Origin: Sphingobacteriales bacterium
GTDB lineage: Bacteria > Bacteroidota > Bacteroidia > AKYH767-A > OLB10
Assembly (NCBI GenBank): GCA_021299095.1
Contig: JAJTFW010000026.1
Span: forward strand, 1-60,662
Length of the DNA stretch: 60,662 nt
Direction of reading: 5' to 3'
The notes beneath the pieces were generated by a model. The model was not told the DNA's origin. It saw nothing but the letters and a program-made list of their open reading frames with translations, and did no database searches. Shown one piece after another: positions 1 through 60,662 of this stretch. The position numbers were made by a program, and so were the translations under genes. Each line of letters opens with the position of its first letter. Positions within the stretch are counted from its first letter, which is position 1.

Positions 1-40
1 TATTTAGGTTTAAAAAACGTACAACCCGCTTTAAGTCAGG

Positions 41-53
41 TGTCAGTATGACA
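41..53. promoter_or_regulatory. 13-bp inverted repeat upstream of nrdJ
   Basis: TGTCA-GTA-TGACA is a perfect 5-bp inverted repeat 42 nt before the nrdJ start. It could be an operator, but it is short and may be chance. No NrdR-box pair or cobalamin-riboswitch B12 box is visible in the 95 nt available. A riboswitch lying further upstream would be outside the window. Confidence 0.2.
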
Positions 54-95
54 TTCATCAAGCCGGATTGAGTTTTGTATTTATAATTTGGGGTT

Positions 96-2315
96 GTGAC
101 ATATACTAAAGAAGGTTCAGTGGCTTTTCCGCGATATTTTACGCGATCTGGCGAAGATGTTTATCGAACGTTCAATTGGAAAGAAGTCTACATCGATTCC
201 GAAATTCAATCATCCGTAGAAGTTCCCGAATTCTGGACAACTGAATCTGCGCGTATCTTGGCTACGCGGTATTGTTATCGGTTCGGTCAGGAAGGTGGTG
301 AGTACTCATTGCGTCAGGTGATTGATCGGATGGTTGCTGAATGGATTGATGCTGCACGGAGTGCTTCGATCTTTGAGCAAACGGAGGACGAATTTGCCTT
401 CGCTGATGAGCTTCGTTACGTGTTGTGCTCTGGTCAGGCAGCACCCAATTCGCCTCAATGGTTCAACTCTGGACTGGGTTTGGCTTATGGAGTTCGGCAA
501 TCCTCCTCCGGTTTTTATTCCATTGATCAAAACTCAGGGAAGGCGGTTGCTGAACCAGATTCATCCAAACGGCCCCAAACGGCCGCATGTTTTATTTTTT
601 CGGTGAAAGATGAATTGCTTGGGGAGGGTGGTATTATGGATCTGTTTCACCGGGAGGCGCGTGCGTTTAAATTCGGTTCAGGGGTCGGGTCAAATGTTTC
701 GGACTTGAGGGCTGCAGGCGAGTCTTTGTCAGGTGGTGGAAGTAGTTCGGGTCTGATGTCTTTTCTCAGGCTCGATGATCAGTTGGCAGGTGTCATGAGG
801 TCGGGGGGAGCACACAGGCGCGCAGCTCGTATGCTGTGTTTGGATGCCAACCATCCGGAAGTGCTTTCGTTTATTCGCTGGAAAAGAGAAGAAGAATATA
901 AGGCAATGGCATTGGTTCGTGCCGGTTACTCGGGTGGTCCTGATGGAGAGGCCGTTCGAAGTGTTTCCGGTCAAAATGCGAATGTATCTGTGCGATTGAA
1001 TGATGCATTCATGGAAGCACTGAAGTCAGGTGGTGATTGGGAATTGACTCCACGGTTAGAGGGGCTAAATGCCGAGAGCATTCCAGCAAAAAAACTGTTT
1101 GACGAACTTGTCGATTCAGCTTGGTCGTGTGGTGATCCGGGAGTTCAATTCGATACAACCATAAACACATGGAATCCGTGTCCGCAAAGTGGGCAGATTC
1201 GGGCTTCGAATCCCTGCGCAGAATTCCTCTTTTTGGATGATAGCGCATGCAATCTGGCCTCTGTGAATCTTGAGCGATTTTTAAACGAAGCCGGCCAATT
1301 TGATGTAGGAGGCTTTCAGCATGTTTGCCGCCTGCTTACGATTGTACTCGATTTGACCATCGACTTCTCTCGGTATCCGGCAAAGCAGGTTGCGCAAAAT
1401 ACGGCTGATTTCAGGCCCGTAGGACTTGGTTTTTGTGGTCTGGGTGGGATGCTGATGTCCTGCGGTATCCCTTACGATTCGGATCGGGGGCGGGGATTGG
1501 CGGCCGCAATAACCTCGCTAATGCAAGCGACCGCCCTGGCGACATCTGCGAACCTGGCAGCGAAGCGTGGTGCATTTCCTGCCTACAAGTTGAACGCTGC
1601 TGAACTGATGAGTCTCGTGTCGAAGCAAAGAAGCCTGATTTCCTTTCGAGAAATTCATGAAGATGGGGAGCTTAGCGTGTTACATCGTGCACTCGAATCT
1701 GCACCGGCCGGTTTGATCAACGCAGCACGAAAGCAATTTGATCACGCGATAGAATTGGGAAAGATGTACGGATTTCGGAATGCTTTGCTCACCGCCATCG
1801 CCCCAACGGGTACAATCGGCTTGCTTATGGGAGCGGATACGGGTGGAATTGAACCACATTACGCACATGTGAAGCAGCGTTGGTTTTCAGATTCGGCCAC
1901 ACCCTTGCGCCAGATCGGCAAGTCAATCTCACGAGGCTTGCAAAATCTTGGGTACAACCAAGAACTGATTCTTCAAATCGAAACAGAGCTTCTTGCAGGA
2001 AAGCCCTGGGTCAATCCTGCACGATTGGATTCTCGACACATTCCGGTATTTGCTGTAGCTGCCGCCGATGAGGACAGTCCCTTTGCAATTCGACCGCATG
2101 CGCAACTTGAAATGATGGCCGTTGTTCAGGTATTCATAGGTGGTGGTATTTCAAAGACCTTGAATCTTCCGCACACGGCTTCGAGGGAAACGATTTCGAG
2201 TTGTATTCTGGAAGCTTGGCGATTGGGCTTAAAATCGATTGCATTCTACAGGGCGGGCTCTAAGGTGTTCGAGCCTGTATCAGTTGCAGATGATACGAGT
2301 TGTGCTACCTGCTAA
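96..2315 (+). CDS. nrdJ: Adenosylcobalamin-dependent (class II) ribonucleotide reductase
   Basis: Reduces ribonucleotides to deoxyribonucleotides in the cytosol, using a B12-derived radical in place of the separate radical-generating subunit of class I enzymes. The 739-residue protein carries the N-x-C-x-E active-site triad (N372, C374, E376) in the motif NPCAEFLFLDD, the glycine-rich loop FGSGVGSN near residue 190, and the C-terminal cysteine pair (CATC, last residues) expected to re-reduce the active site. It starts at GTG 96; no clear ribosome binding site precedes it, and an upstream start cannot be excluded. The gene stands alone and ends in a long palindromic terminator. No nrdB-like gene follows, which fits class II. 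The class II call rests on the overall NrdJ pattern. Confidence 0.9.
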   Translation: MTYTKEGSVAFPRYFTRSGEDVYRTFNWKEVYIDSEIQSSVEVPEFWTTESARILATRYCYRFGQEGGEYSLRQVIDRMVAEWIDAARSASIFEQTEDEFAFADELRYVLCSGQAAPNSPQWFNSGLGLAYGVRQSSSGFYSIDQNSGKAVAEPDSSKRPQTAACFIFSVKDELLGEGGIMDLFHREARAFKFGSGVGSNVSDLRAAGESLSGGGSSSGLMSFLRLDDQLAGVMRSGGAHRRAARMLCLDANHPEVLSFIRWKREEEYKAMALVRAGYSGGPDGEAVRSVSGQNANVSVRLNDAFMEALKSGGDWELTPRLEGLNAESIPAKKLFDELVDSAWSCGDPGVQFDTTINTWNPCPQSGQIRASNPCAEFLFLDDSACNLASVNLERFLNEAGQFDVGGFQHVCRLLTIVLDLTIDFSRYPAKQVAQNTADFRPVGLGFCGLGGMLMSCGIPYDSDRGRGLAAAITSLMQATALATSANLAAKRGAFPAYKLNAAELMSLVSKQRSLISFREIHEDGELSVLHRALESAPAGLINAARKQFDHAIELGKMYGFRNALLTAIAPTGTIGLLMGADTGGIEPHYAHVKQRWFSDSATPLRQIGKSISRGLQNLGYNQELILQIETELLAGKPWVNPARLDSRHIPVFAVAAADEDSPFAIRPHAQLEMMAVVQVFIGGGISKTLNLPHTASRETISSCILEAWRLGLKSIAFYRAGSKVFEPVSVADDTSCATC

Positions 2316-2353
2316 CAACAGAAAGGGGCGGATATCCGCCCCTTTCTGTTGTT
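2314..2353. terminator. Bidirectional terminator, 40-bp perfect palindrome
   Basis: Positions 2314-2333 and 2334-2353 are exact reverse complements (centre GATATC). The GC-rich core GGGGCGG is flanked by AACAACAGAAA on one side and TTTCTGTTGTT on the other. It sits between convergent nrdJ and the GldM-C-like gene and starts inside the nrdJ stop codon, so it can serve both genes. Confidence 0.85.
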
Positions 2354-2363
2354 GGTGATTGTA

Positions 2364-2822
2364 TTATTCGCTCACGCTGAATACAATGTTCGGGAGTTTG
2401 ATTTCCTGACCGTCTTTACCAGTTCCGCTTACATCCTTCATGAAGACCGTATCTCCCGCCTTCATCTGGTCAATCGCTTTGCGACCAAGTATGGGAATTC
2501 CGTTGTTCGCGATTCCGAAATCGCGGGATTGCATTGGTGATTTGTTTATGACCGTAAAGTTGAATTGCTTGAGTTCGAAAATCTGTCCATTGTCGCAAGT
2601 GACCTTTAAAGGCAGAAAGTTAGCCCAATCTTGAATGGTCTTGAGGGGAAGCTTAGCTGATCGGCTACTATCGTCGGGTAGTGTACAAAACTTGAGCTTT
2701 ATTGCAGGCTGCGCTTTTGCAGTTGCAGCCTGAGGTTTGGCAGTAGATTTTTTAGCCTGTTGTGCCAGGGTTGTCTGATTCACGAAGCCGACCAGCAGGC
2801 AAATAAGGATCGCGTTTTTCAT
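2364..2822 (-). CDS. Secreted single-domain protein resembling GldM C-terminal domain
   Basis: 152 residues. A Sec signal peptide (about residues 1-20, ending TLAQ) is followed by a low-complexity K/A/Q/P stretch (about 21-42) and one globular domain. The end of that domain (FTV..., then GIANNG, KAGDTVF, GKDGQEIKLPNI) matches the pattern of the last beta domain of GldM, the periplasmic shaft protein of gliding motility and T9SS. No transmembrane helix or other GldM domain is present, so this is not GldM itself. A possible role is as a GldM-like partner or decoy in the periplasm; this is inference. It follows ribH on the same strand but has its own -7 and -33 elements, the latter inside the ribH end. 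Confidence 0.65.
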   Translation of the reverse strand: MKNAILICLLVGFVNQTTLAQQAKKSTAKPQAATAKAQPAIKLKFCTLPDDSSRSAKLPLKTIQDWANFLPLKVTCDNGQIFELKQFNFTVINKSPMQSRDFGIANNGIPILGRKAIDQMKAGDTVFMKDVSGTGKDGQEIKLPNIVFSVSE

Positions 2823-2838
2823 GGTTATTGGGTTTATT

Positions 2839-2846
2839 CAAAGATA
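2839..2846 (-). promoter_or_regulatory. Promoter -7 element of GldM-C-like gene
   Basis: TATCTTTG on the minus strand, 16 nt before the ATG at 2822. A TTG (complement of 2864-2866) lies 17 nt upstream, giving TTG-N17-TAnnTTTG, the Bacteroidota sigma-A layout. The -33 element is inside the last codons of ribH. Confidence 0.65.
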
Positions 2847-2862
2847 GTTATCAAGTGGATTC

Positions 2863-3345
2863 TCAACCTGCAAGAACAGCCATGGTGGCCGCGGTAATTC
2901 CAGCTTCAAACCCCTTGTTTCCGTATTTGCCTCCAGCCCGTTCAAGTGCTTGGTCAAGGGTGTTGGTGGTTAATACACCAAAAATGACCGGTTTTCCATG
3001 AACAACTGTGAGTTGTGTCAGCCCGTTGGCGACTGCATTACAAATAAAATCAAAATGCCGCGTTTCTCCCTGAATCACAGCTCCAAGGCAAATGATTGCA
3101 TCGGGTGGAGCGGCACTGCGTAATAGCAATGAAGCGCCTGCCGTTAGTTCATAGCTTCCGGGAACTTCAACAATACGGATGTTTTCGGGCTTTGCTCCGG
3201 ATTTGTGCAAGGCTTCAAGTGCTCCGGTTTTTAATTTATGCGTTACATCTTGATTCCAGGATGAAACAACAATGCCGAACCGGAACGGTTCGGCATTGGG
3301 AAGATTTTCTGGAACTTGTGATAAGTGCTGGTGTGCAGATGACAT
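2863..3345 (-). CDS. ribH: 6,7-dimethyl-8-ribityllumazine synthase
   Basis: Catalyses the penultimate step of riboflavin synthesis, condensing the ribitylaminopyrimidine with dihydroxybutanone phosphate. The 160-residue protein shows the family landmarks in order: SSWN (28-31), VPGSYE (61-66), GAVIQGET (88-95) with the catalytic His as H97 (RHF), and the C-terminal NKGFEAG. Its length is normal. It starts 4 nt after the stop of the upstream TPR gene, so the two are probably co-transcribed; TPR-ribH order is familiar in Flavobacteriia. ribD lies about 8 kb away in a different operon. No FMN riboswitch is seen at either locus. Confidence 0.95.
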   Translation of the reverse strand: MSSAHQHLSQVPENLPNAEPFRFGIVVSSWNQDVTHKLKTGALEALHKSGAKPENIRIVEVPGSYELTAGASLLLRSAAPPDAIICLGAVIQGETRHFDFICNAVANGLTQLTVVHGKPVIFGVLTTNTLDQALERAGGKYGNKGFEAGITAATMAVLAG

Positions 3346-3349
3346 GCGA

Positions 3350-4033
3350 TTAATTACTACTGGTTGTCATGGCCTCAGCACGACCAATGTATTTTTCGAT
3401 TTCACGCGCTTCCGTACTGAATGGGTAATCGGCCTTGATCCTGTTGTAGATTTCTAGAGAGCCATTGTAATCTTTGTTCATCTCAAGTACAAAGGCTTTC
3501 TTCATTAGGAAAAGGGGGGTAGTGAAGTTGTTCTCGTCGTATGAAACTGCTTTATCAAAATACGAAGCCGCCTCGTCGTTGTTTCCTAGTTCGAGGTATG
3601 CACCGCCAATTGCACCCAAAGCCAATGCACCGGTAATGTCATCCTCGGCATCATAACTTTTAAGCGCATCGATTGCAGCTTGATAATCGCCTTTCTTGAG
3701 CAAGCTCATCCCCAAATAGTATTGAGCAAGGTTTCCGGAAGGAGCTGAACCATAATTATCCACGATTTCCTGAAATCCAGGATATGAACCGTCACCATTG
3801 ATGGCCAGGTTGGTGCTGTCTTGTCCGAAATATTGCTCGGCAATGAACATTTCCTGTTGTGCCTGCTCCTCCTGTGGTTTTACGATGAACTGATTATAGC
3901 CCAGGTAGGCGAGAACAACACCCAGAATGGAAAGGCCGATGATGCTCAGGCTCTTTTTGTTTTCACGGACATATGACTCGGCGCGATCGATACTTTGGTT
4001 GATTTCAAGGCCGGATTTTTGTTCCTCTGACAT
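3350..4033 (-). CDS. Membrane-anchored TPR protein (YfgM-like)
   Basis: 227 residues from the ATG at 4033. An upstream in-frame ATG at 4060 would overlap the promoter, and MSEEQKS is the better N-terminus. A cytoplasmic tail of about 30 residues is followed by one transmembrane helix (about 32-48, ILGVVLAYLGY), then TPR-like helical repeats to the end (for example YYLGMSLLKKGDYQAAIDAL). This architecture resembles YfgM/ancillary SecYEG proteins that help folding of exported proteins, but the exact role in Bacteroidota is not established. Co-transcribed with ribH (4-nt gap). Confidence 0.75.
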   Translation of the reverse strand: MSEEQKSGLEINQSIDRAESYVRENKKSLSIIGLSILGVVLAYLGYNQFIVKPQEEQAQQEMFIAEQYFGQDSTNLAINGDGSYPGFQEIVDNYGSAPSGNLAQYYLGMSLLKKGDYQAAIDALKSYDAEDDITGALALGAIGGAYLELGNNDEAASYFDKAVSYDENNFTTPLFLMKKAFVLEMNKDYNGSLEIYNRIKADYPFSTEAREIEKYIGRAEAMTTSSN

Positions 4034-4057
4034 GATATAAATATGCGATTTGAGGCG

Positions 4058-4065
4058 CAAAGATA
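4058..4065 (-). promoter_or_regulatory. Promoter -7 element of TPR-ribH operon
   Basis: TATCTTTG on the minus strand, 24 nt before the ATG at 4033. No TTG lies at the usual distance upstream. Confidence 0.5.
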
Positions 4066-4116
4066 GTCGTTTTCAGCTACCTGTAAAAGCGATCAGGGCT
4101 GGTTATTCAACCGGTT

Positions 4117-4569
4117 TTAGGTTCTGCAAATGCGCTCACGGACGCGTTCGCAGGCCTTGTCAAGCAAATCATAAACGTCCCTGAAGCCTTCTAATTCGCC
4201 GAACCAGGGGTCGGGAACGCCATCATTGCCCATGTTGGCAAATTCAAGAATCCGGTGAATTTTATGCTTGGCGTGTGCTGGAGCGATTTTAAGCAGGTCA
4301 AGCCTGTTTTGTTCGTCCATGGCTAGAATCAGGTCGAAGTTCTCAAAATCAGCCGCAACAACTTGCCTGGCCCGCTGGGAGCGTATGTCGATTCCTGATT
4401 CTAGAGCGGTCGAGATGGAGCGTCGATCGGGTGGCTCACCCGCATGCCAGTTTCCGGTTCCGGCCGAGTCGATAATGACATCGGGTTGGTCGGAAAGTTT
4501 ATCGCGTAGGATCCCTTCAGCTAGGGGTGAACGGCAAATGTTGCCAAGACAGACGACCAGGATATGCAT
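4117..4569 (-). CDS. Low-molecular-weight protein-tyrosine phosphatase
   Basis: Dephosphorylates phosphotyrosine. In bacteria this often controls tyrosine kinases of polysaccharide export, but no such kinase is in this window. The 150-residue protein has the signature loop C7-LGNIC-R13-S14 at the N-terminus and the general-acid Asp in VPDPW (D120), with the usual length. It lies immediately downstream of dnaA, an arrangement common in Bacteroidota. The T tract of the dnaA terminator runs right up to its ATG, leaving almost no room for a separate leader. Confidence 0.9.
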   Translation of the reverse strand: MHILVVCLGNICRSPLAEGILRDKLSDQPDVIIDSAGTGNWHAGEPPDRRSISTALESGIDIRSQRARQVVAADFENFDLILAMDEQNRLDLLKIAPAHAKHKIHRILEFANMGNDGVPDPWFGELEGFRDVYDLLDKACERVRERICRT

Positions 4570-4597
4570 AAAAAAAATCCCGGCGCTGGACCGGGAT
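4570..4597 (-). terminator. Rho-independent terminator of dnaA
   Basis: On the minus strand ATCCCGG (4597-4591), loop of 7 nt, CCGGGAT (4583-4577), then an uninterrupted T run down to 4570. The ATG of the phosphatase gene begins at 4569, directly after the T run. Confidence 0.8.
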
Positions 4598-4609
4598 ATG
4601 TGATTGGGT

Positions 4610-6067
4610 TTAGCGGGACAGGTTGATTCGTTTTTGCAAATCGGCTACCTGAGCCTTGAACTTCTTGTCGGTATCGATCAGGTTGTTGACCGTCCTGCAA
4701 GCGTGTAAAACTGTCGCATGGTCTTTGCCGCCACAGTGCATGCCGATGTTAGAAAGGGAGGACTTGGTCAGTTGCTTACTGAAGTACATGGCCAATTGGC
4801 GTGCCTGAACAACTTCGCGCTTCCGGGTCTTTGATTTCAGGACTTCAAGGGGGAGTTCAAAGTAGTCGCAAACAATCTTCTGAATGTAGTCGATTGAAAT
4901 CTCGTGAACTGTATTCTTCACGAACTTGTCAATCATCTGCTTGGCAAGCTCCAGCGTAATGGGTTTTTTATTCAGGCTGGATTGGGCGATGATGGATACA
5001 AGCGCACCTTCAAGTTCACGAATATTGTTGGTGATACTCAATGCGATGTATTCAGTTATCTCATTGGATAGTTCAATGCCGTCCACATACATTTTCTTGC
5101 GGAGGATGGCAATGCGTGTTTCCAAATCGGGAACTTGAAGATCAGCCGACAAGCCCCATTTGAAACGGCTCAGAAGACGTTGCTCCATGTTCTGGAGATC
5201 GACCGGCGGCTTGTCACACGTTAGAATAATCTGTTTGTTGTTTTGGTGCAGGTGGTTGAAGATGTGGAAGAAAACATCCTGCGTTTTTTCCTTTCCGGTA
5301 AAAAACTGGATGTCATCAATAATCAGCACGTCCATCATTTGATAGAAGTGCACGAAATCGTTCTGGCTGTTGTTTTTCACAGCATCAACAAACTGATGCA
5401 TGAATTTTTCACTCGGAACGTAGAGGACGGTCTTGTTCGGGAAGTTGTTCTTGATTTCAATTCCGATTGCATGGGCCAAATGCGTCTTTCCCAGTCCAAC
5501 GCTTCCATAAATCAAGAGCGGGTTGAATGATGTTCCACCGGGCTTCTGTGCTACTGCAAATCCTGCAGAACGCGCCAGGCGGTTACAGTCGCCTTCAACT
5601 AGGTTCTCAAATGAATAGTTCGAAATCAACTGAGAGTCGATGTCGATTTTCTTCAATCCAGGAATGATAAATGGATTGCGGATGCCGCCGCTGATCTGCT
5701 GGGGCATGGGAACAGAGGGGTTCTTAAGTCCGCTGTTTCCTTTGGCAGGAAGCTTTACCGTGTATGGCTTCTCGGCCTGGCTGGAGGTTTCCATTAAGAT
5801 GGAATACTCTAAGCGACCCTCTGCGCCTAATTCGCGCTTGATGGTCTTGCGCAGCAAGCCGATGTAATGTTCTTCAAGCCATTCGTAAACGAACTGGCTG
5901 GGAACTTCAATGGTCAGTGTATTTTGTTCAAGCTTGACCGCTTTGATCGGCTCAAACCAGGTTTTGAAATTCTGCGGATTTACATTGTCACGAATCAGCT
6001 TCAGGCAGTTTTCCCAAACGGTAGTCTCATTGATAATCTTGCTTGTGGATTCTTTTTCTTTTGGCAT
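4610..6067 (-). CDS. dnaA: Chromosomal replication initiator DnaA
   Basis: Binds DnaA boxes, opens oriC and loads the replicative helicase. The 485-residue protein has all four domains: an N-terminal helicase-interaction domain (1-90), a linker (about 91-140), an AAA+ ATPase with Walker A GSVGLGKTH (188-196) and Walker B LIIDDIQF (248-255), and the C-terminal DNA-binding domain with the DnaA signature around GGKDHATVLHACR (446-458). ATG at 6067 fits the family start. No cluster of DnaA boxes is seen in the 108 nt upstream, so oriC is probably not here. The only -7-like sequence upstream (AATATTTG at 6130-6137) has one mismatch. Confidence 0.97.
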   Translation of the reverse strand: MPKEKESTSKIINETTVWENCLKLIRDNVNPQNFKTWFEPIKAVKLEQNTLTIEVPSQFVYEWLEEHYIGLLRKTIKRELGAEGRLEYSILMETSSQAEKPYTVKLPAKGNSGLKNPSVPMPQQISGGIRNPFIIPGLKKIDIDSQLISNYSFENLVEGDCNRLARSAGFAVAQKPGGTSFNPLLIYGSVGLGKTHLAHAIGIEIKNNFPNKTVLYVPSEKFMHQFVDAVKNNSQNDFVHFYQMMDVLIIDDIQFFTGKEKTQDVFFHIFNHLHQNNKQIILTCDKPPVDLQNMEQRLLSRFKWGLSADLQVPDLETRIAILRKKMYVDGIELSNEITEYIALSITNNIRELEGALVSIIAQSSLNKKPITLELAKQMIDKFVKNTVHEISIDYIQKIVCDYFELPLEVLKSKTRKREVVQARQLAMYFSKQLTKSSLSNIGMHCGGKDHATVLHACRTVNNLIDTDKKFKAQVADLQKRINLSR

Positions 6068-6140
6068 ACCGGGAATGAGGAAAGTGGTAGGTATTCGGAG
6101 TGTGAGAAAGATTGATTGGAACGACAGCGCAAATATTGTT

Positions 6141-6182
6141 CAAAAAGGGATAAAAAAAAATTTTTTTACTATTGTCTATCCC
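6141..6182 (-). terminator. Possible terminator of the 5'-nucleotidase operon, with an A9T7 tract
   Basis: On the minus strand GGGATA (6182-6177) can pair with TATCCC (6152-6147), followed by TTTTTG. The region between holds an A/T-only stretch that could pair internally and would also be intrinsically bent. The stem overlaps the stop codon of the upstream gene. The asymmetric interior loop makes this a weak call. Confidence 0.4.
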
Positions 6183-7105
6183 GTTTTTTTTACTTGTAGG
6201 GATTCGCAGGTGAATCTTTTTTGTTTTCGACTGATAATGAAATCTATCCTTCCGAGGCGAAGTCCTGCCCATCCGGCCTGTGCAACAAGTGTATAGTCTC
6301 CATCTTCGTTTTTGATGCAGTCTGGTTTTTCGAGGAAAGTGTGCGAGTGTCCTCCGAGAATCAAGTCGATTCCAGTTGTACGTTCGGCAAGTACTCGATC
6401 ACTGATTTTATGATCCTTGTAGGAATGGCCAAGGTGCGAAAGGCAGATAACCACTTGGCAACCTGCTTCTTTCCGTAGGAAACGCACCATTCGTTTTGCC
6501 GTTTCTATTGGTTCAGCGTATTCAACACCGGCACAAAGGGTTGGATCCACAAGTCCTGAAAGTTCTATTCCAAGTCCAAACACGCCTATGTGTATTCCGC
6601 CTCGCTCAAAAATCCGATAGGGCTGTATTAGGGATTCAAGTGGCGTGCCTGTGAACTTGTAATTGCTGTTTATGATTGGAAAACGGGCCAATGAAAGCTG
6701 TTTTGCCAGCGCGTCAACACCATTGTCGAATTCGTGATTGCCCAAAGTGCTCGCATCGTATAGCATGCTGTTCATGGCCGCAATTTCAACTGCACCACCA
6801 AATAGATTGAAGTAGGGGGTACCTTGGAAAAAGTCCCCGCTATCAAGCAGCAGAACGTGTTCGCTCGAAGAACGGGTCATTTTAATCATTTCCGACCTGC
6901 GAGCAACTCCGCCCATTCCTGCATACTTCGGGTCGTTCGAAGGAAATGGATCTATTCGGCTATGCGTATCGTTAGTATGTAGTATTGTGATTCGCGTCTC
7001 TTGAGCACTTGATAGTAGTAGTGATGGTGAAAGGCAGGCGGCTACCCCTCCGCTCAATGCGACACGGATGAATCTTCTGCGGCTGAGTTCAACGTATTCT
7101 TCCAT
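6176..7105 (-). CDS. Tat-exported metallophosphoesterase, catalytic half of a UshA-type 5'-nucleotidase
   Basis: Hydrolyses phosphate from nucleotides or related substrates outside the cytoplasm. The start at 7105 is chosen because it puts a twin-arginine motif (SRRRFIRVAL, about residues 8-17) near the N-terminus; the longer in-frame start at 7168 buries it. The calcineurin-like metal motifs are in order: HTNDTH (43-48), DSGDFFQG, GNHEFD, SHLGH and GGHSH. At 309 residues it ends where the two-domain UshA enzymes would continue into a substrate-binding domain. That domain is encoded by the next gene upstream, overlapping this one by 17 bp. Confidence 0.85.
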   Translation of the reverse strand: MEEYVELSRRRFIRVALSGGVAACLSPSLLLSSAQETRITILHTNDTHSRIDPFPSNDPKYAGMGGVARRSEMIKMTRSSSEHVLLLDSGDFFQGTPYFNLFGGAVEIAAMNSMLYDASTLGNHEFDNGVDALAKQLSLARFPIINSNYKFTGTPLESLIQPYRIFERGGIHIGVFGLGIELSGLVDPTLCAGVEYAEPIETAKRMVRFLRKEAGCQVVICLSHLGHSYKDHKISDRVLAERTTGIDLILGGHSHTFLEKPDCIKNEDGDYTLVAQAGWAGLRLGRIDFIISRKQKRFTCESLQVKKTG

Positions 7106-7835
7106 CAATGCCACTCCGGATAGAGTCGTTTTTAAGTTTGTGTTCGTGAACATCGCCAATAAGTACATCTCGCACCTTCAAACCTGTAGCGGTTTGATTG
7201 GCAGATGTACCGCGAATTGGAAAGCCGTCACCACCATTTGCCAGGTAGTCCGAGGTCAGCATGGTGAACGTGGTTTTCCCCGAATTCCTGTTTGAGATGA
7301 TTTCGATGCTATCGGCTTCACCTTCATGGATGCGCATTCGAAGGCCGACTACCGGAGCACCACCTTTGCTCGCGGTGTGCTTGGCCAATGCCTTCAAGTC
7401 GTCCTGTGAAATACGAATGATCACCAGTTCGTTGTCGAAGGGCATGAGTTCATACACATTCCCAAGTGTGATGTCGCCGAAAGGAAGTGATGCACGAAGG
7501 CCGCCGTGGTTGAGGATGCAAAAATCAGGTTTCGGAGTTTGGTTCTGCCTGCACCAGTCAGTAACCTGGCGCATACAGGCTTCTGCACAGTAATTGCCGA
7601 GCAAACCCTCGGGAAGTGCCTTGGTCATGGGTTGGGACGATTGTCCAATCACGATGCCCATGCGAATATTCATGCTGTCGCGAAAAGGCTGAAGCATTTG
7701 TATTAGGGTGGTGTCGTTGCTGGCGGCAAGTGAGTCAACCCGTGCAAGCTGAGGCAAATCAACCTGGTTGATTCGCAAAGCTGCGCAACTTGCGAACATC
7801 AAAAAGATACAAATCGGCAGGACGCATTTCCGCAT
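7089..7835 (-). CDS. Lipoprotein 5'-nucleotidase C-terminal (substrate-binding) domain
   Basis: 248 residues with a lipoprotein signal (lipobox FASC, Cys 17) and the pattern of the 5'-nucleotidase C-domain: NHGGLRASLPFGDI, NVYELMPFDNELV, and ADYLANGGDGF-like near the end. In UshA this domain binds the nucleotide base and rotates onto the metal site. It is first in a two-gene operon and overlaps the catalytic gene, so the pair probably makes one enzyme from two polypeptides. Upstream, TATTTTTA (7847-7840) lies 4 nt from the ATG and matches the -7 element with one mismatch. Confidence 0.85.
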   Translation of the reverse strand: MRKCVLPICIFLMFASCAALRINQVDLPQLARVDSLAASNDTTLIQMLQPFRDSMNIRMGIVIGQSSQPMTKALPEGLLGNYCAEACMRQVTDWCRQNQTPKPDFCILNHGGLRASLPFGDITLGNVYELMPFDNELVIIRISQDDLKALAKHTASKGGAPVVGLRMRIHEGEADSIEIISNRNSGKTTFTMLTSDYLANGGDGFPIRGTSANQTATGLKVRDVLIGDVHEHKLKNDSIRSGIDGRIR

Positions 7836-7898
7836 GTCCTAAAAATAGGAAACCTGATGTATCATTCGTTTGCCGATTTTAGCATCAAAGCTTTGTAT

Positions 7899-8303
7899 AT
7901 GCATTGTCATGAATTTCAGTTCCGGGTTCGCTATGCAGAAACCGATCGCATGGATTGCGTGTATTATGGGAACTATGCCACCTATTTCGAGGTGGGCAGA
8001 GTGGAAGCCTTGCGCAGTCTGGGTATAAATTACAAGCATATGGAGGAGGAGGGTATTCAGTTGCCTGTATTGGAGTATGCGGTGAAATACATTCGTCCCG
8101 CACGTTACGACGATCTGCTTTTATTGCAGACCTGCATTCCTGAAATGCCCGGCGCACGGATCCGTTTCACTTTTTCATTGCAAAACGAATCCGGCGGTTT
8201 GTTGACTACTGCCGAAACGACATTGGTTTTTGTCAATAAATCGGACGGCAAGCCATGCAAGCCGCCTGTAGCACTACTGGAGCGATTGCGTCCATTTTTC
8301 TGA
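7899..8303 (+). CDS. YbgC-type acyl-CoA thioesterase
   Basis: Hot-dog fold thioesterase that cleaves acyl-CoA. The 134-residue protein from the ATG at 7899 has the family start RYAETDRMD with the catalytic Asp region (D16), then YYGNYATYFEVGR and a typical YIRPARYDD segment. The longer in-frame start at 7857 adds residues without family resemblance. AAGCTTTG (7888-7895, one mismatch to TAnnTTTG) sits 3 nt before the ATG, with TTTG at 7869-7872. Proximity to dnaA is common in Bacteroidota. The substrate is not predictable. Confidence 0.85.
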   Translation: MHCHEFQFRVRYAETDRMDCVYYGNYATYFEVGRVEALRSLGINYKHMEEEGIQLPVLEYAVKYIRPARYDDLLLLQTCIPEMPGARIRFTFSLQNESGGLLTTAETTLVFVNKSDGKPCKPPVALLERLRPFF

Positions 8304-8311
8304 TCCGACGA

Positions 8312-9235
8312 TCAAAGCACGTTCATCAGAATCCGGTATGCATGTAGCATATCTGATAAGTCACGCTTGTGTACTCGCTCATCCGGACTGTGAACATAGT
8401 CCTCCGGAGCGCCGATGAAACACCAATCGATAGGGTAGGGTTGTTTCTGAATTTCATTTCCGTCACTTCCTCCGCTTCCTTCCACCTCCAGCTGAAAACG
8501 GACACCTGCTTCCTGAAGGCTTTTTATGATTCGGTCTGTGTAGCTTCTTCGCGGAATTCCTGAGTCGCGCAGGCTTACCGCAACCCCTTCACCGGCCGGA
8601 ACGCCTTCGGTTACCCAGGTAATATCACTGATGAGACATTGTCTAATCCTGAAGCGTTCCCAAAGGTATTTGGTGATATACGGTACAGAGCCTCCTCCGT
8701 GCTCCTCCCAGCAACTAAATACGATTACGCCATTTTCCAGGGTCTCAGCTAATTTCAGTGCATTGTAAACGCCCAGTCGGTTGTCGAGGTAGCAGGATTG
8801 AATGTGTTCAGCGGTTTCACGAAAATTCATCTTGAAATGCAGGGGCGTTCCGCGATCGATGGTTCTTCCGAATTGGATGCTGATTGTTTCCTCTGCCTCA
8901 TCTATGTGCAATGGACCTTCTATTGGCCCCTGGCTGTCATGGCCTGCTAGCATATATCCGCTAACGAGTTTCGGCCCTCCGATTCGTACCAGTTGGTTCG
9001 AATATCGAACGTGAAATCCAATGGAATCGATGTGGGCAAAAACAGCTGTTCTCGGAGCGCCAAAGGATAAGACGATGCAGTGCTGAAAATCCGGTCCGTG
9101 AATGACTTCAGGTTGGTGCTTCCAGGATCCTGCATGCTTTTCGATGTGGTTAAGTAAAAAACGGTGCATGTTCTCTTCGTTCCCCGAAACGGAAGGAATG
9201 GAACAAAGTGTTTTGATGAGGTCCGTATCAATCAT
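8312..9235 (-). CDS. M42-family-like metallopeptidase
   Basis: 307 residues from MIDTDLIKTLCSIPSVSGNEE, the normal M42/M20-type N-terminus. The longer frame to 9421 reads over the upstream gene. Zn-ligand motifs are present: AHIDSIGF (His-x-Asp), DNR, WEEHGG, and a late His in YVHSPDE. M42 enzymes are cytosolic, TET-forming aminopeptidases or glucanase-related peptidases; the substrate here is unknown. The start codon overlaps the end of the YigZ gene by 8 bp, making it the last gene of a four-gene ribD-EamA-yigZ-peptidase operon. Confidence 0.75.
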   Translation of the reverse strand: MIDTDLIKTLCSIPSVSGNEENMHRFLLNHIEKHAGSWKHQPEVIHGPDFQHCIVLSFGAPRTAVFAHIDSIGFHVRYSNQLVRIGGPKLVSGYMLAGHDSQGPIEGPLHIDEAEETISIQFGRTIDRGTPLHFKMNFRETAEHIQSCYLDNRLGVYNALKLAETLENGVIVFSCWEEHGGGSVPYITKYLWERFRIRQCLISDITWVTEGVPAGEGVAVSLRDSGIPRRSYTDRIIKSLQEAGVRFQLEVEGSGGSDGNEIQKQPYPIDWCFIGAPEDYVHSPDERVHKRDLSDMLHAYRILMNVL

Positions 9236-9845
9236 GTTTGAGTAGGGTTTTAAATCCGAGAGTCGGGTGCTGTTGCCATTTGTTGAGTAGCTCTGTGCTT
9301 CGGCTTCTTCGTATGCTGAAGCGGATGATGCAGGTTGAGTCGTAGGCCTGATCCAGTATTCTGGCATCGAATTGGCGTAATAACTGGTGTACAGCGCCAC
9401 TGGTTTCTTGCGAAAATTCAAGGATAAACTTCTCGACTACAACTTGCTCCTGAATTCCAGCCTGTTCAATGGCGATTATGGCTGAATTGCGGTAGGCATT
9501 GATGAGTCCGGGCACACCGAGCAAGGTGCCACCAAAATAGCGTACGACCACCACCAGTGAATTCGTAATCTCTTTGGAAAGCAGCGCGCCAAGTATTGGT
9601 TTTCCTGCTGATCCTGAAGGTTCGCGGTCATCGCTGCTGCGTTGTGCCAATCCATCGGCGCCCAATCGAAAGGCATAGCAATGATGATTCGCCTGCGGGT
9701 GTGATTTTTTAACATCCTGCAGGAGTTCTTTTACTTCACGCTCTGTTGTAACTGGAAATGCAATGCCGATGAAACGGCTACCTCGATCGCGGAATTCACC
9801 CTCTCCCTTACTTGCGAGACTCAGAAAGATATCCTCGAAAAGCAT
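9228..9845 (-). CDS. YigZ/IMPACT-family protein
   Basis: 205 residues with the IMPACT N-terminal domain signature: EFRDRGSRFIG, HHCYAFRLG, EPSGSAGKPIL and VVVRYFGGTLLGVPGL, followed by the C-terminal ferredoxin-like domain. Eukaryotic IMPACT modulates translation control through GCN1; the function of bacterial YigZ is not settled. Its ATG shares a base with the upstream stop (TAATG), showing translational coupling with the transporter gene. Confidence 0.88.
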   Translation of the reverse strand: MLFEDIFLSLASKGEGEFRDRGSRFIGIAFPVTTEREVKELLQDVKKSHPQANHHCYAFRLGADGLAQRSSDDREPSGSAGKPILGALLSKEITNSLVVVVRYFGGTLLGVPGLINAYRNSAIIAIEQAGIQEQVVVEKFILEFSQETSGAVHQLLRQFDARILDQAYDSTCIIRFSIRRSRSTELLNKWQQHPTLGFKTLLKHD

Positions 9846-10747
9846 TATCTGCTCAGAATTACAATACTGATGATAGCAACGAGGAGTCCGGCGATTTTTG
9901 TACGACTCAGTTTTTCATGAAAAAGCAATAGTCCGCTTGCGGTGCTGAAAAGTACAACCAGTACATTGGTGATGGCAAATATCAGTGAGCTTTCGGCACC
10001 CGGACTTGCAAGCGCATTGATCAGAAAAAGCAATGAGAAGAAGTTCAGGATTCCCAGCAACACACCGGCTGAAATACTCCTGCGGTTGGGCCACACTCTG
10101 TTTTGTTCGAAGCGTCTAAATAGGAAGCCTCTAAAAGTGAGTAAAGTCCCGATTAGTCCTGCAGATCCAAAAAGCATTGACACGAACAATTGATCCCCTT
10201 CGCCCTCCATCAGGAAGTGCTCCGAAAGCTTGATGCTCGTATCAACCATTCCACTGCCTATAAACAGCATAATGGGCAAAATCACCGTGCCCGCTCCGAT
10301 TTTCTGTTGACTTGCCCCTTTGTTTTTGCTGTATGTACTGAGTAGCACTGCGAGCAAGGCCAGTATCATGCCTATGATTCGTGCAGTAGTGACTTTGTCG
10401 TTGAAAAGGATGATGCCGGCACAAATGGGAATGATCATCGACATTTTTCCTGCGATCGACGTAATCGTGATTCCGGCTTTTTGCGTGGTCAGTGCGGCGA
10501 TGTAAAAAACACCAATGAACAATAATCCGATACCGGCAGCATAGGGGATCATCCATGCCGCAGTTTGCGCGGCGTTCATGTTATTGGAAAAATTCCAGCA
10601 GAACGAGAGCGTGGCAGCAGTGATGTAATTGGCCGTAAGTCCATGCAAATTATCGACCCTCCAAACACTGAAATACCGAAGGACTACATACAGGGAGGCT
10701 GAAAACGCGGACGCAAGAACGATTTCGATGGCCAGTGTAGTGCTCAT
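9845..10747 (-). CDS. DMT-superfamily (EamA-type) membrane transporter
   Basis: 300 residues, almost entirely hydrophobic, with about ten predicted transmembrane helices arranged as two repeats of five (the second begins near residue 155 with GAGTVILPIMLFIGSG). EamA proteins export or import small metabolites; the substrate is unknown. The position between ribD and yigZ with a 4-bp ATGA overlap to ribD suggests co-expression. Transport of a flavin precursor is possible but not supported by sequence. Confidence 0.8.
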   Translation of the reverse strand: MSTTLAIEIVLASAFSASLYVVLRYFSVWRVDNLHGLTANYITAATLSFCWNFSNNMNAAQTAAWMIPYAAGIGLLFIGVFYIAALTTQKAGITITSIAGKMSMIIPICAGIILFNDKVTTARIIGMILALLAVLLSTYSKNKGASQQKIGAGTVILPIMLFIGSGMVDTSIKLSEHFLMEGEGDQLFVSMLFGSAGLIGTLLTFRGFLFRRFEQNRVWPNRRSISAGVLLGILNFFSLLFLINALASPGAESSLIFAITNVLVVLFSTASGLLLFHEKLSRTKIAGLLVAIISIVILSR

Positions 10748-11787
10748 GCGATTTTTCTAATGAAGTGTACAACATCCTCGCCGGATTGCATGCAGTGCAT
10801 TTCACCGGAGGGCCATCCAGGTGCTTTGCACTCTCCTCCAAGGCGAATCGGGTTGGTGATAATCCTGCATTCATCCCAAATTCCTTCGTTTAGAAACAGG
10901 GAATGTAGTCTTGAGCCACCCTCCACCAAAATGGATGCAATACCGGATTCGTGAAGTGCTGTGGTAATAGCGTGAACCGGCTTACTTCCGCCATTCAATG
11001 AAATCACTTCCGCATTGGGATAACTTGCTTCACTGTCGGCGGTTAACACCAGCGTACGGGACTTGCCATCGAAGAGAGTCAAATGGCTTACTGATGAACA
11101 GCGGCCATTCGGGTCAAAGAGAATTCGTACCGGCTCAGGTCCATTCCAGTGCCTGACATTCAGGGATGGGTTATCGGTAAGTGCCGTTTGTGATCCGATT
11201 AGTATACCGTGTTCTTCACTTCTCCAACTGTGCGTCAGTTCAAGACTATCAGAGCTGCTGATTCGGATTTCCTTTTCAGTGGAACCGGTAAACCCATCTG
11301 CACTTTGAGCCCATTTCAATACCACAAACGGACGTTTCTCGCTGTGGTAGGTGATGAACCGCCGGTTGAGTTGACGCGCTTCCATATCGAGAAGGCCACA
11401 CGTGACATCTATTCCGGCACGCCTTAGCATACGAATCCCCTCGCCGGCTACAGCAGGAAACGGGTCTTCCATGGCTACAACCACCCGTTTTATGCCAGAT
11501 TGAATAATGGCATCGGTGCAGGGGGGCGTTTTTCCCTGGTGACAACATGGTTCCAGGTTCACATACATTGTGCATTCACTCAGCAGTGCCGGATCTTTCA
11601 CCTTCGATAGCGCATCTGCTTCGGCATGTGGCAACCCGAAACCACTGTGATATCCTTCTGCGATAATGCGGTTTTCACGCACAATGACACAACCCACCAT
11701 GGGGTTCGTGCGTGTCCGACCTAAACCAAGCAGTGCTAACTGCAAGCAGCGTTGCATGTAAAAAGGCTGTTCTTCCTGAATTAGCAT
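10744..11787 (-). CDS. ribD: Bifunctional riboflavin biosynthesis deaminase/reductase
   Basis: Catalyses the second and third steps of riboflavin synthesis: deamination of the pyrimidine, then NADPH-dependent reduction of the ribosyl side chain. 347 residues from the ATG at 11787; the open frame can be read from a TTG 9 nt upstream, but ATG is preferred. The deaminase domain has the Zn ligands H54-A-E56 and PCCHQGKTPPC (C81, C90). The reductase domain follows from about residue 147 (PFVVLKWAQSADG) and contains ILVEGGS near the end. First gene of its operon, divergent from prmC. Confidence 0.95.
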   Translation of the reverse strand: MLIQEEQPFYMQRCLQLALLGLGRTRTNPMVGCVIVRENRIIAEGYHSGFGLPHAEADALSKVKDPALLSECTMYVNLEPCCHQGKTPPCTDAIIQSGIKRVVVAMEDPFPAVAGEGIRMLRRAGIDVTCGLLDMEARQLNRRFITYHSEKRPFVVLKWAQSADGFTGSTEKEIRISSSDSLELTHSWRSEEHGILIGSQTALTDNPSLNVRHWNGPEPVRILFDPNGRCSSVSHLTLFDGKSRTLVLTADSEASYPNAEVISLNGGSKPVHAITTALHESGIASILVEGGSRLHSLFLNEGIWDECRIITNPIRLGGECKAPGWPSGEMHCMQSGEDVVHFIRKIA

Positions 11788-11793
11788 GGTTTG

Positions 11794-11801
11794 CAAATGT
11801 A
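11794..11801 (-). promoter_or_regulatory. Promoter -7 element of ribD
   Basis: TACATTTG on the minus strand, with only 6 nt between it and the ribD ATG (11787). Against the SRP RNA ruler (start about 5 nt after the motif) the transcript would begin at or next to the start codon. Confidence 0.6.
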
Positions 11802-11841
11802 ATCGGTCGAAGCATCATCACCATATCCCGGAACAAGCTCG

Positions 11842-11849
11842 TATTTTTG
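11842..11849 (+). promoter_or_regulatory. Promoter -7 element of prmC
   Basis: TATTTTTG followed by just 3 nt before the prmC ATG (11853). This predicts a leaderless or nearly leaderless mRNA. Confidence 0.6.
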
Positions 11850-11852
11850 CCT

Positions 11853-12704
11853 ATGCGTGTAGATCATTTTAGGCGCGATGCCATTCGATTGCTGATGGGT
11901 TCACCACATCACGAAGAAGCGGTAGCCGTAGTCGATTTTCTGTTGTGTAGCAGATTGTCTGTAACGAACGCTGCACTTCGAAGTGATCCGTCCAGGATGT
12001 TGTCAGTGGAGTTTGAACTTTTGTTGGCGACGGACCTGCAAAGACTCAACTCGGGTGAGCCAATGCAGTATGTATTGGGTCATGCCTGGTTCGATGGACT
12101 TCACCTGTGTGTAGACTCTCGGGTGCTTATTCCAAGGCCTGAGACAGAAGAGTTGGTTCAGCATGCTCATGCATCGTTCCCGGATGCACAAATCACCGTC
12201 GACTTATGTTCAGGGAGTGGATGTATTGCACTCGCATGTAAACAACGTATGCCGACATCACAGGTGTTTGCGGTGGAGTTGGATTCCGGAGCATTGGAGG
12301 TCATCCGAACTAATGCCGATCGTACCGGACTTTCAATCCAACAAATTCAGGCTGATGTACTCGGCGAGGATATTGTTGCAATCCTTCCTAAGCAAATCGA
12401 CTTGTTACTCAGTAATCCGCCATACGTGTTGAAAAGCGAATCGCGAAGAATGTCGGCTGTTGTTGTGGATCATGAACCGCATTTGGCATTGTTCGTCCCC
12501 GATTTGGACCCCTTGGTTTTTTACCGAAAAATCGTCGAAATAGCGGCAATATCGGTTGCTCCCGGAGGGCGAATCTGGCTTGAGGTAAACCCCGCTTACG
12601 CAAATGCAGTATCGGATTTATTTCAGGGAACAGTTTTTTCAAGTGCGGCTGTTCACTTGGATTTGAGTGGAAAACAACGGTTTGTTTCCGCTCAGAAATC
12701 CTGA
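11853..12704 (+). CDS. prmC: Peptide chain release factor N5-glutamine methyltransferase
   Basis: Methylates the GGQ glutamine of release factors RF1/RF2 with S-adenosylmethionine. 283 residues from the ATG at 11853; the frame is open upstream to 11712, but that part lies over the ribD start. Features: PrmC N-terminal helical domain (1-90), QYVLGHAWFDG and VLIPRPETEEL before the methyltransferase core, SAM loop DLCSGSGCIAL, and the catalytic NPPY at 188-191. Divergent from ribD, as in many Flavobacteriia. The stop TGA directly abuts the stop of convergent bcp with no bases between. Confidence 0.95.
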   Translation: MRVDHFRRDAIRLLMGSPHHEEAVAVVDFLLCSRLSVTNAALRSDPSRMLSVEFELLLATDLQRLNSGEPMQYVLGHAWFDGLHLCVDSRVLIPRPETEELVQHAHASFPDAQITVDLCSGSGCIALACKQRMPTSQVFAVELDSGALEVIRTNADRTGLSIQQIQADVLGEDIVAILPKQIDLLLSNPPYVLKSESRRMSAVVVDHEPHLALFVPDLDPLVFYRKIVEIAAISVAPGGRIWLEVNPAYANAVSDLFQGTVFSSAAVHLDLSGKQRFVSAQKS

Positions 12705-13169
12705 TTAGGCCGTTTCGAGTGCAAGAATCTGGCTTGCATGGTCATCGGTTTTCACCTTGTCGATTATGTGTAAGATTTTACCTTCAGGACTGATCACAAA
12801 AGTTTTCCGGATTACGCCCATGTATTTTTTACCATACATGGATTTTTCACCCCAAGCTTCGTATTTGTTGCAAATCGACTGATCAGTATCCGCAATGAGG
12901 GGAAACGGCAAGGTGTACTTAGAAATGAATTTCAGGTGGCTGCTCGCCGGATCGGGGCTCACACCGACTACGGCATAACCATTTCGGATCAGTTCAGCGT
13001 AATTATCCCGCAGGTTGCAGGCTTCGGCTGTACACCCAGAAGTCATGTCTTTGGGGTAGAAAAACAGAATGAGGGTCTTTCCTGCGAAGTCTTTGAGACT
13101 GACCTTGTTTCCATCTTGATCCAAGCCGGTGAATGCAGGTGCTTTGTTTCCGGTTTTTAATGTTGCCAT
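12705..13169 (-). CDS. bcp: Thioredoxin-dependent thiol peroxidase (Bcp/PrxQ)
   Basis: Reduces hydrogen and organic peroxides in the cytoplasm. 154 residues from MATLKTG (13169). Peroxidatic Cys C46 and resolving Cys C51 lie in DMTSGCTAEAC, the atypical 2-Cys arrangement of PrxQ. The preceding segment LILFFYPKD is typical. Single gene, divergent from sucC. Confidence 0.93.
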   Translation of the reverse strand: MATLKTGNKAPAFTGLDQDGNKVSLKDFAGKTLILFFYPKDMTSGCTAEACNLRDNYAELIRNGYAVVGVSPDPASSHLKFISKYTLPFPLIADTDQSICNKYEAWGEKSMYGKKYMGVIRKTFVISPEGKILHIIDKVKTDDHASQILALETA

Positions 13170-13227
13170 ATGCGATAAACACACGAGTAGGAATTATGTT
13201 TATACGGAATGGTGCAAGCCTTTTTTC

Positions 13228-13235
13228 TACTTTTG
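13228..13235 (+). promoter_or_regulatory. Promoter -7 element of sucC
   Basis: TACTTTTG, 18 nt before the sucC ATG at 13254. It lies inside the longer open frame, which supports the downstream start. Confidence 0.55.
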
Positions 13236-13253
13236 CGACTCAATCATCCAACC

Positions 13254-14444
13254 ATGAACGTTCACGAGTACCAGGGAAAAGAAATCTTAAAACGCTACGG
13301 TGTTGCCATCCAGGAAGGTCTGGTGGCCGAAACCGCAGATCAGGCGGTTGATGCCGCAAAAAAATTGAGTGAACAAACCGGTACCCAATGGTGGGTAGTC
13401 AAGGCTCAAATACACGCCGGTGGCCGTGGCAAGGGTGGAGGTGTTAAGCTTGCCAAAAGCATCGATGAGGTGCGTGAGAAAGCGGGTAACATCATCGGTA
13501 TGAATCTCGTAACGCCTCAAACGGGTCCTCAAGGAAAAAAAGTACACAAAGTCCTCATTGCGCAGGACGTTTACTATCCGGGCCCCAACCCCACATCGGA
13601 ATTTTACATGAGCGTTCTGCTGAACCGTACGACTGGCCGCAATATCATCATGTATTCCACAGAAGGTGGAATGGATATCGAAGAAGTGGCTGAAAAAACA
13701 CCGGAGCGTATATTCAAGGAGGAAATTGATCCTGCAGTCGGCCTTCAGGCCTTTCAGGCGAGGAAAATCGCTTTCAACTTAGGTCTGTCCGGAAATGCGT
13801 TCAAAGAAATGACCCGTTTTGTTGCCGCATTGTACAAAGCCTATGAACACACCGATTCGTCTTTGTTTGAAATCAATCCGGTACTCAAGACCTCCGATGA
13901 TCGGATTATTGCGGTAGATGCGAAGGTGAATCTGGACGAAAACGGACTTTTCCGTCACCCCGATTTTGAAGCGATGCGTGATGTGTTGGAAGAAGACCCC
14001 ACAGAGGTGGAAGCCGCAGAGCATAACCTGAACTATGTAAAACTCGACGGAAACGTGGGGTGTATGGTGAACGGTGCCGGACTTGCCATGGCTACCATGG
14101 ACATTATCAAATTGGCCGGTGGCGAACCTGCCAACTTCCTTGATGTTGGTGGAACAGCAAATGCTGCTCGCGTAGAGCAGGCATTCCGGATCATTCTGAA
14201 AGATCCGAACGTAAAAGCCATACTGGTAAATATTTTTGGAGGAATTGTTCGCTGCGACCGGGTTGCACAAGGTATTGTCGATGCCTATCGCAACATTGGC
14301 AACATTCCCGTGCCGATTATTGTACGCTTGCAAGGAACCAATGCGGATGAGGCAAAACGCCTCATTGATGAGAGCGGACTGAAGGTCTATTCAGCCATCG
14401 AGTTGAAAGAGGCCGCCGATTTGGTGCAGCAGGTTGTAGGCTGA
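13254..14444 (+). CDS. sucC: Succinyl-CoA ligase (ADP-forming) beta subunit
   Basis: TCA-cycle enzyme subunit that couples succinyl-CoA cleavage to nucleotide triphosphate formation. 396 residues starting MNVHEYQGKEIL, the invariant family N-terminus. An ATP-grasp domain carries KAQIHAGGRGKGGGVK; the C-terminal CoA-ligase domain has NFLDVGGTA and NIFGGIVRCD. The alpha subunit gene is not adjacent. The gene ends in a good terminator. Confidence 0.96.
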   Translation: MNVHEYQGKEILKRYGVAIQEGLVAETADQAVDAAKKLSEQTGTQWWVVKAQIHAGGRGKGGGVKLAKSIDEVREKAGNIIGMNLVTPQTGPQGKKVHKVLIAQDVYYPGPNPTSEFYMSVLLNRTTGRNIIMYSTEGGMDIEEVAEKTPERIFKEEIDPAVGLQAFQARKIAFNLGLSGNAFKEMTRFVAALYKAYEHTDSSLFEINPVLKTSDDRIIAVDAKVNLDENGLFRHPDFEAMRDVLEEDPTEVEAAEHNLNYVKLDGNVGCMVNGAGLAMATMDIIKLAGGEPANFLDVGGTANAARVEQAFRIILKDPNVKAILVNIFGGIVRCDRVAQGIVDAYRNIGNIPVPIIVRLQGTNADEAKRLIDESGLKVYSAIELKEAADLVQQVVG

Positions 14445-14460
14445 AACCGGTTGGAATATT

Positions 14461-14496
14461 AAACGGGGTGTCCATAGCGGATACCCCGTTTCTTTT
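14461..14496 (+). terminator. Rho-independent terminator of sucC
   Basis: A 13-bp stem (AAACGGGGTGTCC, 14461-14473, with 14479-14491) containing one G-T wobble, loop ATAGC, followed by CTTTT. Confidence 0.8.
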
Positions 14497-14531
14497 GTGC
14501 TGTCTTGATCCAATCTCAGTAATTTTATGCC

Positions 14532-16028
14532 ATGAAATTCACCAAGATTTTAGTTGCCAACCGTGGCGAAATTGCCGTTCGTATTTTGCGTTCTGCCCGC
14601 GAAATGGGAATTCGTACTGTGGCGGTTTACTCGGATGTGGATCGTGATGCGCCCCATGTGCGTCAAGCCGATGAAGCTGTTCACATCGGAAATGCGCCAT
14701 CGTCAGAAAGTTATTTGGTCATAGATAAAATCATTCGTTCGGCCCTAGAAACGGGTGCCCAGGCAATTCACCCGGGTTATGGATTTCTTTCTGAGAATCC
14801 GGCATTTGCCCGAGCGGTTAAGGCGGCAGGTCTGGTATTGATTGGGCCCACTGCAGAGGCGATGGAAATGATGGGTAGTAAACTGGCGGCAAAAGCTGCA
14901 GCCAAGCAGTACGGGATTCCACTGGTCCCAGGCACGGATGAAGCCATTTCCGATGTGAATGAAGCACGTCAGATTGCTGAGCAGGTCGGCTTCCCGATTT
15001 TGATCAAGGCGTCTGCAGGTGGAGGTGGAAAGGGCATGCGGATCGTTGAGCAGGTGAGCCAATTTGATGAGATGCTGGAACGTGCAGTCAGTGAGGCGCG
15101 GTCTGCCTTCGGTGACGGTTCGGTCTTCATTGAGCGCTATGTAGGTTCGCCCCGTCACATCGAAATCCAGGTGTTGGCCGACAATCATGGTAATGTGGTT
15201 TATCTCTTTGAGCGGGAGTGTTCTGTTCAACGCCGTCATCAGAAGGTTGTAGAAGAAGCCCCAAGTGCTGTACTAACTCCGGAGAAACGGGAGGCAATGG
15301 GACTGTGCGCAGTGCAGGTTGCCAGGGCGTGTGATTATCGGGGTGCAGGAACAGTCGAGTTTTTGCTGGACGAGAACCTGGACTTCTATTTTCTGGAGAT
15401 GAACACGCGATTACAGGTAGAGCATCCGGTAACGGAAATGATCACTGGAGTTGATCTGGTTCGTGAACAGATCCGTATCGCTGAGGGTGAGCCGATTTCA
15501 TTCAAACAGGAAGACCTTCGGATTAATGGACATGCGATTGAGGTGCGGGTGTATGCCGAAGATCCGGCCAACAATTTTTTGCCTGATATCGGAACGCTTC
15601 GCCGTTATGTGCGTCCACAGGGGCCTGGTGTTCGTGTGGATGACGGATACGAAGAGGGTATGGATATCCCAATCTATTACGATCCAATGATTTCAAAACT
15701 TATCGTTTGGGCCGACAACAGGGATGCTGCAATGGATCGCATGATCAGGGCCATTGATGAGTATCTGATAGTGGGCTGCGAAACCACCTTGGGCTTTTGT
15801 CGTTTTGTCATGAATCACGAGGCTTTTCGCTCGGGCCGCTTTGATACGCACTTTGTGAAATTTTATTTCCAACCCGAGTTTCTGCGTCCCGAACTTGAGC
15901 CCGAGGAAGAAAAAGCCCTTGCTGTACTGGCTCACGCGCTTCAAGCCGGAAGCGGAGGCTCAATTGCAGCGGAAAAAGTAGAGCCACCGGCTTCGTCCTT
16001 GTCTCCCTGGAAACTAAACCGCAGTTGA
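14532..16028 (+). CDS. accC: Acyl-CoA carboxylase biotin carboxylase subunit
   Basis: Carboxylates biotin on a carrier protein at the expense of ATP, for acetyl-CoA or propionyl-CoA carboxylase. 498 residues: N-terminal domain ILVANRGEIAVRI, ATP-grasp with KASAGGGGKGMR, catalytic region EMNTRLQVEHPVTE, and the C-terminal biotin carboxylase domain ending in a short Pro/Ala-rich tail. No carrier protein or carboxyltransferase gene is nearby, so acetyl- versus propionyl-CoA use is undecided. A weak -7-like TAATTTTA (14520-14527) ends 4 nt before the ATG. Confidence 0.92.
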   Translation: MKFTKILVANRGEIAVRILRSAREMGIRTVAVYSDVDRDAPHVRQADEAVHIGNAPSSESYLVIDKIIRSALETGAQAIHPGYGFLSENPAFARAVKAAGLVLIGPTAEAMEMMGSKLAAKAAAKQYGIPLVPGTDEAISDVNEARQIAEQVGFPILIKASAGGGGKGMRIVEQVSQFDEMLERAVSEARSAFGDGSVFIERYVGSPRHIEIQVLADNHGNVVYLFERECSVQRRHQKVVEEAPSAVLTPEKREAMGLCAVQVARACDYRGAGTVEFLLDENLDFYFLEMNTRLQVEHPVTEMITGVDLVREQIRIAEGEPISFKQEDLRINGHAIEVRVYAEDPANNFLPDIGTLRRYVRPQGPGVRVDDGYEEGMDIPIYYDPMISKLIVWADNRDAAMDRMIRAIDEYLIVGCETTLGFCRFVMNHEAFRSGRFDTHFVKFYFQPEFLRPELEPEEEKALAVLAHALQAGSGGSIAAEKVEPPASSLSPWKLNRS

Positions 16029-16056
16029 TCAATCAGGCACGGCCTTTGCTGAAAAA

Positions 16057-16671
16057 ATGCTGATGCGTTGCCTCCCGTTTTTATTGTTCCTGTTCCTCTC
16101 CGAACTTTCTTTTGGTCAGATCGAGATGCCAGACGGTAGACTTCGCGTTCTGGCCAATGTGGTTGATGGCGATACCATTCCACTGATCCATCTGGCACCT
16201 GCGGAGGTGTTTGCGACGCTTTCTCCGGAAGCAGCGGAGAAAATCAAGGCGTTCAACAAACTCCGACGGGATGTGCTAAAAGCGTACCCCTACGCACGGC
16301 TGGCGGCTGATAAACTTAAATACATCAATGACAGTGTGGGCCGAATTCCAAACGAGAAGGCGCGAAAGCGATTTATAAAGGCGACGGAAGATGAAATGAA
16401 GGCGCAATTTGAAAAGGACCTTCGGAAACTGACGTTTACTCAGGGTCGCATTTTGATCAAGTTGGTGGACCGGGAAACTGGTCGCACTTCGTATTCGCTG
16501 GTTAAAGACCTGAGGGGTTCTTTTCAAGCTTTCTTTTGGCAAAGCCTGGCACGCCTGTTCGGGGCAAACCTGAAGTCGGAATACAAGCCAGCGGACGAGG
16601 ATCTGCTGATTGAATCCATCGTACAACAAATCGAACGGGGAGAACTCCAGTACAGAGCTGTTGTCAAATAA
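16057..16671 (+). CDS. DUF4294 secreted protein
   Basis: 204 residues. A signal peptide (about 1-21, ending SFGQ) is followed by the DUF4294 pattern VDGDTIPLIHL, LRRDVLKAYPYA and an all-helical remainder. Function is unknown; the family is essentially confined to Bacteroidota. It follows accC by 28 nt on the same strand and is probably co-transcribed. ATG at 16057; ATG at 16063 is an equally possible start. It faces prfC tail to tail with a 7-nt gap. Confidence 0.75.
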   Translation: MLMRCLPFLLFLFLSELSFGQIEMPDGRLRVLANVVDGDTIPLIHLAPAEVFATLSPEAAEKIKAFNKLRRDVLKAYPYARLAADKLKYINDSVGRIPNEKARKRFIKATEDEMKAQFEKDLRKLTFTQGRILIKLVDRETGRTSYSLVKDLRGSFQAFFWQSLARLFGANLKSEYKPADEDLLIESIVQQIERGELQYRAVVK

Positions 16672-16678
16672 GCCCTTG

Positions 16679-18277
16679 TTAGGCTTCTTCTTTGCTCTTG
16701 CGTTTGAATTCGGATGTGAAATGAAATTCCACATCAGGGTGGTTCTTGATCATTTGATCGAGCATCCACTGCGATTCGGCCAAATAGACCAGATTCCCAT
16801 CTTTATCCGTAGCTACCTGATGTTGCCTGAACTTAACAAGTTCATCCAGTTTTGATTTGTCCTCGGCAGTGATCCAGCAGGCCTTAAAAACATTGAGCAT
16901 ATTGAATTTACAGCTTGCCCCATACTCGTGCTCGAGCCTATACTGGATTACTTCAAACTGCAGTTCACCAACGGTGCCGACAATCTTCCGATTGCCACCA
17001 TGTTGCACAAAAAGTTGAGCGACGCCCTCGTCGGTCAGCTGGTTGATTCCCTTTTCAAGTTGTTTTGTTTTCATCGGGTCGGTATTCACCAACTCTTTAA
17101 AGATCTCGGGTGAGAAGCTGGGGATTCCCTGAAACTGCATCAATTCTCCTTCTGTGAGCGTATCACCGATTTTGAAATTACCGGAATCGTATAGTCCGAT
17201 TACATCTCCGGGAAAGGCCTCGTCAACAATATTCTTGCTCTGCCCCAAAAAGGTTGCGGGGTTGTTGAATCGGATATCCTTGTCCAATCGAACATGGTGG
17301 TAAAATTTACCACGTTCAAATTTTCCACTGCAAACTCTTAGAAAGGCAATTCGGTCACGGTGACGGGGGTCTAGGTTTGCATGTATTTTAAAAACAAAAC
17401 CCGTAAAGGGCTTGTCATCCGGTTTTACTTCCCGTTTATCGGTTGGGCGACTACCCGGCATAGGAGCGATTTCAATGAAGGTGTCAAGCAATTCCCTCAC
17501 TCCGAAATTGTTGATTGCTGATCCGAAAAACACCGGAGCCAGTGAGCCGGCCGCATAACTGTCGCGGTCAAAGGGTTCATATACGCCTTCAATGAGGTCG
17601 ATGTCTTCGCGAAGTTGGGCCGCATAGGGTCCTGCAATTTGATCGATTTGGGGGTCGTTGAGGCTGTTGATGCGAAGACCCTCAGGCTTTTTCGTGCTAC
17701 CCGGAATAAAAGCATACAAGCTTTTGTCGTATAGGTTGTATACGCCTTTGAAGGTCTGTCCTATGCTGATTGGCCAACTCAGAGGCCGAACTCGGATATT
17801 CAGTTTTTGCTCCAGTTCATCAAGCAGATCGAATGGGTACTTTCCCTCACGGTCCATCTTGTTGACAAAAATGATGACCGGAGTGGACCGCATCCTGCAT
17901 ACCTCCATGAGTTTGAAGGTCTGCTCCTCGACACCTTTTTGGCAGTCAACGACCAAAATGACACTGTCAACAGCCGTCAGTGTGCGATAGGTGTCTTCTG
18001 CGAAATCTTTGTGACCCGGTGTGTCCAGCAGTGTAATGAGGGTGTCGTTGTACTCGAAATTCATGACGGAGGTAGCTACCGAGATGCCGCGCTGGCGCTC
18101 GATTTCCATGAAGTCGGACGTGGCGCTTTTCTTGATTTTGTTTGACTTGACGGCTCCTGCAGTCTGAATGGCTCCGCCAAACAAGAGGAACTTCTCGGTC
18201 AAGGTGGTCTTGCCGGCATCGGGGTGACTGATGATCGCGAAGGTTCTGCGTCGCTTTATTTCCTGGTTCGTACTCAT
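16679..18277 (-). CDS. prfC: Peptide chain release factor 3
   Basis: GTPase that recycles RF1/RF2 from the ribosome after termination. 532 residues from [16 protein letters not shown]; the open frame to 18343 runs through the promoter. G motifs: SHPDAGKTT (G1), DTPGHKDF (G3), NKMDREGK (G4). Elongation-factor-like domains follow, ending in a lysine-rich tail. Length and order are normal. Confidence 0.95.
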
Positions 18278-18283
18278 CGCCTG

Positions 18284-18291
18284 CAAAGGTA
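18284..18291 (-). promoter_or_regulatory. Promoter -7 element of prfC
   Basis: TACCTTTG on the minus strand, 6 nt before the prfC ATG at 18277, so the transcript should be leaderless or nearly so. Confidence 0.6.
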
Positions 18292-18324
18292 GGCTATGTG
18301 GCGACTGAGGAGGTGCAGATGATT

Positions 18325-18332
18325 TACCTTTG
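18325..18332 (+). promoter_or_regulatory. Promoter -7 element of OmpH/Skp-like gene
   Basis: TACCTTTG, 17 nt before the GTG start at 18350. It forms a divergent promoter pair with prfC. Confidence 0.55.
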
Positions 18333-18349
18333 GGCAAAAACAAGCTCCG

Positions 18350-18919
18350 GTGAAACAGATCTCGCTCGCACTTAATCTCGTCCTGCTCATTGCTGTCGCA
18401 TTTTTGTACGTAAAGGTGTACAGCGAAAACGAGGAGCCGGTCATTCCCGTTTCGCGCAATGCCGCTGCTGCACGGCTGGTCTATGTGAATTCAGACAGTT
18501 TGATGGACAACTACCGGCTGTTTACGGATTTGAAAAACCGGATGGAGAAGAAGAGTGATAGCTTGGATGCAGTACTGAATGCCCGTGGACAGGCCCTTGA
18601 AAAGGAAGTGATGGACTATCAGGAGAAAGCTGCATCGATGAGCAGCGGAGAGCGTCAGCTGCGCGAGGAAGCCCTTATGCGGAAACAGCAAGCCCTGCTT
18701 GATCAGCGTGAGTCCTTATTGGAAGCCATGAAGAATGAAGAAGCTGCTCTCACCGACAGTATTTTTAATGACCTGCAGGCATTTTTGAAGAAATTCAACG
18801 CTAGGAGGGGGTATGATTATATTCTCGGTTATACCCGTGGCGGAGGTATTATGCTGGCAAATGATTCCTTGGACATCACCCGACAGGTTGTCGAGGGACT
18901 AAACAAAGAAGAAGAGTAA
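18350..18919 (+). CDS. OmpH/Skp-family periplasmic chaperone-like protein
   Basis: 189 residues starting at GTG. An N-terminal hydrophobic signal/anchor (about 5-22) is followed by the OmpH entry motif [12 protein letters not shown] and a long charged coiled-coil region (about 55-140) forming the tentacles of Skp-like trimers, then a small beta C-part ([15 protein letters not shown]). Skp chaperones outer-membrane proteins in the periplasm. Bacteroidota carry several OmpH paralogues, so which one this is cannot be decided. Tail to tail with the dNK gene (19-nt gap). Confidence 0.82.
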
Positions 18920-18938
18920 TTGCGGGGGCTTTAAAAGG

Positions 18939-19463
18939 TCAGAAAAGGCCGTGCAACTCGCCATTGATCTTGTTGATGACCATACCGAGGTGCTCAGCGT
19001 TTTCTGCGAAATTGATATCGTCGATATCAATCACAAGTAATTTTCCGGCTTCGTACTGGGAAATCCAGGCTTCGTAACGTTCGTTCAGTCGCTTGAGGTA
19101 GTCTAGGCGGATTGAATTTTCATAGGCCCTGCCGCGTTTTTGAATCTGATTGACAAGCGCAGGAACGCTACCCCTGAGGTAAGCGTGTAGGTTGGGAGCG
19201 AATATGAATGCGTCTTCGTAAATCGTTCGATCCTGAACAACGGTTTTATTCGTCTTGCGGATTTTTAGGATCTGATTGAATCGGCTGTTCAAGAAGTAAA
19301 TCTGCAGGTTGAAAGACCAGCGCTGCATGTCCTCGTAAAAATCGTTCAGGTACGGGTTGTCATCTACATCCTCGTAATGGGGATCCCATTTGAGGTTTTT
19401 AGCAAGCAGACTGGTTAGTGTCGTTTTACCTGAGCCGATATTTCCGGCTACGGCGATGTGCAT
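18939..19463 (-). CDS. Deoxynucleoside kinase with an internal in-frame deletion
   Basis: Family role: phosphorylates deoxynucleosides for salvage. 174 residues from MHIAVAGNIGSGKTT (ATG 19463); a TTG at 19490 gives a longer but unlikely start. P-loop AGNIGSGKT (6-14), EDVDDNPY, and DRTIYEDA (78-85, ERS-type motif) are intact, and the C-terminal part from YLRGSVP on is normal. Between NLHA and YLRG (residues 94/95) the roughly 30 residues that family members carry are missing: the helix after the DRT motif and the start of the following core strand. The frame is kept. The protein may not fold, or this may be an assembly error. A TAATTTTG (19543-19536, minus) lies 72 nt upstream. Confidence 0.8.
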   Translation of the reverse strand: MHIAVAGNIGSGKTTLTSLLAKNLKWDPHYEDVDDNPYLNDFYEDMQRWSFNLQIYFLNSRFNQILKIRKTNKTVVQDRTIYEDAFIFAPNLHAYLRGSVPALVNQIQKRGRAYENSIRLDYLKRLNERYEAWISQYEAGKLLVIDIDDINFAENAEHLGMVINKINGELHGLF

Positions 19464-19581
19464 GTTTTTTTGAGTCGGTGTAGTTGCCAAGGGAATCTAA
19501 ATTATTTCAGGACCGAAAACCGGTACAAACAGGGTCAAAATTAACCTTTGGGCCGAGGGAAGCAAGCTAATGTTGATAAAA

Positions 19582-20382
19582 TCAACGGGCCATATACAGG
19601 TTCCCTCGGTACATGTACCGGCAGCGGTTGTTAATCCATTCGGTCCGTTCGGATTCTGATGGGCAGGGTAGTGCAGAGCGCTGATCAGTTCGGGTGCGTA
19701 GGTCGGTGCGGATCAGTTCTTCTCCCTGTGAAAACAAAAGTGTCCCCTCAATCAATTGACACAAAACGGGTCTGGAATAGATTGGAATACTCATGGATTT
19801 GGTGCCGAACAAGTCAAACACATGAATTAGTGAATCGTCGCGGGCGATGACCCAGTCGCGGCTTGTAGCGATTTCACGAATCTGCGGTCTGTACCCGAGC
19901 AATTGAATCAAGTCGACCGAGATGGATGCCGATTGGAGACGGGTGTCGATTTTTATCAGCGCTCCAATGATCTCGTCAAAGATCCAGATACCCTGATCCG
20001 GTGCGATGGCAGCAGCCCGTGGTTGCAAGTATCCGAGCGAACGCAAATCGATCTCCGATTGATCCACCAAGTTGTTATCTGTTATCTTGATCAGCGCAAA
20101 CTCAGCGTAAAACACAAGAATTCGCAGCGGGTTGCTCACATCAATCGAGGTCGGTGTTCCGAGGTCCTTGCGGCTGTAACGGACACCGGGTGTACCGGCT
20201 GGTGAAAATTTCTGTATTTCCGCACCTGATACAACATAGATATTCCCCATGGGATCCGAACGGAAGTCGAGAGCTTTGCCGAGATTGATGGGGTCGGATG
20301 TACTCTGCGCACGCACGTTTGTGGTTGGCAGCATGGCAAGGAGAAGTGCGACCGGCAAGTGTTTAAGCCGCAGGGATCTCAT
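19582..20382 (-). CDS. Secreted propeller-like protein of unknown function
   Basis: 266 residues from MRSLRLKHLPVALL (20382). Signal peptide about 1-25 (ending VRAQS). The rest is a series of beta-rich repeats of the NHL/6-blade type (DPMGNIYVVSG, DQGIWIFD, SRDWVIARDD) without catalytic motifs that I can recognise. Its start overlaps the end of the GH3 gene by 20 bp, so it is probably expressed with GH3. I do not know its function. Confidence 0.6.
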   Translation of the reverse strand: MRSLRLKHLPVALLLAMLPTTNVRAQSTSDPINLGKALDFRSDPMGNIYVVSGAEIQKFSPAGTPGVRYSRKDLGTPTSIDVSNPLRILVFYAEFALIKITDNNLVDQSEIDLRSLGYLQPRAAAIAPDQGIWIFDEIIGALIKIDTRLQSASISVDLIQLLGYRPQIREIATSRDWVIARDDSLIHVFDLFGTKSMSIPIYSRPVLCQLIEGTLLFSQGEELIRTDLRTRTDQRSALPCPSESERTEWINNRCRYMYRGNLYMAR

Positions 20383-21883
20383 GCAAGAGGATGTCATCAA
20401 CAGTTTGACGGTTGTTGGAAAGGCGCGGTACTTTGTGTTGCCCACCAAGTTTTTCTCTTCGCTTAAGCCAGCGGTAGAAACTACCGTCCGACATGTGTCT
20501 GATCAGAGGTGGCCCAAGGACTTTGCTCTTGTAGCGTTTCGCATCGTAATCGGAATTGAGTTCGCGAAGGGCTTCATCGAGTGTATTCGAAAATTCTGCC
20601 AGTGATGCAGGAGGCTGTTCAAACTCAATGAGCCATTCATGCGCCCCATTTTTATCTCCGCTGAAATAGACTGGTGCAGCCGTGTATTCTCGAATAACAG
20701 AGCCAGTGCTTTCACAGGCTTTATTCAGTGCCTTTTCGGCATTGTCGATGATGACTTCTTCACCGAATGCATTGATGAAGTGAGCCGTTCTTCCAGTTAT
20801 TTGAATCCGATAGGGGTTGAGCGCTGTGAAACGAATGGTGTCGCCGATCCGGTATCGCCACAAACCGGCATTCGTAGTGATGACCAAGGCGTAGTTTTCG
20901 CCAATACGTACTTCGTCAAGTGCTATGCTATTCGGGAATTCTTTTTCCCATTCTCCCTGAGGCAGGAATTCGTAATAAATCCCGTAATCAAGCATCAGGA
21001 GCATTTCTTCCGAATTGGCTTGATCCTGAATGCCGAAAAAACCTTCCGACGCATTGTAGGTTTCCAGGTAATACATGTCGGGTCTTGAAATCAGCGACTT
21101 GAATTGCTCTCTGTACGGCGTAAAATTTACAGCACCATGCACAAAGAGTTCAAGATTTGGCCAAACTTCAGATAAGTCGGTTTTTCCAGTGAGTTCAAGA
21201 ATGCGTTTGATTAATACGAGTGTCCAGGATGGAACACCGGCGATGTTGGTCACATTTTCGTGCATGGTGATTCTCGCCATGCGTTCAATCTTTTCTTCCC
21301 ATTCGTCCATGAGTGCAATGGATCGGTCGGGGGTTCTGAAAAGTTGGATCCAGAAGGGTAAGTTCTCGATCAGTATCGCGCTCAAATCGCCATAAAAAGA
21401 ATCATTGCTGAATGAATTAATCTGATGACTGCCACCAAGTGAAAGGAGTTTGCCGTTGAATAGCTGGGTATCGGGGCGGTTGTGAAAATAGAGGCAGAGT
21501 AAATCCTTGCCACCCTTGTAGTGGCAATCTTCCAAAGCCTCCGTACTGACTGGGATGAATTTGGAGCGGTCACTTGTTGTTCCACTCGATTTGGCAAACC
21601 AGCGGATCTCGCCTGGCCACAGTAGATCACGCTCACCATCCTTCAGTCGAAGTATGTAGGGCTTCAGGCTCTCATAGTCCTGAACCGGTATACGTTCGCG
21701 AAATGTGCTGGCATCGTTTATGGTCGAAAAATCAAATCGTCGTCCGAATTCGGTGTGGCGTCCAGATTTTAGCAGATTACGCAAGACATCCTGCTGCACC
21801 TCATTGGGAAACTTCATGAACAGCTCGATCTGATGAAGGCGTTGCTTCATGATCCAGGAAAAAACGGAACTGATTAGTGCCAT
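20363..21883 (-). CDS. GH3-family acyl-adenylate-forming enzyme
   Basis: 506 residues with the GH3 pattern: helical start (WIMKQRLHQIELFMK), YESLKPYILRLKDGE, the ATP loop SSGTTSDRSKFIPVS, NASEGFFGIQ, and GLWRYRIGDTIRF. Plant GH3 enzymes conjugate amino acids to acyl acids; bacterial members are widespread in Bacteroidota with unknown substrates. A TACCTTAG (21909-21902, one mismatch to the -7 element) lies 18 nt upstream. The following gene overlaps its 3' end. Confidence 0.88.
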   Translation of the reverse strand: MALISSVFSWIMKQRLHQIELFMKFPNEVQQDVLRNLLKSGRHTEFGRRFDFSTINDASTFRERIPVQDYESLKPYILRLKDGERDLLWPGEIRWFAKSSGTTSDRSKFIPVSTEALEDCHYKGGKDLLCLYFHNRPDTQLFNGKLLSLGGSHQINSFSNDSFYGDLSAILIENLPFWIQLFRTPDRSIALMDEWEEKIERMARITMHENVTNIAGVPSWTLVLIKRILELTGKTDLSEVWPNLELFVHGAVNFTPYREQFKSLISRPDMYYLETYNASEGFFGIQDQANSEEMLLMLDYGIYYEFLPQGEWEKEFPNSIALDEVRIGENYALVITTNAGLWRYRIGDTIRFTALNPYRIQITGRTAHFINAFGEEVIIDNAEKALNKACESTGSVIREYTAAPVYFSGDKNGAHEWLIEFEQPPASLAEFSNTLDEALRELNSDYDAKRYKSKVLGPPLIRHMSDGSFYRWLKRREKLGGQHKVPRLSNNRQTVDDILLHEIPAA

Positions 21884-21920
21884 GGGTGCCTATCCTCAGG
21901 CCTAAGGTAGGCAATTGAGC

Positions 21921-23612
21921 TCAACCCACTACCGGGTTTCTTCGGTTTGAAAACCAGGTTCGTATGTCTTCCAGGTTCAGGGTGTTCAGCACATGTCCTG
22001 GCCCAGCAAAGCCTTTTCTGGCAGCATACACACCAAAGCGCATATCCAATAAGCCTCCTGTATGGTGAGCGTCGGGGTTGATGGAGATTGGAATACAACG
22101 CTCGATGGCCTTTGGAAGATGGCGCCAGTCCAAATCAAGTCGATAGGGATTCGCATTGAGCTCAATGGCGACACCATGTGTTTGACAGGCGTCCAGAATT
22201 CGGTCCACATCAATCGGATACCCTTCCCGTGAAAGTAGAAGTCGGCCTGTAGGGTGGCCAAGTATACTGGTGTAGGGATTGCTGATTGCCTTAATGAGTC
22301 GTTCCGTAGCTCGTTCTTTGTCCATGCGCAATCCTGAATGAACGGAAGCGACAACAAAGTCGAAGGTTGCAAGAATTTCGTCCGGATAATCAAGGCTACC
22401 ATCAGCCAGGATATCCGATTCTATTCCGGAAAAAATATGGAAGGGTGCGAGTTTCTGGTTGAGTCGGGCGATTTCTTCCTGTTGCCTTTTTACCGATTCA
22501 ATGCTCAATCCACCTGCGTACACAGCTGTACGGCTGTGGTCGCAAACCCCGAAGTATTCCAGCCCGAGCTCAATGCATGCCTGGGCCATTTCTTCAAGAG
22601 CGTTTTTTCCATCACTGTATGTAGTATGGTTGTGTAGCGTGCCACGCATATCTTCAATCCGGATAAGACGTTCGGGGAGCGCTTGTTTTTCGAAAAAATC
22701 GAATTCGAAAACGTCTTCTCGCCATTCCGGTTCCATGAATGGCAGTTTAGCGCGCTCGTACAAGTCCTCCTCGGTTTTTACCAATTTGAGGGTTGCTTGG
22801 TCAGTGCCCTGCATGCGCGTCTGGATGTTCATGACATGTCCTTCGTTTCCTGTGTATAGCCAGAGATGATAAGCGAGCTCATCTTGGGGTATTGGAATGA
22901 AGATTAACGGCAGACCATCAATGTGTGCGTTTATCCGACCTTCCTCGTCTGTAGCAAATTCAATCTTGTTCAGGTTCAGGTTCTCGGTTAATGCCGGGAA
23001 CAAATCACGCGCGACCAGTAGCTTGGCCTCCTGCACCGTTTCGCATTTGCGTCTCATTTCACCAGCCAGATGTACTTCTACATGTGGATGAGAAGAGGCC
23101 AATGCACTAAGAAATGAATTCAGGATTCTCTCTGCCTTGGCATAGTGAAAATGTCCTTCGTGCATGAGATTGTATGCCACCGACTGGCGGATGGTTTCCT
23201 GTGATTTACTGCCAAATCCCTTTAACTCGATGAGGCGATTTTCCTCGCAGGCATACAGCAATTCTCCAGGTGATTCGATTCCCAGTTCCCGCCAAAGGGT
23301 TTTCACCTTCTTAGGCCCCAATCCTTTGATGTTGAGTATTCGTGCTACACCCGGCGGTGTTTTCCTTCGCAGGTCTTCAAGTTCAGAAAACGTGCCTATG
23401 CTATTCATCTCAGCAATCTTCTGGGCAATGCTTTTTCCGATTCCTTCGGTGCCTTCCAATTCTTCGATTGTCATTTGTTCCAGTGGTTCGCTCAGTCGTT
23501 CAATGCGCTGGGCGGCACGGAGCAGCGATTTCGTTTTGAAAGGATTTTCATCATGGAGATCCATGAGTTCTGCTGCTTCCTCAAGGAGCAAGGCGATTTC
23601 CGAATTCCGCAT
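21921..23612 (-). CDS. polX: PolX-family protein with PHP domain; polymerase active site degenerate
   Basis: 563 residues from MRNSEIALLLEE (23612). Domains in order: helix-hairpin-helix (about 45-140, with EGIGKSIAQKIAE and IKGLGPKKV), a PolX nucleotidyltransferase-like domain (about 155-315), and a PHP phosphoesterase domain (about 330-560). PHP metal motifs look complete: LHNHTTYSDG, VCDHS, ESDIL, ASVHSG, GHPTGRLL and NPDAHHTGG. In the polymerase domain GEMRR (184-188) is followed by QEAKL where PolX enzymes have the G-D-x-D catalytic pair, so synthesis is unlikely. It may act as a nuclease only. ATG at 23612 lies 4 nt after a -7-like element. Confidence 0.85.
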   Translation of the reverse strand: MRNSEIALLLEEAAELMDLHDENPFKTKSLLRAAQRIERLSEPLEQMTIEELEGTEGIGKSIAQKIAEMNSIGTFSELEDLRRKTPPGVARILNIKGLGPKKVKTLWRELGIESPGELLYACEENRLIELKGFGSKSQETIRQSVAYNLMHEGHFHYAKAERILNSFLSALASSHPHVEVHLAGEMRRKCETVQEAKLLVARDLFPALTENLNLNKIEFATDEEGRINAHIDGLPLIFIPIPQDELAYHLWLYTGNEGHVMNIQTRMQGTDQATLKLVKTEEDLYERAKLPFMEPEWREDVFEFDFFEKQALPERLIRIEDMRGTLHNHTTYSDGKNALEEMAQACIELGLEYFGVCDHSRTAVYAGGLSIESVKRQQEEIARLNQKLAPFHIFSGIESDILADGSLDYPDEILATFDFVVASVHSGLRMDKERATERLIKAISNPYTSILGHPTGRLLLSREGYPIDVDRILDACQTHGVAIELNANPYRLDLDWRHLPKAIERCIPISINPDAHHTGGLLDMRFGVYAARKGFAGPGHVLNTLNLEDIRTWFSNRRNPVVG

Positions 23613-23616
23613 GCAA

Positions 23617-23624
23617 CGAAGATA
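23617..23624 (-). promoter_or_regulatory. Probable promoter -7 element of polX
   Basis: TATCTTCG on the minus strand (one mismatch to TAnnTTTG), 4 nt before the ATG at 23612. Confidence 0.4.
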
Positions 23625-23683
23625 AAGCTGCATTTGCAACAATCTCCCTACATTCGGGATATCACATTTTCAAATTGCAGCCA

Positions 23684-24766
23684 ATGCCTTCTTCTATCCG
23701 TCTCGGTACCATCAAAGGGATAATCGTTACCGTTCATTGGACTTTTTTCCTGTTGTTGGTATGGATTGTTGGTAAGACACTGATGGATGGTTCCGGAACA
23801 AATGCTGCTTTGTTTGAGTTGGGGCTGGTGCTTGCCGTTTTTACCTGTGTTGTGTTACACGAATTCGGTCACGCATTGACTGCACTTCGATTTGGTGTCA
23901 AAACACGGGATATCACATTGTTGCCCATTGGAGGGGTTGCTCGGCTTGAGCGTATTCCAGAAAAACCGATTCAGGAATTTCTGGTAGCGATTGGCGGTCC
24001 AGCTGTCAATGTTGTCATCCTGATTGTGCTTGTTCCGCTCCTGCTGATTTTTGATCTGTTTCCGCTGAAAATGACACCTGCGGGTGTTTCATGGGCGGAC
24101 TTTTTCTCACAATTGGTAATCGTGAATGTGGTGCTGGTTGTGTTTAATCTTATCCCCGCATTCCCCATGGATGGAGGGCGCGTGCTTAGGTCTTTATTGG
24201 CTATTCGGATGGGACGGGAGCGCGCTACACGCATAGCGGCTACAACCGGTCAGGTATTTGCTGTCGGATTTGTCTTGGCCGGATTGGCCTACAATCCCAT
24301 GCTTGTTTTGATTGGTGTATTTGTGTTTTTCGGTGCGCAATCCGAGTTGCGTTCGGTCCTTGAGGACGCGGCTTTTAAAAAGCAATCGGTAGGCTTACTG
24401 ACGATGCGGAAATTCGATTCAGTTGGTCCTGAGGATGCGTTATCCATAGCAGCAAATCATTTGCTGGCAGGATATGCGACCGATTTTCTGGTTCTTGAGC
24501 AGGGTGTTCCTGTGGGTGTACTCAAGCGTGATCAACTGTTGCGTGCTTTTGCAAATCAGGAAATGCATCAATTGTATGTAAGAGAAGTGATGCAGCCGAA
24601 TCCGCCGGTTCTCGATGCCAGACAGCCATTGGACCAGGCTTGGCTTATGATGCGTGAGGGCGCATGGCCATTACTTCCTGTATTTGAAAACGGACTCTTG
24701 TGTGGAATTCTAACCTCTGACAACCTGTCGGATTATTTCGCACTGAAAATGACTGCTGTGCGCTGA
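23684..24766 (+). CDS. Site-2 protease family (M50) membrane protease with CBS domains
   Basis: 360 residues from the ATG at 23684; the TTG 9 nt upstream is less likely. About six transmembrane helices hold the zinc motif HEFGH (59-63) and the second ligand motif FPMDGGRVLR. After residue about 225 come two CBS-like modules (DALSIAANHLLAG, then REVMQPNPPVLDARQPL), which often sense adenine nucleotides. Such proteases (SpoIVFB/Rv-type) cut transmembrane substrates such as anti-sigma factors; the substrate here is unknown. It faces sppA with one base between stops. Confidence 0.88.
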   Translation: MPSSIRLGTIKGIIVTVHWTFFLLLVWIVGKTLMDGSGTNAALFELGLVLAVFTCVVLHEFGHALTALRFGVKTRDITLLPIGGVARLERIPEKPIQEFLVAIGGPAVNVVILIVLVPLLLIFDLFPLKMTPAGVSWADFFSQLVIVNVVLVVFNLIPAFPMDGGRVLRSLLAIRMGRERATRIAATTGQVFAVGFVLAGLAYNPMLVLIGVFVFFGAQSELRSVLEDAAFKKQSVGLLTMRKFDSVGPEDALSIAANHLLAGYATDFLVLEQGVPVGVLKRDQLLRAFANQEMHQLYVREVMQPNPPVLDARQPLDQAWLMMREGAWPLLPVFENGLLCGILTSDNLSDYFALKMTAVR

Positions 24767-24767
24767 A

Positions 24768-26540
24768 TCAGCGAAGCCTGACTTGCACGGGAGAATAAGC
24801 CTGTATTCCTCTTCTGCGCAGGATCTTTTCACTCTCGAGGATGTAGGCATTCGATTCAGGTACTGTGTTTCCTAATATGTGAATACGCGCTTCAGTACCC
24901 ATATTTTGTAACATCACCTCAAATAAGGGCTTTTGAGCTGGTAACTCCCGGATGCGGTAGTCTTTCAGTTTGGCAAGTTTTGCGGCCAGTTTAATGGCTG
25001 TATCTAATCCACCCAACTCATCCACAAGGCCGATGGCTTTGGCGGTACTGCCAGGCCAAACTCGACCCTGTCCTATGCTATCAACTTGTGAAACACGCAT
25101 CTTGCGGCCGTCGGCAACACGCTTGGTGAAAACTGCGTAAACATTGTCTACCTGTTGTTGGATGATGAGTCTTTCCTGTTCTGTCATCGGTCTTGTCATG
25201 CTTCCGATATCCGTCATGGGTCCGGTTTTGTATGTATCGGTAGTGATTCCAAGCTTATTGCGCAGCATATCCTCGGCGTTGAACATCAGTCCAAATACCC
25301 CGATCGAACCAGTTATGGTGTTCGGTTGTGCAACGATTTTATCGGCAGCGCAACTGATATAGTAGCCACCTGAAGCAGCAACATCGCCCATGGATACAAC
25401 CAGTGGTTTTGCTTTCTTGGCAAGCAAGGTTTCGCGCCAAACCTCTTCAGAGGCCAATGCATCGCCTCCGGGAGAATTCACACGCAAAACGATGGCCTTT
25501 ACTTTTTTATCTTCCCGTGCTTTACGGATGGTTTCCGCAAGGTCGTCGGTGTAAATGCCATCACCTTCGCCAGAGCCATTGGCTATTTCACCGACAGCGT
25601 AAATTACCGCAATTTTATCGCGGGAGGTAGATTTCGTCGTACGGGGATCGGACGCATCTGCATAGCTATCAAGGCTGATCAGGTTGGCGTCGGCGTCTTT
25701 TCCAATCTTACAAGCTCTTTTCAGTATAGCCATGAACTGATCACGATAAATCAGGTTGTCAAGTAACCGCTCATTTATGGCATCATCGGGCGAACGAAGA
25801 GATAAACTATCTGAGATACCCTCTAGTGCCTCGGGTGAAATCTTTCTGCTGCTTCCAATGTCCTTTTTCATCTGCGCCCAAATGGGTTCGATGAGTTCGG
25901 CCATTTGGCGACGGTTTTCATCACTCATTTTGTCGAGCAAGTAGGGCTCCACAGCACTTTTGAATTTTCCATGCCGGATGATTTGGGGTTTGATTTCGAG
26001 TTTTTCGAGCGTCCCTTTGAAAAACATGATTTCGGCAGCAAGACCATTGAGCATAAGGTCACCTTGTGGATTCATAAAAATGGAATCGGCAACCGAGGCC
26101 ATGTAGTACGCGCCTTGACTATAATAATCGGCATAGGCGTAAATGAACTTGCCTGTCTTGCGAAAGTCGACCAATGCATTTCGAACGGTTTGGGCAGTTG
26201 CCATTCCGGAGCTGATGCTCGTGAAATCGAGAAAAATACCTTTGATACGATCGTCCGCTGCCGCTTTGTCAATGCAGTCCAGCAGGTCATTCAGTCCAAT
26301 TTTTTTATTCACGTCAAACGAGGTGAAGTCAAAACCATCCAGTGGATTATCGCTGGTGCGGTCTTCAATGGGTTCCTCAAGCGTAAGGTGGAGCACACTC
26401 TTATCCTCTACCTGCGACTCACTGTCACCACCCAACGCTACGAGTGCCGAAATGAATATGAAGAAAAGGAAAGAGAGTATCAGCAGTCCGACAATTGTTC
26501 CAAGTGCGGAAGCAAGCAGTGTTTTAAAGAATTGACGCAT
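24768..26540 (-). CDS. sppA: Signal peptide peptidase SppA, 67-kDa type
   Basis: Membrane-bound serine protease with a Ser-Lys dyad that degrades cleaved signal peptides. 590 residues from MRQFFKTLLAS (26540). One N-terminal transmembrane helix (about 12-35) is followed by two tandem S49 domains. Predicted Lys is K194 in GKFKSAVEP (N-domain); predicted Ser is S390 in GDVAASGGYY (C-domain). Both are present, and the length matches the long E. coli-type enzyme. Confidence 0.94.
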   Translation of the reverse strand: MRQFFKTLLASALGTIVGLLILSFLFFIFISALVALGGDSESQVEDKSVLHLTLEEPIEDRTSDNPLDGFDFTSFDVNKKIGLNDLLDCIDKAAADDRIKGIFLDFTSISSGMATAQTVRNALVDFRKTGKFIYAYADYYSQGAYYMASVADSIFMNPQGDLMLNGLAAEIMFFKGTLEKLEIKPQIIRHGKFKSAVEPYLLDKMSDENRRQMAELIEPIWAQMKKDIGSSRKISPEALEGISDSLSLRSPDDAINERLLDNLIYRDQFMAILKRACKIGKDADANLISLDSYADASDPRTTKSTSRDKIAVIYAVGEIANGSGEGDGIYTDDLAETIRKAREDKKVKAIVLRVNSPGGDALASEEVWRETLLAKKAKPLVVSMGDVAASGGYYISCAADKIVAQPNTITGSIGVFGLMFNAEDMLRNKLGITTDTYKTGPMTDIGSMTRPMTEQERLIIQQQVDNVYAVFTKRVADGRKMRVSQVDSIGQGRVWPGSTAKAIGLVDELGGLDTAIKLAAKLAKLKDYRIRELPAQKPLFEVMLQNMGTEARIHILGNTVPESNAYILESEKILRRRGIQAYSPVQVRLR

Positions 26541-26556
26541 GGGATTTGTGTATGTG

Positions 26557-26564
26557 CAAATATA
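26557..26564 (-). promoter_or_regulatory. Promoter -7 element of sppA
   Basis: TATATTTG on the minus strand, 16 nt before the sppA ATG at 26540. Confidence 0.55.
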
Positions 26565-26605
26565 CGAGGGCACGGTCTAAACCATGGGCTGATGTTTGCA
26601 TTGAC

Positions 26606-26647
26606 AAAACGACGAAGGGCCGCGTTCCGGCGGCCCTTCGTCGTTTT
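26606..26647. terminator. Bidirectional terminator downstream of the T9SS repeat gene
   Basis: An 18-bp perfect stem (26606-26623 with 26630-26647), 6-nt loop, core CGAAGGGCCG, and AAAA/TTTT on its outer ends. It insulates sppA from the upstream 871-residue T9SS gene. Confidence 0.85.
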
Positions 26648-26658
26648 GAATGTGTAGC

Positions 26659-29274
26659 TTATTGCTTCGTCAGCATTAGGGTAGAAGTGACGTTTCCTGT
26701 TATTCTAACGACATAATTACCGGGTGCGAGTGTATTTAAATCCAGTGTAATCTGAAGGGTGTTTTCGGGCCTCTGACTTTGGATTAATCTGCCGGCTAAA
26801 TCATAAACTTGAACCAAATCCACAGTGTGGCCAAGCCGATTGCTGATCATGCATCGGCCGTTAGTAGGATTGGGTGCAGCAATGAATCCCGACTGAGCTG
26901 CAATCGTACCAAGTCCTGTGCAGTTGTCCACCAGGATATCGGTAATCTCGCTGAGCATAGAGCAAACTCCATCACTTACAAGTACAGTATAATCGCCGGT
27001 AGCATTTACAACCAGTTGATCGGCGGTGGCGTTTGGAATGATATTTCCATCAACAAACCACTGATATGTCCACAGCGGGTCGGTTAAGGCAAAGAGTGTC
27101 ACGGAATCGCCTTGGCAGAAGGTCGTGGGGCCACCCGGGTTTACGAATGCATCGGGGCTTGTACGGATGGTGATGGGTGCTGAGTTCAGATAGCTCCACA
27201 TCGGAGGGTCGCTCGAATAGATGCGAATGCGGTAATCTGTTCCATCGGTTAATCCGTTGGGCAAGTTGAAGAGAATGGATGAGCTTCCGGATGCTGAAGT
27301 GGATCCAAGCACATAGGGGAAGGTGAAGTCTCCGAAATCATCGCTCAACTCGACAATGAATTGGTTGCCGGCATTCCAAATTCCGGTAGGGGTGATGTTA
27401 ACAGTGTAGGAATTATCCGTACACAATGTATCGGAGCTTGTGGTGAAGGACAAGCTGTTCTGCCTTCTGAAAATGCAACCATAGCCTCCGCCTGCCGACA
27501 ACACGGTGGAACTATTTAAGGTGTCCATGTCGAAAATCTGATCCTTGTTGAATTTCAGTTCACGGCCCCATACATTTCCGCCGTTGTTGGTGCTGTATGT
27601 TTCGTTCAGAGAAGTAAACCAACCGGTAGAGGAGGAGATGAAAAACAAGGCGTCTACCGGATTGCTACTGAGCGAAGTGAACAAGAGGTTCCAGTTGTTG
27701 CCTCCGTCAGTGGTTTTCAGGATTTCGCCAACGCTTGTACCCAGATATCCTGTATTAGCGTTCACAAAATGCATGGAGGAGGTTTCAAATCCGCTTCCGT
27801 TGGCAAGCAGATTCCAACTGGTGCCATTGTTGGGCGAAACCACGATATAGGGCTGATCTGTTGAAACGACAATGGTTGTTCCGAAACATTGGATTTTCCG
27901 GAAATTGTAACCGATACCGGTAAGTCCTGTGGAAATGCTTGTCCAAGTTGTGCCTCCGTTCGTGGAGGTCAGTACGGTGGCATCATCACCACATACGTAC
28001 AACTGACCGACGTTATTCCTTGCGATGCCAAAAAGGTTTTCACTGACACCGCTTAATGGTGTGGTCCAGGTTGTACCTCCATCATTTGTTCGGATAATTG
28101 TTCCGTTGTATCCGCAGGCGATACCCGTTGTTGCTGTCCAGAACAGGATGTCGTTCAGGTCTTCACCGCCAGCATTTGTGCTAAGGGCAGTCCAAGTATT
28201 TCCGCCATTGGTGGTTTTGAGTACTGTTCCGGCACCACCAGCTGCAAAGGCTATATTGGCATTGGCTGCATCGATTGCAGCAAGTGGGTAGTCGCTTGCG
28301 CGGAGGCTTTGTTCTGTCCAGCTTGTTCCGCCATTGGTACTTCCGTACTGTGTACCCGCTGTGCCCAAGGCCATGCGAACACCTGAACTGCCCAACCGGA
28401 CTGCTCTGGCTTCAAACCAAGGATAAACTGAAGTAAAGGGCGTCCAAGATGTACCTGTATTGCCAGTGGAAAATACGTATCCCTGGTCACAACCAACTAG
28501 CCCATTCCCGGATATGTCAAAGTCACAGGCAATTTGATTAGCGAAAACAGCCTGCGCGGGCCCGGCAAGTGTAGAGAAAGTGGTGCCACCGTTTGATGTA
28601 TAATGCAACTCGTCGTTGTCCAGGATCCAGATTTGCTGTGCATCGGGCATACATGCATCCACAAAATCATCCGATGACCCTATAGTCAAATCAGTCCAGG
28701 AAATCCCTCCATCCGTGCTACGCTTGGCAAGTCCACCGTCACCAACCAATACACCGGTGCCATTGGCTAGAAAGGTGATGTCACGGATATCACCTGTAAT
28801 GCTGCCGATGACGGCATTCCAAACTGTGCCGCCATTCACCGTTGCCTGTAGACTGCTCAGGCCGGTCAGTCCATCGCGAACACCGACAAAGGCTGTGTTC
28901 TGGTCGAGCATGACCAATGCAGTGATAGTCGATAGTGGGAAGCGATACAACAGATCCCATGTAAATCCGCCGTCAGAGCTGCGAAGAATGTCGGAACTGA
29001 ATCCCAGCATACCGGTATCCGCATTGATAAACCGGACGTGCTGAAGGTCTTCGAATGTTCCTGCAAACTGTGGCTTCCAAGTTTGTCCACCATCCGTGGT
29101 ACGAATCAGGGTGCCGTTTTCGCCGGCCGCCCATCCAGTGGACGCAGAAATGAAGTGAAGGCTGTTGAGGGTGTTACCCTGTGGAGTAGGGTGTGCCCAG
29201 TTCCATTGGGATAGGCCTGCATGATGGGTAAAAAGAAAAGCAAGGGGCAAGACAAGTCGTAGGATTCTTTCCAT
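26659..29274 (-). CDS. Secreted T9SS protein with YCF48/BNR-type propeller repeats
   Basis: 871 residues. A signal peptide (about 1-22, ending GLSQ) is followed by about 13 copies of an Asp-box-like motif of the form S/T-x-D/N-G-G-x-x-W (for example TTDGGQTW, STDGGISW, TNDGGTTW) up to about residue 590, suggesting two beta-propellers. Then come an Ig/jelly-roll-like segment, a PKD-like segment (TFCQGDSVTLFAL), and a type A T9SS sorting tail (PNPTNGR..., VYDLAGRLI, LAPGNYVVRI). It should be secreted through the outer membrane and surface-attached or released. No catalytic site is visible; binding or adhesion is plausible. Confidence 0.85.
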   Translation of the reverse strand: MERILRLVLPLAFLFTHHAGLSQWNWAHPTPQGNTLNSLHFISASTGWAAGENGTLIRTTDGGQTWKPQFAGTFEDLQHVRFINADTGMLGFSSDILRSSDGGFTWDLLYRFPLSTITALVMLDQNTAFVGVRDGLTGLSSLQATVNGGTVWNAVIGSITGDIRDITFLANGTGVLVGDGGLAKRSTDGGISWTDLTIGSSDDFVDACMPDAQQIWILDNDELHYTSNGGTTFSTLAGPAQAVFANQIACDFDISGNGLVGCDQGYVFSTGNTGTSWTPFTSVYPWFEARAVRLGSSGVRMALGTAGTQYGSTNGGTSWTEQSLRASDYPLAAIDAANANIAFAAGGAGTVLKTTNGGNTWTALSTNAGGEDLNDILFWTATTGIACGYNGTIIRTNDGGTTWTTPLSGVSENLFGIARNNVGQLYVCGDDATVLTSTNGGTTWTSISTGLTGIGYNFRKIQCFGTTIVVSTDQPYIVVSPNNGTSWNLLANGSGFETSSMHFVNANTGYLGTSVGEILKTTDGGNNWNLLFTSLSSNPVDALFFISSSTGWFTSLNETYSTNNGGNVWGRELKFNKDQIFDMDTLNSSTVLSAGGGYGCIFRRQNSLSFTTSSDTLCTDNSYTVNITPTGIWNAGNQFIVELSDDFGDFTFPYVLGSTSASGSSSILFNLPNGLTDGTDYRIRIYSSDPPMWSYLNSAPITIRTSPDAFVNPGGPTTFCQGDSVTLFALTDPLWTYQWFVDGNIIPNATADQLVVNATGDYTVLVSDGVCSMLSEITDILVDNCTGLGTIAAQSGFIAAPNPTNGRCMISNRLGHTVDLVQVYDLAGRLIQSQRPENTLQITLDLNTLAPGNYVVRITGNVTSTLMLTKQ

Positions 29275-29369
29275 GGGGAAGGATGTTTGGTTTCAGCCAC
29301 ATAGTTACAGGAAATGCAGCGCGAAATCGCTGACCTTCAGCTGAAAATTTGAAGAAAGATATCAACTGA

Positions 29370-30023
29370 TCAGGACGCCTCTGGTCCCTTCCGCCGGTTC
29401 AGTTCATCACGGAACCGGGAAGCCGCTTCGTAATCTTCATCGTCGATTGCACGAACGAGCGAATTCTTCAAATCCTCTTCAGAAAGCGTGGAAAGATCGG
29501 ACTCTGAGCGACCGGATGCGATACGCGCCGGGGTTTTGCTTTTGGCCGTATCGCTTGTTGCCTCCGGAAGGGCAGGTTTTTCACCTTCGCCAGCCTCCCC
29601 TTCTTCGTTCTCGTCGAGGATCATTCCAGCTTGCGATAAAATCGATTCATCGGTGTAAATCGGGCAATTGAAGCGGACCGCCATAGCGATTGCATCGGAT
29701 GTCCGTGCATCAATTTCCCGAACCTCTCCGGCCTCATTCGAACAGACGAGTTTGGAAAAAAAGATCCCTTCTTTCAGGTTGTAAACGATCACTTCGTCTA
29801 TCGATATGTTGAATTCGATTGCGAAGTTCCGAAAGAGGTCGTGGGTGAGCGGGCGGGTCGGCTGCATGTGCTCCAACTCGACGGCAATGGCCTGGGCTTC
29901 GAACCCACCGATGATGATGGGAAGACGGCGCTGACCGTTTTCTTCGCCCAAAATCAGGGCGTATGCACCGGTCTGGGTCTGGCTAAACGACAGTCCGATG
30001 ATTTCCAGCTTGATCTTCTCCAT
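29370..30023 (-). CDS. Bifunctional nuclease (DUF151) family protein with C-terminal UVR motif
   Basis: 217 residues. BFN domain about 1-130 (LPIIIGGFEAQAIAVELE, ARTSDAIAMAVRF), an acidic/low-complexity linker (about 135-175), and a C-terminal UVR/UvrB-C-like helix pair (SEEDLKNSLVRAI, YEAASRFRDEL). Members have reported DNase/RNase activity, but the physiological role in Bacteroidota is unclear. It follows etfA by 25 nt and is probably in the etfB-etfA operon. TACCTTTC (30040-30033, minus) is a one-mismatch -7 element 9 nt before the ATG. Confidence 0.88.
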   Translation of the reverse strand: MEKIKLEIIGLSFSQTQTGAYALILGEENGQRRLPIIIGGFEAQAIAVELEHMQPTRPLTHDLFRNFAIEFNISIDEVIVYNLKEGIFFSKLVCSNEAGEVREIDARTSDAIAMAVRFNCPIYTDESILSQAGMILDENEEGEAGEGEKPALPEATSDTAKSKTPARIASGRSESDLSTLSEEDLKNSLVRAIDDEDYEAASRFRDELNRRKGPEAS

Positions 30024-30048
30024 GATCCGTCTGAAAGGTAGAAAAAAA

Positions 30049-31029
30049 TCAGGCGTGTGCGGATTTGAATTCCCGGATGGCAGAAATCAATTGCGGGATC
30101 ACATCAAAGGCGTCACCTACAATGCCGTAATCTGCTGCTTTGAAAAAGGGAGCCTCTGGATCCTTGTTGATGACCACAATCGTTTTGGAGGAACTGACAC
30201 CAGCGAGGTGCTGAATAGCACCCGAAATTCCAATGGCGATGTAAAGATTCGGGCTTACGGCGATTCCGGTTTGGCCAACGTGTTCAGAGTGAGGTCTCCA
30301 ATGCGCATCGCTTACGGGCTTGGAGCAGGCCGTGGCTGCACCCAGCAAATCGGCTAATTCTTCAACCATGCCCCAATTCTCTGGTCCCTTTAATCCGCGC
30401 CCACCAGAAACAACGATTTCGGCCTCAGGAAGCGAAACCTTATCGGAGGCCTTGACTATTTCTTTGACCATAGCCCTGAAATCTCCTGGGCGCACTTCCG
30501 GTTGGAAGGATTCTATCGAGACTGTGGTTGGCTTTTCCTCCAGTTTGTAGGAATTTGGAATAAGGCTTATCACTTTGTTGGCACTGCTCAAGGTTACATC
30601 GGCGAATGCTTTTCCCGAAAACGCCCCTTTGCGAACGGTGATTGATGCGCCATTGAATACTGGCAGGTCTATCGCTCCATCCACGTAGCCGGCATTCAGC
30701 TTGGCAGCAATGCGAGGAGCCAAGGCTTTACCAGTAAAACTGGCGCTGAGCACCACAACCGTAGCATTGGTATGGCTAGCAGCCTGAGCGATTACCGAGG
30801 CGTATGCCTGGTTTACAAATGATTTTAGTTGTTCATTGTTGACCTGCAAAACTCGTCCTGCGCCATATTGGCCCAATCTCGACAATTCGCTTTCAGAAAC
30901 ATCTCCTATGGAGATTGCAACAGCATCAGTTTGATGTTGTGCGGCGACTGCTGCAGCGTAGCTGGCTAGCTCAAACGTGGATTTTTTGAATTTACCACCG
31001 TTGTTTTCGGCATAGAATAGTACTGACAT
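30049..31029 (-). CDS. etfA: Electron transfer flavoprotein alpha subunit
   Basis: FAD-binding subunit of the heterodimer that takes electrons from acyl-CoA dehydrogenases to the quinone pool. 326 residues: N-terminal adenine-nucleotide-like domain, then the FAD domain with VVSGGRGLKGPENW, PVSDAHWRPHSEHVGQTG and YIAIGISGAIQHLAG. Downstream of etfB with a 19-nt gap. Confidence 0.95.
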   Translation of the reverse strand: MSVLFYAENNGGKFKKSTFELASYAAAVAAQHQTDAVAISIGDVSESELSRLGQYGAGRVLQVNNEQLKSFVNQAYASVIAQAASHTNATVVVLSASFTGKALAPRIAAKLNAGYVDGAIDLPVFNGASITVRKGAFSGKAFADVTLSSANKVISLIPNSYKLEEKPTTVSIESFQPEVRPGDFRAMVKEIVKASDKVSLPEAEIVVSGGRGLKGPENWGMVEELADLLGAATACSKPVSDAHWRPHSEHVGQTGIAVSPNLYIAIGISGAIQHLAGVSSSKTIVVINKDPEAPFFKAADYGIVGDAFDVIPQLISAIREFKSAHA

Positions 31030-31048
31030 GCGTGTGGGTTCTTGGAGG

Positions 31049-31786
31049 TTATATCACTTTGGCTTCCTGGTGCAGCAAGCCTACCAACTTCACTGTTTCT
31101 GTGGCATCAACAAGTTTTACGCTGCTTCTGGGGGCGGGCTTTTCTAAACGCTCGATGTGCTGATAAACGGGAACTTCAACTGCGGGAACAACAGTGAGGG
31201 GTTTTGTTCGCGCACTCATGATGCCGCGCATATTTGGAATGCGTGGCTCGGCCATTCCCTCGGTGGCACTGGCAACCAATGGGAGCGGACATGAAATCAC
31301 TTCTTTACCCCCTTCGATTTCTCGCTCGAGGCTGGCTTGCCCCCCTTCAATTTGAAGGCTTTTGACAATGTTGACTGAGGGCAGGTCAAGGAGTTCAGCA
31401 AGCATTGAGCTTACTTGAGCACCGTTGTAATCAATGGATTCACGCCCGGTCAAAATCAGGTCGTAGTTCTGTTCTTTGGCGTAAGCTGAAATCTGCATTG
31501 CAACGAAAAATGCATCGCGCGGCAGTGCATCGATCCGTACCGCATCGTGTGCCCCAATGGCCAAAGCCTTGCGGAGCGTAGGTTCGGTGGATGAATCGCC
31601 GACGTGTAACACAGTAACTGTTCCACCCTGGGCTTCGGTCAGCTCCAATGCACGGGTGAGAGCGATTTCATCGTAAGGATTAATTATGAACTGCACACCG
31701 TTGATATTCAATGACTTGTTGTCGTCATTAAAGGTGATTTTCGTGGTTGTGTCGGGTACGTTACTGATGCAAACAAGAACTTTCAT
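31049..31786 (-). CDS. etfB: Electron transfer flavoprotein beta subunit
   Basis: Partner of EtfA; binds AMP. 245 residues with INPYDEIALTRALEL near residue 36, the GRESIDYNGAQV motif (about 112-123), and the CPLPLVASATEG segment that contacts the FAD domain. First gene of the operon, divergent from the TPR protein and pdhB, an arrangement common in Flavobacteriia. Confidence 0.95.
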   Translation of the reverse strand: MKVLVCISNVPDTTTKITFNDDNKSLNINGVQFIINPYDEIALTRALELTEAQGGTVTVLHVGDSSTEPTLRKALAIGAHDAVRIDALPRDAFFVAMQISAYAKEQNYDLILTGRESIDYNGAQVSSMLAELLDLPSVNIVKSLQIEGGQASLEREIEGGKEVISCPLPLVASATEGMAEPRIPNMRGIMSARTKPLTVVPAVEVPVYQHIERLEKPAPRSSVKLVDATETVKLVGLLHQEAKVI

Positions 31787-31805
31787 GCCTTCCGATTTCA
31801 GGCTG

Positions 31806-31813
31806 CAAACCTA
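31806..31813 (-). promoter_or_regulatory. Promoter of etfBA
   Basis: TAGGTTTG on the minus strand, 19 nt before the etfB ATG, with TTG (complement of 31833-31835) exactly 19 nt upstream: TTG-N19-TAnnTTTG. Confidence 0.65.
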
Positions 31814-31847
31814 AGCAAACGCGCCAACCTGCCAATAATCAAAGTCA

Positions 31848-31876
31848 TTTGGATTCGTCGGACAGAGGTAAATTTG
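31848..31876 (+). promoter_or_regulatory. Promoter of the small TPR gene
   Basis: TTTG (31848-31851), 17 nt, then TAAATTTG (31869-31876), which ends 4 nt before the ATG at 31881. A complete Bacteroidota sigma-A promoter placed so that the transcript would start at the initiation codon. Confidence 0.7.
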
Positions 31877-31880
31877 CAAG

Positions 31881-32204
31881 ATGCCAGATCAAAACAGGAT
31901 TTTAGCCCTCGAGGCCATGTTGGCGGAAGATCCCTCAGATCCATTTTGCCGCTACGCGTTGGCCTTGGAATATGCCGGATTGGAATCGGGTTCCCAAAGG
32001 AGTATTGATCTTTTGCAAGGCTTGGTGGCTGATACCCCCGTTTATCTTCCTGCTTATTATCAGCTCGGTAAATTGCTTGGGGATGCCAACCGAAAATCCG
32101 AGGCCATGCTGGTCATTCAGGCGGGTATACAGTTGGCCCGTTCAACGGGTGAAAAACACGCACTGGCTGAGTTGAACTTTCTTGCCGAGGACTACGCTGA
32201 TTGA
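31881..32204 (+). CDS. Small TPR-like protein
   Basis: 107 residues, all helical, with three TPR-like helix pairs (RYALALEYAGLESG, AYYQLGKLLGDANRKSEAM). No signal peptide or membrane segment, so cytoplasmic. Small TPR proteins of this sort are recurrent neighbours of central-metabolism genes in Bacteroidota; the function is unknown. Upstream of pdhB on the same strand, but pdhB has its own promoter. Confidence 0.7.
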   Translation: MPDQNRILALEAMLAEDPSDPFCRYALALEYAGLESGSQRSIDLLQGLVADTPVYLPAYYQLGKLLGDANRKSEAMLVIQAGIQLARSTGEKHALAELNFLAEDYAD

Positions 32205-32257
32205 AGCCGCCGACTTGCCCGTGTTTCGGCTCAGGGGTAAGGTGAGGCTGAATGACT

Positions 32258-32265
32258 TATTTTTG
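32258..32265 (+). promoter_or_regulatory. Promoter -7 element of pdhB
   Basis: TATTTTTG, 19 nt before the pdhB ATG at 32285. Confidence 0.5.
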
Positions 32266-32284
32266 CTGTGATTAACCATCAGAC

Positions 32285-33268
32285 ATGAGAGAAATTCAGT
32301 TTCGTGAAGCGCTTCGTGAAGCACTCAATGAGGAGATGCGTAGGGATGAACGGGTGTTTTTAATGGGAGAAGAAGTTGCCCAATACAATGGTGCCTACAA
32401 GGTCAGCCAGGGTATGCTGGATGAATTCGGGCCGCGCAGGGTTATTGATACGCCAATCGCCGAACTGGGATTTGCTGGTATCGGAGTAGGAGCCGCCATG
32501 AATGGTCTTCGTCCTGTCATTGAGTTCATGACGTTCAACTTTTCACTGGTTGCCATCGATCAGGTGGTTAATTCGGCAGCGAAGATGATGAGCATGAGTG
32601 GTGGTCACTTCAATGTCCCCATCGTATTCCGAGGGCCTACTGCTTCTGCGGGAATGCTCAGTTCACAGCACAGCCAGGCATTTGAGAATTGGTATGCCAA
32701 TTGTCCGGGACTCAAGGTAATTGTTCCCTCCAATCCGGCCGATGCCAAGGGGCTACTGAAATCAGCCATTCGCGATGATGATCCGGTCATTTTCATGGAA
32801 TCGGAGCAGATGTACGGCGACAAGGGCATGGTGCCTGATGGCGAATATCTGATGCCAATTGGCGTGGCTGACATTAAGCGGGAGGGAAGCGATGTGACGA
32901 TTGTATCATTCGGTAAAATGATGAAAGTGGCATTGAAGGCAGCCGAGGAATTGGCAGCCGAACAAATCGATGCCGAAGTCATTGATTTGCGCAGTGTCCG
33001 CCCAATCGATTACAAAACAATTGTAAATTCTGTACGCAAAACAAACCGTTTGGTCATTGTTGAAGAAAGTTGGCCGCTGGCCTCCATCGCCTCCGAAATC
33101 GGTTTTAAGGTTCAGAAAGACGCTTTCGATTACCTGGATGCTCCCGTTTTGCGGGTTATGGGTGGGGATGTGCCGCTTCCCTATGCGCCTACTTTAATCG
33201 ATGCCTACCTTCCGAATCCTGCCCGGGTCATCAAGGCGGTGAAAGAGGTAATGTACATGAAGGCCTGA
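32285..33268 (+). CDS. pdhB: Pyruvate dehydrogenase E1 component, beta subunit
   Basis: Forms, with the alpha subunit, the thiamine-diphosphate decarboxylase that feeds acetyl groups to the lipoyl E2. 327 residues with the start [17 protein letters not shown], the [15 protein letters not shown] active-site segment, [21 protein letters not shown] and the C-terminal [14 protein letters not shown]. The alpha subunit and E2 genes are not adjacent. The closely related 2-oxoisovalerate dehydrogenase beta is an alternative, but the sequence fits PdhB better. Confidence 0.93.
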
Positions 33269-33291
33269 TTCGATTCGTTTACTTCTATACC

Positions 33292-33329
33292 AAAACAAAA
33301 AGCGACTCAAGTGGGTCGCTTTTTGTTTT
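33292..33329. terminator. Bidirectional terminator between pdhB and the His-rich protein gene
   Basis: A perfect 15-bp stem (33292-33306 with 33315-33329), core AGCGAC/GTCGCT, 8-nt loop, AAAACAAAA and TTTTGTTTT arms. It serves two convergent genes. Confidence 0.87.
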
Positions 33330-33361
33330 ATGCTGACTTGGCAATGCGTTTTAAGTGGGTA

Positions 33362-33859
33362 TTAACGCCGGTGGTGGTTGTGCGGATGGTGCGGAGGTGG
33401 TCCATCTGATTTGCGTTCCCTTAACCTACCGATCAACTCACGCTTAAATTCATCTTCGGCATGGTACAGCATGACGACTTTTTTTGCGGGAAGTACCTGT
33501 TTAAATTGTGCATGGTATTTTTTTCGGATGTCAAGTTCTTGCTGTCCGAAAGCAATTTCCTCGTCCGCCAGTTTCTCGATTTCAGCCGCATTGAGGTTGT
33601 CTATCTTCTCCCGGCTTGAGCGCATTTTTTTGCCATGCTCATGCCTCAATGTGCTCATTTCATCGGTATAGCTATTGAATACGGGCCAAAACACTTTGGC
33701 CTCATCCGGACTCAATTGCAGTTTGCGTGTGAAAAACGCAATCCGCATGGATTCGATTTCTTCCTTGACTTCAGGTCCGGGTTGAGGAGGCTGCGCCAAA
33801 CTAAAATGGCTGGTAAGCACAGAAGTTAAAAGCACGAAAAGGAATTTGTATGCGTTCAT
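33362..33859 (-). CDS. Periplasmic Spy/LTXXQ-like helical protein with His-rich tail
   Basis: 165 residues. Signal peptide about 1-22 (ending SLAQ), then a helical region with two similar modules (FFTRKLQLSPDEAKVFWPVF and KKYHAQFKQVLPAKKVVMLYHAEDEFK), as in metal/stress-sensing periplasmic proteins of the Spy/CnrX type. It ends in a His-rich tail (HHPHNHHRR), which can bind metals. Its ATG overlaps the anti-sigma gene stop by 4 bp. In this family the protein is often the periplasmic sensor or target of the adjacent sigma/anti-sigma pair. Confidence 0.7.
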   Translation of the reverse strand: MNAYKFLFVLLTSVLTSHFSLAQPPQPGPEVKEEIESMRIAFFTRKLQLSPDEAKVFWPVFNSYTDEMSTLRHEHGKKMRSSREKIDNLNAAEIEKLADEEIAFGQQELDIRKKYHAQFKQVLPAKKVVMLYHAEDEFKRELIGRLRERKSDGPPPHHPHNHHRR

Positions 33860-34368
33860 GGTTCTATGGATTGCATCAATGTGTGTTCGTCTACATGCAG
33901 CATAAGGTATTCCTCGTATGCGCGTTCTCTGTAGGATGAGTCTGTTTCAGGTTCGACTTCTTCAATTAAAACTTCCTGGTATGCATTCATGAGCTCGTTC
34001 TCCGGCATTTCGTGAAGCAGTGCATCGTCAATGGTTACTTCCGAGGATTCAACACGTTCGGCTTTAAGATTGTTTTGAGCGAACTGGCTGTTGATTCCGG
34101 AATCAATCGGGAAGTAAACGAGGAATAAAACGCTTAGGATCACCAGATAGAGACACGTGCCCGCCAAGGGAGAGAGCCGGAGTGAATATGTAGGTTGCGA
34201 TTGCTCGAGGCTGCTAATCTTCTCCTGAATCTGCGATGGCACTTCCAGTAGGTACGTGCTGGCGGGAGTGAACACGCGGGTTCCAGCCAATTCGTAAAGC
34301 GGTGAATGAACTCCCAGCTCTTCTCGAACTTCTTGGATTCGGCTTTCTTGTTCTTTATGCGACAGCAT
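33856..34368 (-). CDS. Putative membrane anti-sigma factor
   Basis: 170 residues. An N-terminal cytoplasmic part (1-85) is followed by one transmembrane helix (about 88-108, LYLVILSVLFLVYF) and an acidic periplasmic part. No zinc-finger (HxxxCxxC) is visible. The call rests on its position between an ECF sigma gene and a periplasmic effector and on the topology, so it is inference. Translationally coupled (ATGA) to the next gene. Confidence 0.55.
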   Translation of the reverse strand: MLSHKEQESRIQEVREELGVHSPLYELAGTRVFTPASTYLLEVPSQIQEKISSLEQSQPTYSLRLSPLAGTCLYLVILSVLFLVYFPIDSGINSQFAQNNLKAERVESSEVTIDDALLHEMPENELMNAYQEVLIEEVEPETDSSYRERAYEEYLMLHVDEHTLMQSIEP

Positions 34369-34400
34369 GCTTGTTTAAGATATGAGTTCGGGCTCTGGGT

Positions 34401-34955
34401 TTAACCGTTTTTCAGTTTTAATTCGATTTTTTTTGCGGCATGGTGATAAGAGGCCTTCAAAGCTCCAACCGAAGTTCCCAGGACTTCAGACATTTCTTCA
34501 TAGCGCAATCCGTCAAAGTAGCGCAATTGAAAAACGAGTCGTTGTTTAGGAGGGAGACTCAGGATGGCTTGCTGTAATCGGTACTCGAGTTTATTCGCGT
34601 CCATGGAATCATGCTCCATGAGCTTTGAGGCTAACTCCTTTTCGACATCAATCAGTGGCAAGAAAAAGCGCCGACGTTTCTGACGCAGGAATGCCAGGCA
34701 CTCATTGGTGGCAATACGATAAATCCAGGTAAACAATTGACTGTCCTCCCGGAATCCATCCAGGTTCTGCCATACCTTGATGAACGTGTTTTGTACCAGG
34801 TCGTTGCTATCATCGTGGTCGATGACCATGCGGCGAACCAGTTGATACACGCGCTCGGTATGTGCCTCAACAATCAGTCTGAACGCGTAATGCCTGTTTT
34901 TTCCTTCCTCCGAATGGAAGAGTGTAATCAACTCATGGTCGCTGTACGTACTCAT
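34401..34955 (-). CDS. ECF-type sigma-70 family RNA polymerase sigma factor
   Basis: 184 residues: sigma region 2 (about 25-95; DLVQNTFIKVWQNLDGF, FTWIYRIATNECLAFLR) and region 4 (about 125-180; LPPKQRLVFQLRYFDGLRYEEM, helix-turn-helix VLGTSVGALKASYHHAAKKI). It directs transcription of a small regulon, typically including its own operon, when released from the anti-sigma factor. First gene of a three-gene operon (32-nt gap, then a 4-bp overlap). No TAnnTTTG element lies in the 57 nt upstream, which fits self-regulation from a non-sigma-A promoter. Confidence 0.92.
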   Translation of the reverse strand: MSTYSDHELITLFHSEEGKNRHYAFRLIVEAHTERVYQLVRRMVIDHDDSNDLVQNTFIKVWQNLDGFREDSQLFTWIYRIATNECLAFLRQKRRRFFLPLIDVEKELASKLMEHDSMDANKLEYRLQQAILSLPPKQRLVFQLRYFDGLRYEEMSEVLGTSVGALKASYHHAAKKIELKLKNG

Positions 34956-35012
34956 ACCGGGCAGTGGTTAGAGGACGCAATGCTGCTGAGGTTTATTTTG
35001 TCTTAGAAAAAA

Positions 35013-35978
35013 TTAAACGGTTACCGCTTTTCGCTTCAAGGCCTCCTGAGCCGCCCGAACGATGTGCTCTGTTTCGAGACCATACTTCCGCATCAACTGG
35101 TCGGGAGTGCCACTTTCCCCAAAGGTATCGTTCACGGCAACAAACTCTTGTGGTGCGGGGTGGTGGCGAGATGTAAGCTGGGCAATGGCATCCCCTAAAC
35201 CTCCAATCCGGTTGTGTTCTTCCGCCGTTACCAGGCATCCCGTTTTTCGTACAGAGTGCAATATTGCCTCCGAATCGAGCGGCTTGATGGTGTGGATGTT
35301 GATGACCTCGGCTGAGATGCCCATTTCAGCAAGTTGAGAACAGGCTTCAAGGGCTTTCCAAACCAGATGCCCGGTAGCGAATATGCTCACATCACTTCCC
35401 TCGCGCAGGTGTACCGCTTTGCCGATGATGAAGGAGCTGTCGGCATCAGTGAAATTCGGCACTGCAGGCCGTCCGAATCGGAGATAAACCGGACCATGGT
35501 GTTTGGCAATTGCTAACGTCGCACTTCTGGTTTGGTTGTAATCACAGGGATTAATAACCACCATGCCAGGAAGCATCCGCATCATGCCGATGTCCTCCAG
35601 AATCTGGTGCGTTGCACCATCTTCTCCTAAGGTGATGCCGGCATGGCTGGCACATATCTTAACGTTTTTATCAGAGTAGGCAATCGATTGGCGAATTTGA
35701 TCATAAACTCGTCCGGTGCTGAAGTTGGCAAAAGTGCCCGTGAAAGGTATTAGCCCTCCGATGGTCATTCCCGCTGCAATCCCCATCATATTGGCTTCTG
35801 CAATTCCTGTCTGGAAAAAGCGGTCGGGATAGGCTTTGGCGAAGGCATCCATTTTCAGTGATCCCGTGAGGTCAGCACACAGCGCTACCACCTTGGGGTT
35901 ATTTGAACCAAGTTCGAGGAGTCCGGCTCCAAATCCGGAACGGGTATCTTTTTTTTCGTAAGACTTTACTTCACTCAT
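35013..35978 (-). CDS. Transketolase C-terminal subunit
   Basis: Pyrimidine-binding and C-terminal half of a split transketolase. 321 residues: GFGAGLLELGSNNPKVVALCADL, FQTGIAEANMMGIAAGM with the catalytic Glu for thiamine diphosphate, THQILEDIGMMR, and the regulatory C-domain (TIKPLDSEAI, TAEEHNRIGGLG). The N-terminal half is encoded 1.4 kb upstream in the same operon with a VWA gene between. Only 11 nt separate it from the VWA stop. Confidence 0.93.
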   Translation of the reverse strand: MSEVKSYEKKDTRSGFGAGLLELGSNNPKVVALCADLTGSLKMDAFAKAYPDRFFQTGIAEANMMGIAAGMTIGGLIPFTGTFANFSTGRVYDQIRQSIAYSDKNVKICASHAGITLGEDGATHQILEDIGMMRMLPGMVVINPCDYNQTRSATLAIAKHHGPVYLRFGRPAVPNFTDADSSFIIGKAVHLREGSDVSIFATGHLVWKALEACSQLAEMGISAEVINIHTIKPLDSEAILHSVRKTGCLVTAEEHNRIGGLGDAIAQLTSRHHPAPQEFVAVNDTFGESGTPDQLMRKYGLETEHIVRAAQEALKRKAVTV

Positions 35979-35989
35979 GGATGTAGCGT

Positions 35990-37378
35990 TTAATTGATAT
36001 TTACGCTGATGCCCGTTCCCGGTGCAACGCGGAATGTTTTTTCGATGGTGTAAATACTTGACTGGGAATTCTTCGGACGAAATACCAATCTGTAGGATCC
36101 GGGTTGTAGCAAAAGACTTTCCTTGGTGGAAATTATGCCCATGCGGTGAACCCGTCGCAGGATATTTTTCTCCTCCAAAAGAATCTCGCCGACTCCGGGT
36201 GCATTACAGATGAAGGTGACCATGCCGGGAGTCGGAATCTGAACTGTGGTGGTTTTGCTTTGATCGATAGATACATTATCGATGTAGGTGCGGGGTGTGG
36301 TCAGGATTTCAAGGTCATAGTCACCCACGATGTACCGGATTGTCTCGTCAAAGTCCTGCACGTTCAGGGTGGTTTTTTCACCTCGCTTCCGTACAATGGC
36401 TTTCAGTTTTCTGTATTCGTTCGACCCTTCTACTTTGAGCTGTAAATCACCTTGGGGGGCATCTACAGCAATAACATTGTGCTTCCCCGGGACCAGAGTT
36501 ATGCTATCCCGGCTGACCGGAGGAAGCGTGTGTACCGTTAGCCTGTAACGTCCCAATGGGTCAACGGGTAAGGTGTCTGGTACACCTCGAGCAGTCATGG
36601 TGTGGATGAAGTTGTATCGAATTTCTCCGGTATGCTGGTCGTAAAATGTCATCCCGACATTCGACTCACTTGGTTTTCCGTTAAAATCGATCAGGTTGAC
36701 CTGCATGGTGGTGTTGTTCAGCGCCTGCGTGATTACGATGTTGAATGCAGTGCGAAACTGGGTTTCGTCCGTGGCGTCGAAGTAATTGCCTACACAGTCG
36801 AATGAGCGGATGAAGTCTTTGCCCAGTCCTAGGCCGATTACAAATGGCTTAAGCACCACATTCCGGCGTTGAAGAAGCGCAGAAACAGCACAAGGGTCCC
36901 CATTGCATTCCTCAATACCGTCCGTGATGAGAATGATGATGTGACGGCCTTTTGCTGCAGGGAAATCGTTTCCGCATTCTTCCAATGCCCGTGCGATGGG
37001 AGTCGTTCCGGACGGTTTGATATCGTTCAGCTTTGATTTTATTCTGGGGCCGTTCTGTTTTCCGAAAGGCACTTCAAGTCGTGTGTCATCACAATCCTGG
37101 GGAGGATAGCGCTTGGTATGACCATACACCCTCAGTGCAAGTTCAAGGTTCTCTACGCCTTGCAAGCTGTCTACCATTTCGGACAGCATTTTCTTTGCAA
37201 CTTCGAATTTGGTATCGCTCTCCCAGCGTGCATACATGCTCTGCGAGGCATCAAAAAGGAACAGGATTCGGGTTGTCTGGCCCAGGTTCTGAGCCAGGCT
37301 ACGAAAAGAGCAGCCAAGAATTACCAACACGACCAATGTGGTCGTTTTCAAACCTGCAGTTGATTGGAATTTGAACAT
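35990..37378 (-). CDS. Exported VWA-domain protein encoded between the transketolase halves
   Basis: 462 residues from MFKFQSTAGLKTTT (37378). Export signal about 11-30 (a possible lipobox Cys at 23, or cleavage at SLAQ). VWA domain about 37-210 with the MIDAS residues D43-x-S45-x-S47 (FLFDASQSM), T125/T126 and D153 (LITDGIEEC). About 250 residues of beta-rich, repeated small domains follow. A metal-dependent adhesion role in the periplasm or at the surface is the general expectation. It starts 2 nt after the transketolase N-half stop and ends 11 nt before the C-half, so all three are almost certainly one transcript. I see no functional reason for the pairing. Confidence 0.85.
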   Translation of the reverse strand: MFKFQSTAGLKTTTLVVLVILGCSFRSLAQNLGQTTRILFLFDASQSMYARWESDTKFEVAKKMLSEMVDSLQGVENLELALRVYGHTKRYPPQDCDDTRLEVPFGKQNGPRIKSKLNDIKPSGTTPIARALEECGNDFPAAKGRHIIILITDGIEECNGDPCAVSALLQRRNVVLKPFVIGLGLGKDFIRSFDCVGNYFDATDETQFRTAFNIVITQALNNTTMQVNLIDFNGKPSESNVGMTFYDQHTGEIRYNFIHTMTARGVPDTLPVDPLGRYRLTVHTLPPVSRDSITLVPGKHNVIAVDAPQGDLQLKVEGSNEYRKLKAIVRKRGEKTTLNVQDFDETIRYIVGDYDLEILTTPRTYIDNVSIDQSKTTTVQIPTPGMVTFICNAPGVGEILLEEKNILRRVHRMGIISTKESLLLQPGSYRLVFRPKNSQSSIYTIEKTFRVAPGTGISVNIN

Positions 37379-37380
37379 GT

Positions 37381-38226
37381 TCAGTAGTCGCCCAGGGTGG
37401 AGGCGTTTTGCTCTAGCGCTGCAGTTAACTGATCGTTGTTGGGTGCAACGCCATGCCATTTGTGGGTGTGCATCATGAAATCGACTCCATGTCCCATGAT
37501 GGTTTCCATTAGTATCATCACCGGCTTGCCAAGTCCGGTCATGGTCTTCGCCTTCAGGAGGTTCGCTCTGACGTGTTCGATGTCGTTCCCGTTCATTTCA
37601 ATCACATCCCATCCGAACGCTTCCCATTTAGCCTTTACGTCTCCCATGGGTAAAACATCTTTCGTTGCTCCATCAATCTGTTGCCCATTGAGGTCGATGG
37701 TGGCAATCAGGTTGTCGACACGCTTTGCAGCCGCCAACATCGCCGCCTCCCAAACCTGACCTTCTTGAATCTCTCCGTCACCCATAAGAACGAAAACAAG
37801 ATGCTCGTCATTGTTCAGTTTTTTGGCTAGCGCAGCACCAACGGCAACGGACAGGCCTTGACCGAGCGAACCGGATGCCACTCTCACGCCGGGCAATCCA
37901 TCGTGTGTTGCGGGGTGACCTTGTAATCTCGAGTCGAGTTTTCTAAAGGTGCCTAATTCTTCCAACGGAAAATGACCGGTTCGGGCAAGCACACTATACC
38001 ACAGGGGAGAAATGTGACCATTTGACAGGAAAAATAGATCCTGATTGGTACCGTTCATGTCCCAGGGTTTAGCTGAGTACTGGAGGATTTCTTGGTACAA
38101 AACGGTCATGAACTCGGTACAACCTAGCGATCCGCCCGGGTGTCCGCTTTGCACGGCATGTACCATACGCAAGATGTCCCTGCGGACCTGTGTTGCAAAG
38201 TCGCGGAGTTCAGCAAGTTCTTTCAT
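37381..38226 (-). CDS. Transketolase N-terminal subunit
   Basis: Thiamine-diphosphate-binding half of a split transketolase (pentose phosphate pathway). 281 residues from MKELAELRDF (38226). Motifs: AVQSGHPGGSLGCTE, GSLGQGLSVAVGAAL, the TPP motif GDGEIQEGQVWEA, and NQQ/N-type loop DLNGQQIDG. The frame is open to 38343, but the promoter and the normal N-terminus favour 38226. First gene of a tkt(N)-VWA-tkt(C) operon. Confidence 0.93.
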   Translation of the reverse strand: MKELAELRDFATQVRRDILRMVHAVQSGHPGGSLGCTEFMTVLYQEILQYSAKPWDMNGTNQDLFFLSNGHISPLWYSVLARTGHFPLEELGTFRKLDSRLQGHPATHDGLPGVRVASGSLGQGLSVAVGAALAKKLNNDEHLVFVLMGDGEIQEGQVWEAAMLAAAKRVDNLIATIDLNGQQIDGATKDVLPMGDVKAKWEAFGWDVIEMNGNDIEHVRANLLKAKTMTGLGKPVMILMETIMGHGVDFMMHTHKWHGVAPNNDQLTAALEQNASTLGDY

Positions 38227-38244
38227 GGTGTTGATGGATTGCTG

Positions 38245-38252
38245 CAAAGGTA
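38245..38252 (-). promoter_or_regulatory. Promoter -7 element of the transketolase-VWA operon
   Basis: TACCTTTG on the minus strand, 18 nt before the ATG at 38226. Confidence 0.55.
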
Positions 38253-38278
38253 TTCGCCTGCTGAGGCATCCTGACGTG

Positions 38279-38309
38279 TTATGAACACAGTGACACGCTT
38301 TGTGGATAA
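38279..38309. promoter_or_regulatory. Possible DnaA-box pair
   Basis: TGTGGATAA (38301-38309) is a perfect reverse-strand DnaA box, and TTATGAACA (38279-38287) matches the box with one difference. Both lie in the 160-nt divergent region between transketolase and mutS2. One perfect box occurs by chance often enough that this is only a pointer to DnaA binding. Confidence 0.3.
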
Positions 38310-38372
38310 AATATGTGGTTTTTGAGCGATTCTGATTTGCCATGGGATGCCCCCGAACCTTCCTGCGCGGAT

Positions 38373-38380
38373 TACCTTTG
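38373..38380 (+). promoter_or_regulatory. Promoter -7 element of mutS2
   Basis: TACCTTTG, ending 6 nt before the mutS2 ATG at 38387. Confidence 0.6.
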
Positions 38381-38386
38381 CGCAGA

Positions 38387-40495
38387 ATGGAAATTTTCCC
38401 CGGTCAATCCTTGCTTCTCGATGAATTTGGCAAAATCCGCCAGTTGGCAGTGGCTGAATGTTGTGGTCGCCCGGCCGCAGAAGTGATCGAGCAGGAGATG
38501 CCCGGTTCCGATTTTGTGGATGTGCTCGGTCGGTTAGAACAAACCGATGAAATGCGAAAGCTGATTGCAGATAGTCAGCCGTTCCCATCCGATGCCTATC
38601 CCGACCTTAGGGATTGCCTCAAGTTGCTCCGTGTTCGCAATGCCATGCTCTCCGTCGGTCAGGTTTTGGAGATCCGGCGAATCCTCGAGCGAACAGCGGT
38701 TATTCATGCATTTTTTAAAACACGTGCCGAGCTGTACCCGCTTTTGGCGAGTGTTTTATCCGGAAGCCGATATGATGCAGATCTGTTGTCCTCTATCGAT
38801 GTGGTTATGGATGAGGTTGGTGTTGTTCGAAGTTCCGCTTCATCCGAATTGGCATCGATAAGGAAGCAGCTTGGGCGAAAACGCGCTGAGGTGGAGCAGA
38901 TTTATCAGTCAGCACTTTCACGGTATAGGAAGAGCGGATGGCTCAGCGATGCCCAGGAGAGTTGGCGTAACGGAAGAAGGGTCGTGTCCATTCAGGCGGA
39001 ACAAAAGCGGACTGCAAAAGGGATCATTCACGATATTTCTGCGACTGGTAAAACCTGTTTCATCGAGCCGGAAGAGGCCATTCCATACAATAACCTGATT
39101 CAGTCGTTGGAAGAGGAGGAACGGCAAGAAATCCTGCGGATTTTACGTGCTCTGAGCGACCAGCTGCGCAACCACCACGAGGCGATTTCTCTGTACTTCG
39201 ATCAGAACGTTCGCTTCGATCGCATTGCAGCAAAAGCAAGGCTTGCACTCAAAATGAGAGCCTCATTGCCATTTGTTGAGCCGATTCCGATGGTTCATCT
39301 CATCGATGCCAGTCACCCCTTGTTGTTTTTAAAAAACATCCAGTCCGGAAAGAAAACCGTTCCATTCAGTCTTGATCTTGGTGGTGACAGCCGCATTCTG
39401 GTAATCAGTGGACCGAATGCCGGCGGAAAAACGGTGTGTCTGAAAACAGTCGGTTTGCTGCAGTTGATGTTGCAAGCTGGTTATCTCGTTACGGCCGATG
39501 GCAATTCTCGGTTTGGTCTGTTCAGTCACCTCTTGGTCGATATCGGCGATTCTCAATCTCTGGAGTTTGAATTGAGCACCTATAGTTCACGGCTTCGGCA
39601 CATGAAGGAGTTTGTTTCACGATCAGGTGAAAGGACCTTGTTCCTGATTGACGAATTCGGTACCGGAACCGATCCTGCCCTGGGTGGTGCACTGGCCGAG
39701 GCGATTCTCGAAGAACTGAATTACAAGCGTTCGTTCGGAATCATCACTACCCATTACATGAATCTGAAGGTGCTGGCCGATCGTACGAAAGGAATCATCA
39801 ATGGATCCATGGCCTTCGATGCCCGCAGGCTCGAACCCATGTACAAACTTGAGGTCGGCAAGCCTGGAAGCTCCTACACTTTTGTTGTAGCCGAACGAAG
39901 TGGTTTGCCACATTCAGTAATCAACAAAGCCCGGAAAAAAGTCAAGAAAAACACCTTGTTGCTGGAGGAGTTGTTGAACAAGCTTGAGCGCGAAAAATCG
40001 GAGGTAGCACGATTGCTGGAGGTAAATCGGAATCAGGAGAAAAGACTTCAGGAGTTGGTAGGTCGCTACGAGCGGAATGTGGTAAAACAAGAGCAACGTG
40101 AAGTTCAGGATACAGAACGCGTCCGCCAGAAAGAACTTAGGCTGTCAAGACAATTGGAGGATCGCTTTCAGCGGTTCGTCAAGGATTGGAAGGAGTCGCG
40201 AGACAAAAAAGCCGTATTGCACAAGTACACCCGTAAGTTGGATGAGCGGAAAAATGAACTCAGCGCAAAAGAGCAGATCAAACAGGAAGAGCTTGTTTCA
40301 TTCAACCGGTTGAATATCCGTAAAGGAGTTTCTGTTCGTTTGAAAAACGGTAAAGTGTATGGCCAGGTCGACTCTCGCAGAGGCGATCGTGTGATTGTGT
40401 TGTTCGGAAATGTCAAAACCACCGCTGACATCAAGGATCTGGTGGTGCAGGAAGAGAAAGCAGCTCCAGAAAAGCAGCGCAAATCACAGGCCTGA
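38387..40495 (+). CDS. mutS2: MutS2-family ATPase lacking the Smr domain
   Basis: MutS-like ATPase connected in other bacteria with suppression of recombination or with splitting of collided ribosomes. 702 residues from MEIFPGQ (38387). Core/lever domains lead to the ATPase with Walker A SGPNAGGKTV (about 340-350), Walker B LFLIDEFGTGTD and TTHYMNLK. A long charged coiled coil (about 510-640) and a small beta domain (KGVSVRLKNGKVYGQV) follow. The C-terminal Smr nuclease domain of canonical MutS2 is absent; the protein stops after a short K/Q tail. Shortened forms are my recollection for Bacteroidota but were not checked. Confidence 0.9.
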   Translation: MEIFPGQSLLLDEFGKIRQLAVAECCGRPAAEVIEQEMPGSDFVDVLGRLEQTDEMRKLIADSQPFPSDAYPDLRDCLKLLRVRNAMLSVGQVLEIRRILERTAVIHAFFKTRAELYPLLASVLSGSRYDADLLSSIDVVMDEVGVVRSSASSELASIRKQLGRKRAEVEQIYQSALSRYRKSGWLSDAQESWRNGRRVVSIQAEQKRTAKGIIHDISATGKTCFIEPEEAIPYNNLIQSLEEEERQEILRILRALSDQLRNHHEAISLYFDQNVRFDRIAAKARLALKMRASLPFVEPIPMVHLIDASHPLLFLKNIQSGKKTVPFSLDLGGDSRILVISGPNAGGKTVCLKTVGLLQLMLQAGYLVTADGNSRFGLFSHLLVDIGDSQSLEFELSTYSSRLRHMKEFVSRSGERTLFLIDEFGTGTDPALGGALAEAILEELNYKRSFGIITTHYMNLKVLADRTKGIINGSMAFDARRLEPMYKLEVGKPGSSYTFVVAERSGLPHSVINKARKKVKKNTLLLEELLNKLEREKSEVARLLEVNRNQEKRLQELVGRYERNVVKQEQREVQDTERVRQKELRLSRQLEDRFQRFVKDWKESRDKKAVLHKYTRKLDERKNELSAKEQIKQEELVSFNRLNIRKGVSVRLKNGKVYGQVDSRRGDRVIVLFGNVKTTADIKDLVVQEEKAAPEKQRKSQA

Positions 40496-40651
40496 GCCCG
40501 TTTCTTGGGCTGAGCTCAGGTACTTCTGTGCCATCCCCGGGTTCCCAGCCCGTTGATGGGTTTTTCCCAACGCACGTCGTGTTGGCAGTGAGTTCGGGTA
40601 ATATTCAAGATTGAGTTCCAGCAGCCGAATGGCATCGGTATATATTGTTGC
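40484..40651 (-). pseudogene. Relict TPR-coding fragment at the 3' end of the transglycosylase gene
   Basis: In a frame different from the transglycosylase, 55 codons read as a convincing TPR piece (AIRLLELNLEYYPNS, ALGKTHQRAGNPGMAQKYL) and continue to a stop inside the end of mutS2. There is no independent start nearby; the codons before residue ATIYTD look like shadow translation. It may be the tail of a lost TPR gene or of a TPR-containing hydrolase, or a sign of a frameshift in the adjoining gene. Confidence 0.35.
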
Positions 40652-41795
40652 TGATCCGAAGTGCGGAAGCTTGAACTTCACGGATTTTTTCAATGAAACG
40701 GGGGTAGTCAAGTGTGCCGTCGGCCAGATCTTTTTCGTACATGAAAAGTGCCTCTGTACACGCTTCCCAATCTATCCGTTTTCCGTCGCGGCCAGTTGAC
40801 ATTGCCCGATTACCCCAAACCATGAAAACGGTATCTCCATCAATCCGCAAAAGTTCATCAAAGTTCAACAACGCGGCCAGTGCAATCTGGGAGTAGTTCT
40901 GTGATTCGTTTTTGAATCCGCCTGCTTGCGTTTTCCATAAGGTGGTAATCAACCATTGACCCCCGCTATCAGGATTGATCTTGTTGATGGCGGCAGATAG
41001 GTTTCCCGAACCGGCATGGTATGCGTGTAACACCAATAATCGGAACCAAAGGTCTGTTTCTTTGTAGGGGATGTTACGTGTATCAAGCATCGAACGGACT
41101 TTGGGCAAACAAATACTACTGATTAACCGTGATGCTCCATAGGCGGCCCTGTCCAGTCGGGTACGTTCGTCAACATATTTGTTGACCTTGAGCCCATATT
41201 GCAGCGCGACACTCCGCATGAGTTGAAAAGGTCCGCGAGCGCCGGCATAGGACTGCGATGAGTGCTTGCCAGGACTTTCAATCAGCAGGATGGTTTGGGC
41301 ATACCAAGGGTCCGTTCCGTACTGCTGAAAGTAGGATACAGCTTTTGCAATCGTCGGGATGCTTTTCCGGTGTTCGTAGAACTCACGTTTGCCATTGGTG
41401 ACAAACAACTCATCGTCGTAGTCGATACAATACTCTTCACGAAGTCTGTTCTTTACTACGCTTTTTTCCGTTTCACTTTGCGTATTCCAGGTGCGGAAGC
41501 AGGCCGTTTGAATTGGTAGTCGGGATTCTGCAATGTTGATGATGCAGGAATCGGGCGACAAACACATGATTTGCTTCCAAAAACGCGGATGAGCAAGTGT
41601 GTCCCACCCCTCGGAATACAAGGCCCTTGCACTCAAAAAGTCGGCAACTGTGGTGTCTGAATCAGAAACAATGGTTTTTCGGACAAATTGGGATCCGGTA
41701 TCCTCCGGCACAGCAGCGCGCGCACCGGGCGGGGGAATCTCCTGGCAGGAACCGAGGAGGAGTGAAAAAGCAAATACAACAACCGGGGCTTTCAT
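40605..41795 (-). CDS. Lipoprotein lytic transglycosylase (SLT domain)
   Basis: 396 residues with a lipoprotein signal (LLGSC, Cys 17). The SLT-type core has the catalytic Glu in LIESPG followed by SYAGARGPFQLM, and later DRAAYGASRLI and AYHAGSGNLSAAI, the usual order for lysozyme-like transglycosylases that cut murein glycan strands. The C-terminal stretch DYPRFIEKIREVQ looks native; the last about 19 residues overlap the TPR relic in another frame and may be a new, aberrant end. Convergent with mutS2, 109 nt between stops. Confidence 0.82.
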   Translation of the reverse strand: MKAPVVVFAFSLLLGSCQEIPPPGARAAVPEDTGSQFVRKTIVSDSDTTVADFLSARALYSEGWDTLAHPRFWKQIMCLSPDSCIINIAESRLPIQTACFRTWNTQSETEKSVVKNRLREEYCIDYDDELFVTNGKREFYEHRKSIPTIAKAVSYFQQYGTDPWYAQTILLIESPGKHSSQSYAGARGPFQLMRSVALQYGLKVNKYVDERTRLDRAAYGASRLISSICLPKVRSMLDTRNIPYKETDLWFRLLVLHAYHAGSGNLSAAINKINPDSGGQWLITTLWKTQAGGFKNESQNYSQIALAALLNFDELLRIDGDTVFMVWGNRAMSTGRDGKRIDWEACTEALFMYEKDLADGTLDYPRFIEKIREVQASALRISNNIYRCHSAAGTQS

Positions 41796-41932
41796 CAGCT
41801 AAGGGTCAACACTGCGGATTCATGAGGGTGTACGCATAAAAATAAGCAATGATGCATTTTTTAACCAATAGCGGTACACTGTTTTTCAACCTTGTTCTGT
41901 GAATGGCCTTGGGCGCAATCCCGTTACGGTCG

Positions 41933-41940
41933 TACTTTTG
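41933..41940 (+). promoter_or_regulatory. Promoter of the 156-residue unknown gene
   Basis: TACTTTTG, 4 nt before the ATG at 41945, with TTG (41909-41911) 21 nt upstream. Confidence 0.65.
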
Positions 41941-41944
41941 TTGC

Positions 41945-42415
41945 ATGGCAGAAGAAAAGCAGTTTCGGGATTCGGTTGAAATTACTGCGACCAAGGAGTT
42001 GAAGCTGTTTGTACGCTCGATGGCTGCTACTTATCAGTTTGTATTCCGTCAGGATCAGGTAGACTTTGTCATCCGGGCCATGATGATCGATTTGGTAAAC
42101 AAAGAAGGTGTAGCAGCTTTGGCGAGTCGGTTCGGGGCCGCTTTTCCGGGCGAAAAACTTGAGCTGAGCAAAGAAGAAGTCTATCTCTTTTATGCCATGC
42201 TTGAACTGGTATGTAGAAGTTTCCTGACCGAGGCGGGCGATGCATACAAGGAAATGGCTATGCGGGTAAATCAGGTTAGCACCGAACGGTTTAATTCGGT
42301 GCGCAGCATGGAGTTGACCATTGCTCAAACCTTAATCGGAAAGTTTTCGGATGATTTCCGTGATGATCCGGAATTCGATGAGCTCTCTGAACGTATTGCG
42401 TTACTCGATACCTGA
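41945..42415 (+). CDS. Conserved-looking cytoplasmic protein of unknown function
   Basis: 156 residues from MAEEKQFRDSVEIT; the ATG at 41903 lies upstream of the promoter and is rejected. It is mostly helical, without signal peptide or membrane segment, and I recognise no family. The composition is ordinary. Its 3' end overlaps convergent gmhB by 15 bp. Confidence 0.6.
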   Translation: MAEEKQFRDSVEITATKELKLFVRSMAATYQFVFRQDQVDFVIRAMMIDLVNKEGVAALASRFGAAFPGEKLELSKEEVYLFYAMLELVCRSFLTEAGDAYKEMAMRVNQVSTERFNSVRSMELTIAQTLIGKFSDDFRDDPEFDELSERIALLDT

Positions 42416-42976
42416 GTTCATCAAACTGTAGGCAAGCGAGCTAAGACTGCTAAATACCCAGTCACTACCAAAGGCGCTATTGCGTTGTTCAAACTGATTC
42501 TTGTCGTCGATAAACGCGGTCTTCATTCCTAGGTTTTTGCCAAAAAGAATGTCGGACTCGGAATTCCCCACCATCAGTGATTTTTCAAATTCGATTTCGG
42601 GGTAATCTGATTTCGCCTTCAACCCCATGGTGGGCTTGGGTTTGCGTTCCGTCGACTGTCTATCCTCTGCTGTGGCAGCGTAAATGGCGTCAATTCGCCC
42701 ACCTGCTGAAACGATTAGGCGAGTCATGTGCTCGTGCACAGTGTTTAAATCGGTGTTGGTCATCAGTCCGGCACCAACCCCTCGTTGGTTGGTAACGATA
42801 ACGATGAGACTGAACAAATCAGAGAGGTCAGCTATTGCCTGAATGGCACCAGGCTCAAATTCGAACTCGTCGATGCATTTGACATAATCGGATGGTAATT
42901 CCCGGTTGATTACGCCATCCCGATCAAGGAACAAAGTCCAGTTTCTGAATCGCTCAGGATTCCAAAGTTCGTCCAT
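42401..42976 (-). CDS. gmhB: HAD-IIIA phosphatase, GmhB-like
   Basis: Predicted D-glycero-D-manno-heptose-1,7-bisphosphate phosphatase. 191 residues with HAD motif I LFLDRDGVINRE, motif II IVTNQRGVGAG, a Lys in ERKPKP and motif IV GNSESDILFG. The histidinol-phosphatase subfamily is an alternative from sequence alone, but the gene starts 3 nt after the gmhA stop, which makes heptose metabolism the better call. The heptose kinase/adenylyltransferase gene is not in the window. Confidence 0.8.
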   Translation of the reverse strand: MDELWNPERFRNWTLFLDRDGVINRELPSDYVKCIDEFEFEPGAIQAIADLSDLFSLIVIVTNQRGVGAGLMTNTDLNTVHEHMTRLIVSAGGRIDAIYAATAEDRQSTERKPKPTMGLKAKSDYPEIEFEKSLMVGNSESDILFGKNLGMKTAFIDDKNQFEQRNSAFGSDWVFSSLSSLAYSLMNSGIE

Positions 42977-42979
42977 GGT

Positions 42980-43564
42980 TCAGGATGCCGGAAACAGGCT
43001 TTCTTCAATCAGCTGACAAAGTATATGGCCAATTAGGATGTGACACTCTTGAATGCGCGGGGTGTCCTTGCTGGGTACATCGATGATGATGTCGCAAAGC
43101 CCAGCCATCTTTCCGCCACCATCGCCAGTCAGGCCGATGCATACCATGCCCAATTCACGAGCGGTTTCTAAAGCCTTGACCACATTTTCGGAATTGCCGG
43201 AAGTTGATAGGCCGATCAGGACATCCCCTTTTCTGCCTGCCGCTTCCACCATTCGGCTGTACACCACATCGTACGAGTAGTCATTGGCAACTGCCGTCAT
43301 GTACGAACCGTTTACATGCAGCGCCTCAGCATACAGCGGAGGTCTGTCAGTATAAAAGCGTCCCGACAGCTCGGCTGCAATATGTTGGGCATCGGCAGCG
43401 CTCCCTCCGTTTCCACAAAGAAGTATTTTCCCTTTGCTGCTCAATGTTTCTGAGCATCGGTTGGCAGCTTCGGCAATCCTCCCTATAAGCACAGTATTCT
43501 CAAGGAGTGCTTGTTTGGCGTCCATTGATGATTTGATGATCCGCTGTATTTGTTCGTGTCGCAT
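42980..43564 (-). CDS. gmhA: Sedoheptulose-7-phosphate isomerase (SIS domain)
   Basis: First committed enzyme of ADP-heptose synthesis for lipopolysaccharide core. 194 residues with the SIS pattern LLCGNGGSAADAQHIAAEL, VNGSYMTAVANDYSYD, GLSTSGNSENV, and the late E-x-x-H in QECHILIGH. Between GT4 (7-nt gap) and gmhB in one operon. Its sedoheptulose-7-phosphate substrate comes from transketolase/transaldolase, both also encoded here. Confidence 0.9.
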   Translation of the reverse strand: MRHEQIQRIIKSSMDAKQALLENTVLIGRIAEAANRCSETLSSKGKILLCGNGGSAADAQHIAAELSGRFYTDRPPLYAEALHVNGSYMTAVANDYSYDVVYSRMVEAAGRKGDVLIGLSTSGNSENVVKALETARELGMVCIGLTGDGGGKMAGLCDIIIDVPSKDTPRIQECHILIGHILCQLIEESLFPAS

Positions 43565-43571
43565 GTTCTAA

Positions 43572-44702
43572 TCAGGTTTTGCACAACTTCCAAACTGCGC
43601 TGGTCATATTGTGCCAATCGTATTTTTTCTTTTCCTCCCGTACGGCAGCTGTGAAATCCGGAATGCGATTTTCACTGTAAGTCCTTGCAATTGCTTTGGC
43701 AATTGAAGCGGGGTCTTTATCAACGACAAATCCACTGATGCCATCCAGTACGATCTCCGGCAATCCGCCCACTCGCGTTACAATCATCGGTTTGTCGAAG
43801 TGAAAAGCCATTTGCGAGATTCCACTTTGCGTGGCCGTGTGATAGGGCTGTACCAGTAGGTCGGCGGCACAAAAATAGGCTGCGACTTCCTCGTCCGGAA
43901 TGTAATCCTTGCGCAAAATGATCTTGTCTTCAATTCCCAGGTTTCGAATGAGATCCATGTAGGGCTCTTCGTCCTCGTAGAATTCACCGGCAATTATGAG
44001 CTTCCCAGGAAAGCTGTGCAGCTCATGTTCCCCGATCGCTTTCAGCAGGAGGTCAAGTCCTTTGTAAGCGCGTATAAATCCGAAGAAAAGGAGATAGGGT
44101 AGAGTAGGGTCCAGCCCCAGTTTTTCGCAGGCTATTTCCTTGCTCGTCGATTTGCCGTAATGGTCGTAGATGGGATGCGGTACCAGTAGGCGTTGCGATG
44201 TATTGGTGAACTGCAAAAGTTCCTCCATGACTTGTTTCGACATCGCAATGAAACGATCTATAGAGCGGATGAAATAGCGGGTGAGTATACCGTCGCCAAT
44301 ACGTTTCTCGTGCGGTATCACGTTATCAAGAATGCACATGACCTGTGTGTGGCCATTTCCTCGTACAATACGCGCAATGGTGCCCAGGCAAGGCGCCATG
44401 AAGGGAATCCAGTACTTGAAAATAACAACATCCGGACGTTGTTTTCTAAGCCAAATGCCCGTTCGAATCCAATTCAACGGATTAATGGAGTTGATGCGCG
44501 ATTCGATGCGCAAGCCTTCTGGGGGCGGTGCGTCCGTATATTGTGATTTCCCGGGAAATAGAAAGTTCGGGTACTGGAGTGAGAAGGATAGAAGTGTGAC
44601 ACGACAGCCTTCGTCCTGGAATGCTCTTCCAAGTCGTTCTCCAAAAGCAGCCAGTCCGCCGCGGAGCGGATGCGCTGGACCTGCAATCACCACATGTTTC
44701 AC
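43572..44702 (-). CDS. Glycosyltransferase family 4
   Basis: 376 residues; starts at GTG 44702, which overlaps the stop of the upstream GT2 gene by 4 bp (GTGA). GT-B fold: N-terminal acceptor domain (HPLRGGLAAFGERLGRAF, similar to the glycine-rich start), C-terminal donor domain with FFGFIRAYKGLDLLLKA and the E-x7-E type motif around TATQSGISQMAF and GGLPEIV. It transfers sugar from an NDP-sugar, probably in cell-surface glycan assembly. Donor and acceptor unknown. Confidence 0.88.
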   Translation of the reverse strand: MKHVVIAGPAHPLRGGLAAFGERLGRAFQDEGCRVTLLSFSLQYPNFLFPGKSQYTDAPPPEGLRIESRINSINPLNWIRTGIWLRKQRPDVVIFKYWIPFMAPCLGTIARIVRGNGHTQVMCILDNVIPHEKRIGDGILTRYFIRSIDRFIAMSKQVMEELLQFTNTSQRLLVPHPIYDHYGKSTSKEIACEKLGLDPTLPYLLFFGFIRAYKGLDLLLKAIGEHELHSFPGKLIIAGEFYEDEEPYMDLIRNLGIEDKIILRKDYIPDEEVAAYFCAADLLVQPYHTATQSGISQMAFHFDKPMIVTRVGGLPEIVLDGISGFVVDKDPASIAKAIARTYSENRIPDFTAAVREEKKKYDWHNMTSAVWKLCKT

Positions 44703-45658
44703 GGGTTGTCGATGACTTCGGCGATCAGGTATGTGTTACGCTCTGCATTGCTACGTCCAACCAGTTCGCTGATAAAACCGGCCAGAAACAATTGTGTGCC
44801 GATGATCATGCACGTTAGCGAAATGTAGAACGAGGGACGTTCCGTCAGAAGGCGTGCAAATTGATTGGTGTACACGGCGTAAAGTTTGGATGCACCAAGG
44901 TAAAGGGCTAAGAGGAAGCCGGCAGCAAACACCAGGGTTCCAATTGTTCCAAACAGGTGCATGGGACGCTTTCCGAACCGTGAGACGAAGGTGATGGAGA
45001 GCAGATCCAGGAAGCCGTTTACGAACCGTTCGAGTCCGAATTTCGTACTTCCGTATTTGCGGGCCCGGTGCTCAACGATCTTCTCGCCAATGCGGCCGAA
45101 ACCAGCCCACTTTGCCATCACCGGGATGTAGCGGTGCATTTCACCATACACCTCAATGCTTTTAACCACGTCCTTTCTGTAGGCTTTGAGTCCGCAGTTG
45201 AAATCGTGCAGGTTGTGGATTCCCGACATGCTGCGCGTAGCCCAATTGAAGAATTTCGTTGGAATTGTTTTACTCAGCGGGTCGTAGCGTTTTTGCTTCC
45301 ATCCGGAAACAAGGTCGAAACCTTCGCTCTCAATCATCCGGTAAAGCTCTGGGATTTCATCAGGACTATCCTGCAGGTCGGCGTCCATGGTAATGACGAC
45401 CTCGCCTCGACACGCCTCAAATCCTTTTTGAAGGGCTGCAGATTTTCCATAGTTACGACGAAACCGTATGCCGCGAACAGATTTTGATTTGAATCCTAGG
45501 TCACGAATGGTTTTCCAGGATTTATCTGTACTGCCGTCATCAACAAAAATGATTTCATATTGAAATCCGTTGGATTGCATCACCCGGTCAATCCAGGCCT
45601 GCAATTCGGGCAATGATTCTTCTTCGTTGTAAAGTGGAATTACGACAGAAATGTCCAT
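44699..45658 (-). CDS. Polyprenyl-phosphate-type glycosyltransferase family 2
   Basis: 319 residues. GT-A domain about 1-225 (SVVIPLYNEEESLPEL, VDDGSTD, metal motif MDADLQDSP), then two transmembrane helices (about 235-260 and 275-300) as in DPM1/GtrB/ArnC enzymes, which put sugars on undecaprenyl phosphate. In an operon with the DUF4199 gene (5-nt gap), GT4, gmhA and gmhB. Confidence 0.88.
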   Translation of the reverse strand: MDISVVIPLYNEEESLPELQAWIDRVMQSNGFQYEIIFVDDGSTDKSWKTIRDLGFKSKSVRGIRFRRNYGKSAALQKGFEACRGEVVITMDADLQDSPDEIPELYRMIESEGFDLVSGWKQKRYDPLSKTIPTKFFNWATRSMSGIHNLHDFNCGLKAYRKDVVKSIEVYGEMHRYIPVMAKWAGFGRIGEKIVEHRARKYGSTKFGLERFVNGFLDLLSITFVSRFGKRPMHLFGTIGTLVFAAGFLLALYLGASKLYAVYTNQFARLLTERPSFYISLTCMIIGTQLFLAGFISELVGRSNAERNTYLIAEVIDNP

Positions 45659-45663
45659 TCAGT

Positions 45664-46197
45664 TCACTCTTCTGGGAAATAGGGTTCGCGGCGTACGAAG
45701 GCTGCAGTGATGAATGCAATAACGAGTCCGCCAAGCATTTTATTGAACGCATCACCCATCACCAACTCGTACAGATCCATGTTGCTGATATTCTCAATCG
45801 ACTGTTCGTAGGCGCTTTCACCGATCAGTTCCTGCATATAGCCCTCAGCAAGTTCGGTTGCAGCAAGCAGTTCTTGTTTGTGGTTTTCAAGGATTGTGGG
45901 GTCCCAAACGGTGATAAATATCCATGCCATGCCGGCAAAGAGTAATGCACCGGCGGAGCTGGTTAGTAATCCGATCCGAAAGGCCTGCCAGTATCCGACA
46001 ATCCCCTTGTTTTCAATGTTGCGGTAATGAATGGAGGCAAGCACCATGAACAGCGGCGGTATCCATGCGCCCAACCAGGATGCATTACCTAGAGGATTGG
46101 TATCGGTTAAGTACAGAAAAAGAAAAAAGACAAAACTGCCCGCACCACTTAGCACACCATAATTCAAGGCGGTTTTTAGGGTGGATGGGGGATGCAT
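45664..46197 (-). CDS. DUF4199 membrane protein
   Basis: 177 residues with about four hydrophobic helices (LNYGVLSGAGSFVFFLFLYL, then WLGAWIPPLFMVLA, LLTSSAGALLFAGMAWIF, and a C-terminal one). DUF4199 proteins are frequent in Bacteroidota next to GT2 genes; the function is unknown. First gene of the glycosyltransferase/heptose operon with a clear promoter. Confidence 0.78.
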   Translation of the reverse strand: MHPPSTLKTALNYGVLSGAGSFVFFLFLYLTDTNPLGNASWLGAWIPPLFMVLASIHYRNIENKGIVGYWQAFRIGLLTSSAGALLFAGMAWIFITVWDPTILENHKQELLAATELAEGYMQELIGESAYEQSIENISNMDLYELVMGDAFNKMLGGLVIAFITAAFVRREPYFPEE

Positions 46198-46213
46198 ACA
46201 GGATAATTTTTAT

Positions 46214-46221
46214 CAAATATA
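46214..46221 (-). promoter_or_regulatory. Promoter of the DUF4199-GT-gmh operon
   Basis: TATATTTG on the minus strand, 16 nt before the ATG at 46197, with TTG (complement of 46242-46244) 20 nt upstream. Confidence 0.65.
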
Positions 46222-46262
46222 GTCCCGATACCATTGACAATCAATAGTACCACAAAAAAAAT

Positions 46263-46357
46263 GGGTAAGCTACTTATATCGCACCGCTCAACCGATTATC
46301 CTTGCTGCCTTCCGGCCCTGGGGAGGTTTTCAGGAGCTGGTCGTATAAGACTTACCC
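46263..46357 (-). ncRNA. ffs: Signal recognition particle RNA, small bacterial type
   Basis: RNA of the SRP, which pairs with Ffh for co-translational targeting. On the minus strand the ends GGGTAAG and CTTACCC pair, followed by CTTATA/TATAAG, and the apical region holds CCAGGGCCGGAAGGCAGCAA, the GGAA-tetraloop and asymmetric loop that bind the Ffh M domain. About 95 nt, hairpin only, no Alu domain. A perfect -7 element ends 4 nt before the first G. Confidence 0.9.
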
Positions 46358-46361
46358 GGGA

Positions 46362-46369
46362 CAAAGATA
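46362..46369 (-). promoter_or_regulatory. Promoter -7 element of SRP RNA
   Basis: TATCTTTG on the minus strand; the predicted RNA 5' end (46357) is 5 nt after its last base. A TTG (complement of 46386-46388) lies 16 nt upstream. It is an internal ruler for where transcripts start relative to TAnnTTTG. Confidence 0.7.
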
Positions 46370-46381
46370 GGGTTTTCGATT

Positions 46382-46399
46382 TATCAACAGGTGTTGATA
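46382..46399. promoter_or_regulatory. 18-bp inverted repeat between SRP RNA and transaldolase promoters
   Basis: TATCAACA-GG-TGTTGATA, perfect 8-bp arms. It covers the -33 region of the SRP RNA promoter and lies 28 nt upstream of the transaldolase -7 element, a position typical of an operator. The regulator is unknown. Confidence 0.4.
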
Positions 46400-46426
46400 G
46401 GTGTAATTCCGGGCAATACTTCGGTT

Positions 46427-46434
46427 TAGTTTTG
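46427..46434 (+). promoter_or_regulatory. Promoter -7 element of the transaldolase gene
   Basis: TAGTTTTG, 20 nt before the ATG at 46455. Confidence 0.55.
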
Positions 46435-46454
46435 CAGCAACAACCAATATACCC

Positions 46455-47111
46455 ATGAAATTCTTCATTGATACTGCCAATCTTGAACAAATCCGGGAAG
46501 CCTATGACTTGGGCGTACTCGACGGTGTGACCACAAACCCCTCGCTCATGGCCAAAGAGGGAATCAAAGGCCGTGATGCGGTCATGAAACATTACGTGGA
46601 CATCTGCGAGATAGCGCAGGGCGGAGATGTCAGTGCTGAGGTTATTTCGACAGACTTTGCCGGTATCATTCGGGAGGGCGAGGAGTTGGCAGAACTTCAC
46701 CCTCAAATCGTCGTGAAGGTTCCGATGATTAAGGACGGTGTAAAGGCAATCCGTTATTTTTCTAAAAAGGGCATTCGTACCAATTGTACGCTGGTTTTTT
46801 CTGCAGGACAGGCTCTACTCGCTGCTAAAGCGGGAGCGAGCTATGTTTCGCCCTTCCTGGGTCGTCTAGATGATGTATCAACCGACGGACTTGCACTAAT
46901 TGAGCAGATTGTTCTGATTTATGACAACTACGGTATGGGGACCGAGGTCTTGGCCGCTTCTATTCGTCACCCCATGCACATCATCAAATGTGCTGAGCTT
47001 GGTGCTGATGTGGCTACATGTCCCCTGCAACCGATTCTCGATTTGCTCAAGCACCCGCTTACCGATTCGGGTCTAGCGAAGTTTCTTTCCGACGCAGCAA
47101 AAACAGCCTGA
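46455..47111 (+). CDS. Transaldolase / fructose-6-phosphate aldolase family
   Basis: 218 residues, the short FSA-like transaldolase type. Motifs: [25 protein letters not shown], Schiff-base Lys in VVKVPM (K88), [12 protein letters not shown] and SPFLGRLDD. In the pentose phosphate pathway it would work with the split transketolase encoded 9 kb away and could supply sedoheptulose-7-phosphate to GmhA. Transaldolase versus fructose-6-phosphate aldolase activity cannot be decided by eye. Confidence 0.9.
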
Positions 47112-47121
47112 AGATCTCCAA

Positions 47122-47156
47122 GCATAAAAAAAGCCCCATCGGGGCTTTTTTTATGC
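47122..47156. terminator. Bidirectional terminator between transaldolase and M36 protease
   Basis: A 16-bp perfect stem (47122-47137 with 47141-47156), core AGCCCC/GGGGCT with A7/T7 arms and a 3-nt loop. Between convergent genes. Confidence 0.9.
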
Positions 47157-47170
47157 ATTCTTGGTCGGTT

Positions 47171-50095
47171 TTAGCGCATTACAGACAGCTTGCGGCTGCC
47201 AACCATCCCATTTCTATTCAAAATGCGGAGCTGATAAATCCCGTTTGAAAGTGAGCGTGTGGACAGAGTGAAATCCTGAGGACCTGCAACGATGTTCACC
47301 TGTCGGGTGTCGACCAGTCTTCCACTTGGATCTATGATTTGAAGTTCACAGGCCTCCAGGTTTTCTTTGCTAACAACTGTAATGCGTGAGTAATCATCGG
47401 CGGGGTTAGGCCATACACTGAATGAAGTCAGCGCCATGGGCTCATTGATGCCCGTGCTCGAGAGTTCATCGTACAGGGAAAATTCGTCCATAAGTGCTTC
47501 AATCAGGCTTCCAGGTGTTGCATCTTCAGCCACAAACCGAACTGTTACCGTTGAACTGGGCGTGATGTAATCATTTAGACGAAACACGAATCGTCTCCAG
47601 CTGTGATCCGATACATTGGTGTTTTCGACCGGCACATAGGTGCTTCCGTTGTTTGAAACATAAACCTGCCAATAGTCTGTTCCTGGAGTTGCCCCCTGGT
47701 CGTTGGTATACCAGCGGTAGTACTCGAAGGTTGGATTCGTGTAGCTGGTGAGGTCGTATACAGGTGATGTGAGTGTGGTCGCACCTCCGTCAACATCATT
47801 TGCACCCGCAGCGCCACCTGATGTTCCTCCGGTGACGTAGCAGATGGCTCCGCCCGGAGTCACCTGGAAGTCGGGTTGCACGACTGTCCCGGTGATGTCG
47901 GTCTGTTCCGGAACATTTTGCTCCCAGATACCGGTTGTGGCTCCGTCGGATGCAAGCCCCTCTTGCCAGCTTCCGGAGGTGACATCAAAGTCGTCCGTGA
48001 AAATTTTATCGAATCCGACCATGATGAAATACGGGATGTTCGGATTTGATGTATTGGATCCGAGTGGCATTACGTTGCTCAGTGTACCGTTTACATCTTC
48101 AATGGCGATGTAGTATGCGATTACAGTTCCGGCTGGTTGACCAGGAATGGTTGTCGTGTAATTGTTTGCACCTGATGTTGACATCGTGAAAGGCGTCCAG
48201 GTCGTACTGTTATTCAATCGATAGGCTCCTTTTACAGCTGAAAACGCCCAAGCGAATTGCAGATTGCTCAGGTTTGCATTCAAGGTAATGGCCGCATTTG
48301 GAGAAGACGTGGTGACAGGCGTGTGGTTCAGGGATGCGTTTGAAAGCAGGCTGATTCCATGTTGCGCAAACCCTTGAGATATAGCTGCAGCATTCGGCGT
48401 GCCATTGCTGAGGTTCGCGTCGTTGTCATCGGCCAGTAGGGCGTCAATGAGGATATCGGTGTAAACCTGTCCCTCTGCGCCGTCAGGTCCATTCGCAAGT
48501 CCGGCATGCGTTTCCGCAAACAAATCGGACATCGTGGTTAAGGAGCCAAGCAATAGTCCGGTCGACCACCAGGCACCGGCAATGATTTCACCGTCTGCGT
48601 GTACTTGACCAACTATGTTTTGAGGATACACCTTGCGGTTGACGCCATTGTTGAAATCATAGTTGCGAACGTATGATGTAGGATCGGTGTCGCTGAATCC
48701 GATTCCAAGGACAGGATCTCCCGTGATTGAAATTCCCCAGATATCGGAGTATCCCTCGCCCATGGCTCCATTGTCAAAGTTTAATCCGTTGAATGACCAG
48801 TATACATTGGTTATACCGTGTCCATACTCATGGTAGATCACATCAGCGACCATGCTCAGCGCATAACATCCGCCTGCGGTGGTGTAGAAGTTCAGTCCGC
48901 CATCATAAAAGGCATTGCATGTCCCATCGGTTCGTTCTACCTTGACGTTGATTGGAAAGTCGAGGCCGGTGAACCCCGTTCCAAGTTTGGCCTTCATGAA
49001 ATCATGCACAACATTGGTGTGGTAGTAAGCGGACAGGTGACGATCTGTGCTATACGTATCGAAGTTGACGGTGTTCTGTCCCGGATTCATCGTGGCACTG
49101 AACGATTGAAGGGTTGTGCCGCTTGCACCCGTGTAGACTTGTGCCCAGGGGCCACGCAGCGTAAAAGTCGCATTGTAGGGTGAGGTATTCGGGAAATTCA
49201 GGAATCCATTGTTGTCCGTGTTGTAATCAATGCCGCCTACTGTGACTTGCAGGTAAGGAAGATTCACAATTGAAGTCGGGTTGTAGGGGTGTGTCGGATA
49301 TACTGTAGCGCCAACAACAATGTCGGAACTGGCGAAATTGACAATGCGGTTTTTGCGATAAAGCACTTCCCCGGAGTGCGCATCTACAAGGGTGTAGTAC
49401 GCGGAGGATTGTCCTTCCTGGGGAAGCGTTCGTGCTTCTAGCTCATACACCAATCTGTAATCATAGCTACGGTAGCCGGGGATAGGTAAAATCTTCAGGT
49501 CGGGGCTTGCCTGAATGGATGTGACGGGAAGTGTCAAGTCTGCAATTGCTGCTGCGTTAGCCTGTTGTGGCGTCAGCGTGGGTGTCATAGGAACCTGTAT
49601 GTTGTCGAATAAGTCAACTCCGAACATGACAATCTTATAGTCGGGTTTGGACAAACGCACCGATATGCGGCTCCAGAGAATCTCTTTTCCAAGATGACGT
49701 TGCTTGAAATTTACGTTTATGTATTTTTTTGTCTCGGGCGCAGAAATGAACTCGAGTTCCATGTTGGGCTGAACAAAACCTGGCAACTGATTCATTACAA
49801 AATAACTTGCCATGGCGGCGGGCGAACCACTGATTCCAAGATCGATGGGTGTTCCGAATGCGCGATGTGGGCGTCCAGTGCCTTCGTTGAATTGTACCCA
49901 CCAATCTCCGTGTTGGCTCAGGAATTGCTGCCATGGAGATGCTTCCCGAAGGCTTGCCTGGTAGCTGGCGTCGGGCAGACGTTTACTGTCAGCCATGAAG
50001 CGCTTCTCAGAAGCATCATGGTGTGAATGTATGTCCCCTCCGAATACAGAAGATAGCGTTAGGGAGAGCAGGATAGGTAGTATGGCTTTTTTCAT
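47171..50095 (-). CDS. Secreted M36-family (fungalysin) metalloprotease with T9SS sorting tail
   Basis: 974 residues. Signal peptide about 1-19; FTP-type propeptide (about 75-260, ending near SGEVLYRKNRI); M36 catalytic domain with zinc motif HEYGH (422-426) and the downstream Glu in GAMGEGYSDIWG. Then an Fn3/Ig-like segment, a jelly-roll domain (about 690-870, TNPTFEYYRWYTND) and a type A T9SS tail (PNPADDYSR, NGIYQLRILNRNG). It should degrade extracellular protein. Its own promoter lies 16 nt upstream. Confidence 0.92.
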   Translation of the reverse strand: MKKAILPILLSLTLSSVFGGDIHSHHDASEKRFMADSKRLPDASYQASLREASPWQQFLSQHGDWWVQFNEGTGRPHRAFGTPIDLGISGSPAAMASYFVMNQLPGFVQPNMELEFISAPETKKYINVNFKQRHLGKEILWSRISVRLSKPDYKIVMFGVDLFDNIQVPMTPTLTPQQANAAAIADLTLPVTSIQASPDLKILPIPGYRSYDYRLVYELEARTLPQEGQSSAYYTLVDAHSGEVLYRKNRIVNFASSDIVVGATVYPTHPYNPTSIVNLPYLQVTVGGIDYNTDNNGFLNFPNTSPYNATFTLRGPWAQVYTGASGTTLQSFSATMNPGQNTVNFDTYSTDRHLSAYYHTNVVHDFMKAKLGTGFTGLDFPINVKVERTDGTCNAFYDGGLNFYTTAGGCYALSMVADVIYHEYGHGITNVYWSFNGLNFDNGAMGEGYSDIWGISITGDPVLGIGFSDTDPTSYVRNYDFNNGVNRKVYPQNIVGQVHADGEIIAGAWWSTGLLLGSLTTMSDLFAETHAGLANGPDGAEGQVYTDILIDALLADDNDANLSNGTPNAAAISQGFAQHGISLLSNASLNHTPVTTSSPNAAITLNANLSNLQFAWAFSAVKGAYRLNNSTTWTPFTMSTSGANNYTTTIPGQPAGTVIAYYIAIEDVNGTLSNVMPLGSNTSNPNIPYFIMVGFDKIFTDDFDVTSGSWQEGLASDGATTGIWEQNVPEQTDITGTVVQPDFQVTPGGAICYVTGGTSGGAAGANDVDGGATTLTSPVYDLTSYTNPTFEYYRWYTNDQGATPGTDYWQVYVSNNGSTYVPVENTNVSDHSWRRFVFRLNDYITPSSTVTVRFVAEDATPGSLIEALMDEFSLYDELSSTGINEPMALTSFSVWPNPADDYSRITVVSKENLEACELQIIDPSGRLVDTRQVNIVAGPQDFTLSTRSLSNGIYQLRILNRNGMVGSRKLSVMR

Positions 50096-50111
50096 GAATC
50101 AGGTTGATGTT

Positions 50112-50119
50112 CAAATATA
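50112..50119 (-). promoter_or_regulatory. Promoter -7 element of the M36 protease gene
   Basis: TATATTTG on the minus strand, 16 nt before the ATG at 50095. Confidence 0.55.
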
Positions 50120-50163
50120 CACACAACGCTTCAGCCGATTGGGTGTTCGGAGTCACTGAAGTG

Positions 50164-51054
50164 TCAAATGCCCTCGACAACTGTCCTGAGTAGCTCGGAG
50201 GGGGATAAGAACCGGTAATCCCCCTGATTCCTGAACCAGGTCATCTGCCGTTTGGCATAATTACGGGTGTGTTGTTTGATTTTTTCAACGGCCTCGATAA
50301 GACTTATTTCAGCGTTTAAAAACTGAAATAACTCCGTATAGCCCACAGTGCTTAAGGTGCTCAGATGTTGAGATGGGTGTAGTGATTTTACCTCGTCTAG
50401 CAAGCCACGCTGCATCATTTCATCGGTACGTAGGTTGATGCGTTCATACAGAACTTCTCGCGGCAAATCGATGCAATAGCGTTCAATCTTCCAGTCCGGG
50501 TTGATGGTTTTCCGATCTCCGGCCTGGTCACCGAATGGCTTTCTGCCAGACCAAACGATCTCCAGAGCTCGGATCACCCTGGCTGGATTGTTTGTATCAA
50601 TCTGGTTGAAGCGAACGGGGTCGTCAGACTCCAAAGCCCGCCGAAGTGCTTCCAGTCCACCTGCATTCTGAATGCGGATTATCCGCTCTGTAATGTCCGG
50701 TGTGGGTTTTGAAAATTCATCGAGCCCTTCAAGCAGCGCTTTGATGTAGAGTCCTGTTCCACCACACAGGACCACGACCTCGTGATCCTTGAAAAGTTTG
50801 GTGATGAGGTCACGTGCTTCGGAGGCATAGCTGCCCGCCGACATTTTTTGATGAATGGAGTGGCTGTGGATGAAATGGTGTGGCGTTTTCCGTAGCTCCT
50901 CAGGTTCAGGAACCGCAGTTCCAATAGAAAGCTCGCGGTAGCACTGCCTGGAGTCGGCCGAAACGATATGCGTATTGAAATGTCCGGCAATTCGAATCGC
51001 CAAATCGGATTTACCGCTAGCCGTTGCACCGGCAATCACAATCAGTCTGGGCAT
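50164..51054 (-). CDS. miaA: tRNA dimethylallyltransferase
   Basis: Adds the dimethylallyl group to A37 of tRNAs reading UNN codons. 296 residues: P-loop GATASGKS (9-16), SADSRQCYRELSIGTAVP, GGTGLYIKALLEGLD, and the C-terminal KRQMTWFRNQ. Downstream of the pRiA4b-like gene (35-nt gap) and probably co-transcribed. Confidence 0.95.
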   Translation of the reverse strand: MPRLIVIAGATASGKSDLAIRIAGHFNTHIVSADSRQCYRELSIGTAVPEPEELRKTPHHFIHSHSIHQKMSAGSYASEARDLITKLFKDHEVVVLCGGTGLYIKALLEGLDEFSKPTPDITERIIRIQNAGGLEALRRALESDDPVRFNQIDTNNPARVIRALEIVWSGRKPFGDQAGDRKTINPDWKIERYCIDLPREVLYERINLRTDEMMQRGLLDEVKSLHPSQHLSTLSTVGYTELFQFLNAEISLIEAVEKIKQHTRNYAKRQMTWFRNQGDYRFLSPSELLRTVVEGI

Positions 51055-51089
51055 GGAATCATGCGCACCGGCTCTTGAGGCGCGGGGAA

Positions 51090-51770
51090 TCAGTAATCAT
51101 CGCGGTCTTCCTCGCCGGATCCGTACTCCTGTCCTTCTTCTGCACCATCCGATTCGCCATCTTCTCCTCTTTCTTCTTCTTCACCTTCTTCTCCCATTCC
51201 TTCTAGCTCATCCAGTTCAACGCCATCTTCGGTGTCGCCCATGATGCTCTCTTCTTCCGGTTCATCCTCTGGCACGACTTCTCCTTCTACATCCTGGAGG
51301 AGTTTGGCGAAAGCATCTTCTTCTGCAATGACCAGTTTGGGTGCAGCAGTAACGGCATACTGTTTTGGAGCATCACCGTGCGATTTCACACAAATAGGAT
51401 ATTCCTTGCTGGCTTCAGCCTGGGGAATTATCTTAATCAACTCAATGAAAAATGACCAATTGGCCGTCTCGTCACTTACATAGTAGATTTTCTGATGCGG
51501 ATCTGCGATAAAATCGCACAACCTGCCGGATTCCATCAGAATCGTGTCCTTTCCTTCTTTGTCTGTCTTAGGCTGGGATGAAATCTCCTGTCCTTTGATC
51601 CAGTAGTCGTTACTTATGAAAAAGGATGCAGCTTTACTTCCATCAAACGCGATGGCTTGTTGGATACACCGGTGGAGATCTAAAAAGGTTTGATTGCTAC
51701 GGATTTCAATATCGCGGCTGACTTCATCATAGTCCTCAAACGAAACCCTGAATTTGTATGCTGTTGCCAT
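51090..51770 (-). CDS. pRiA4b ORF-3-like protein with acidic tail
   Basis: 226 residues. The N-terminal domain (about 1-150) has the pattern of the plasmid pRiA4b ORF-3 family (YKFRVSFEDYDEVSRDIEI, TFLDLHRCIQQAIAF, ISNDYWIKGQEI). The last about 65 residues are almost all Glu, Asp and Gly. Function unknown; neighbourhood with miaA recurs in Flavobacteriia, as far as I recall. There is no sign of the mobile element that gave the family its name. Confidence 0.75.
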   Translation of the reverse strand: MATAYKFRVSFEDYDEVSRDIEIRSNQTFLDLHRCIQQAIAFDGSKAASFFISNDYWIKGQEISSQPKTDKEGKDTILMESGRLCDFIADPHQKIYYVSDETANWSFFIELIKIIPQAEASKEYPICVKSHGDAPKQYAVTAAPKLVIAEEDAFAKLLQDVEGEVVPEDEPEEESIMGDTEDGVELDELEGMGEEGEEEERGEDGESDGAEEGQEYGSGEEDRDDY

Positions 51771-51786
51771 AGGTTCAGACGTGATA

Positions 51787-51794
51787 CAAATATA
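51787..51794 (-). promoter_or_regulatory. Promoter of the pRiA4b-like/miaA operon
   Basis: TATATTTG on the minus strand, 16 nt before the ATG at 51770, with TTG (complement of 51814-51816) 19 nt upstream. Confidence 0.65.
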
Positions 51795-51819
51795 AAATCC
51801 GTAGGCGAACCTGCAATAT

Positions 51820-53163
51820 TTAATCGGAATTCTTAACTGGTTTCAGGCCGAGTAGGGCACCCTGCTGCAGCATCAGTCCGAAGGCGGGCTCGAACGAGTT
51901 TGGGATATTCCCATCCAATATGGCCTCCCGAATGACATTCTTGATGATTCCGATTTCCCGGCATGGACTTAATCCAAACGTTTCCATAATCAGCTCTCCG
52001 GTCACGGGAGGTTGCCAATTCCGAACGCGGTCTTTTTCTTCCACCTCCTTGAGCTTTTGCTTGACCAATTCGAAATTAGACCTGTATTTACGCTGCTTAA
52101 ATTCATTTTTGGTGGTGACATCCGCAGCGCATAAGCACATGAGGTCGTCGATATCGTCCCCTGCTTCGAAGAGCAGACGTCGTACTGCTGAGTCGGTGAC
52201 TTCACTCTTGGCCAGAACAATCGGACGTAGGTGCAGCAGGACAAGTTTCTGCACATATTTCATTTTTTCGTTAAGCGGAAGTTTCAAGTCGCGGAAAATG
52301 CGCGGTACCATACGCGCCCCTTTGTCCTCGTGTCCATGAAAGGTCCATCCTTGTCCCGGCTCGTATCGTTTGGTGCCAGGTTTTGCGATGTCGTGCAAAA
52401 CAGCCGCCCAGCGCAACCATAGGTTTTCGCTGTTTGCAGCAAGGTTATCAAGCACCTCAAGCGTGTGAAAGAAGTTGTCTTTGTGTGATCTGCCCTGCAC
52501 AGTATCTACCCCTTCAAGTGCTGCGAATTCAGGGAAAATAATGGGTAGCAATTGCGTCTCCCGCAATAAAAGGAATCCGACGGAGGGTTTGCTGGCAAGG
52601 AGCATTTTGTTCAGCTCTTCGGAAACACGCTCCATGCTGATGATACGGATGCGCTCTTTTTGTTCGCGGATAGCGTGGAAGGACTTTTCTTCAATTTCAA
52701 AACCGAGTTGGGCAGCAAATCGGATGGCCCTTAGCATTCTCAGAGGGTCGTCTGAATAGGTAATGGCCGGGTCAAGTGGTGTGCGGATAATTCCAGCATT
52801 CAAGTCGGTTATACCGTTAAATGGATCGGTCAAACTGCCGAAGTCGTCGTGGTTCAGGCTGATCGCAAGAGCATTGATGGTAAAATCCCTGCGATTTTGA
52901 TCGTCGCTGAGTGTTCCGGCTTTCACATCGGGCTTACGCGACTCACTGCGATACGACTCCTTTCTGGCTCCTACAAATTCCACATCGTATCCCTCAAAAT
53001 GGAACATCGCCGTGCCGAAATTTTTGAAAACATTGACGGGATGGGACAGCCCCAACGACCGGGCGACTGCCTGCGCCGATTCAATGCCGTCCCCCAACAC
53101 GGTGATGTCTATGTCTTTGCAGGGCCTGCCCAACAACAAATCACGTACGAATCCACCGATCAA
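51820..53163 (-). CDS. cca: CCA tRNA nucleotidyltransferase, N-terminus apparently frameshifted
   Basis: Adds or repairs the 3' CCA of tRNAs. The uninterrupted frame gives 447 residues from a TTG at 53163: [10 protein letters not shown], catalytic [21 protein letters not shown], the poly-A polymerase RNA-binding part, and an HD domain (VLHDIAKPG). The start cuts off the first core strand. In the same frame the 10 codons before it read LTQQGVRAW, native in character, up to a stop at 53193-53191. The neighbouring frame opens at ATG 53216 and reads [10 protein letters not shown] just before that point. One lost base near 53187-53192 would join them into a normal N-terminus. Confidence 0.88.
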
Positions 53164-53273
53164 CCAGGCGCGAACACCCTGTTGAGTAAGTCATAAAGCG
53201 CCGAAGCACAAGTCATTTCAGAAGGGCTCAGACCACCGCAACTTCGTGATGAAATCAAACACAAGCCTGCACC

Positions 53274-53654
53274 ATGGAAAAGAAACCACTTTACACACTA
53301 CATGCCGAGCATGTTGAATGGAGAAATCGAGTTTTGTTCTACAACGACGATTTGCAAATTCTCAAGAGACGATTGGATGAGGTGGCTGTTCGCAACACCG
53401 ATAAGGAAGTGCAGGCCATGGTGGAGCATTTTCAGAATCGAATGCTCGTTCAAAAGGAGCAGATCGATATCCTCAAGCACGACATAAATGAATATGAAAA
53501 GGTAATTGAGGTGCATTTGAAGAAAAACGACACTGCTGCAGATCAGCGATCTTGGAACGATCACACGCACTTACGTGAGCGTGTTGAAACCTTTGAGCTG
53601 CTTTTCAATGAACTGAGAAAAGACCTGATAGGCTTTGTAGCCAAGTGGCTTTAA
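53274..53654 (+). CDS. Small coiled-coil protein of unknown function
   Basis: 126 residues, nearly all charged and helical with heptad spacing (EVQAMVEHFQNRMLVQKEQI, DINEYEKVIEVHL). No signal peptide, membrane segment or recognised domain. Divergent from cca with a 57-nt region between their ATGs (53216 and 53274). Followed by a good terminator. I do not recognise a family. Confidence 0.6.
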   Translation: MEKKPLYTLHAEHVEWRNRVLFYNDDLQILKRRLDEVAVRNTDKEVQAMVEHFQNRMLVQKEQIDILKHDINEYEKVIEVHLKKNDTAADQRSWNDHTHLRERVETFELLFNELRKDLIGFVAKWL

Positions 53655-53689
53655 ACCATTGAATCGGGTGGTATGTGCCGCCCATTGCC

Positions 53690-53718
53690 AACCCCGGTCC
53701 ATCCCGCCGGGGTTTTTT
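53690..53718 (+). terminator. Rho-independent terminator of the coiled-coil gene
   Basis: AACCCCGG (53690-53697), 9-nt loop, CCGGGGTT (53707-53714), then a T run to 53719. It lies between convergent genes and is strongest for the plus strand. Confidence 0.8.
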
Positions 53719-53725
53719 TATTGCC

Positions 53726-55408
53726 TTACCGGTATAAAATGCGGGCTTGTTCTCTTTTGTGATCGGTTTCGATTTCCAGCAGGTAGATTCCAGCAGATTT
53801 TATCGTGTTGGACGGAACCGAAATCGAAGTAGTCCGATCTCCCGATGTTGAAGTGGCAGTGGTTGAAAAAACAATTCTGCCCAGTGCATCAAATAGGCGA
53901 ACTTGGACAGTGCCTGTAGAATGCGTTGTGGTGAGTTTCAGTTCTACCGTTTCAAAAAGGAAAGCCGGATTCGGAAATACCAAGATTTTGTTCAATGAAC
54001 TGGTTGAAGCTTCTGTGGCTGACAAGAGCATTGAAGCAAAGGCGAAATTCGGAATGCCGAATCCCAGTAGGGAGTCAGGACTATTGAATTGCGATGCGCT
54101 AGCTTTTATCGCTGCGATGAGTTGTTGGGAAGGTAATGCAGGGAAAGCTTGTCGTAAGCAAGCCATGGCTCCGGCGATTAAGGGTGCAGAAAAGGATGTT
54201 CCGTTTCCTTGTACCGGTTGATTATTGCTGTAGGGGCTAACCAGCCAGGTCGCTGCACCGCAAGCCGCAAGATCCGGCTTGACTCTCCCGTCGAACGTAG
54301 GGCCATTTCCACTGAATGAAGCATAGTTACCGTTGATGTCAACTGCACCAATGGCTAAAATAGAATCTGCGTCGGCTGGGGCACTGATGTAATTCCAAGG
54401 GCTGTTCCCCTCATTTCCCGCACTGTTGACTACAATGATCCCGCGGCTTGCTGCCACATCGGATGCAATGCTGATGGGTGTAGTATTTCCATCCATTTCA
54501 GCATACGAGTGGTTTTGTGTGCTGTCATCAAATGTGGTGTATCCTAAGGATGTGCTTATTATATCCGCACCGGCACTGTCTGCAAATTCAGCGGCTGTGG
54601 CCCAGTAGAATTCTTCGGCAATGGTTTCAGAACCGGCATCTTCGGACCGAAGCAACATGTAATCAGCCTGTGGTGCGGTTCCGATCAGGGTGTCGGGGAT
54701 GTTGGATGCGATGCAAGTAAGAACGGCTGCCCCGTGATAATGATCGTCATATACATCTGCCTCGGCATCGACGAAATCGTAAGTGGCTAGGATGCGACCG
54801 TGTAGTCGTATGCTATCGAGGCAACGCATGAGCGGCAGATCCAAAAAACCGGCGTCAATCACGGCAATGCGTACATCAGCGCCCGTGTAGCCGGCGTTGT
54901 GCAGCATATTCAATCCAACTTGCTGTATTTGATCGGCAGAGAATCCATAAGGAATAGGTGATGCACTACGTTGGAGCAGGGAGGCATCTTTTTTAACCAA
55001 AGGCTCTTGCGCGAATTTATCCGGTAAGGTGCCAGGTTTGAGCGATCCAGCAGGCCGGATAGATGTCACGTAGGGCAGGGCCTGGATCGCAGCGAACTCG
55101 ACTGCACCGGGTACATCGATTACTGCGGAGTTTAACCAACGGCTACTTGCACGGATGCTCGCTCCAGCGGACACGACCCCAGTAAGGTATGAAGCGTTAA
55201 CAGGGATGTCGTATTGGTCAATGGCGATTCCCTGGATGATTCGTCGATCAATCGCGCGTTGTGAAAGAAAATCGATTGGTGATGAAATCGAGAAAGGTGA
55301 AGCGGATTTATCGGTGAATTGAACAACGTATCTTCCTTGTGCGCTTGTGGTTTTCGAGTTGGCAAGGAAAGCCAGCAATAAAGTGATAAAGATACAGGTG
55401 CGTTTCAT
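53726..55408 (-). CDS. Secreted S8 (subtilisin-like) serine protease with T9SS tail
   Basis: 560 residues. Signal peptide about 1-23 (ending TSAQG), propeptide region to about 175, then the peptidase domain with catalytic D185 (VIDAGF), H225 (HYHGAAV), oxyanion Asn in NSAGNEG and S405 (GTSFSAPL). The type A T9SS tail begins near residue 475 (FPNPAF, LFDALGRIVF, AGIYLLEIE). The upstream lipoprotein gene overlaps its ATG by 4 bp, so the two are translationally coupled. Expected outside the cell or on the surface. Confidence 0.92.
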   Translation of the reverse strand: MKRTCIFITLLLAFLANSKTTSAQGRYVVQFTDKSASPFSISSPIDFLSQRAIDRRIIQGIAIDQYDIPVNASYLTGVVSAGASIRASSRWLNSAVIDVPGAVEFAAIQALPYVTSIRPAGSLKPGTLPDKFAQEPLVKKDASLLQRSASPIPYGFSADQIQQVGLNMLHNAGYTGADVRIAVIDAGFLDLPLMRCLDSIRLHGRILATYDFVDAEADVYDDHYHGAAVLTCIASNIPDTLIGTAPQADYMLLRSEDAGSETIAEEFYWATAAEFADSAGADIISTSLGYTTFDDSTQNHSYAEMDGNTTPISIASDVAASRGIIVVNSAGNEGNSPWNYISAPADADSILAIGAVDINGNYASFSGNGPTFDGRVKPDLAACGAATWLVSPYSNNQPVQGNGTSFSAPLIAGAMACLRQAFPALPSQQLIAAIKASASQFNSPDSLLGFGIPNFAFASMLLSATEASTSSLNKILVFPNPAFLFETVELKLTTTHSTGTVQVRLFDALGRIVFSTTATSTSGDRTTSISVPSNTIKSAGIYLLEIETDHKREQARILYR

Positions 55409-56088
55409 CGCTGATAGGAAATGAGTCTTTCGGTGTAGATAAAGCCGGCTACGGTGTCCCGGTTGGGTAAACTGAACTCCAGGTCAACCCGCTTGCGGTA
55501 AATGCGCCCCGTATTTCTGGCGTAAATCTCGGATCCGTAACGAAGCTCAATCAGGTTCCCCTGCTCGTCGCCTTGAAGCACGGAAGCCGTTTCCAGAAAA
55601 GTCTGTCCTGCTGCAGTATCAGGTCCGAAGCGGGTGTAGCGGTAGGTTTCTTCGGCTAGCGTATTGTAGGCGTTCCCGTTCCAAGTCGATTCCGCATCGG
55701 GCGGGAAAACGAGCTTGATGATGCGGTTGTTTTCTTCAGTGACTTCTGCGCGCTTTGTCGTTCGGACAGCAGACCAAACACGATCAATTGTCCAATTACC
55801 CAAGCTGTCAGAACGGTATCGCTCTATGCGCACGGCGGGTCTCCCTTGTAGGTCGGTAAATGTGCCGGCCTGGACTTCGCGGATTTGATAGCTGATTAAG
55901 CCGGAAGTACCTGTGAAGTCATCCCAGTAAGCCGAGTCGATCTGGTAAATACGCGTCAGACCCGAGTCCGTTGGAAAGTAGTCCAAACCTTCGGTCGTGA
56001 TTTCGCCGAGTGGCTCATCTGTATCGCTACAGGAACTGAATCCGATGGCTGACAAAATCAGTATGAGTAAAGTAAGTCGGTTGGCCAT
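55405..56088 (-). CDS. Lipoprotein of unknown function coupled to the subtilase gene
   Basis: 227 residues with lipobox FSSC (Cys 20) and a beta-rich body (RIYQIDSAYWDDF, RPAVRIERYRSD, TGRIYRKRVDLEF). No catalytic motif seen. The ATGA overlap with the protease gene suggests a stoichiometric partner, perhaps a protease inhibitor, chaperone or surface anchor; that is inference only. It follows mnmA by 32 nt on the same strand. Confidence 0.65.
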   Translation of the reverse strand: MANRLTLLILILSAIGFSSCSDTDEPLGEITTEGLDYFPTDSGLTRIYQIDSAYWDDFTGTSGLISYQIREVQAGTFTDLQGRPAVRIERYRSDSLGNWTIDRVWSAVRTTKRAEVTEENNRIIKLVFPPDAESTWNGNAYNTLAEETYRYTRFGPDTAAGQTFLETASVLQGDEQGNLIELRYGSEIYARNTGRIYRKRVDLEFSLPNRDTVAGFIYTERLISYQR

Positions 56089-56120
56089 GGGTTAAAGGTA
56101 ATCAGAACTGTACGGTGAAA

Positions 56121-57218
56121 TTAAAGTGCTCTGTCGATGAATCCACCGCCGATGACATCATCACCATCGTAGAAAACTGCGCTCTGTCCCGGTGCAATAG
56201 CCTTGACCGGAGCATGAAAGCGGACTAGCATTCGGTCTCCCGATTGTTCGAGGCTACTCCATGCACCCGGGTCTTTGTATCGGATTTTTGTAATGGCTTC
56301 TGTCGGCTCGATGAGTTTGGCGTATTTAATGAGGTTGAAGTTGCGCACCTGCATTTCCTGCTGTTGCAATTCCTCTATCGGACCCAACACAACGGTATTG
56401 GTTTCGGGATCGATTCGTGTGACATAAAGCGCCGAACCGACAGCGACTTCAAGTCCTTTCCGCTGCCCGATGGTGTAAAAAGGATACCCGCGGTGTTTAC
56501 CCAGTTTATTTCCGGAACTATCAATGAAGTGCCCTCCATCCAGTTTTTTGTCAAGGTCAGGTATCCGGTGTTTAAGAAACGCCCTGTAGTCATTTTCAGG
56601 GATAAAGCAGATTTCGTAGCTCTCGCTTTTTTCGGCAAGTTCGTGTAAGCCCTTGTCCCTGGCCATTTGTCGGATAGCCGATTTTTCGAAGCCTCCAATC
56701 GGAAAGAGTGTGCGGGAGAGACATTCCTGACTGACTCCCCAAAGTACGTATGACTGATCCTTAGTGGGGTCCAATCCTTTGGAGATTACGTAGCGTCCAT
56801 TTTCCTCCCGGACTTTGGCGTAGTGGCCGGTTGCAATGAAATCGCATTTCAGCATGTCCGCACGCTTCAGCAAGGCCTCCCATTTGATGTGCGTGTTGCA
56901 CATGACACAGGGGTTGGGCGTTCTGCCAGCCAGGTATTCATCAACAAAGTTGCCAATGACGGATTCACCAAACTCCTCACGGATATCCAGAATGTAGTGT
57001 GGGAATCCGAAACGCACGGCAATGGAACGGGCATCATTGATCGAGTCCAGGCTGCAGCATCCGGTTTCCTTTCCTTGTGTTCCGGAGCTGACATAATCCC
57101 AGGTTTTCATCGTGATTCCGACTACCTCATAGCCCTGTTCGTGTAAAAGAATTGCCGCAACGGAACTATCAATTCCGCCACTCATGGCCATCAATACGCG
57201 TCCTCGGGAGTTATTCAT
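56121..57218 (-). CDS. mnmA: tRNA-specific 2-thiouridylase
   Basis: Makes 2-thiouridine at the wobble position 34 of tRNAs for Glu, Gln and Lys. 365 residues from MNNSRGRV (57218); the frame opens to 57248 through the promoter. PP-loop SGGIDSS (13-19), first catalytic Cys in NPCVMCN, GHYAK, KDQSYVLW, second catalytic Cys in YEICFI, and the C-terminal beta barrel (GQSAVFYDGD). Length normal. Confidence 0.95.
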   Translation of the reverse strand: MNNSRGRVLMAMSGGIDSSVAAILLHEQGYEVVGITMKTWDYVSSGTQGKETGCCSLDSINDARSIAVRFGFPHYILDIREEFGESVIGNFVDEYLAGRTPNPCVMCNTHIKWEALLKRADMLKCDFIATGHYAKVREENGRYVISKGLDPTKDQSYVLWGVSQECLSRTLFPIGGFEKSAIRQMARDKGLHELAEKSESYEICFIPENDYRAFLKHRIPDLDKKLDGGHFIDSSGNKLGKHRGYPFYTIGQRKGLEVAVGSALYVTRIDPETNTVVLGPIEELQQQEMQVRNFNLIKYAKLIEPTEAITKIRYKDPGAWSSLEQSGDRMLVRFHAPVKAIAPGQSAVFYDGDDVIGGGFIDRAL

Positions 57219-57223
57219 TCTTA

Positions 57224-57231
57224 CAAAGATA
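57224..57231 (-). promoter_or_regulatory. Promoter -7 element of mnmA
   Basis: TATCTTTG on the minus strand with 5 nt before the mnmA ATG at 57218, predicting a leaderless or nearly leaderless mRNA. Confidence 0.6.
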
Positions 57232-57254
57232 AGAAGGTCACCAAGCAATGCTCA

Positions 57255-59045
57255 CTAGGCGACCGTATGGCCTCGCTTTTCGAACTGGATCCGGTATAGG
57301 TCACTGTACATGCCTCCCTGAGCAAGCAATTCCGCGTGGCTGCCTGTTTCTACAATCCGGCCCTTGTCAAGCACAATGATTCGATCGGCATTTTGGATGG
57401 TCGCAAGCCGGTGTGCTATTACCAAGGCTGTTCGTTTTCGGGTAAGCGTAAGGGTTGCACGGGTGATGAGCTCCTCGGTCTCCGGATCTACGCTGGAGGT
57501 CGCTTCGTCCAAAACAAGAACTGGAGGGTCGTAGGCATAGGCCCTCACGAATGAGATGACTTGACGTTGTCCGGTGGAAAGGGAACTGCCTCGCTCCTGC
57601 ACGTTAAAATCAAACCCTCCCGGCAGACTTTGGATAAAATCCGCCGCACCGAGTGCCTCTGCTGCTGATCGAATCCGTTCTGCGGTGACTTCCGGGTGGC
57701 CCAGACTGATGTTGTTGCCGATTGAGTCGGAAAACAGAAACACATCCTGCATAACAAGACCTACCTGGCTTCTTAATCCATCGAGGCTATATTCTCTCAC
57801 ATTCACCCCGTCGAGTGTGATGCTTCCCTTTTCAGGCTCATAAAATCGGTTCAGAACGCCGACAATGCTGGTTTTTCCAGCTCCTGTCGGACCCACAATG
57901 GCCACGGTTTCGCCCGGTTTAACGCTGAAGTTCAAACCCTGTAGGACCCATCGGTCATCGCTTCCTGCAGCACTGTTGGCATCCCGATCATACCGGAACC
58001 ACACGTCTTTGAACGTGATTTCACCCCGTACCCGCCCGGGGGCGTGATTTCCCTCTGGAATTTTATCCTCCTCACTGTCAAGTAAAGCAAATATGCGTTC
58101 TGTGCTGACCATGCCCATCTGCAGGGTGTTGAATTTGTCTGCGAGTTCACGCATTGGACGGAACAGCATGTTGACGTACATGATGAATGCTACAACGCTT
58201 CCGAAACTCACTTCTCCGCGAACAATGTTTCCCGCGCCCCACCATACAATCAGCCCTATACTGACTGCTGAAAGGATTTCTACAACCGGGAAAAAAATGG
58301 AGTAATACCATACCGAGCGGTTATTGGCTTTTCGATGCAGATCGTTGATGGTTTTGAATCGTGCATATTCTTCTGCTTCGCGTCCAAATACCTGCACGAT
58401 GCGCATTCCGGTGAGATGTTCCTGCACGAATGTATTGAGTGCTGCAACCTGGTTCCTGACATCGCCAAAGGTGGTCTTGATGGCATTTTTAAACACGTTT
58501 GTAGCGGCAATCAAAATGGGCAATGTGCTCAGGCTGATGAGCGCAAGCCGCCAGTCAACAACGAACATTACCGTTATGATTGCGACAAGTTGTAATAGAT
58601 CACCAATAATCACGATAATCCCCTCAGAAAAGATGTCGGCGATGGTTTCCATGTCCGAAATGTTGCGGGTCACACTCGTTCCGACAGGCGTCCGGTCAAA
58701 AAATGAAAGCCTGAATCGTAACATCCGTGTGAAAAGATTGCTGCGTAAATCGCGAACAACTTTTTGACCGAGGAGGTTGGTGCTCCAGGTGTGCAAGTAC
58801 TGAAGTGAAGACTGCACAATCAGCAAGGCAAGCATAATGATGCAAATCACAATCAGGCCCTGGTCATCACCATTGGCCACTTCGCGATCCAGCACGCGCT
58901 GTGTGAGTAATGGTCTTGCAGGAGCAAGAGCTGCGAGTACCAAGGTGAGTACTACCGACCAGCGAAAAAGACGCTTGTATGGCTTTACAAACGCTAGTAG
59001 TCTGCGCAATAGACCAAAGTCGAAGGCATTACCGCTTACACTCAT
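57255..59045 (-). CDS. ABC exporter (fused membrane and ATPase domains)
   Basis: 596 residues. Six transmembrane helices (about 30-310) of the type I exporter fold, then the ATPase: Walker A GPTGAGKTS, Q-loop VMQDVFLF, signature LSTGQRQ (LSGGQ with one change), Walker B VLVLDEATSSVD and H-loop AHRLATI. MsbA-like half-transporters act as homodimers or heterodimers on lipids, peptides or drugs; the substrate is not predictable. It starts 4 bp inside the end of truA (ATGA), so it is co-translated with truA. Confidence 0.9.
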   Translation of the reverse strand: MSVSGNAFDFGLLRRLLAFVKPYKRLFRWSVVLTLVLAALAPARPLLTQRVLDREVANGDDQGLIVICIIMLALLIVQSSLQYLHTWSTNLLGQKVVRDLRSNLFTRMLRFRLSFFDRTPVGTSVTRNISDMETIADIFSEGIIVIIGDLLQLVAIITVMFVVDWRLALISLSTLPILIAATNVFKNAIKTTFGDVRNQVAALNTFVQEHLTGMRIVQVFGREAEEYARFKTINDLHRKANNRSVWYYSIFFPVVEILSAVSIGLIVWWGAGNIVRGEVSFGSVVAFIMYVNMLFRPMRELADKFNTLQMGMVSTERIFALLDSEEDKIPEGNHAPGRVRGEITFKDVWFRYDRDANSAAGSDDRWVLQGLNFSVKPGETVAIVGPTGAGKTSIVGVLNRFYEPEKGSITLDGVNVREYSLDGLRSQVGLVMQDVFLFSDSIGNNISLGHPEVTAERIRSAAEALGAADFIQSLPGGFDFNVQERGSSLSTGQRQVISFVRAYAYDPPVLVLDEATSSVDPETEELITRATLTLTRKRTALVIAHRLATIQNADRIIVLDKGRIVETGSHAELLAQGGMYSDLYRIQFEKRGHTVA

Positions 59046-59812
59046 GGCGAAAAGGGATGGATGCGGAGTGCAGGGAGATAGGGATAGTGAATTGCTTCCA
59101 AAAACAAGCCATCAGGTGCTACCGATTCACCGGCTACACTGCGGTCTTTTGCAGCGAGAATTTCAGCAAACGCGACAACGGACAAGGTTTCCTTGCCTAC
59201 GTTTAACAGGGTGCCTGTTAATGCGCGAACCATTCCACGCAGAAAGCGGTTTGCGCCAACATCGAATTTGATGAAACCTTCATGTTCCGACCAATGGCAG
59301 GTGCTAACGGTACACCGGTTGTGTCCGGTTTGTGTTCCGGTTTTACTGAAGCTGCCGAAGTCCTGCTCGCCCATGCAAAGTGCAGCGGCTTCATTCATAC
59401 GTTCGATGTTCAAATCGCCGGAAAAAGGAAGCCCCAGTCCTTGCAGAAAAGGTCCGGGTTTGGTGAATAGGTAATAGCCATAGGAGCGATGCCTTGCATC
59501 AAACCGTGCATGTGCACCATCTGAAACAGGGTGTAGGTTTCGAATTCGGATGTCAGTCGGAAGGATAGCGTTTAGTTGAAAAACCAGTTTTTGGATATCC
59601 TGCAACGGATCCTGAAGGTCGAAATGTGCGTAATACAGCGAGGCGTGAACCCCTGTGTCGGTACGGCCACAACCGGTCAATTCGCTTGGATGCTTGGTCA
59701 GAATGAGCAGGGCTTCCTGAATTGTGGCCTGAACGGTGCGGGCATTGGGTTGGATTTGCCAACCGTGGTATTCGGTTCCCCGGTAAGCAAGCTCAAGGAA
59801 ATATCGGGGCAT
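59042..59812 (-). CDS. truA: tRNA pseudouridine(38-40) synthase
   Basis: Converts U38-U40 in the anticodon arm to pseudouridine. 256 residues from MPRYFLELAYRGTEYHGWQ (59812). Catalytic Asp D52 in GCGRTDTGVHA, then VRALTGTLLNVG near the end of the core. The longer open frame to 59881 runs through the promoter. Coupled to the ABC exporter gene. Confidence 0.95.
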   Translation of the reverse strand: MPRYFLELAYRGTEYHGWQIQPNARTVQATIQEALLILTKHPSELTGCGRTDTGVHASLYYAHFDLQDPLQDIQKLVFQLNAILPTDIRIRNLHPVSDGAHARFDARHRSYGYYLFTKPGPFLQGLGLPFSGDLNIERMNEAAALCMGEQDFGSFSKTGTQTGHNRCTVSTCHWSEHEGFIKFDVGANRFLRGMVRALTGTLLNVGKETLSVVAFAEILAAKDRSVAGESVAPDGLFLEAIHYPYLPALRIHPFSP

Positions 59813-59815
59813 GCA

Positions 59816-59823
59816 CAAAGATA
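59816..59823 (-). promoter_or_regulatory. Promoter of truA-ABC operon
   Basis: TATCTTTG on the minus strand, 3 nt before the truA ATG (59812), with TTG (complement of 59842-59844) 18 nt upstream. Confidence 0.7.
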
Positions 59824-59888
59824 GTTCGGACGGAGTTGAAACAAGCTCCCCGCACTTTGCGTATACCCGCCCAAACAGCATTTTCTAC

Positions 59889-60662
59889 ATGAACACAAAT
59901 CAACCCGGACGGATCGCTTCTTGGATTAACAAACACCTGAACGGAGCTTCGGCCAATGATGCCAGGCAGGAAAGTGTATTCCGGAAAATCCGTGAAAATC
60001 TTGCCAGCAACCACGCTGAGCAACCAGTCGTCAGTATCGTTATTGTGGCGCGCAACGAGGAATTCAATCTGCTGGCCTGCCTGTCCTCACTGTCCGAGCA
60101 GGTCATACATTATCCTTACGAAATAATCGTTTGCAACAACAATTCAGAGGACAAAACGCAGGATATCATCGACAGGTGCGGTGTAAATTCGATTTTTCAA
60201 CCTGCAGAGGGGGCAGCGTATGCTCGTGAAGCAGGCATGTGGATTGCTCGGGGCAAGTACCATTTGTGTGCTCAGGCCAATTGTGTTTATCCTCCAGATT
60301 GGGCTGCACGGATGATTGAACCCCTCGAAAAGGGCGAGGCGATTTGTACAGTAGGATCCATCGGGATGGTTCAAGCGGGAGCTGAAATGTCATTTTGGTC
60401 AACGCTTGTAACGGAGTTCGTGGCTAAGGTGAAGTCCTTGTCCGATTTATTCCGTCGTGCCGATCAGGTGGCCAATGGAGCTAGTATGGCCTTTTTTACC
60501 CGCATGGGTCAGCAGGTAGGTTGGCGAAAAGACGTGGTGACCGGCGAAGAACGTCATATGGTCCAGTCTATGTCGCGCTATGGAAAAATCAAGTACGTAA
60601 ATCTGGCTACCGCGAAACCGCTTAAAATCAAAAATACGGGTGCGAGTCGCGTTGGAGGAGCC
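59889..60662 (+). CDS. Glycosyltransferase family 2 (partial, runs off window)
   Basis: 258 residues are visible from ATG 59889, with no stop before the window end. The N-terminal extension (1-48) is followed by the GT2 fold: VSIVIVARNEEFNLLACLSS, EIIVCNNNSEDKT, AEGAAYAREAGMWIARGKYH and YPPDW. Where GT2 enzymes carry a D-x-D metal motif, this one reads AQANC, so metal-dependent transfer is doubtful. Later residues (GEERHM) resemble the usual catalytic E-D region. Divergent from truA with 76 nt between. Confidence 0.8.
   Translation, partial: MNTNQPGRIASWINKHLNGASANDARQESVFRKIRENLASNHAEQPVVSIVIVARNEEFNLLACLSSLSEQVIHYPYEIIVCNNNSEDKTQDIIDRCGVNSIFQPAEGAAYAREAGMWIARGKYHLCAQANCVYPPDWAARMIEPLEKGEAICTVGSIGMVQAGAEMSFWSTLVTEFVAKVKSLSDLFRRADQVANGASMAFFTRMGQQVGWRKDVVTGEERHMVQSMSRYGKIKYVNLATAKPLKIKNTGASRVGGA

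Follow-up and report, generated by a model that had tools for sequence, protein, structure and literature searches.

Promoter elements placed at the start codon predict many leaderless mRNAs in a lineage of Bacteroidia

Leaderless mRNAs are generally regarded as uncommon in the Bacteroidetes. The 60,662-nt contig of a Sphingobacteriales bacterium analysed here (the window) nevertheless carries a set of genes in which the promoter motif TAnnTTTG ends only a few nucleotides before the start codon, and this raises the question of whether such genes are transcribed without a leader and, if so, whether they form a functional group. The window is one contig (C8) of a 93-contig, 2.51-Mb genome that is 96% complete. 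We read 1.68 Mb of this host genome, about two thirds, in separate stretches. A script based on codon usage called 1198 genes in them, and for these we took the distance d from TAnnTTTG to the called start codon, with expected counts from permuted motifs. Genes with the element 3–7 nt before the start were classed as leaderless and genes with the element 13–30 nt before an ATG as leadered. Start codons were assigned by our own simple gene caller, which penalises GTG and TTG, and the true start of a few of these genes may be at a later codon, in which case they would be leadered.

The elements in the window are collected in the table. A preliminary description of this DNA had given spacings of 3–6 nt for eight genes with an exact match, and 4 nt for a ninth with one mismatch; all nine spacings were reproduced, and NCBIfam agrees with its names prmC, ribD, prfC, mutS2, mnmA and truA. 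The genes starting at 31881 and 41945 matched no NCBIfam profile at the E-values used. The SRP RNA serves as a ruler, its first helix starting 5 nt past its −7 element, which fits a transcription start 4–5 nt after the element. The window holds no more motifs than chance predicts (30 against 31.7 expected); the non-random part is their placement before start codons. The ribD and prmC genes are a divergent pair (window 11787–11853) with 65 bp between their ATGs and both starts predicted leaderless; a second such pair lies on contig C47 of the same genome (97332–97409). With 65–76 bp between the start codons of the two pairs, the whole intergenic region would amount to two back-to-back promoters.

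Table. Positions of the −7 elements in the window and their distance to the start codon.
Feature	Element	Position	Strand	Start codon	Identification
ribD	TACATTTG	11794–11801	−	6 nt before ATG at 11787	RibD by TIGR00326
prmC	TATTTTTG	11842–11849	+	3 nt before ATG at 11853	PrmC by TIGR03534
prfC	TACCTTTG	18284–18291	−	6 nt before ATG at 18277	NCBIfam name
'polX' (weaker element, one mismatch)	TATCTTCG	23617–23624	−	4 nt before ATG at 23612	name from the preliminary description
107-aa ORF	TAAATTTG	31869–31876	+	4 nt before ATG at 31881	
mutS2	TACCTTTG	38373–38380	+	6 nt before ATG at 38387	TIGR01069
156-aa ORF	TACTTTTG	41933–41940	+	4 nt before ATG at 41945	
SRP RNA (ruler)	TATCTTTG	46362–46369	−		Bacteroidales small SRP RNA, RF04183
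mnmA	TATCTTTG	57224–57231	−	5 nt before ATG at 57218	NCBIfam name
truA	TATCTTTG	59816–59823	−	3 nt before ATG at 59812	TIGR00071

The same arrangement recurs across the genome. In the 1.68 Mb, TAnnTTTG lies at d = 3–7 before 81 genes, against 1.8 expected with permuted motifs, and the peak at d = 4 comprises 39 genes, against 0.24 expected. The distinct peak at 3–6 nt for which the preliminary description had proposed a scan therefore exists, at 3–7 nt, and is far commoner than chance. It is followed by a trough at d = 8–12 (12 genes, compared with 31 at d = 13–17; p = 0.005) and by a second hump at about d = 14–28. Neither permuted nor reversed motifs gave a spacing peak, and in the whole genome the raw d = 4 pattern occurs 66 times, compared with 29 for the reversed pattern. 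Start codons of the leaderless class, as called with the penalty on GTG and TTG, are 78 ATG, 4 GTG and no TTG. The product of one gene of this class, on contig C56 (25916–28609; L061:5919–8609), is 897 aa long and contains two D-Ala-D-Ala ligase-like regions.

We considered whether the peak could be a product of sampling or chance. A bias towards contigs bearing hits was ruled out by contigs C1–C49, which were taken irrespective of hits and in which 58 of about 149 near promoters (39%) belong to the leaderless class. Chance was ruled out by the permuted and reversed motifs, by the other classes of the phylum and by motif copies inside genes. Among 89 genomes sampled from the phylum, the excess at 4–5 nt is found mainly in the class Bacteroidia; it also occurs in a few genomes elsewhere and is mostly absent from other classes.

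The −7/−33 promoters of the Bacteroidetes are reportedly recognized by the RpoD-like factor sigma-ABfr (Bayley, 2000). In F. johnsoniae, 4–5 nt separate the −7 element from the start of transcription, and its two n positions hardly ever hold G (PMC6847099); the published consensus is TAHHTTTG. The motifs found here match this consensus in avoiding G at the second n, which is present in 2 of 82 leaderless and 3 of 90 leadered (13–30 nt) elements but in 43% of gene-internal copies (p about 3e-13 for each class). An A directly before the element is likewise rare, at 3/82 and 11/90 compared with 42% of internal copies. Because these hallmarks are common to both spacing classes and missing from internal copies, we conclude that both classes represent one promoter type. 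A −33 TTG is not evident here, and likewise not in F. johnsoniae; the leadered class has only a weak excess of T some 22 nt before the element, and in the leaderless class this excess is not clear. Within genes, on both strands, TAnnTTTG is about three times rarer than after synonymous-codon shuffling (164 copies compared with about 500, in the 1.2 Mb of coding sequence of the 1198 genes, window contig included), which suggests selection against spurious promoters and a −7 element that is nearly sufficient for initiation.

These properties bear on the alternative that the motif near the ATG is a translational signal or an effect of sequence composition, with no promoter involved. Closeness to the start codon is the one observation in favour of such a reading. 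It would not account for promoter hallmarks in both spacing classes that are missing from internal copies, for the lack of a peak with permuted and reversed motifs, for an excess mostly limited to the class that has such promoters, or for avoidance of the motif within genes on both strands, and we regard it as very improbable.

The arrangement is instead very probably explained by ordinary promoters of the primary sigma factor placed at the start codon, giving mRNAs that are leaderless or nearly so. With the 4–5 nt between element and start known from F. johnsoniae, mRNAs of genes with d = 3–7 are predicted to begin at the AUG or 1–3 nt before it. At a spacing of 4, transcription from a promoter of the sigma-ABfr type would start on the A of the AUG, and at spacings of 5–7 it would start at most 1–3 nt upstream. 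Leadered genes would use the same promoter type, with only the distance to the start codon differing, and the under-representation of leaders of about 3–8 nt would leave two classes of mRNA, one leaderless and one with a short, A-rich leader. The leaderless mRNAs would presumably be translated via the 5′-terminal AUG, as elsewhere. The prediction of leaderless transcripts in the preliminary description is well supported by the genome-wide peak at 3–7 nt, the promoter hallmarks and the conservation of spacing described below.

The predicted leaderless share is high in this lineage. Among host promoters no more than 60 nt from the start codon it reaches about 38%, roughly a third, and it is 44% in pooled loci from near relatives, which overlap in gene content. 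Comparison samples were small (at most 200 kb, or pooled loci) and gave 6% for a low-GC genome from another Bacteroidia family (p = 9e-5 compared with the host) and 7% for Chitinophagaceae-like loci. Maps of transcription start sites have found 5.5% leaderless mRNAs in Flavobacterium psychrophilum (PMC9723704), 3.7% with leaders under 10 nt in Bacteroides thetaiotaomicron (PMC7366714) and 13% with leaders of at most 10 nt in F. johnsoniae (PMC6847099). The agreement of the 6% and 7% shares with the mapped 5.5% and 3.7% supports the spacing method.

Conservation of spacing differs between genes. Three genera of the family gave 12 readable regions upstream of rsmG, one of them from a G002 gene that is divided between two contigs and represented by its start-side part. 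In all 12 the element lies exactly 4 nt before the ATG, and this spacing stays while the spacer and the centre of the motif vary; readable rsmG regions from other genera were without the 4-nt arrangement. In the five genus g5 loci (L235–L238 and L240), the leaderless rsmG promoter is immediately preceded by a hairpin that resembles a terminator and carries a T run (cccctttgttttt), which puts hairpin, promoter and start codon within a few tens of bases. The nearest named relatives in the MnmA comparison are uncultured Bacteroidetes metagenome-assembled genomes with 76–78% identity, which places the host in a Bacteroidia lineage without cultured members. The mnmA spacing is 5 in the host and 4 in all four of the closest named relatives; it is about 17 nt in Sphingobacterium, and many others have no element near the start. 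For prfC the spacing is 6 nt in the host compared with 17 in all three same-genus relatives, making this gene leaderless in the host genome only; the difference looks like a deletion of about 11 nt, and loss of the leader is probably recent. Orthologues of tilS, truA, ribE, coaX, panD and rlmN were also found. With the rsmG and mnmA spacings kept and that of prfC changed, some genes appear to hold on to leaderless status, and in others it appears labile.

Why are some genes leaderless and others not? Leadered genes show stronger codon adaptation than leaderless genes (p = 8e-4) or the rest (p = 2e-4), and leaderless genes are at the background level, which suggests expression level as the simpler explanation. 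On this account, which we consider somewhat more probable than its opposite, leaders would matter for highly expressed genes and average genes in a compact genome could drop them, leaderless starts being gained and lost through small indels; the median intergenic gap is indeed shorter for the leaderless class (79 compared with 115), and the apparent loss of about 11 nt upstream of prfC would be a change of this kind. The constant rsmG spacing argues for selection on a spacing once established, without contradicting the account. Expression level and compactness are compatible with promoter placement and compete only with the idea of a regulon. In leadered genes the leaders are A-rich and G-poor, and an A directly follows the ATG in 46 of 90 leadered compared with 28 of 82 leaderless genes (p = 0.03).

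The preliminary description had raised the possibility that translation maintenance genes are co-regulated in this way, four of its nine genes acting in translation or tRNA modification. As a regulon, the leaderless class would hold genes for translation maintenance that respond jointly to changes in initiation factors or 70S levels. The proportion of four in nine does not generalise. Among the genes named via NCBIfam (70 leaderless and 47 leadered), translation genes account for 9/70 and 4/47 (p = 0.56), and for 6/65 and 4/41 once the window genes are set aside, so that a general enrichment of translation genes was ruled out. What stood of the proposed functional bias is a modest excess of rRNA- and tRNA-modification enzymes. 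With E. coli K-12 genes as an outside list, chosen after some members were known to be leaderless, an initial reciprocal-best-hit version gave 7/17 leaderless RNA-modification genes compared with 3/54 (p = 0.001), and the extended list gave 8/22 compared with 8/76 other conserved genes (p = 0.008), or, once the window contig is left out, 6/19 compared with 8/74 (p = 0.035). The RNA-modification orthologues are also more often leaderless than the rest of the sampled genome (p = 0.003).

This small, post hoc excess is weak evidence that RNA-modification enzymes are over-represented in the leaderless class, and together with the kept rsmG and mnmA spacings it speaks for a regulon. Against one, the excess is not significant among first-gene-like genes (6/17 compared with 8/50, p = 0.16), other translation genes on the extended list are leaderless in 2 of 13 cases, most annotated members of the class are unrelated (PanD, RibE, CoaX, MurI, Cmk, ThiL, KdsA, LptB and a CopA-like protein), translation genes overall are unenriched outside the window, prfC is leaderless in the host alone, and some members were already known when the gene set was drawn up. 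The 80 mnmA loci had no power on this point (0/11 compared with 0/51). We therefore think a regulon quite unlikely. A broader proposal, that leaderless transcription is a major mode in this Bacteroidia clade and preferentially includes RNA-modification enzymes, whose synthesis would track the state of ribosomes and initiation factors, also seems unlikely. Under promoter placement, the leaderless class would consist of many ordinary single housekeeping genes whose codon usage is average; rRNA- and tRNA-modification genes would be modestly over-represented at most, and special regulation would not be needed to explain it.

A simple scan of −7 spacing thus reveals a lineage with a predicted leaderless start for about one in three promoter-proximal genes, and a clear gap in spacing separates these from genes with short leaders. 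This yields a testable prediction for how ribosomes of bacteria free of Shine–Dalgarno sequences start translation, and, as the element plus 4 nt would mark the start, the spacing could improve the annotation of start codons.

Leaderless genes in other phyla, which average 19% in Actinobacteria and 39% in Deinococcus-Thermus (Zheng 2011, PMC3160421), likewise have a promoter that keeps a short, constant distance to the start codon, with a −10 box of the Pribnow type where the host has a −7 element. Of 37 Bacteroidetes/Chlorobi genomes in the same survey, only 1 yielded leaderless genes; the search covered Pribnow-like signals only, a limit stated by its authors (PMC3160421), and a survey of this design is unable to see leaderless genes with −7 elements. 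Promoter type and leaderless product are shared with F. psychrophilum, F. johnsoniae and B. thetaiotaomicron, in which they were mapped on RNA and not predicted as here; the host differs in its far higher share of such promoters, and the leaderless examples in B. thetaiotaomicron (transposases, sensor kinases and transporters) differ in function from those of the host. The closest counterpart is the sigma-ABfr type of −7/−33 promoter, with the same TAnnTTTG, a second n without G, a −33 element that is at most weak and 4–5 nt to the transcription start, measured there and predicted here, whereas the host often places the element such that the ATG coincides with the predicted start of transcription.
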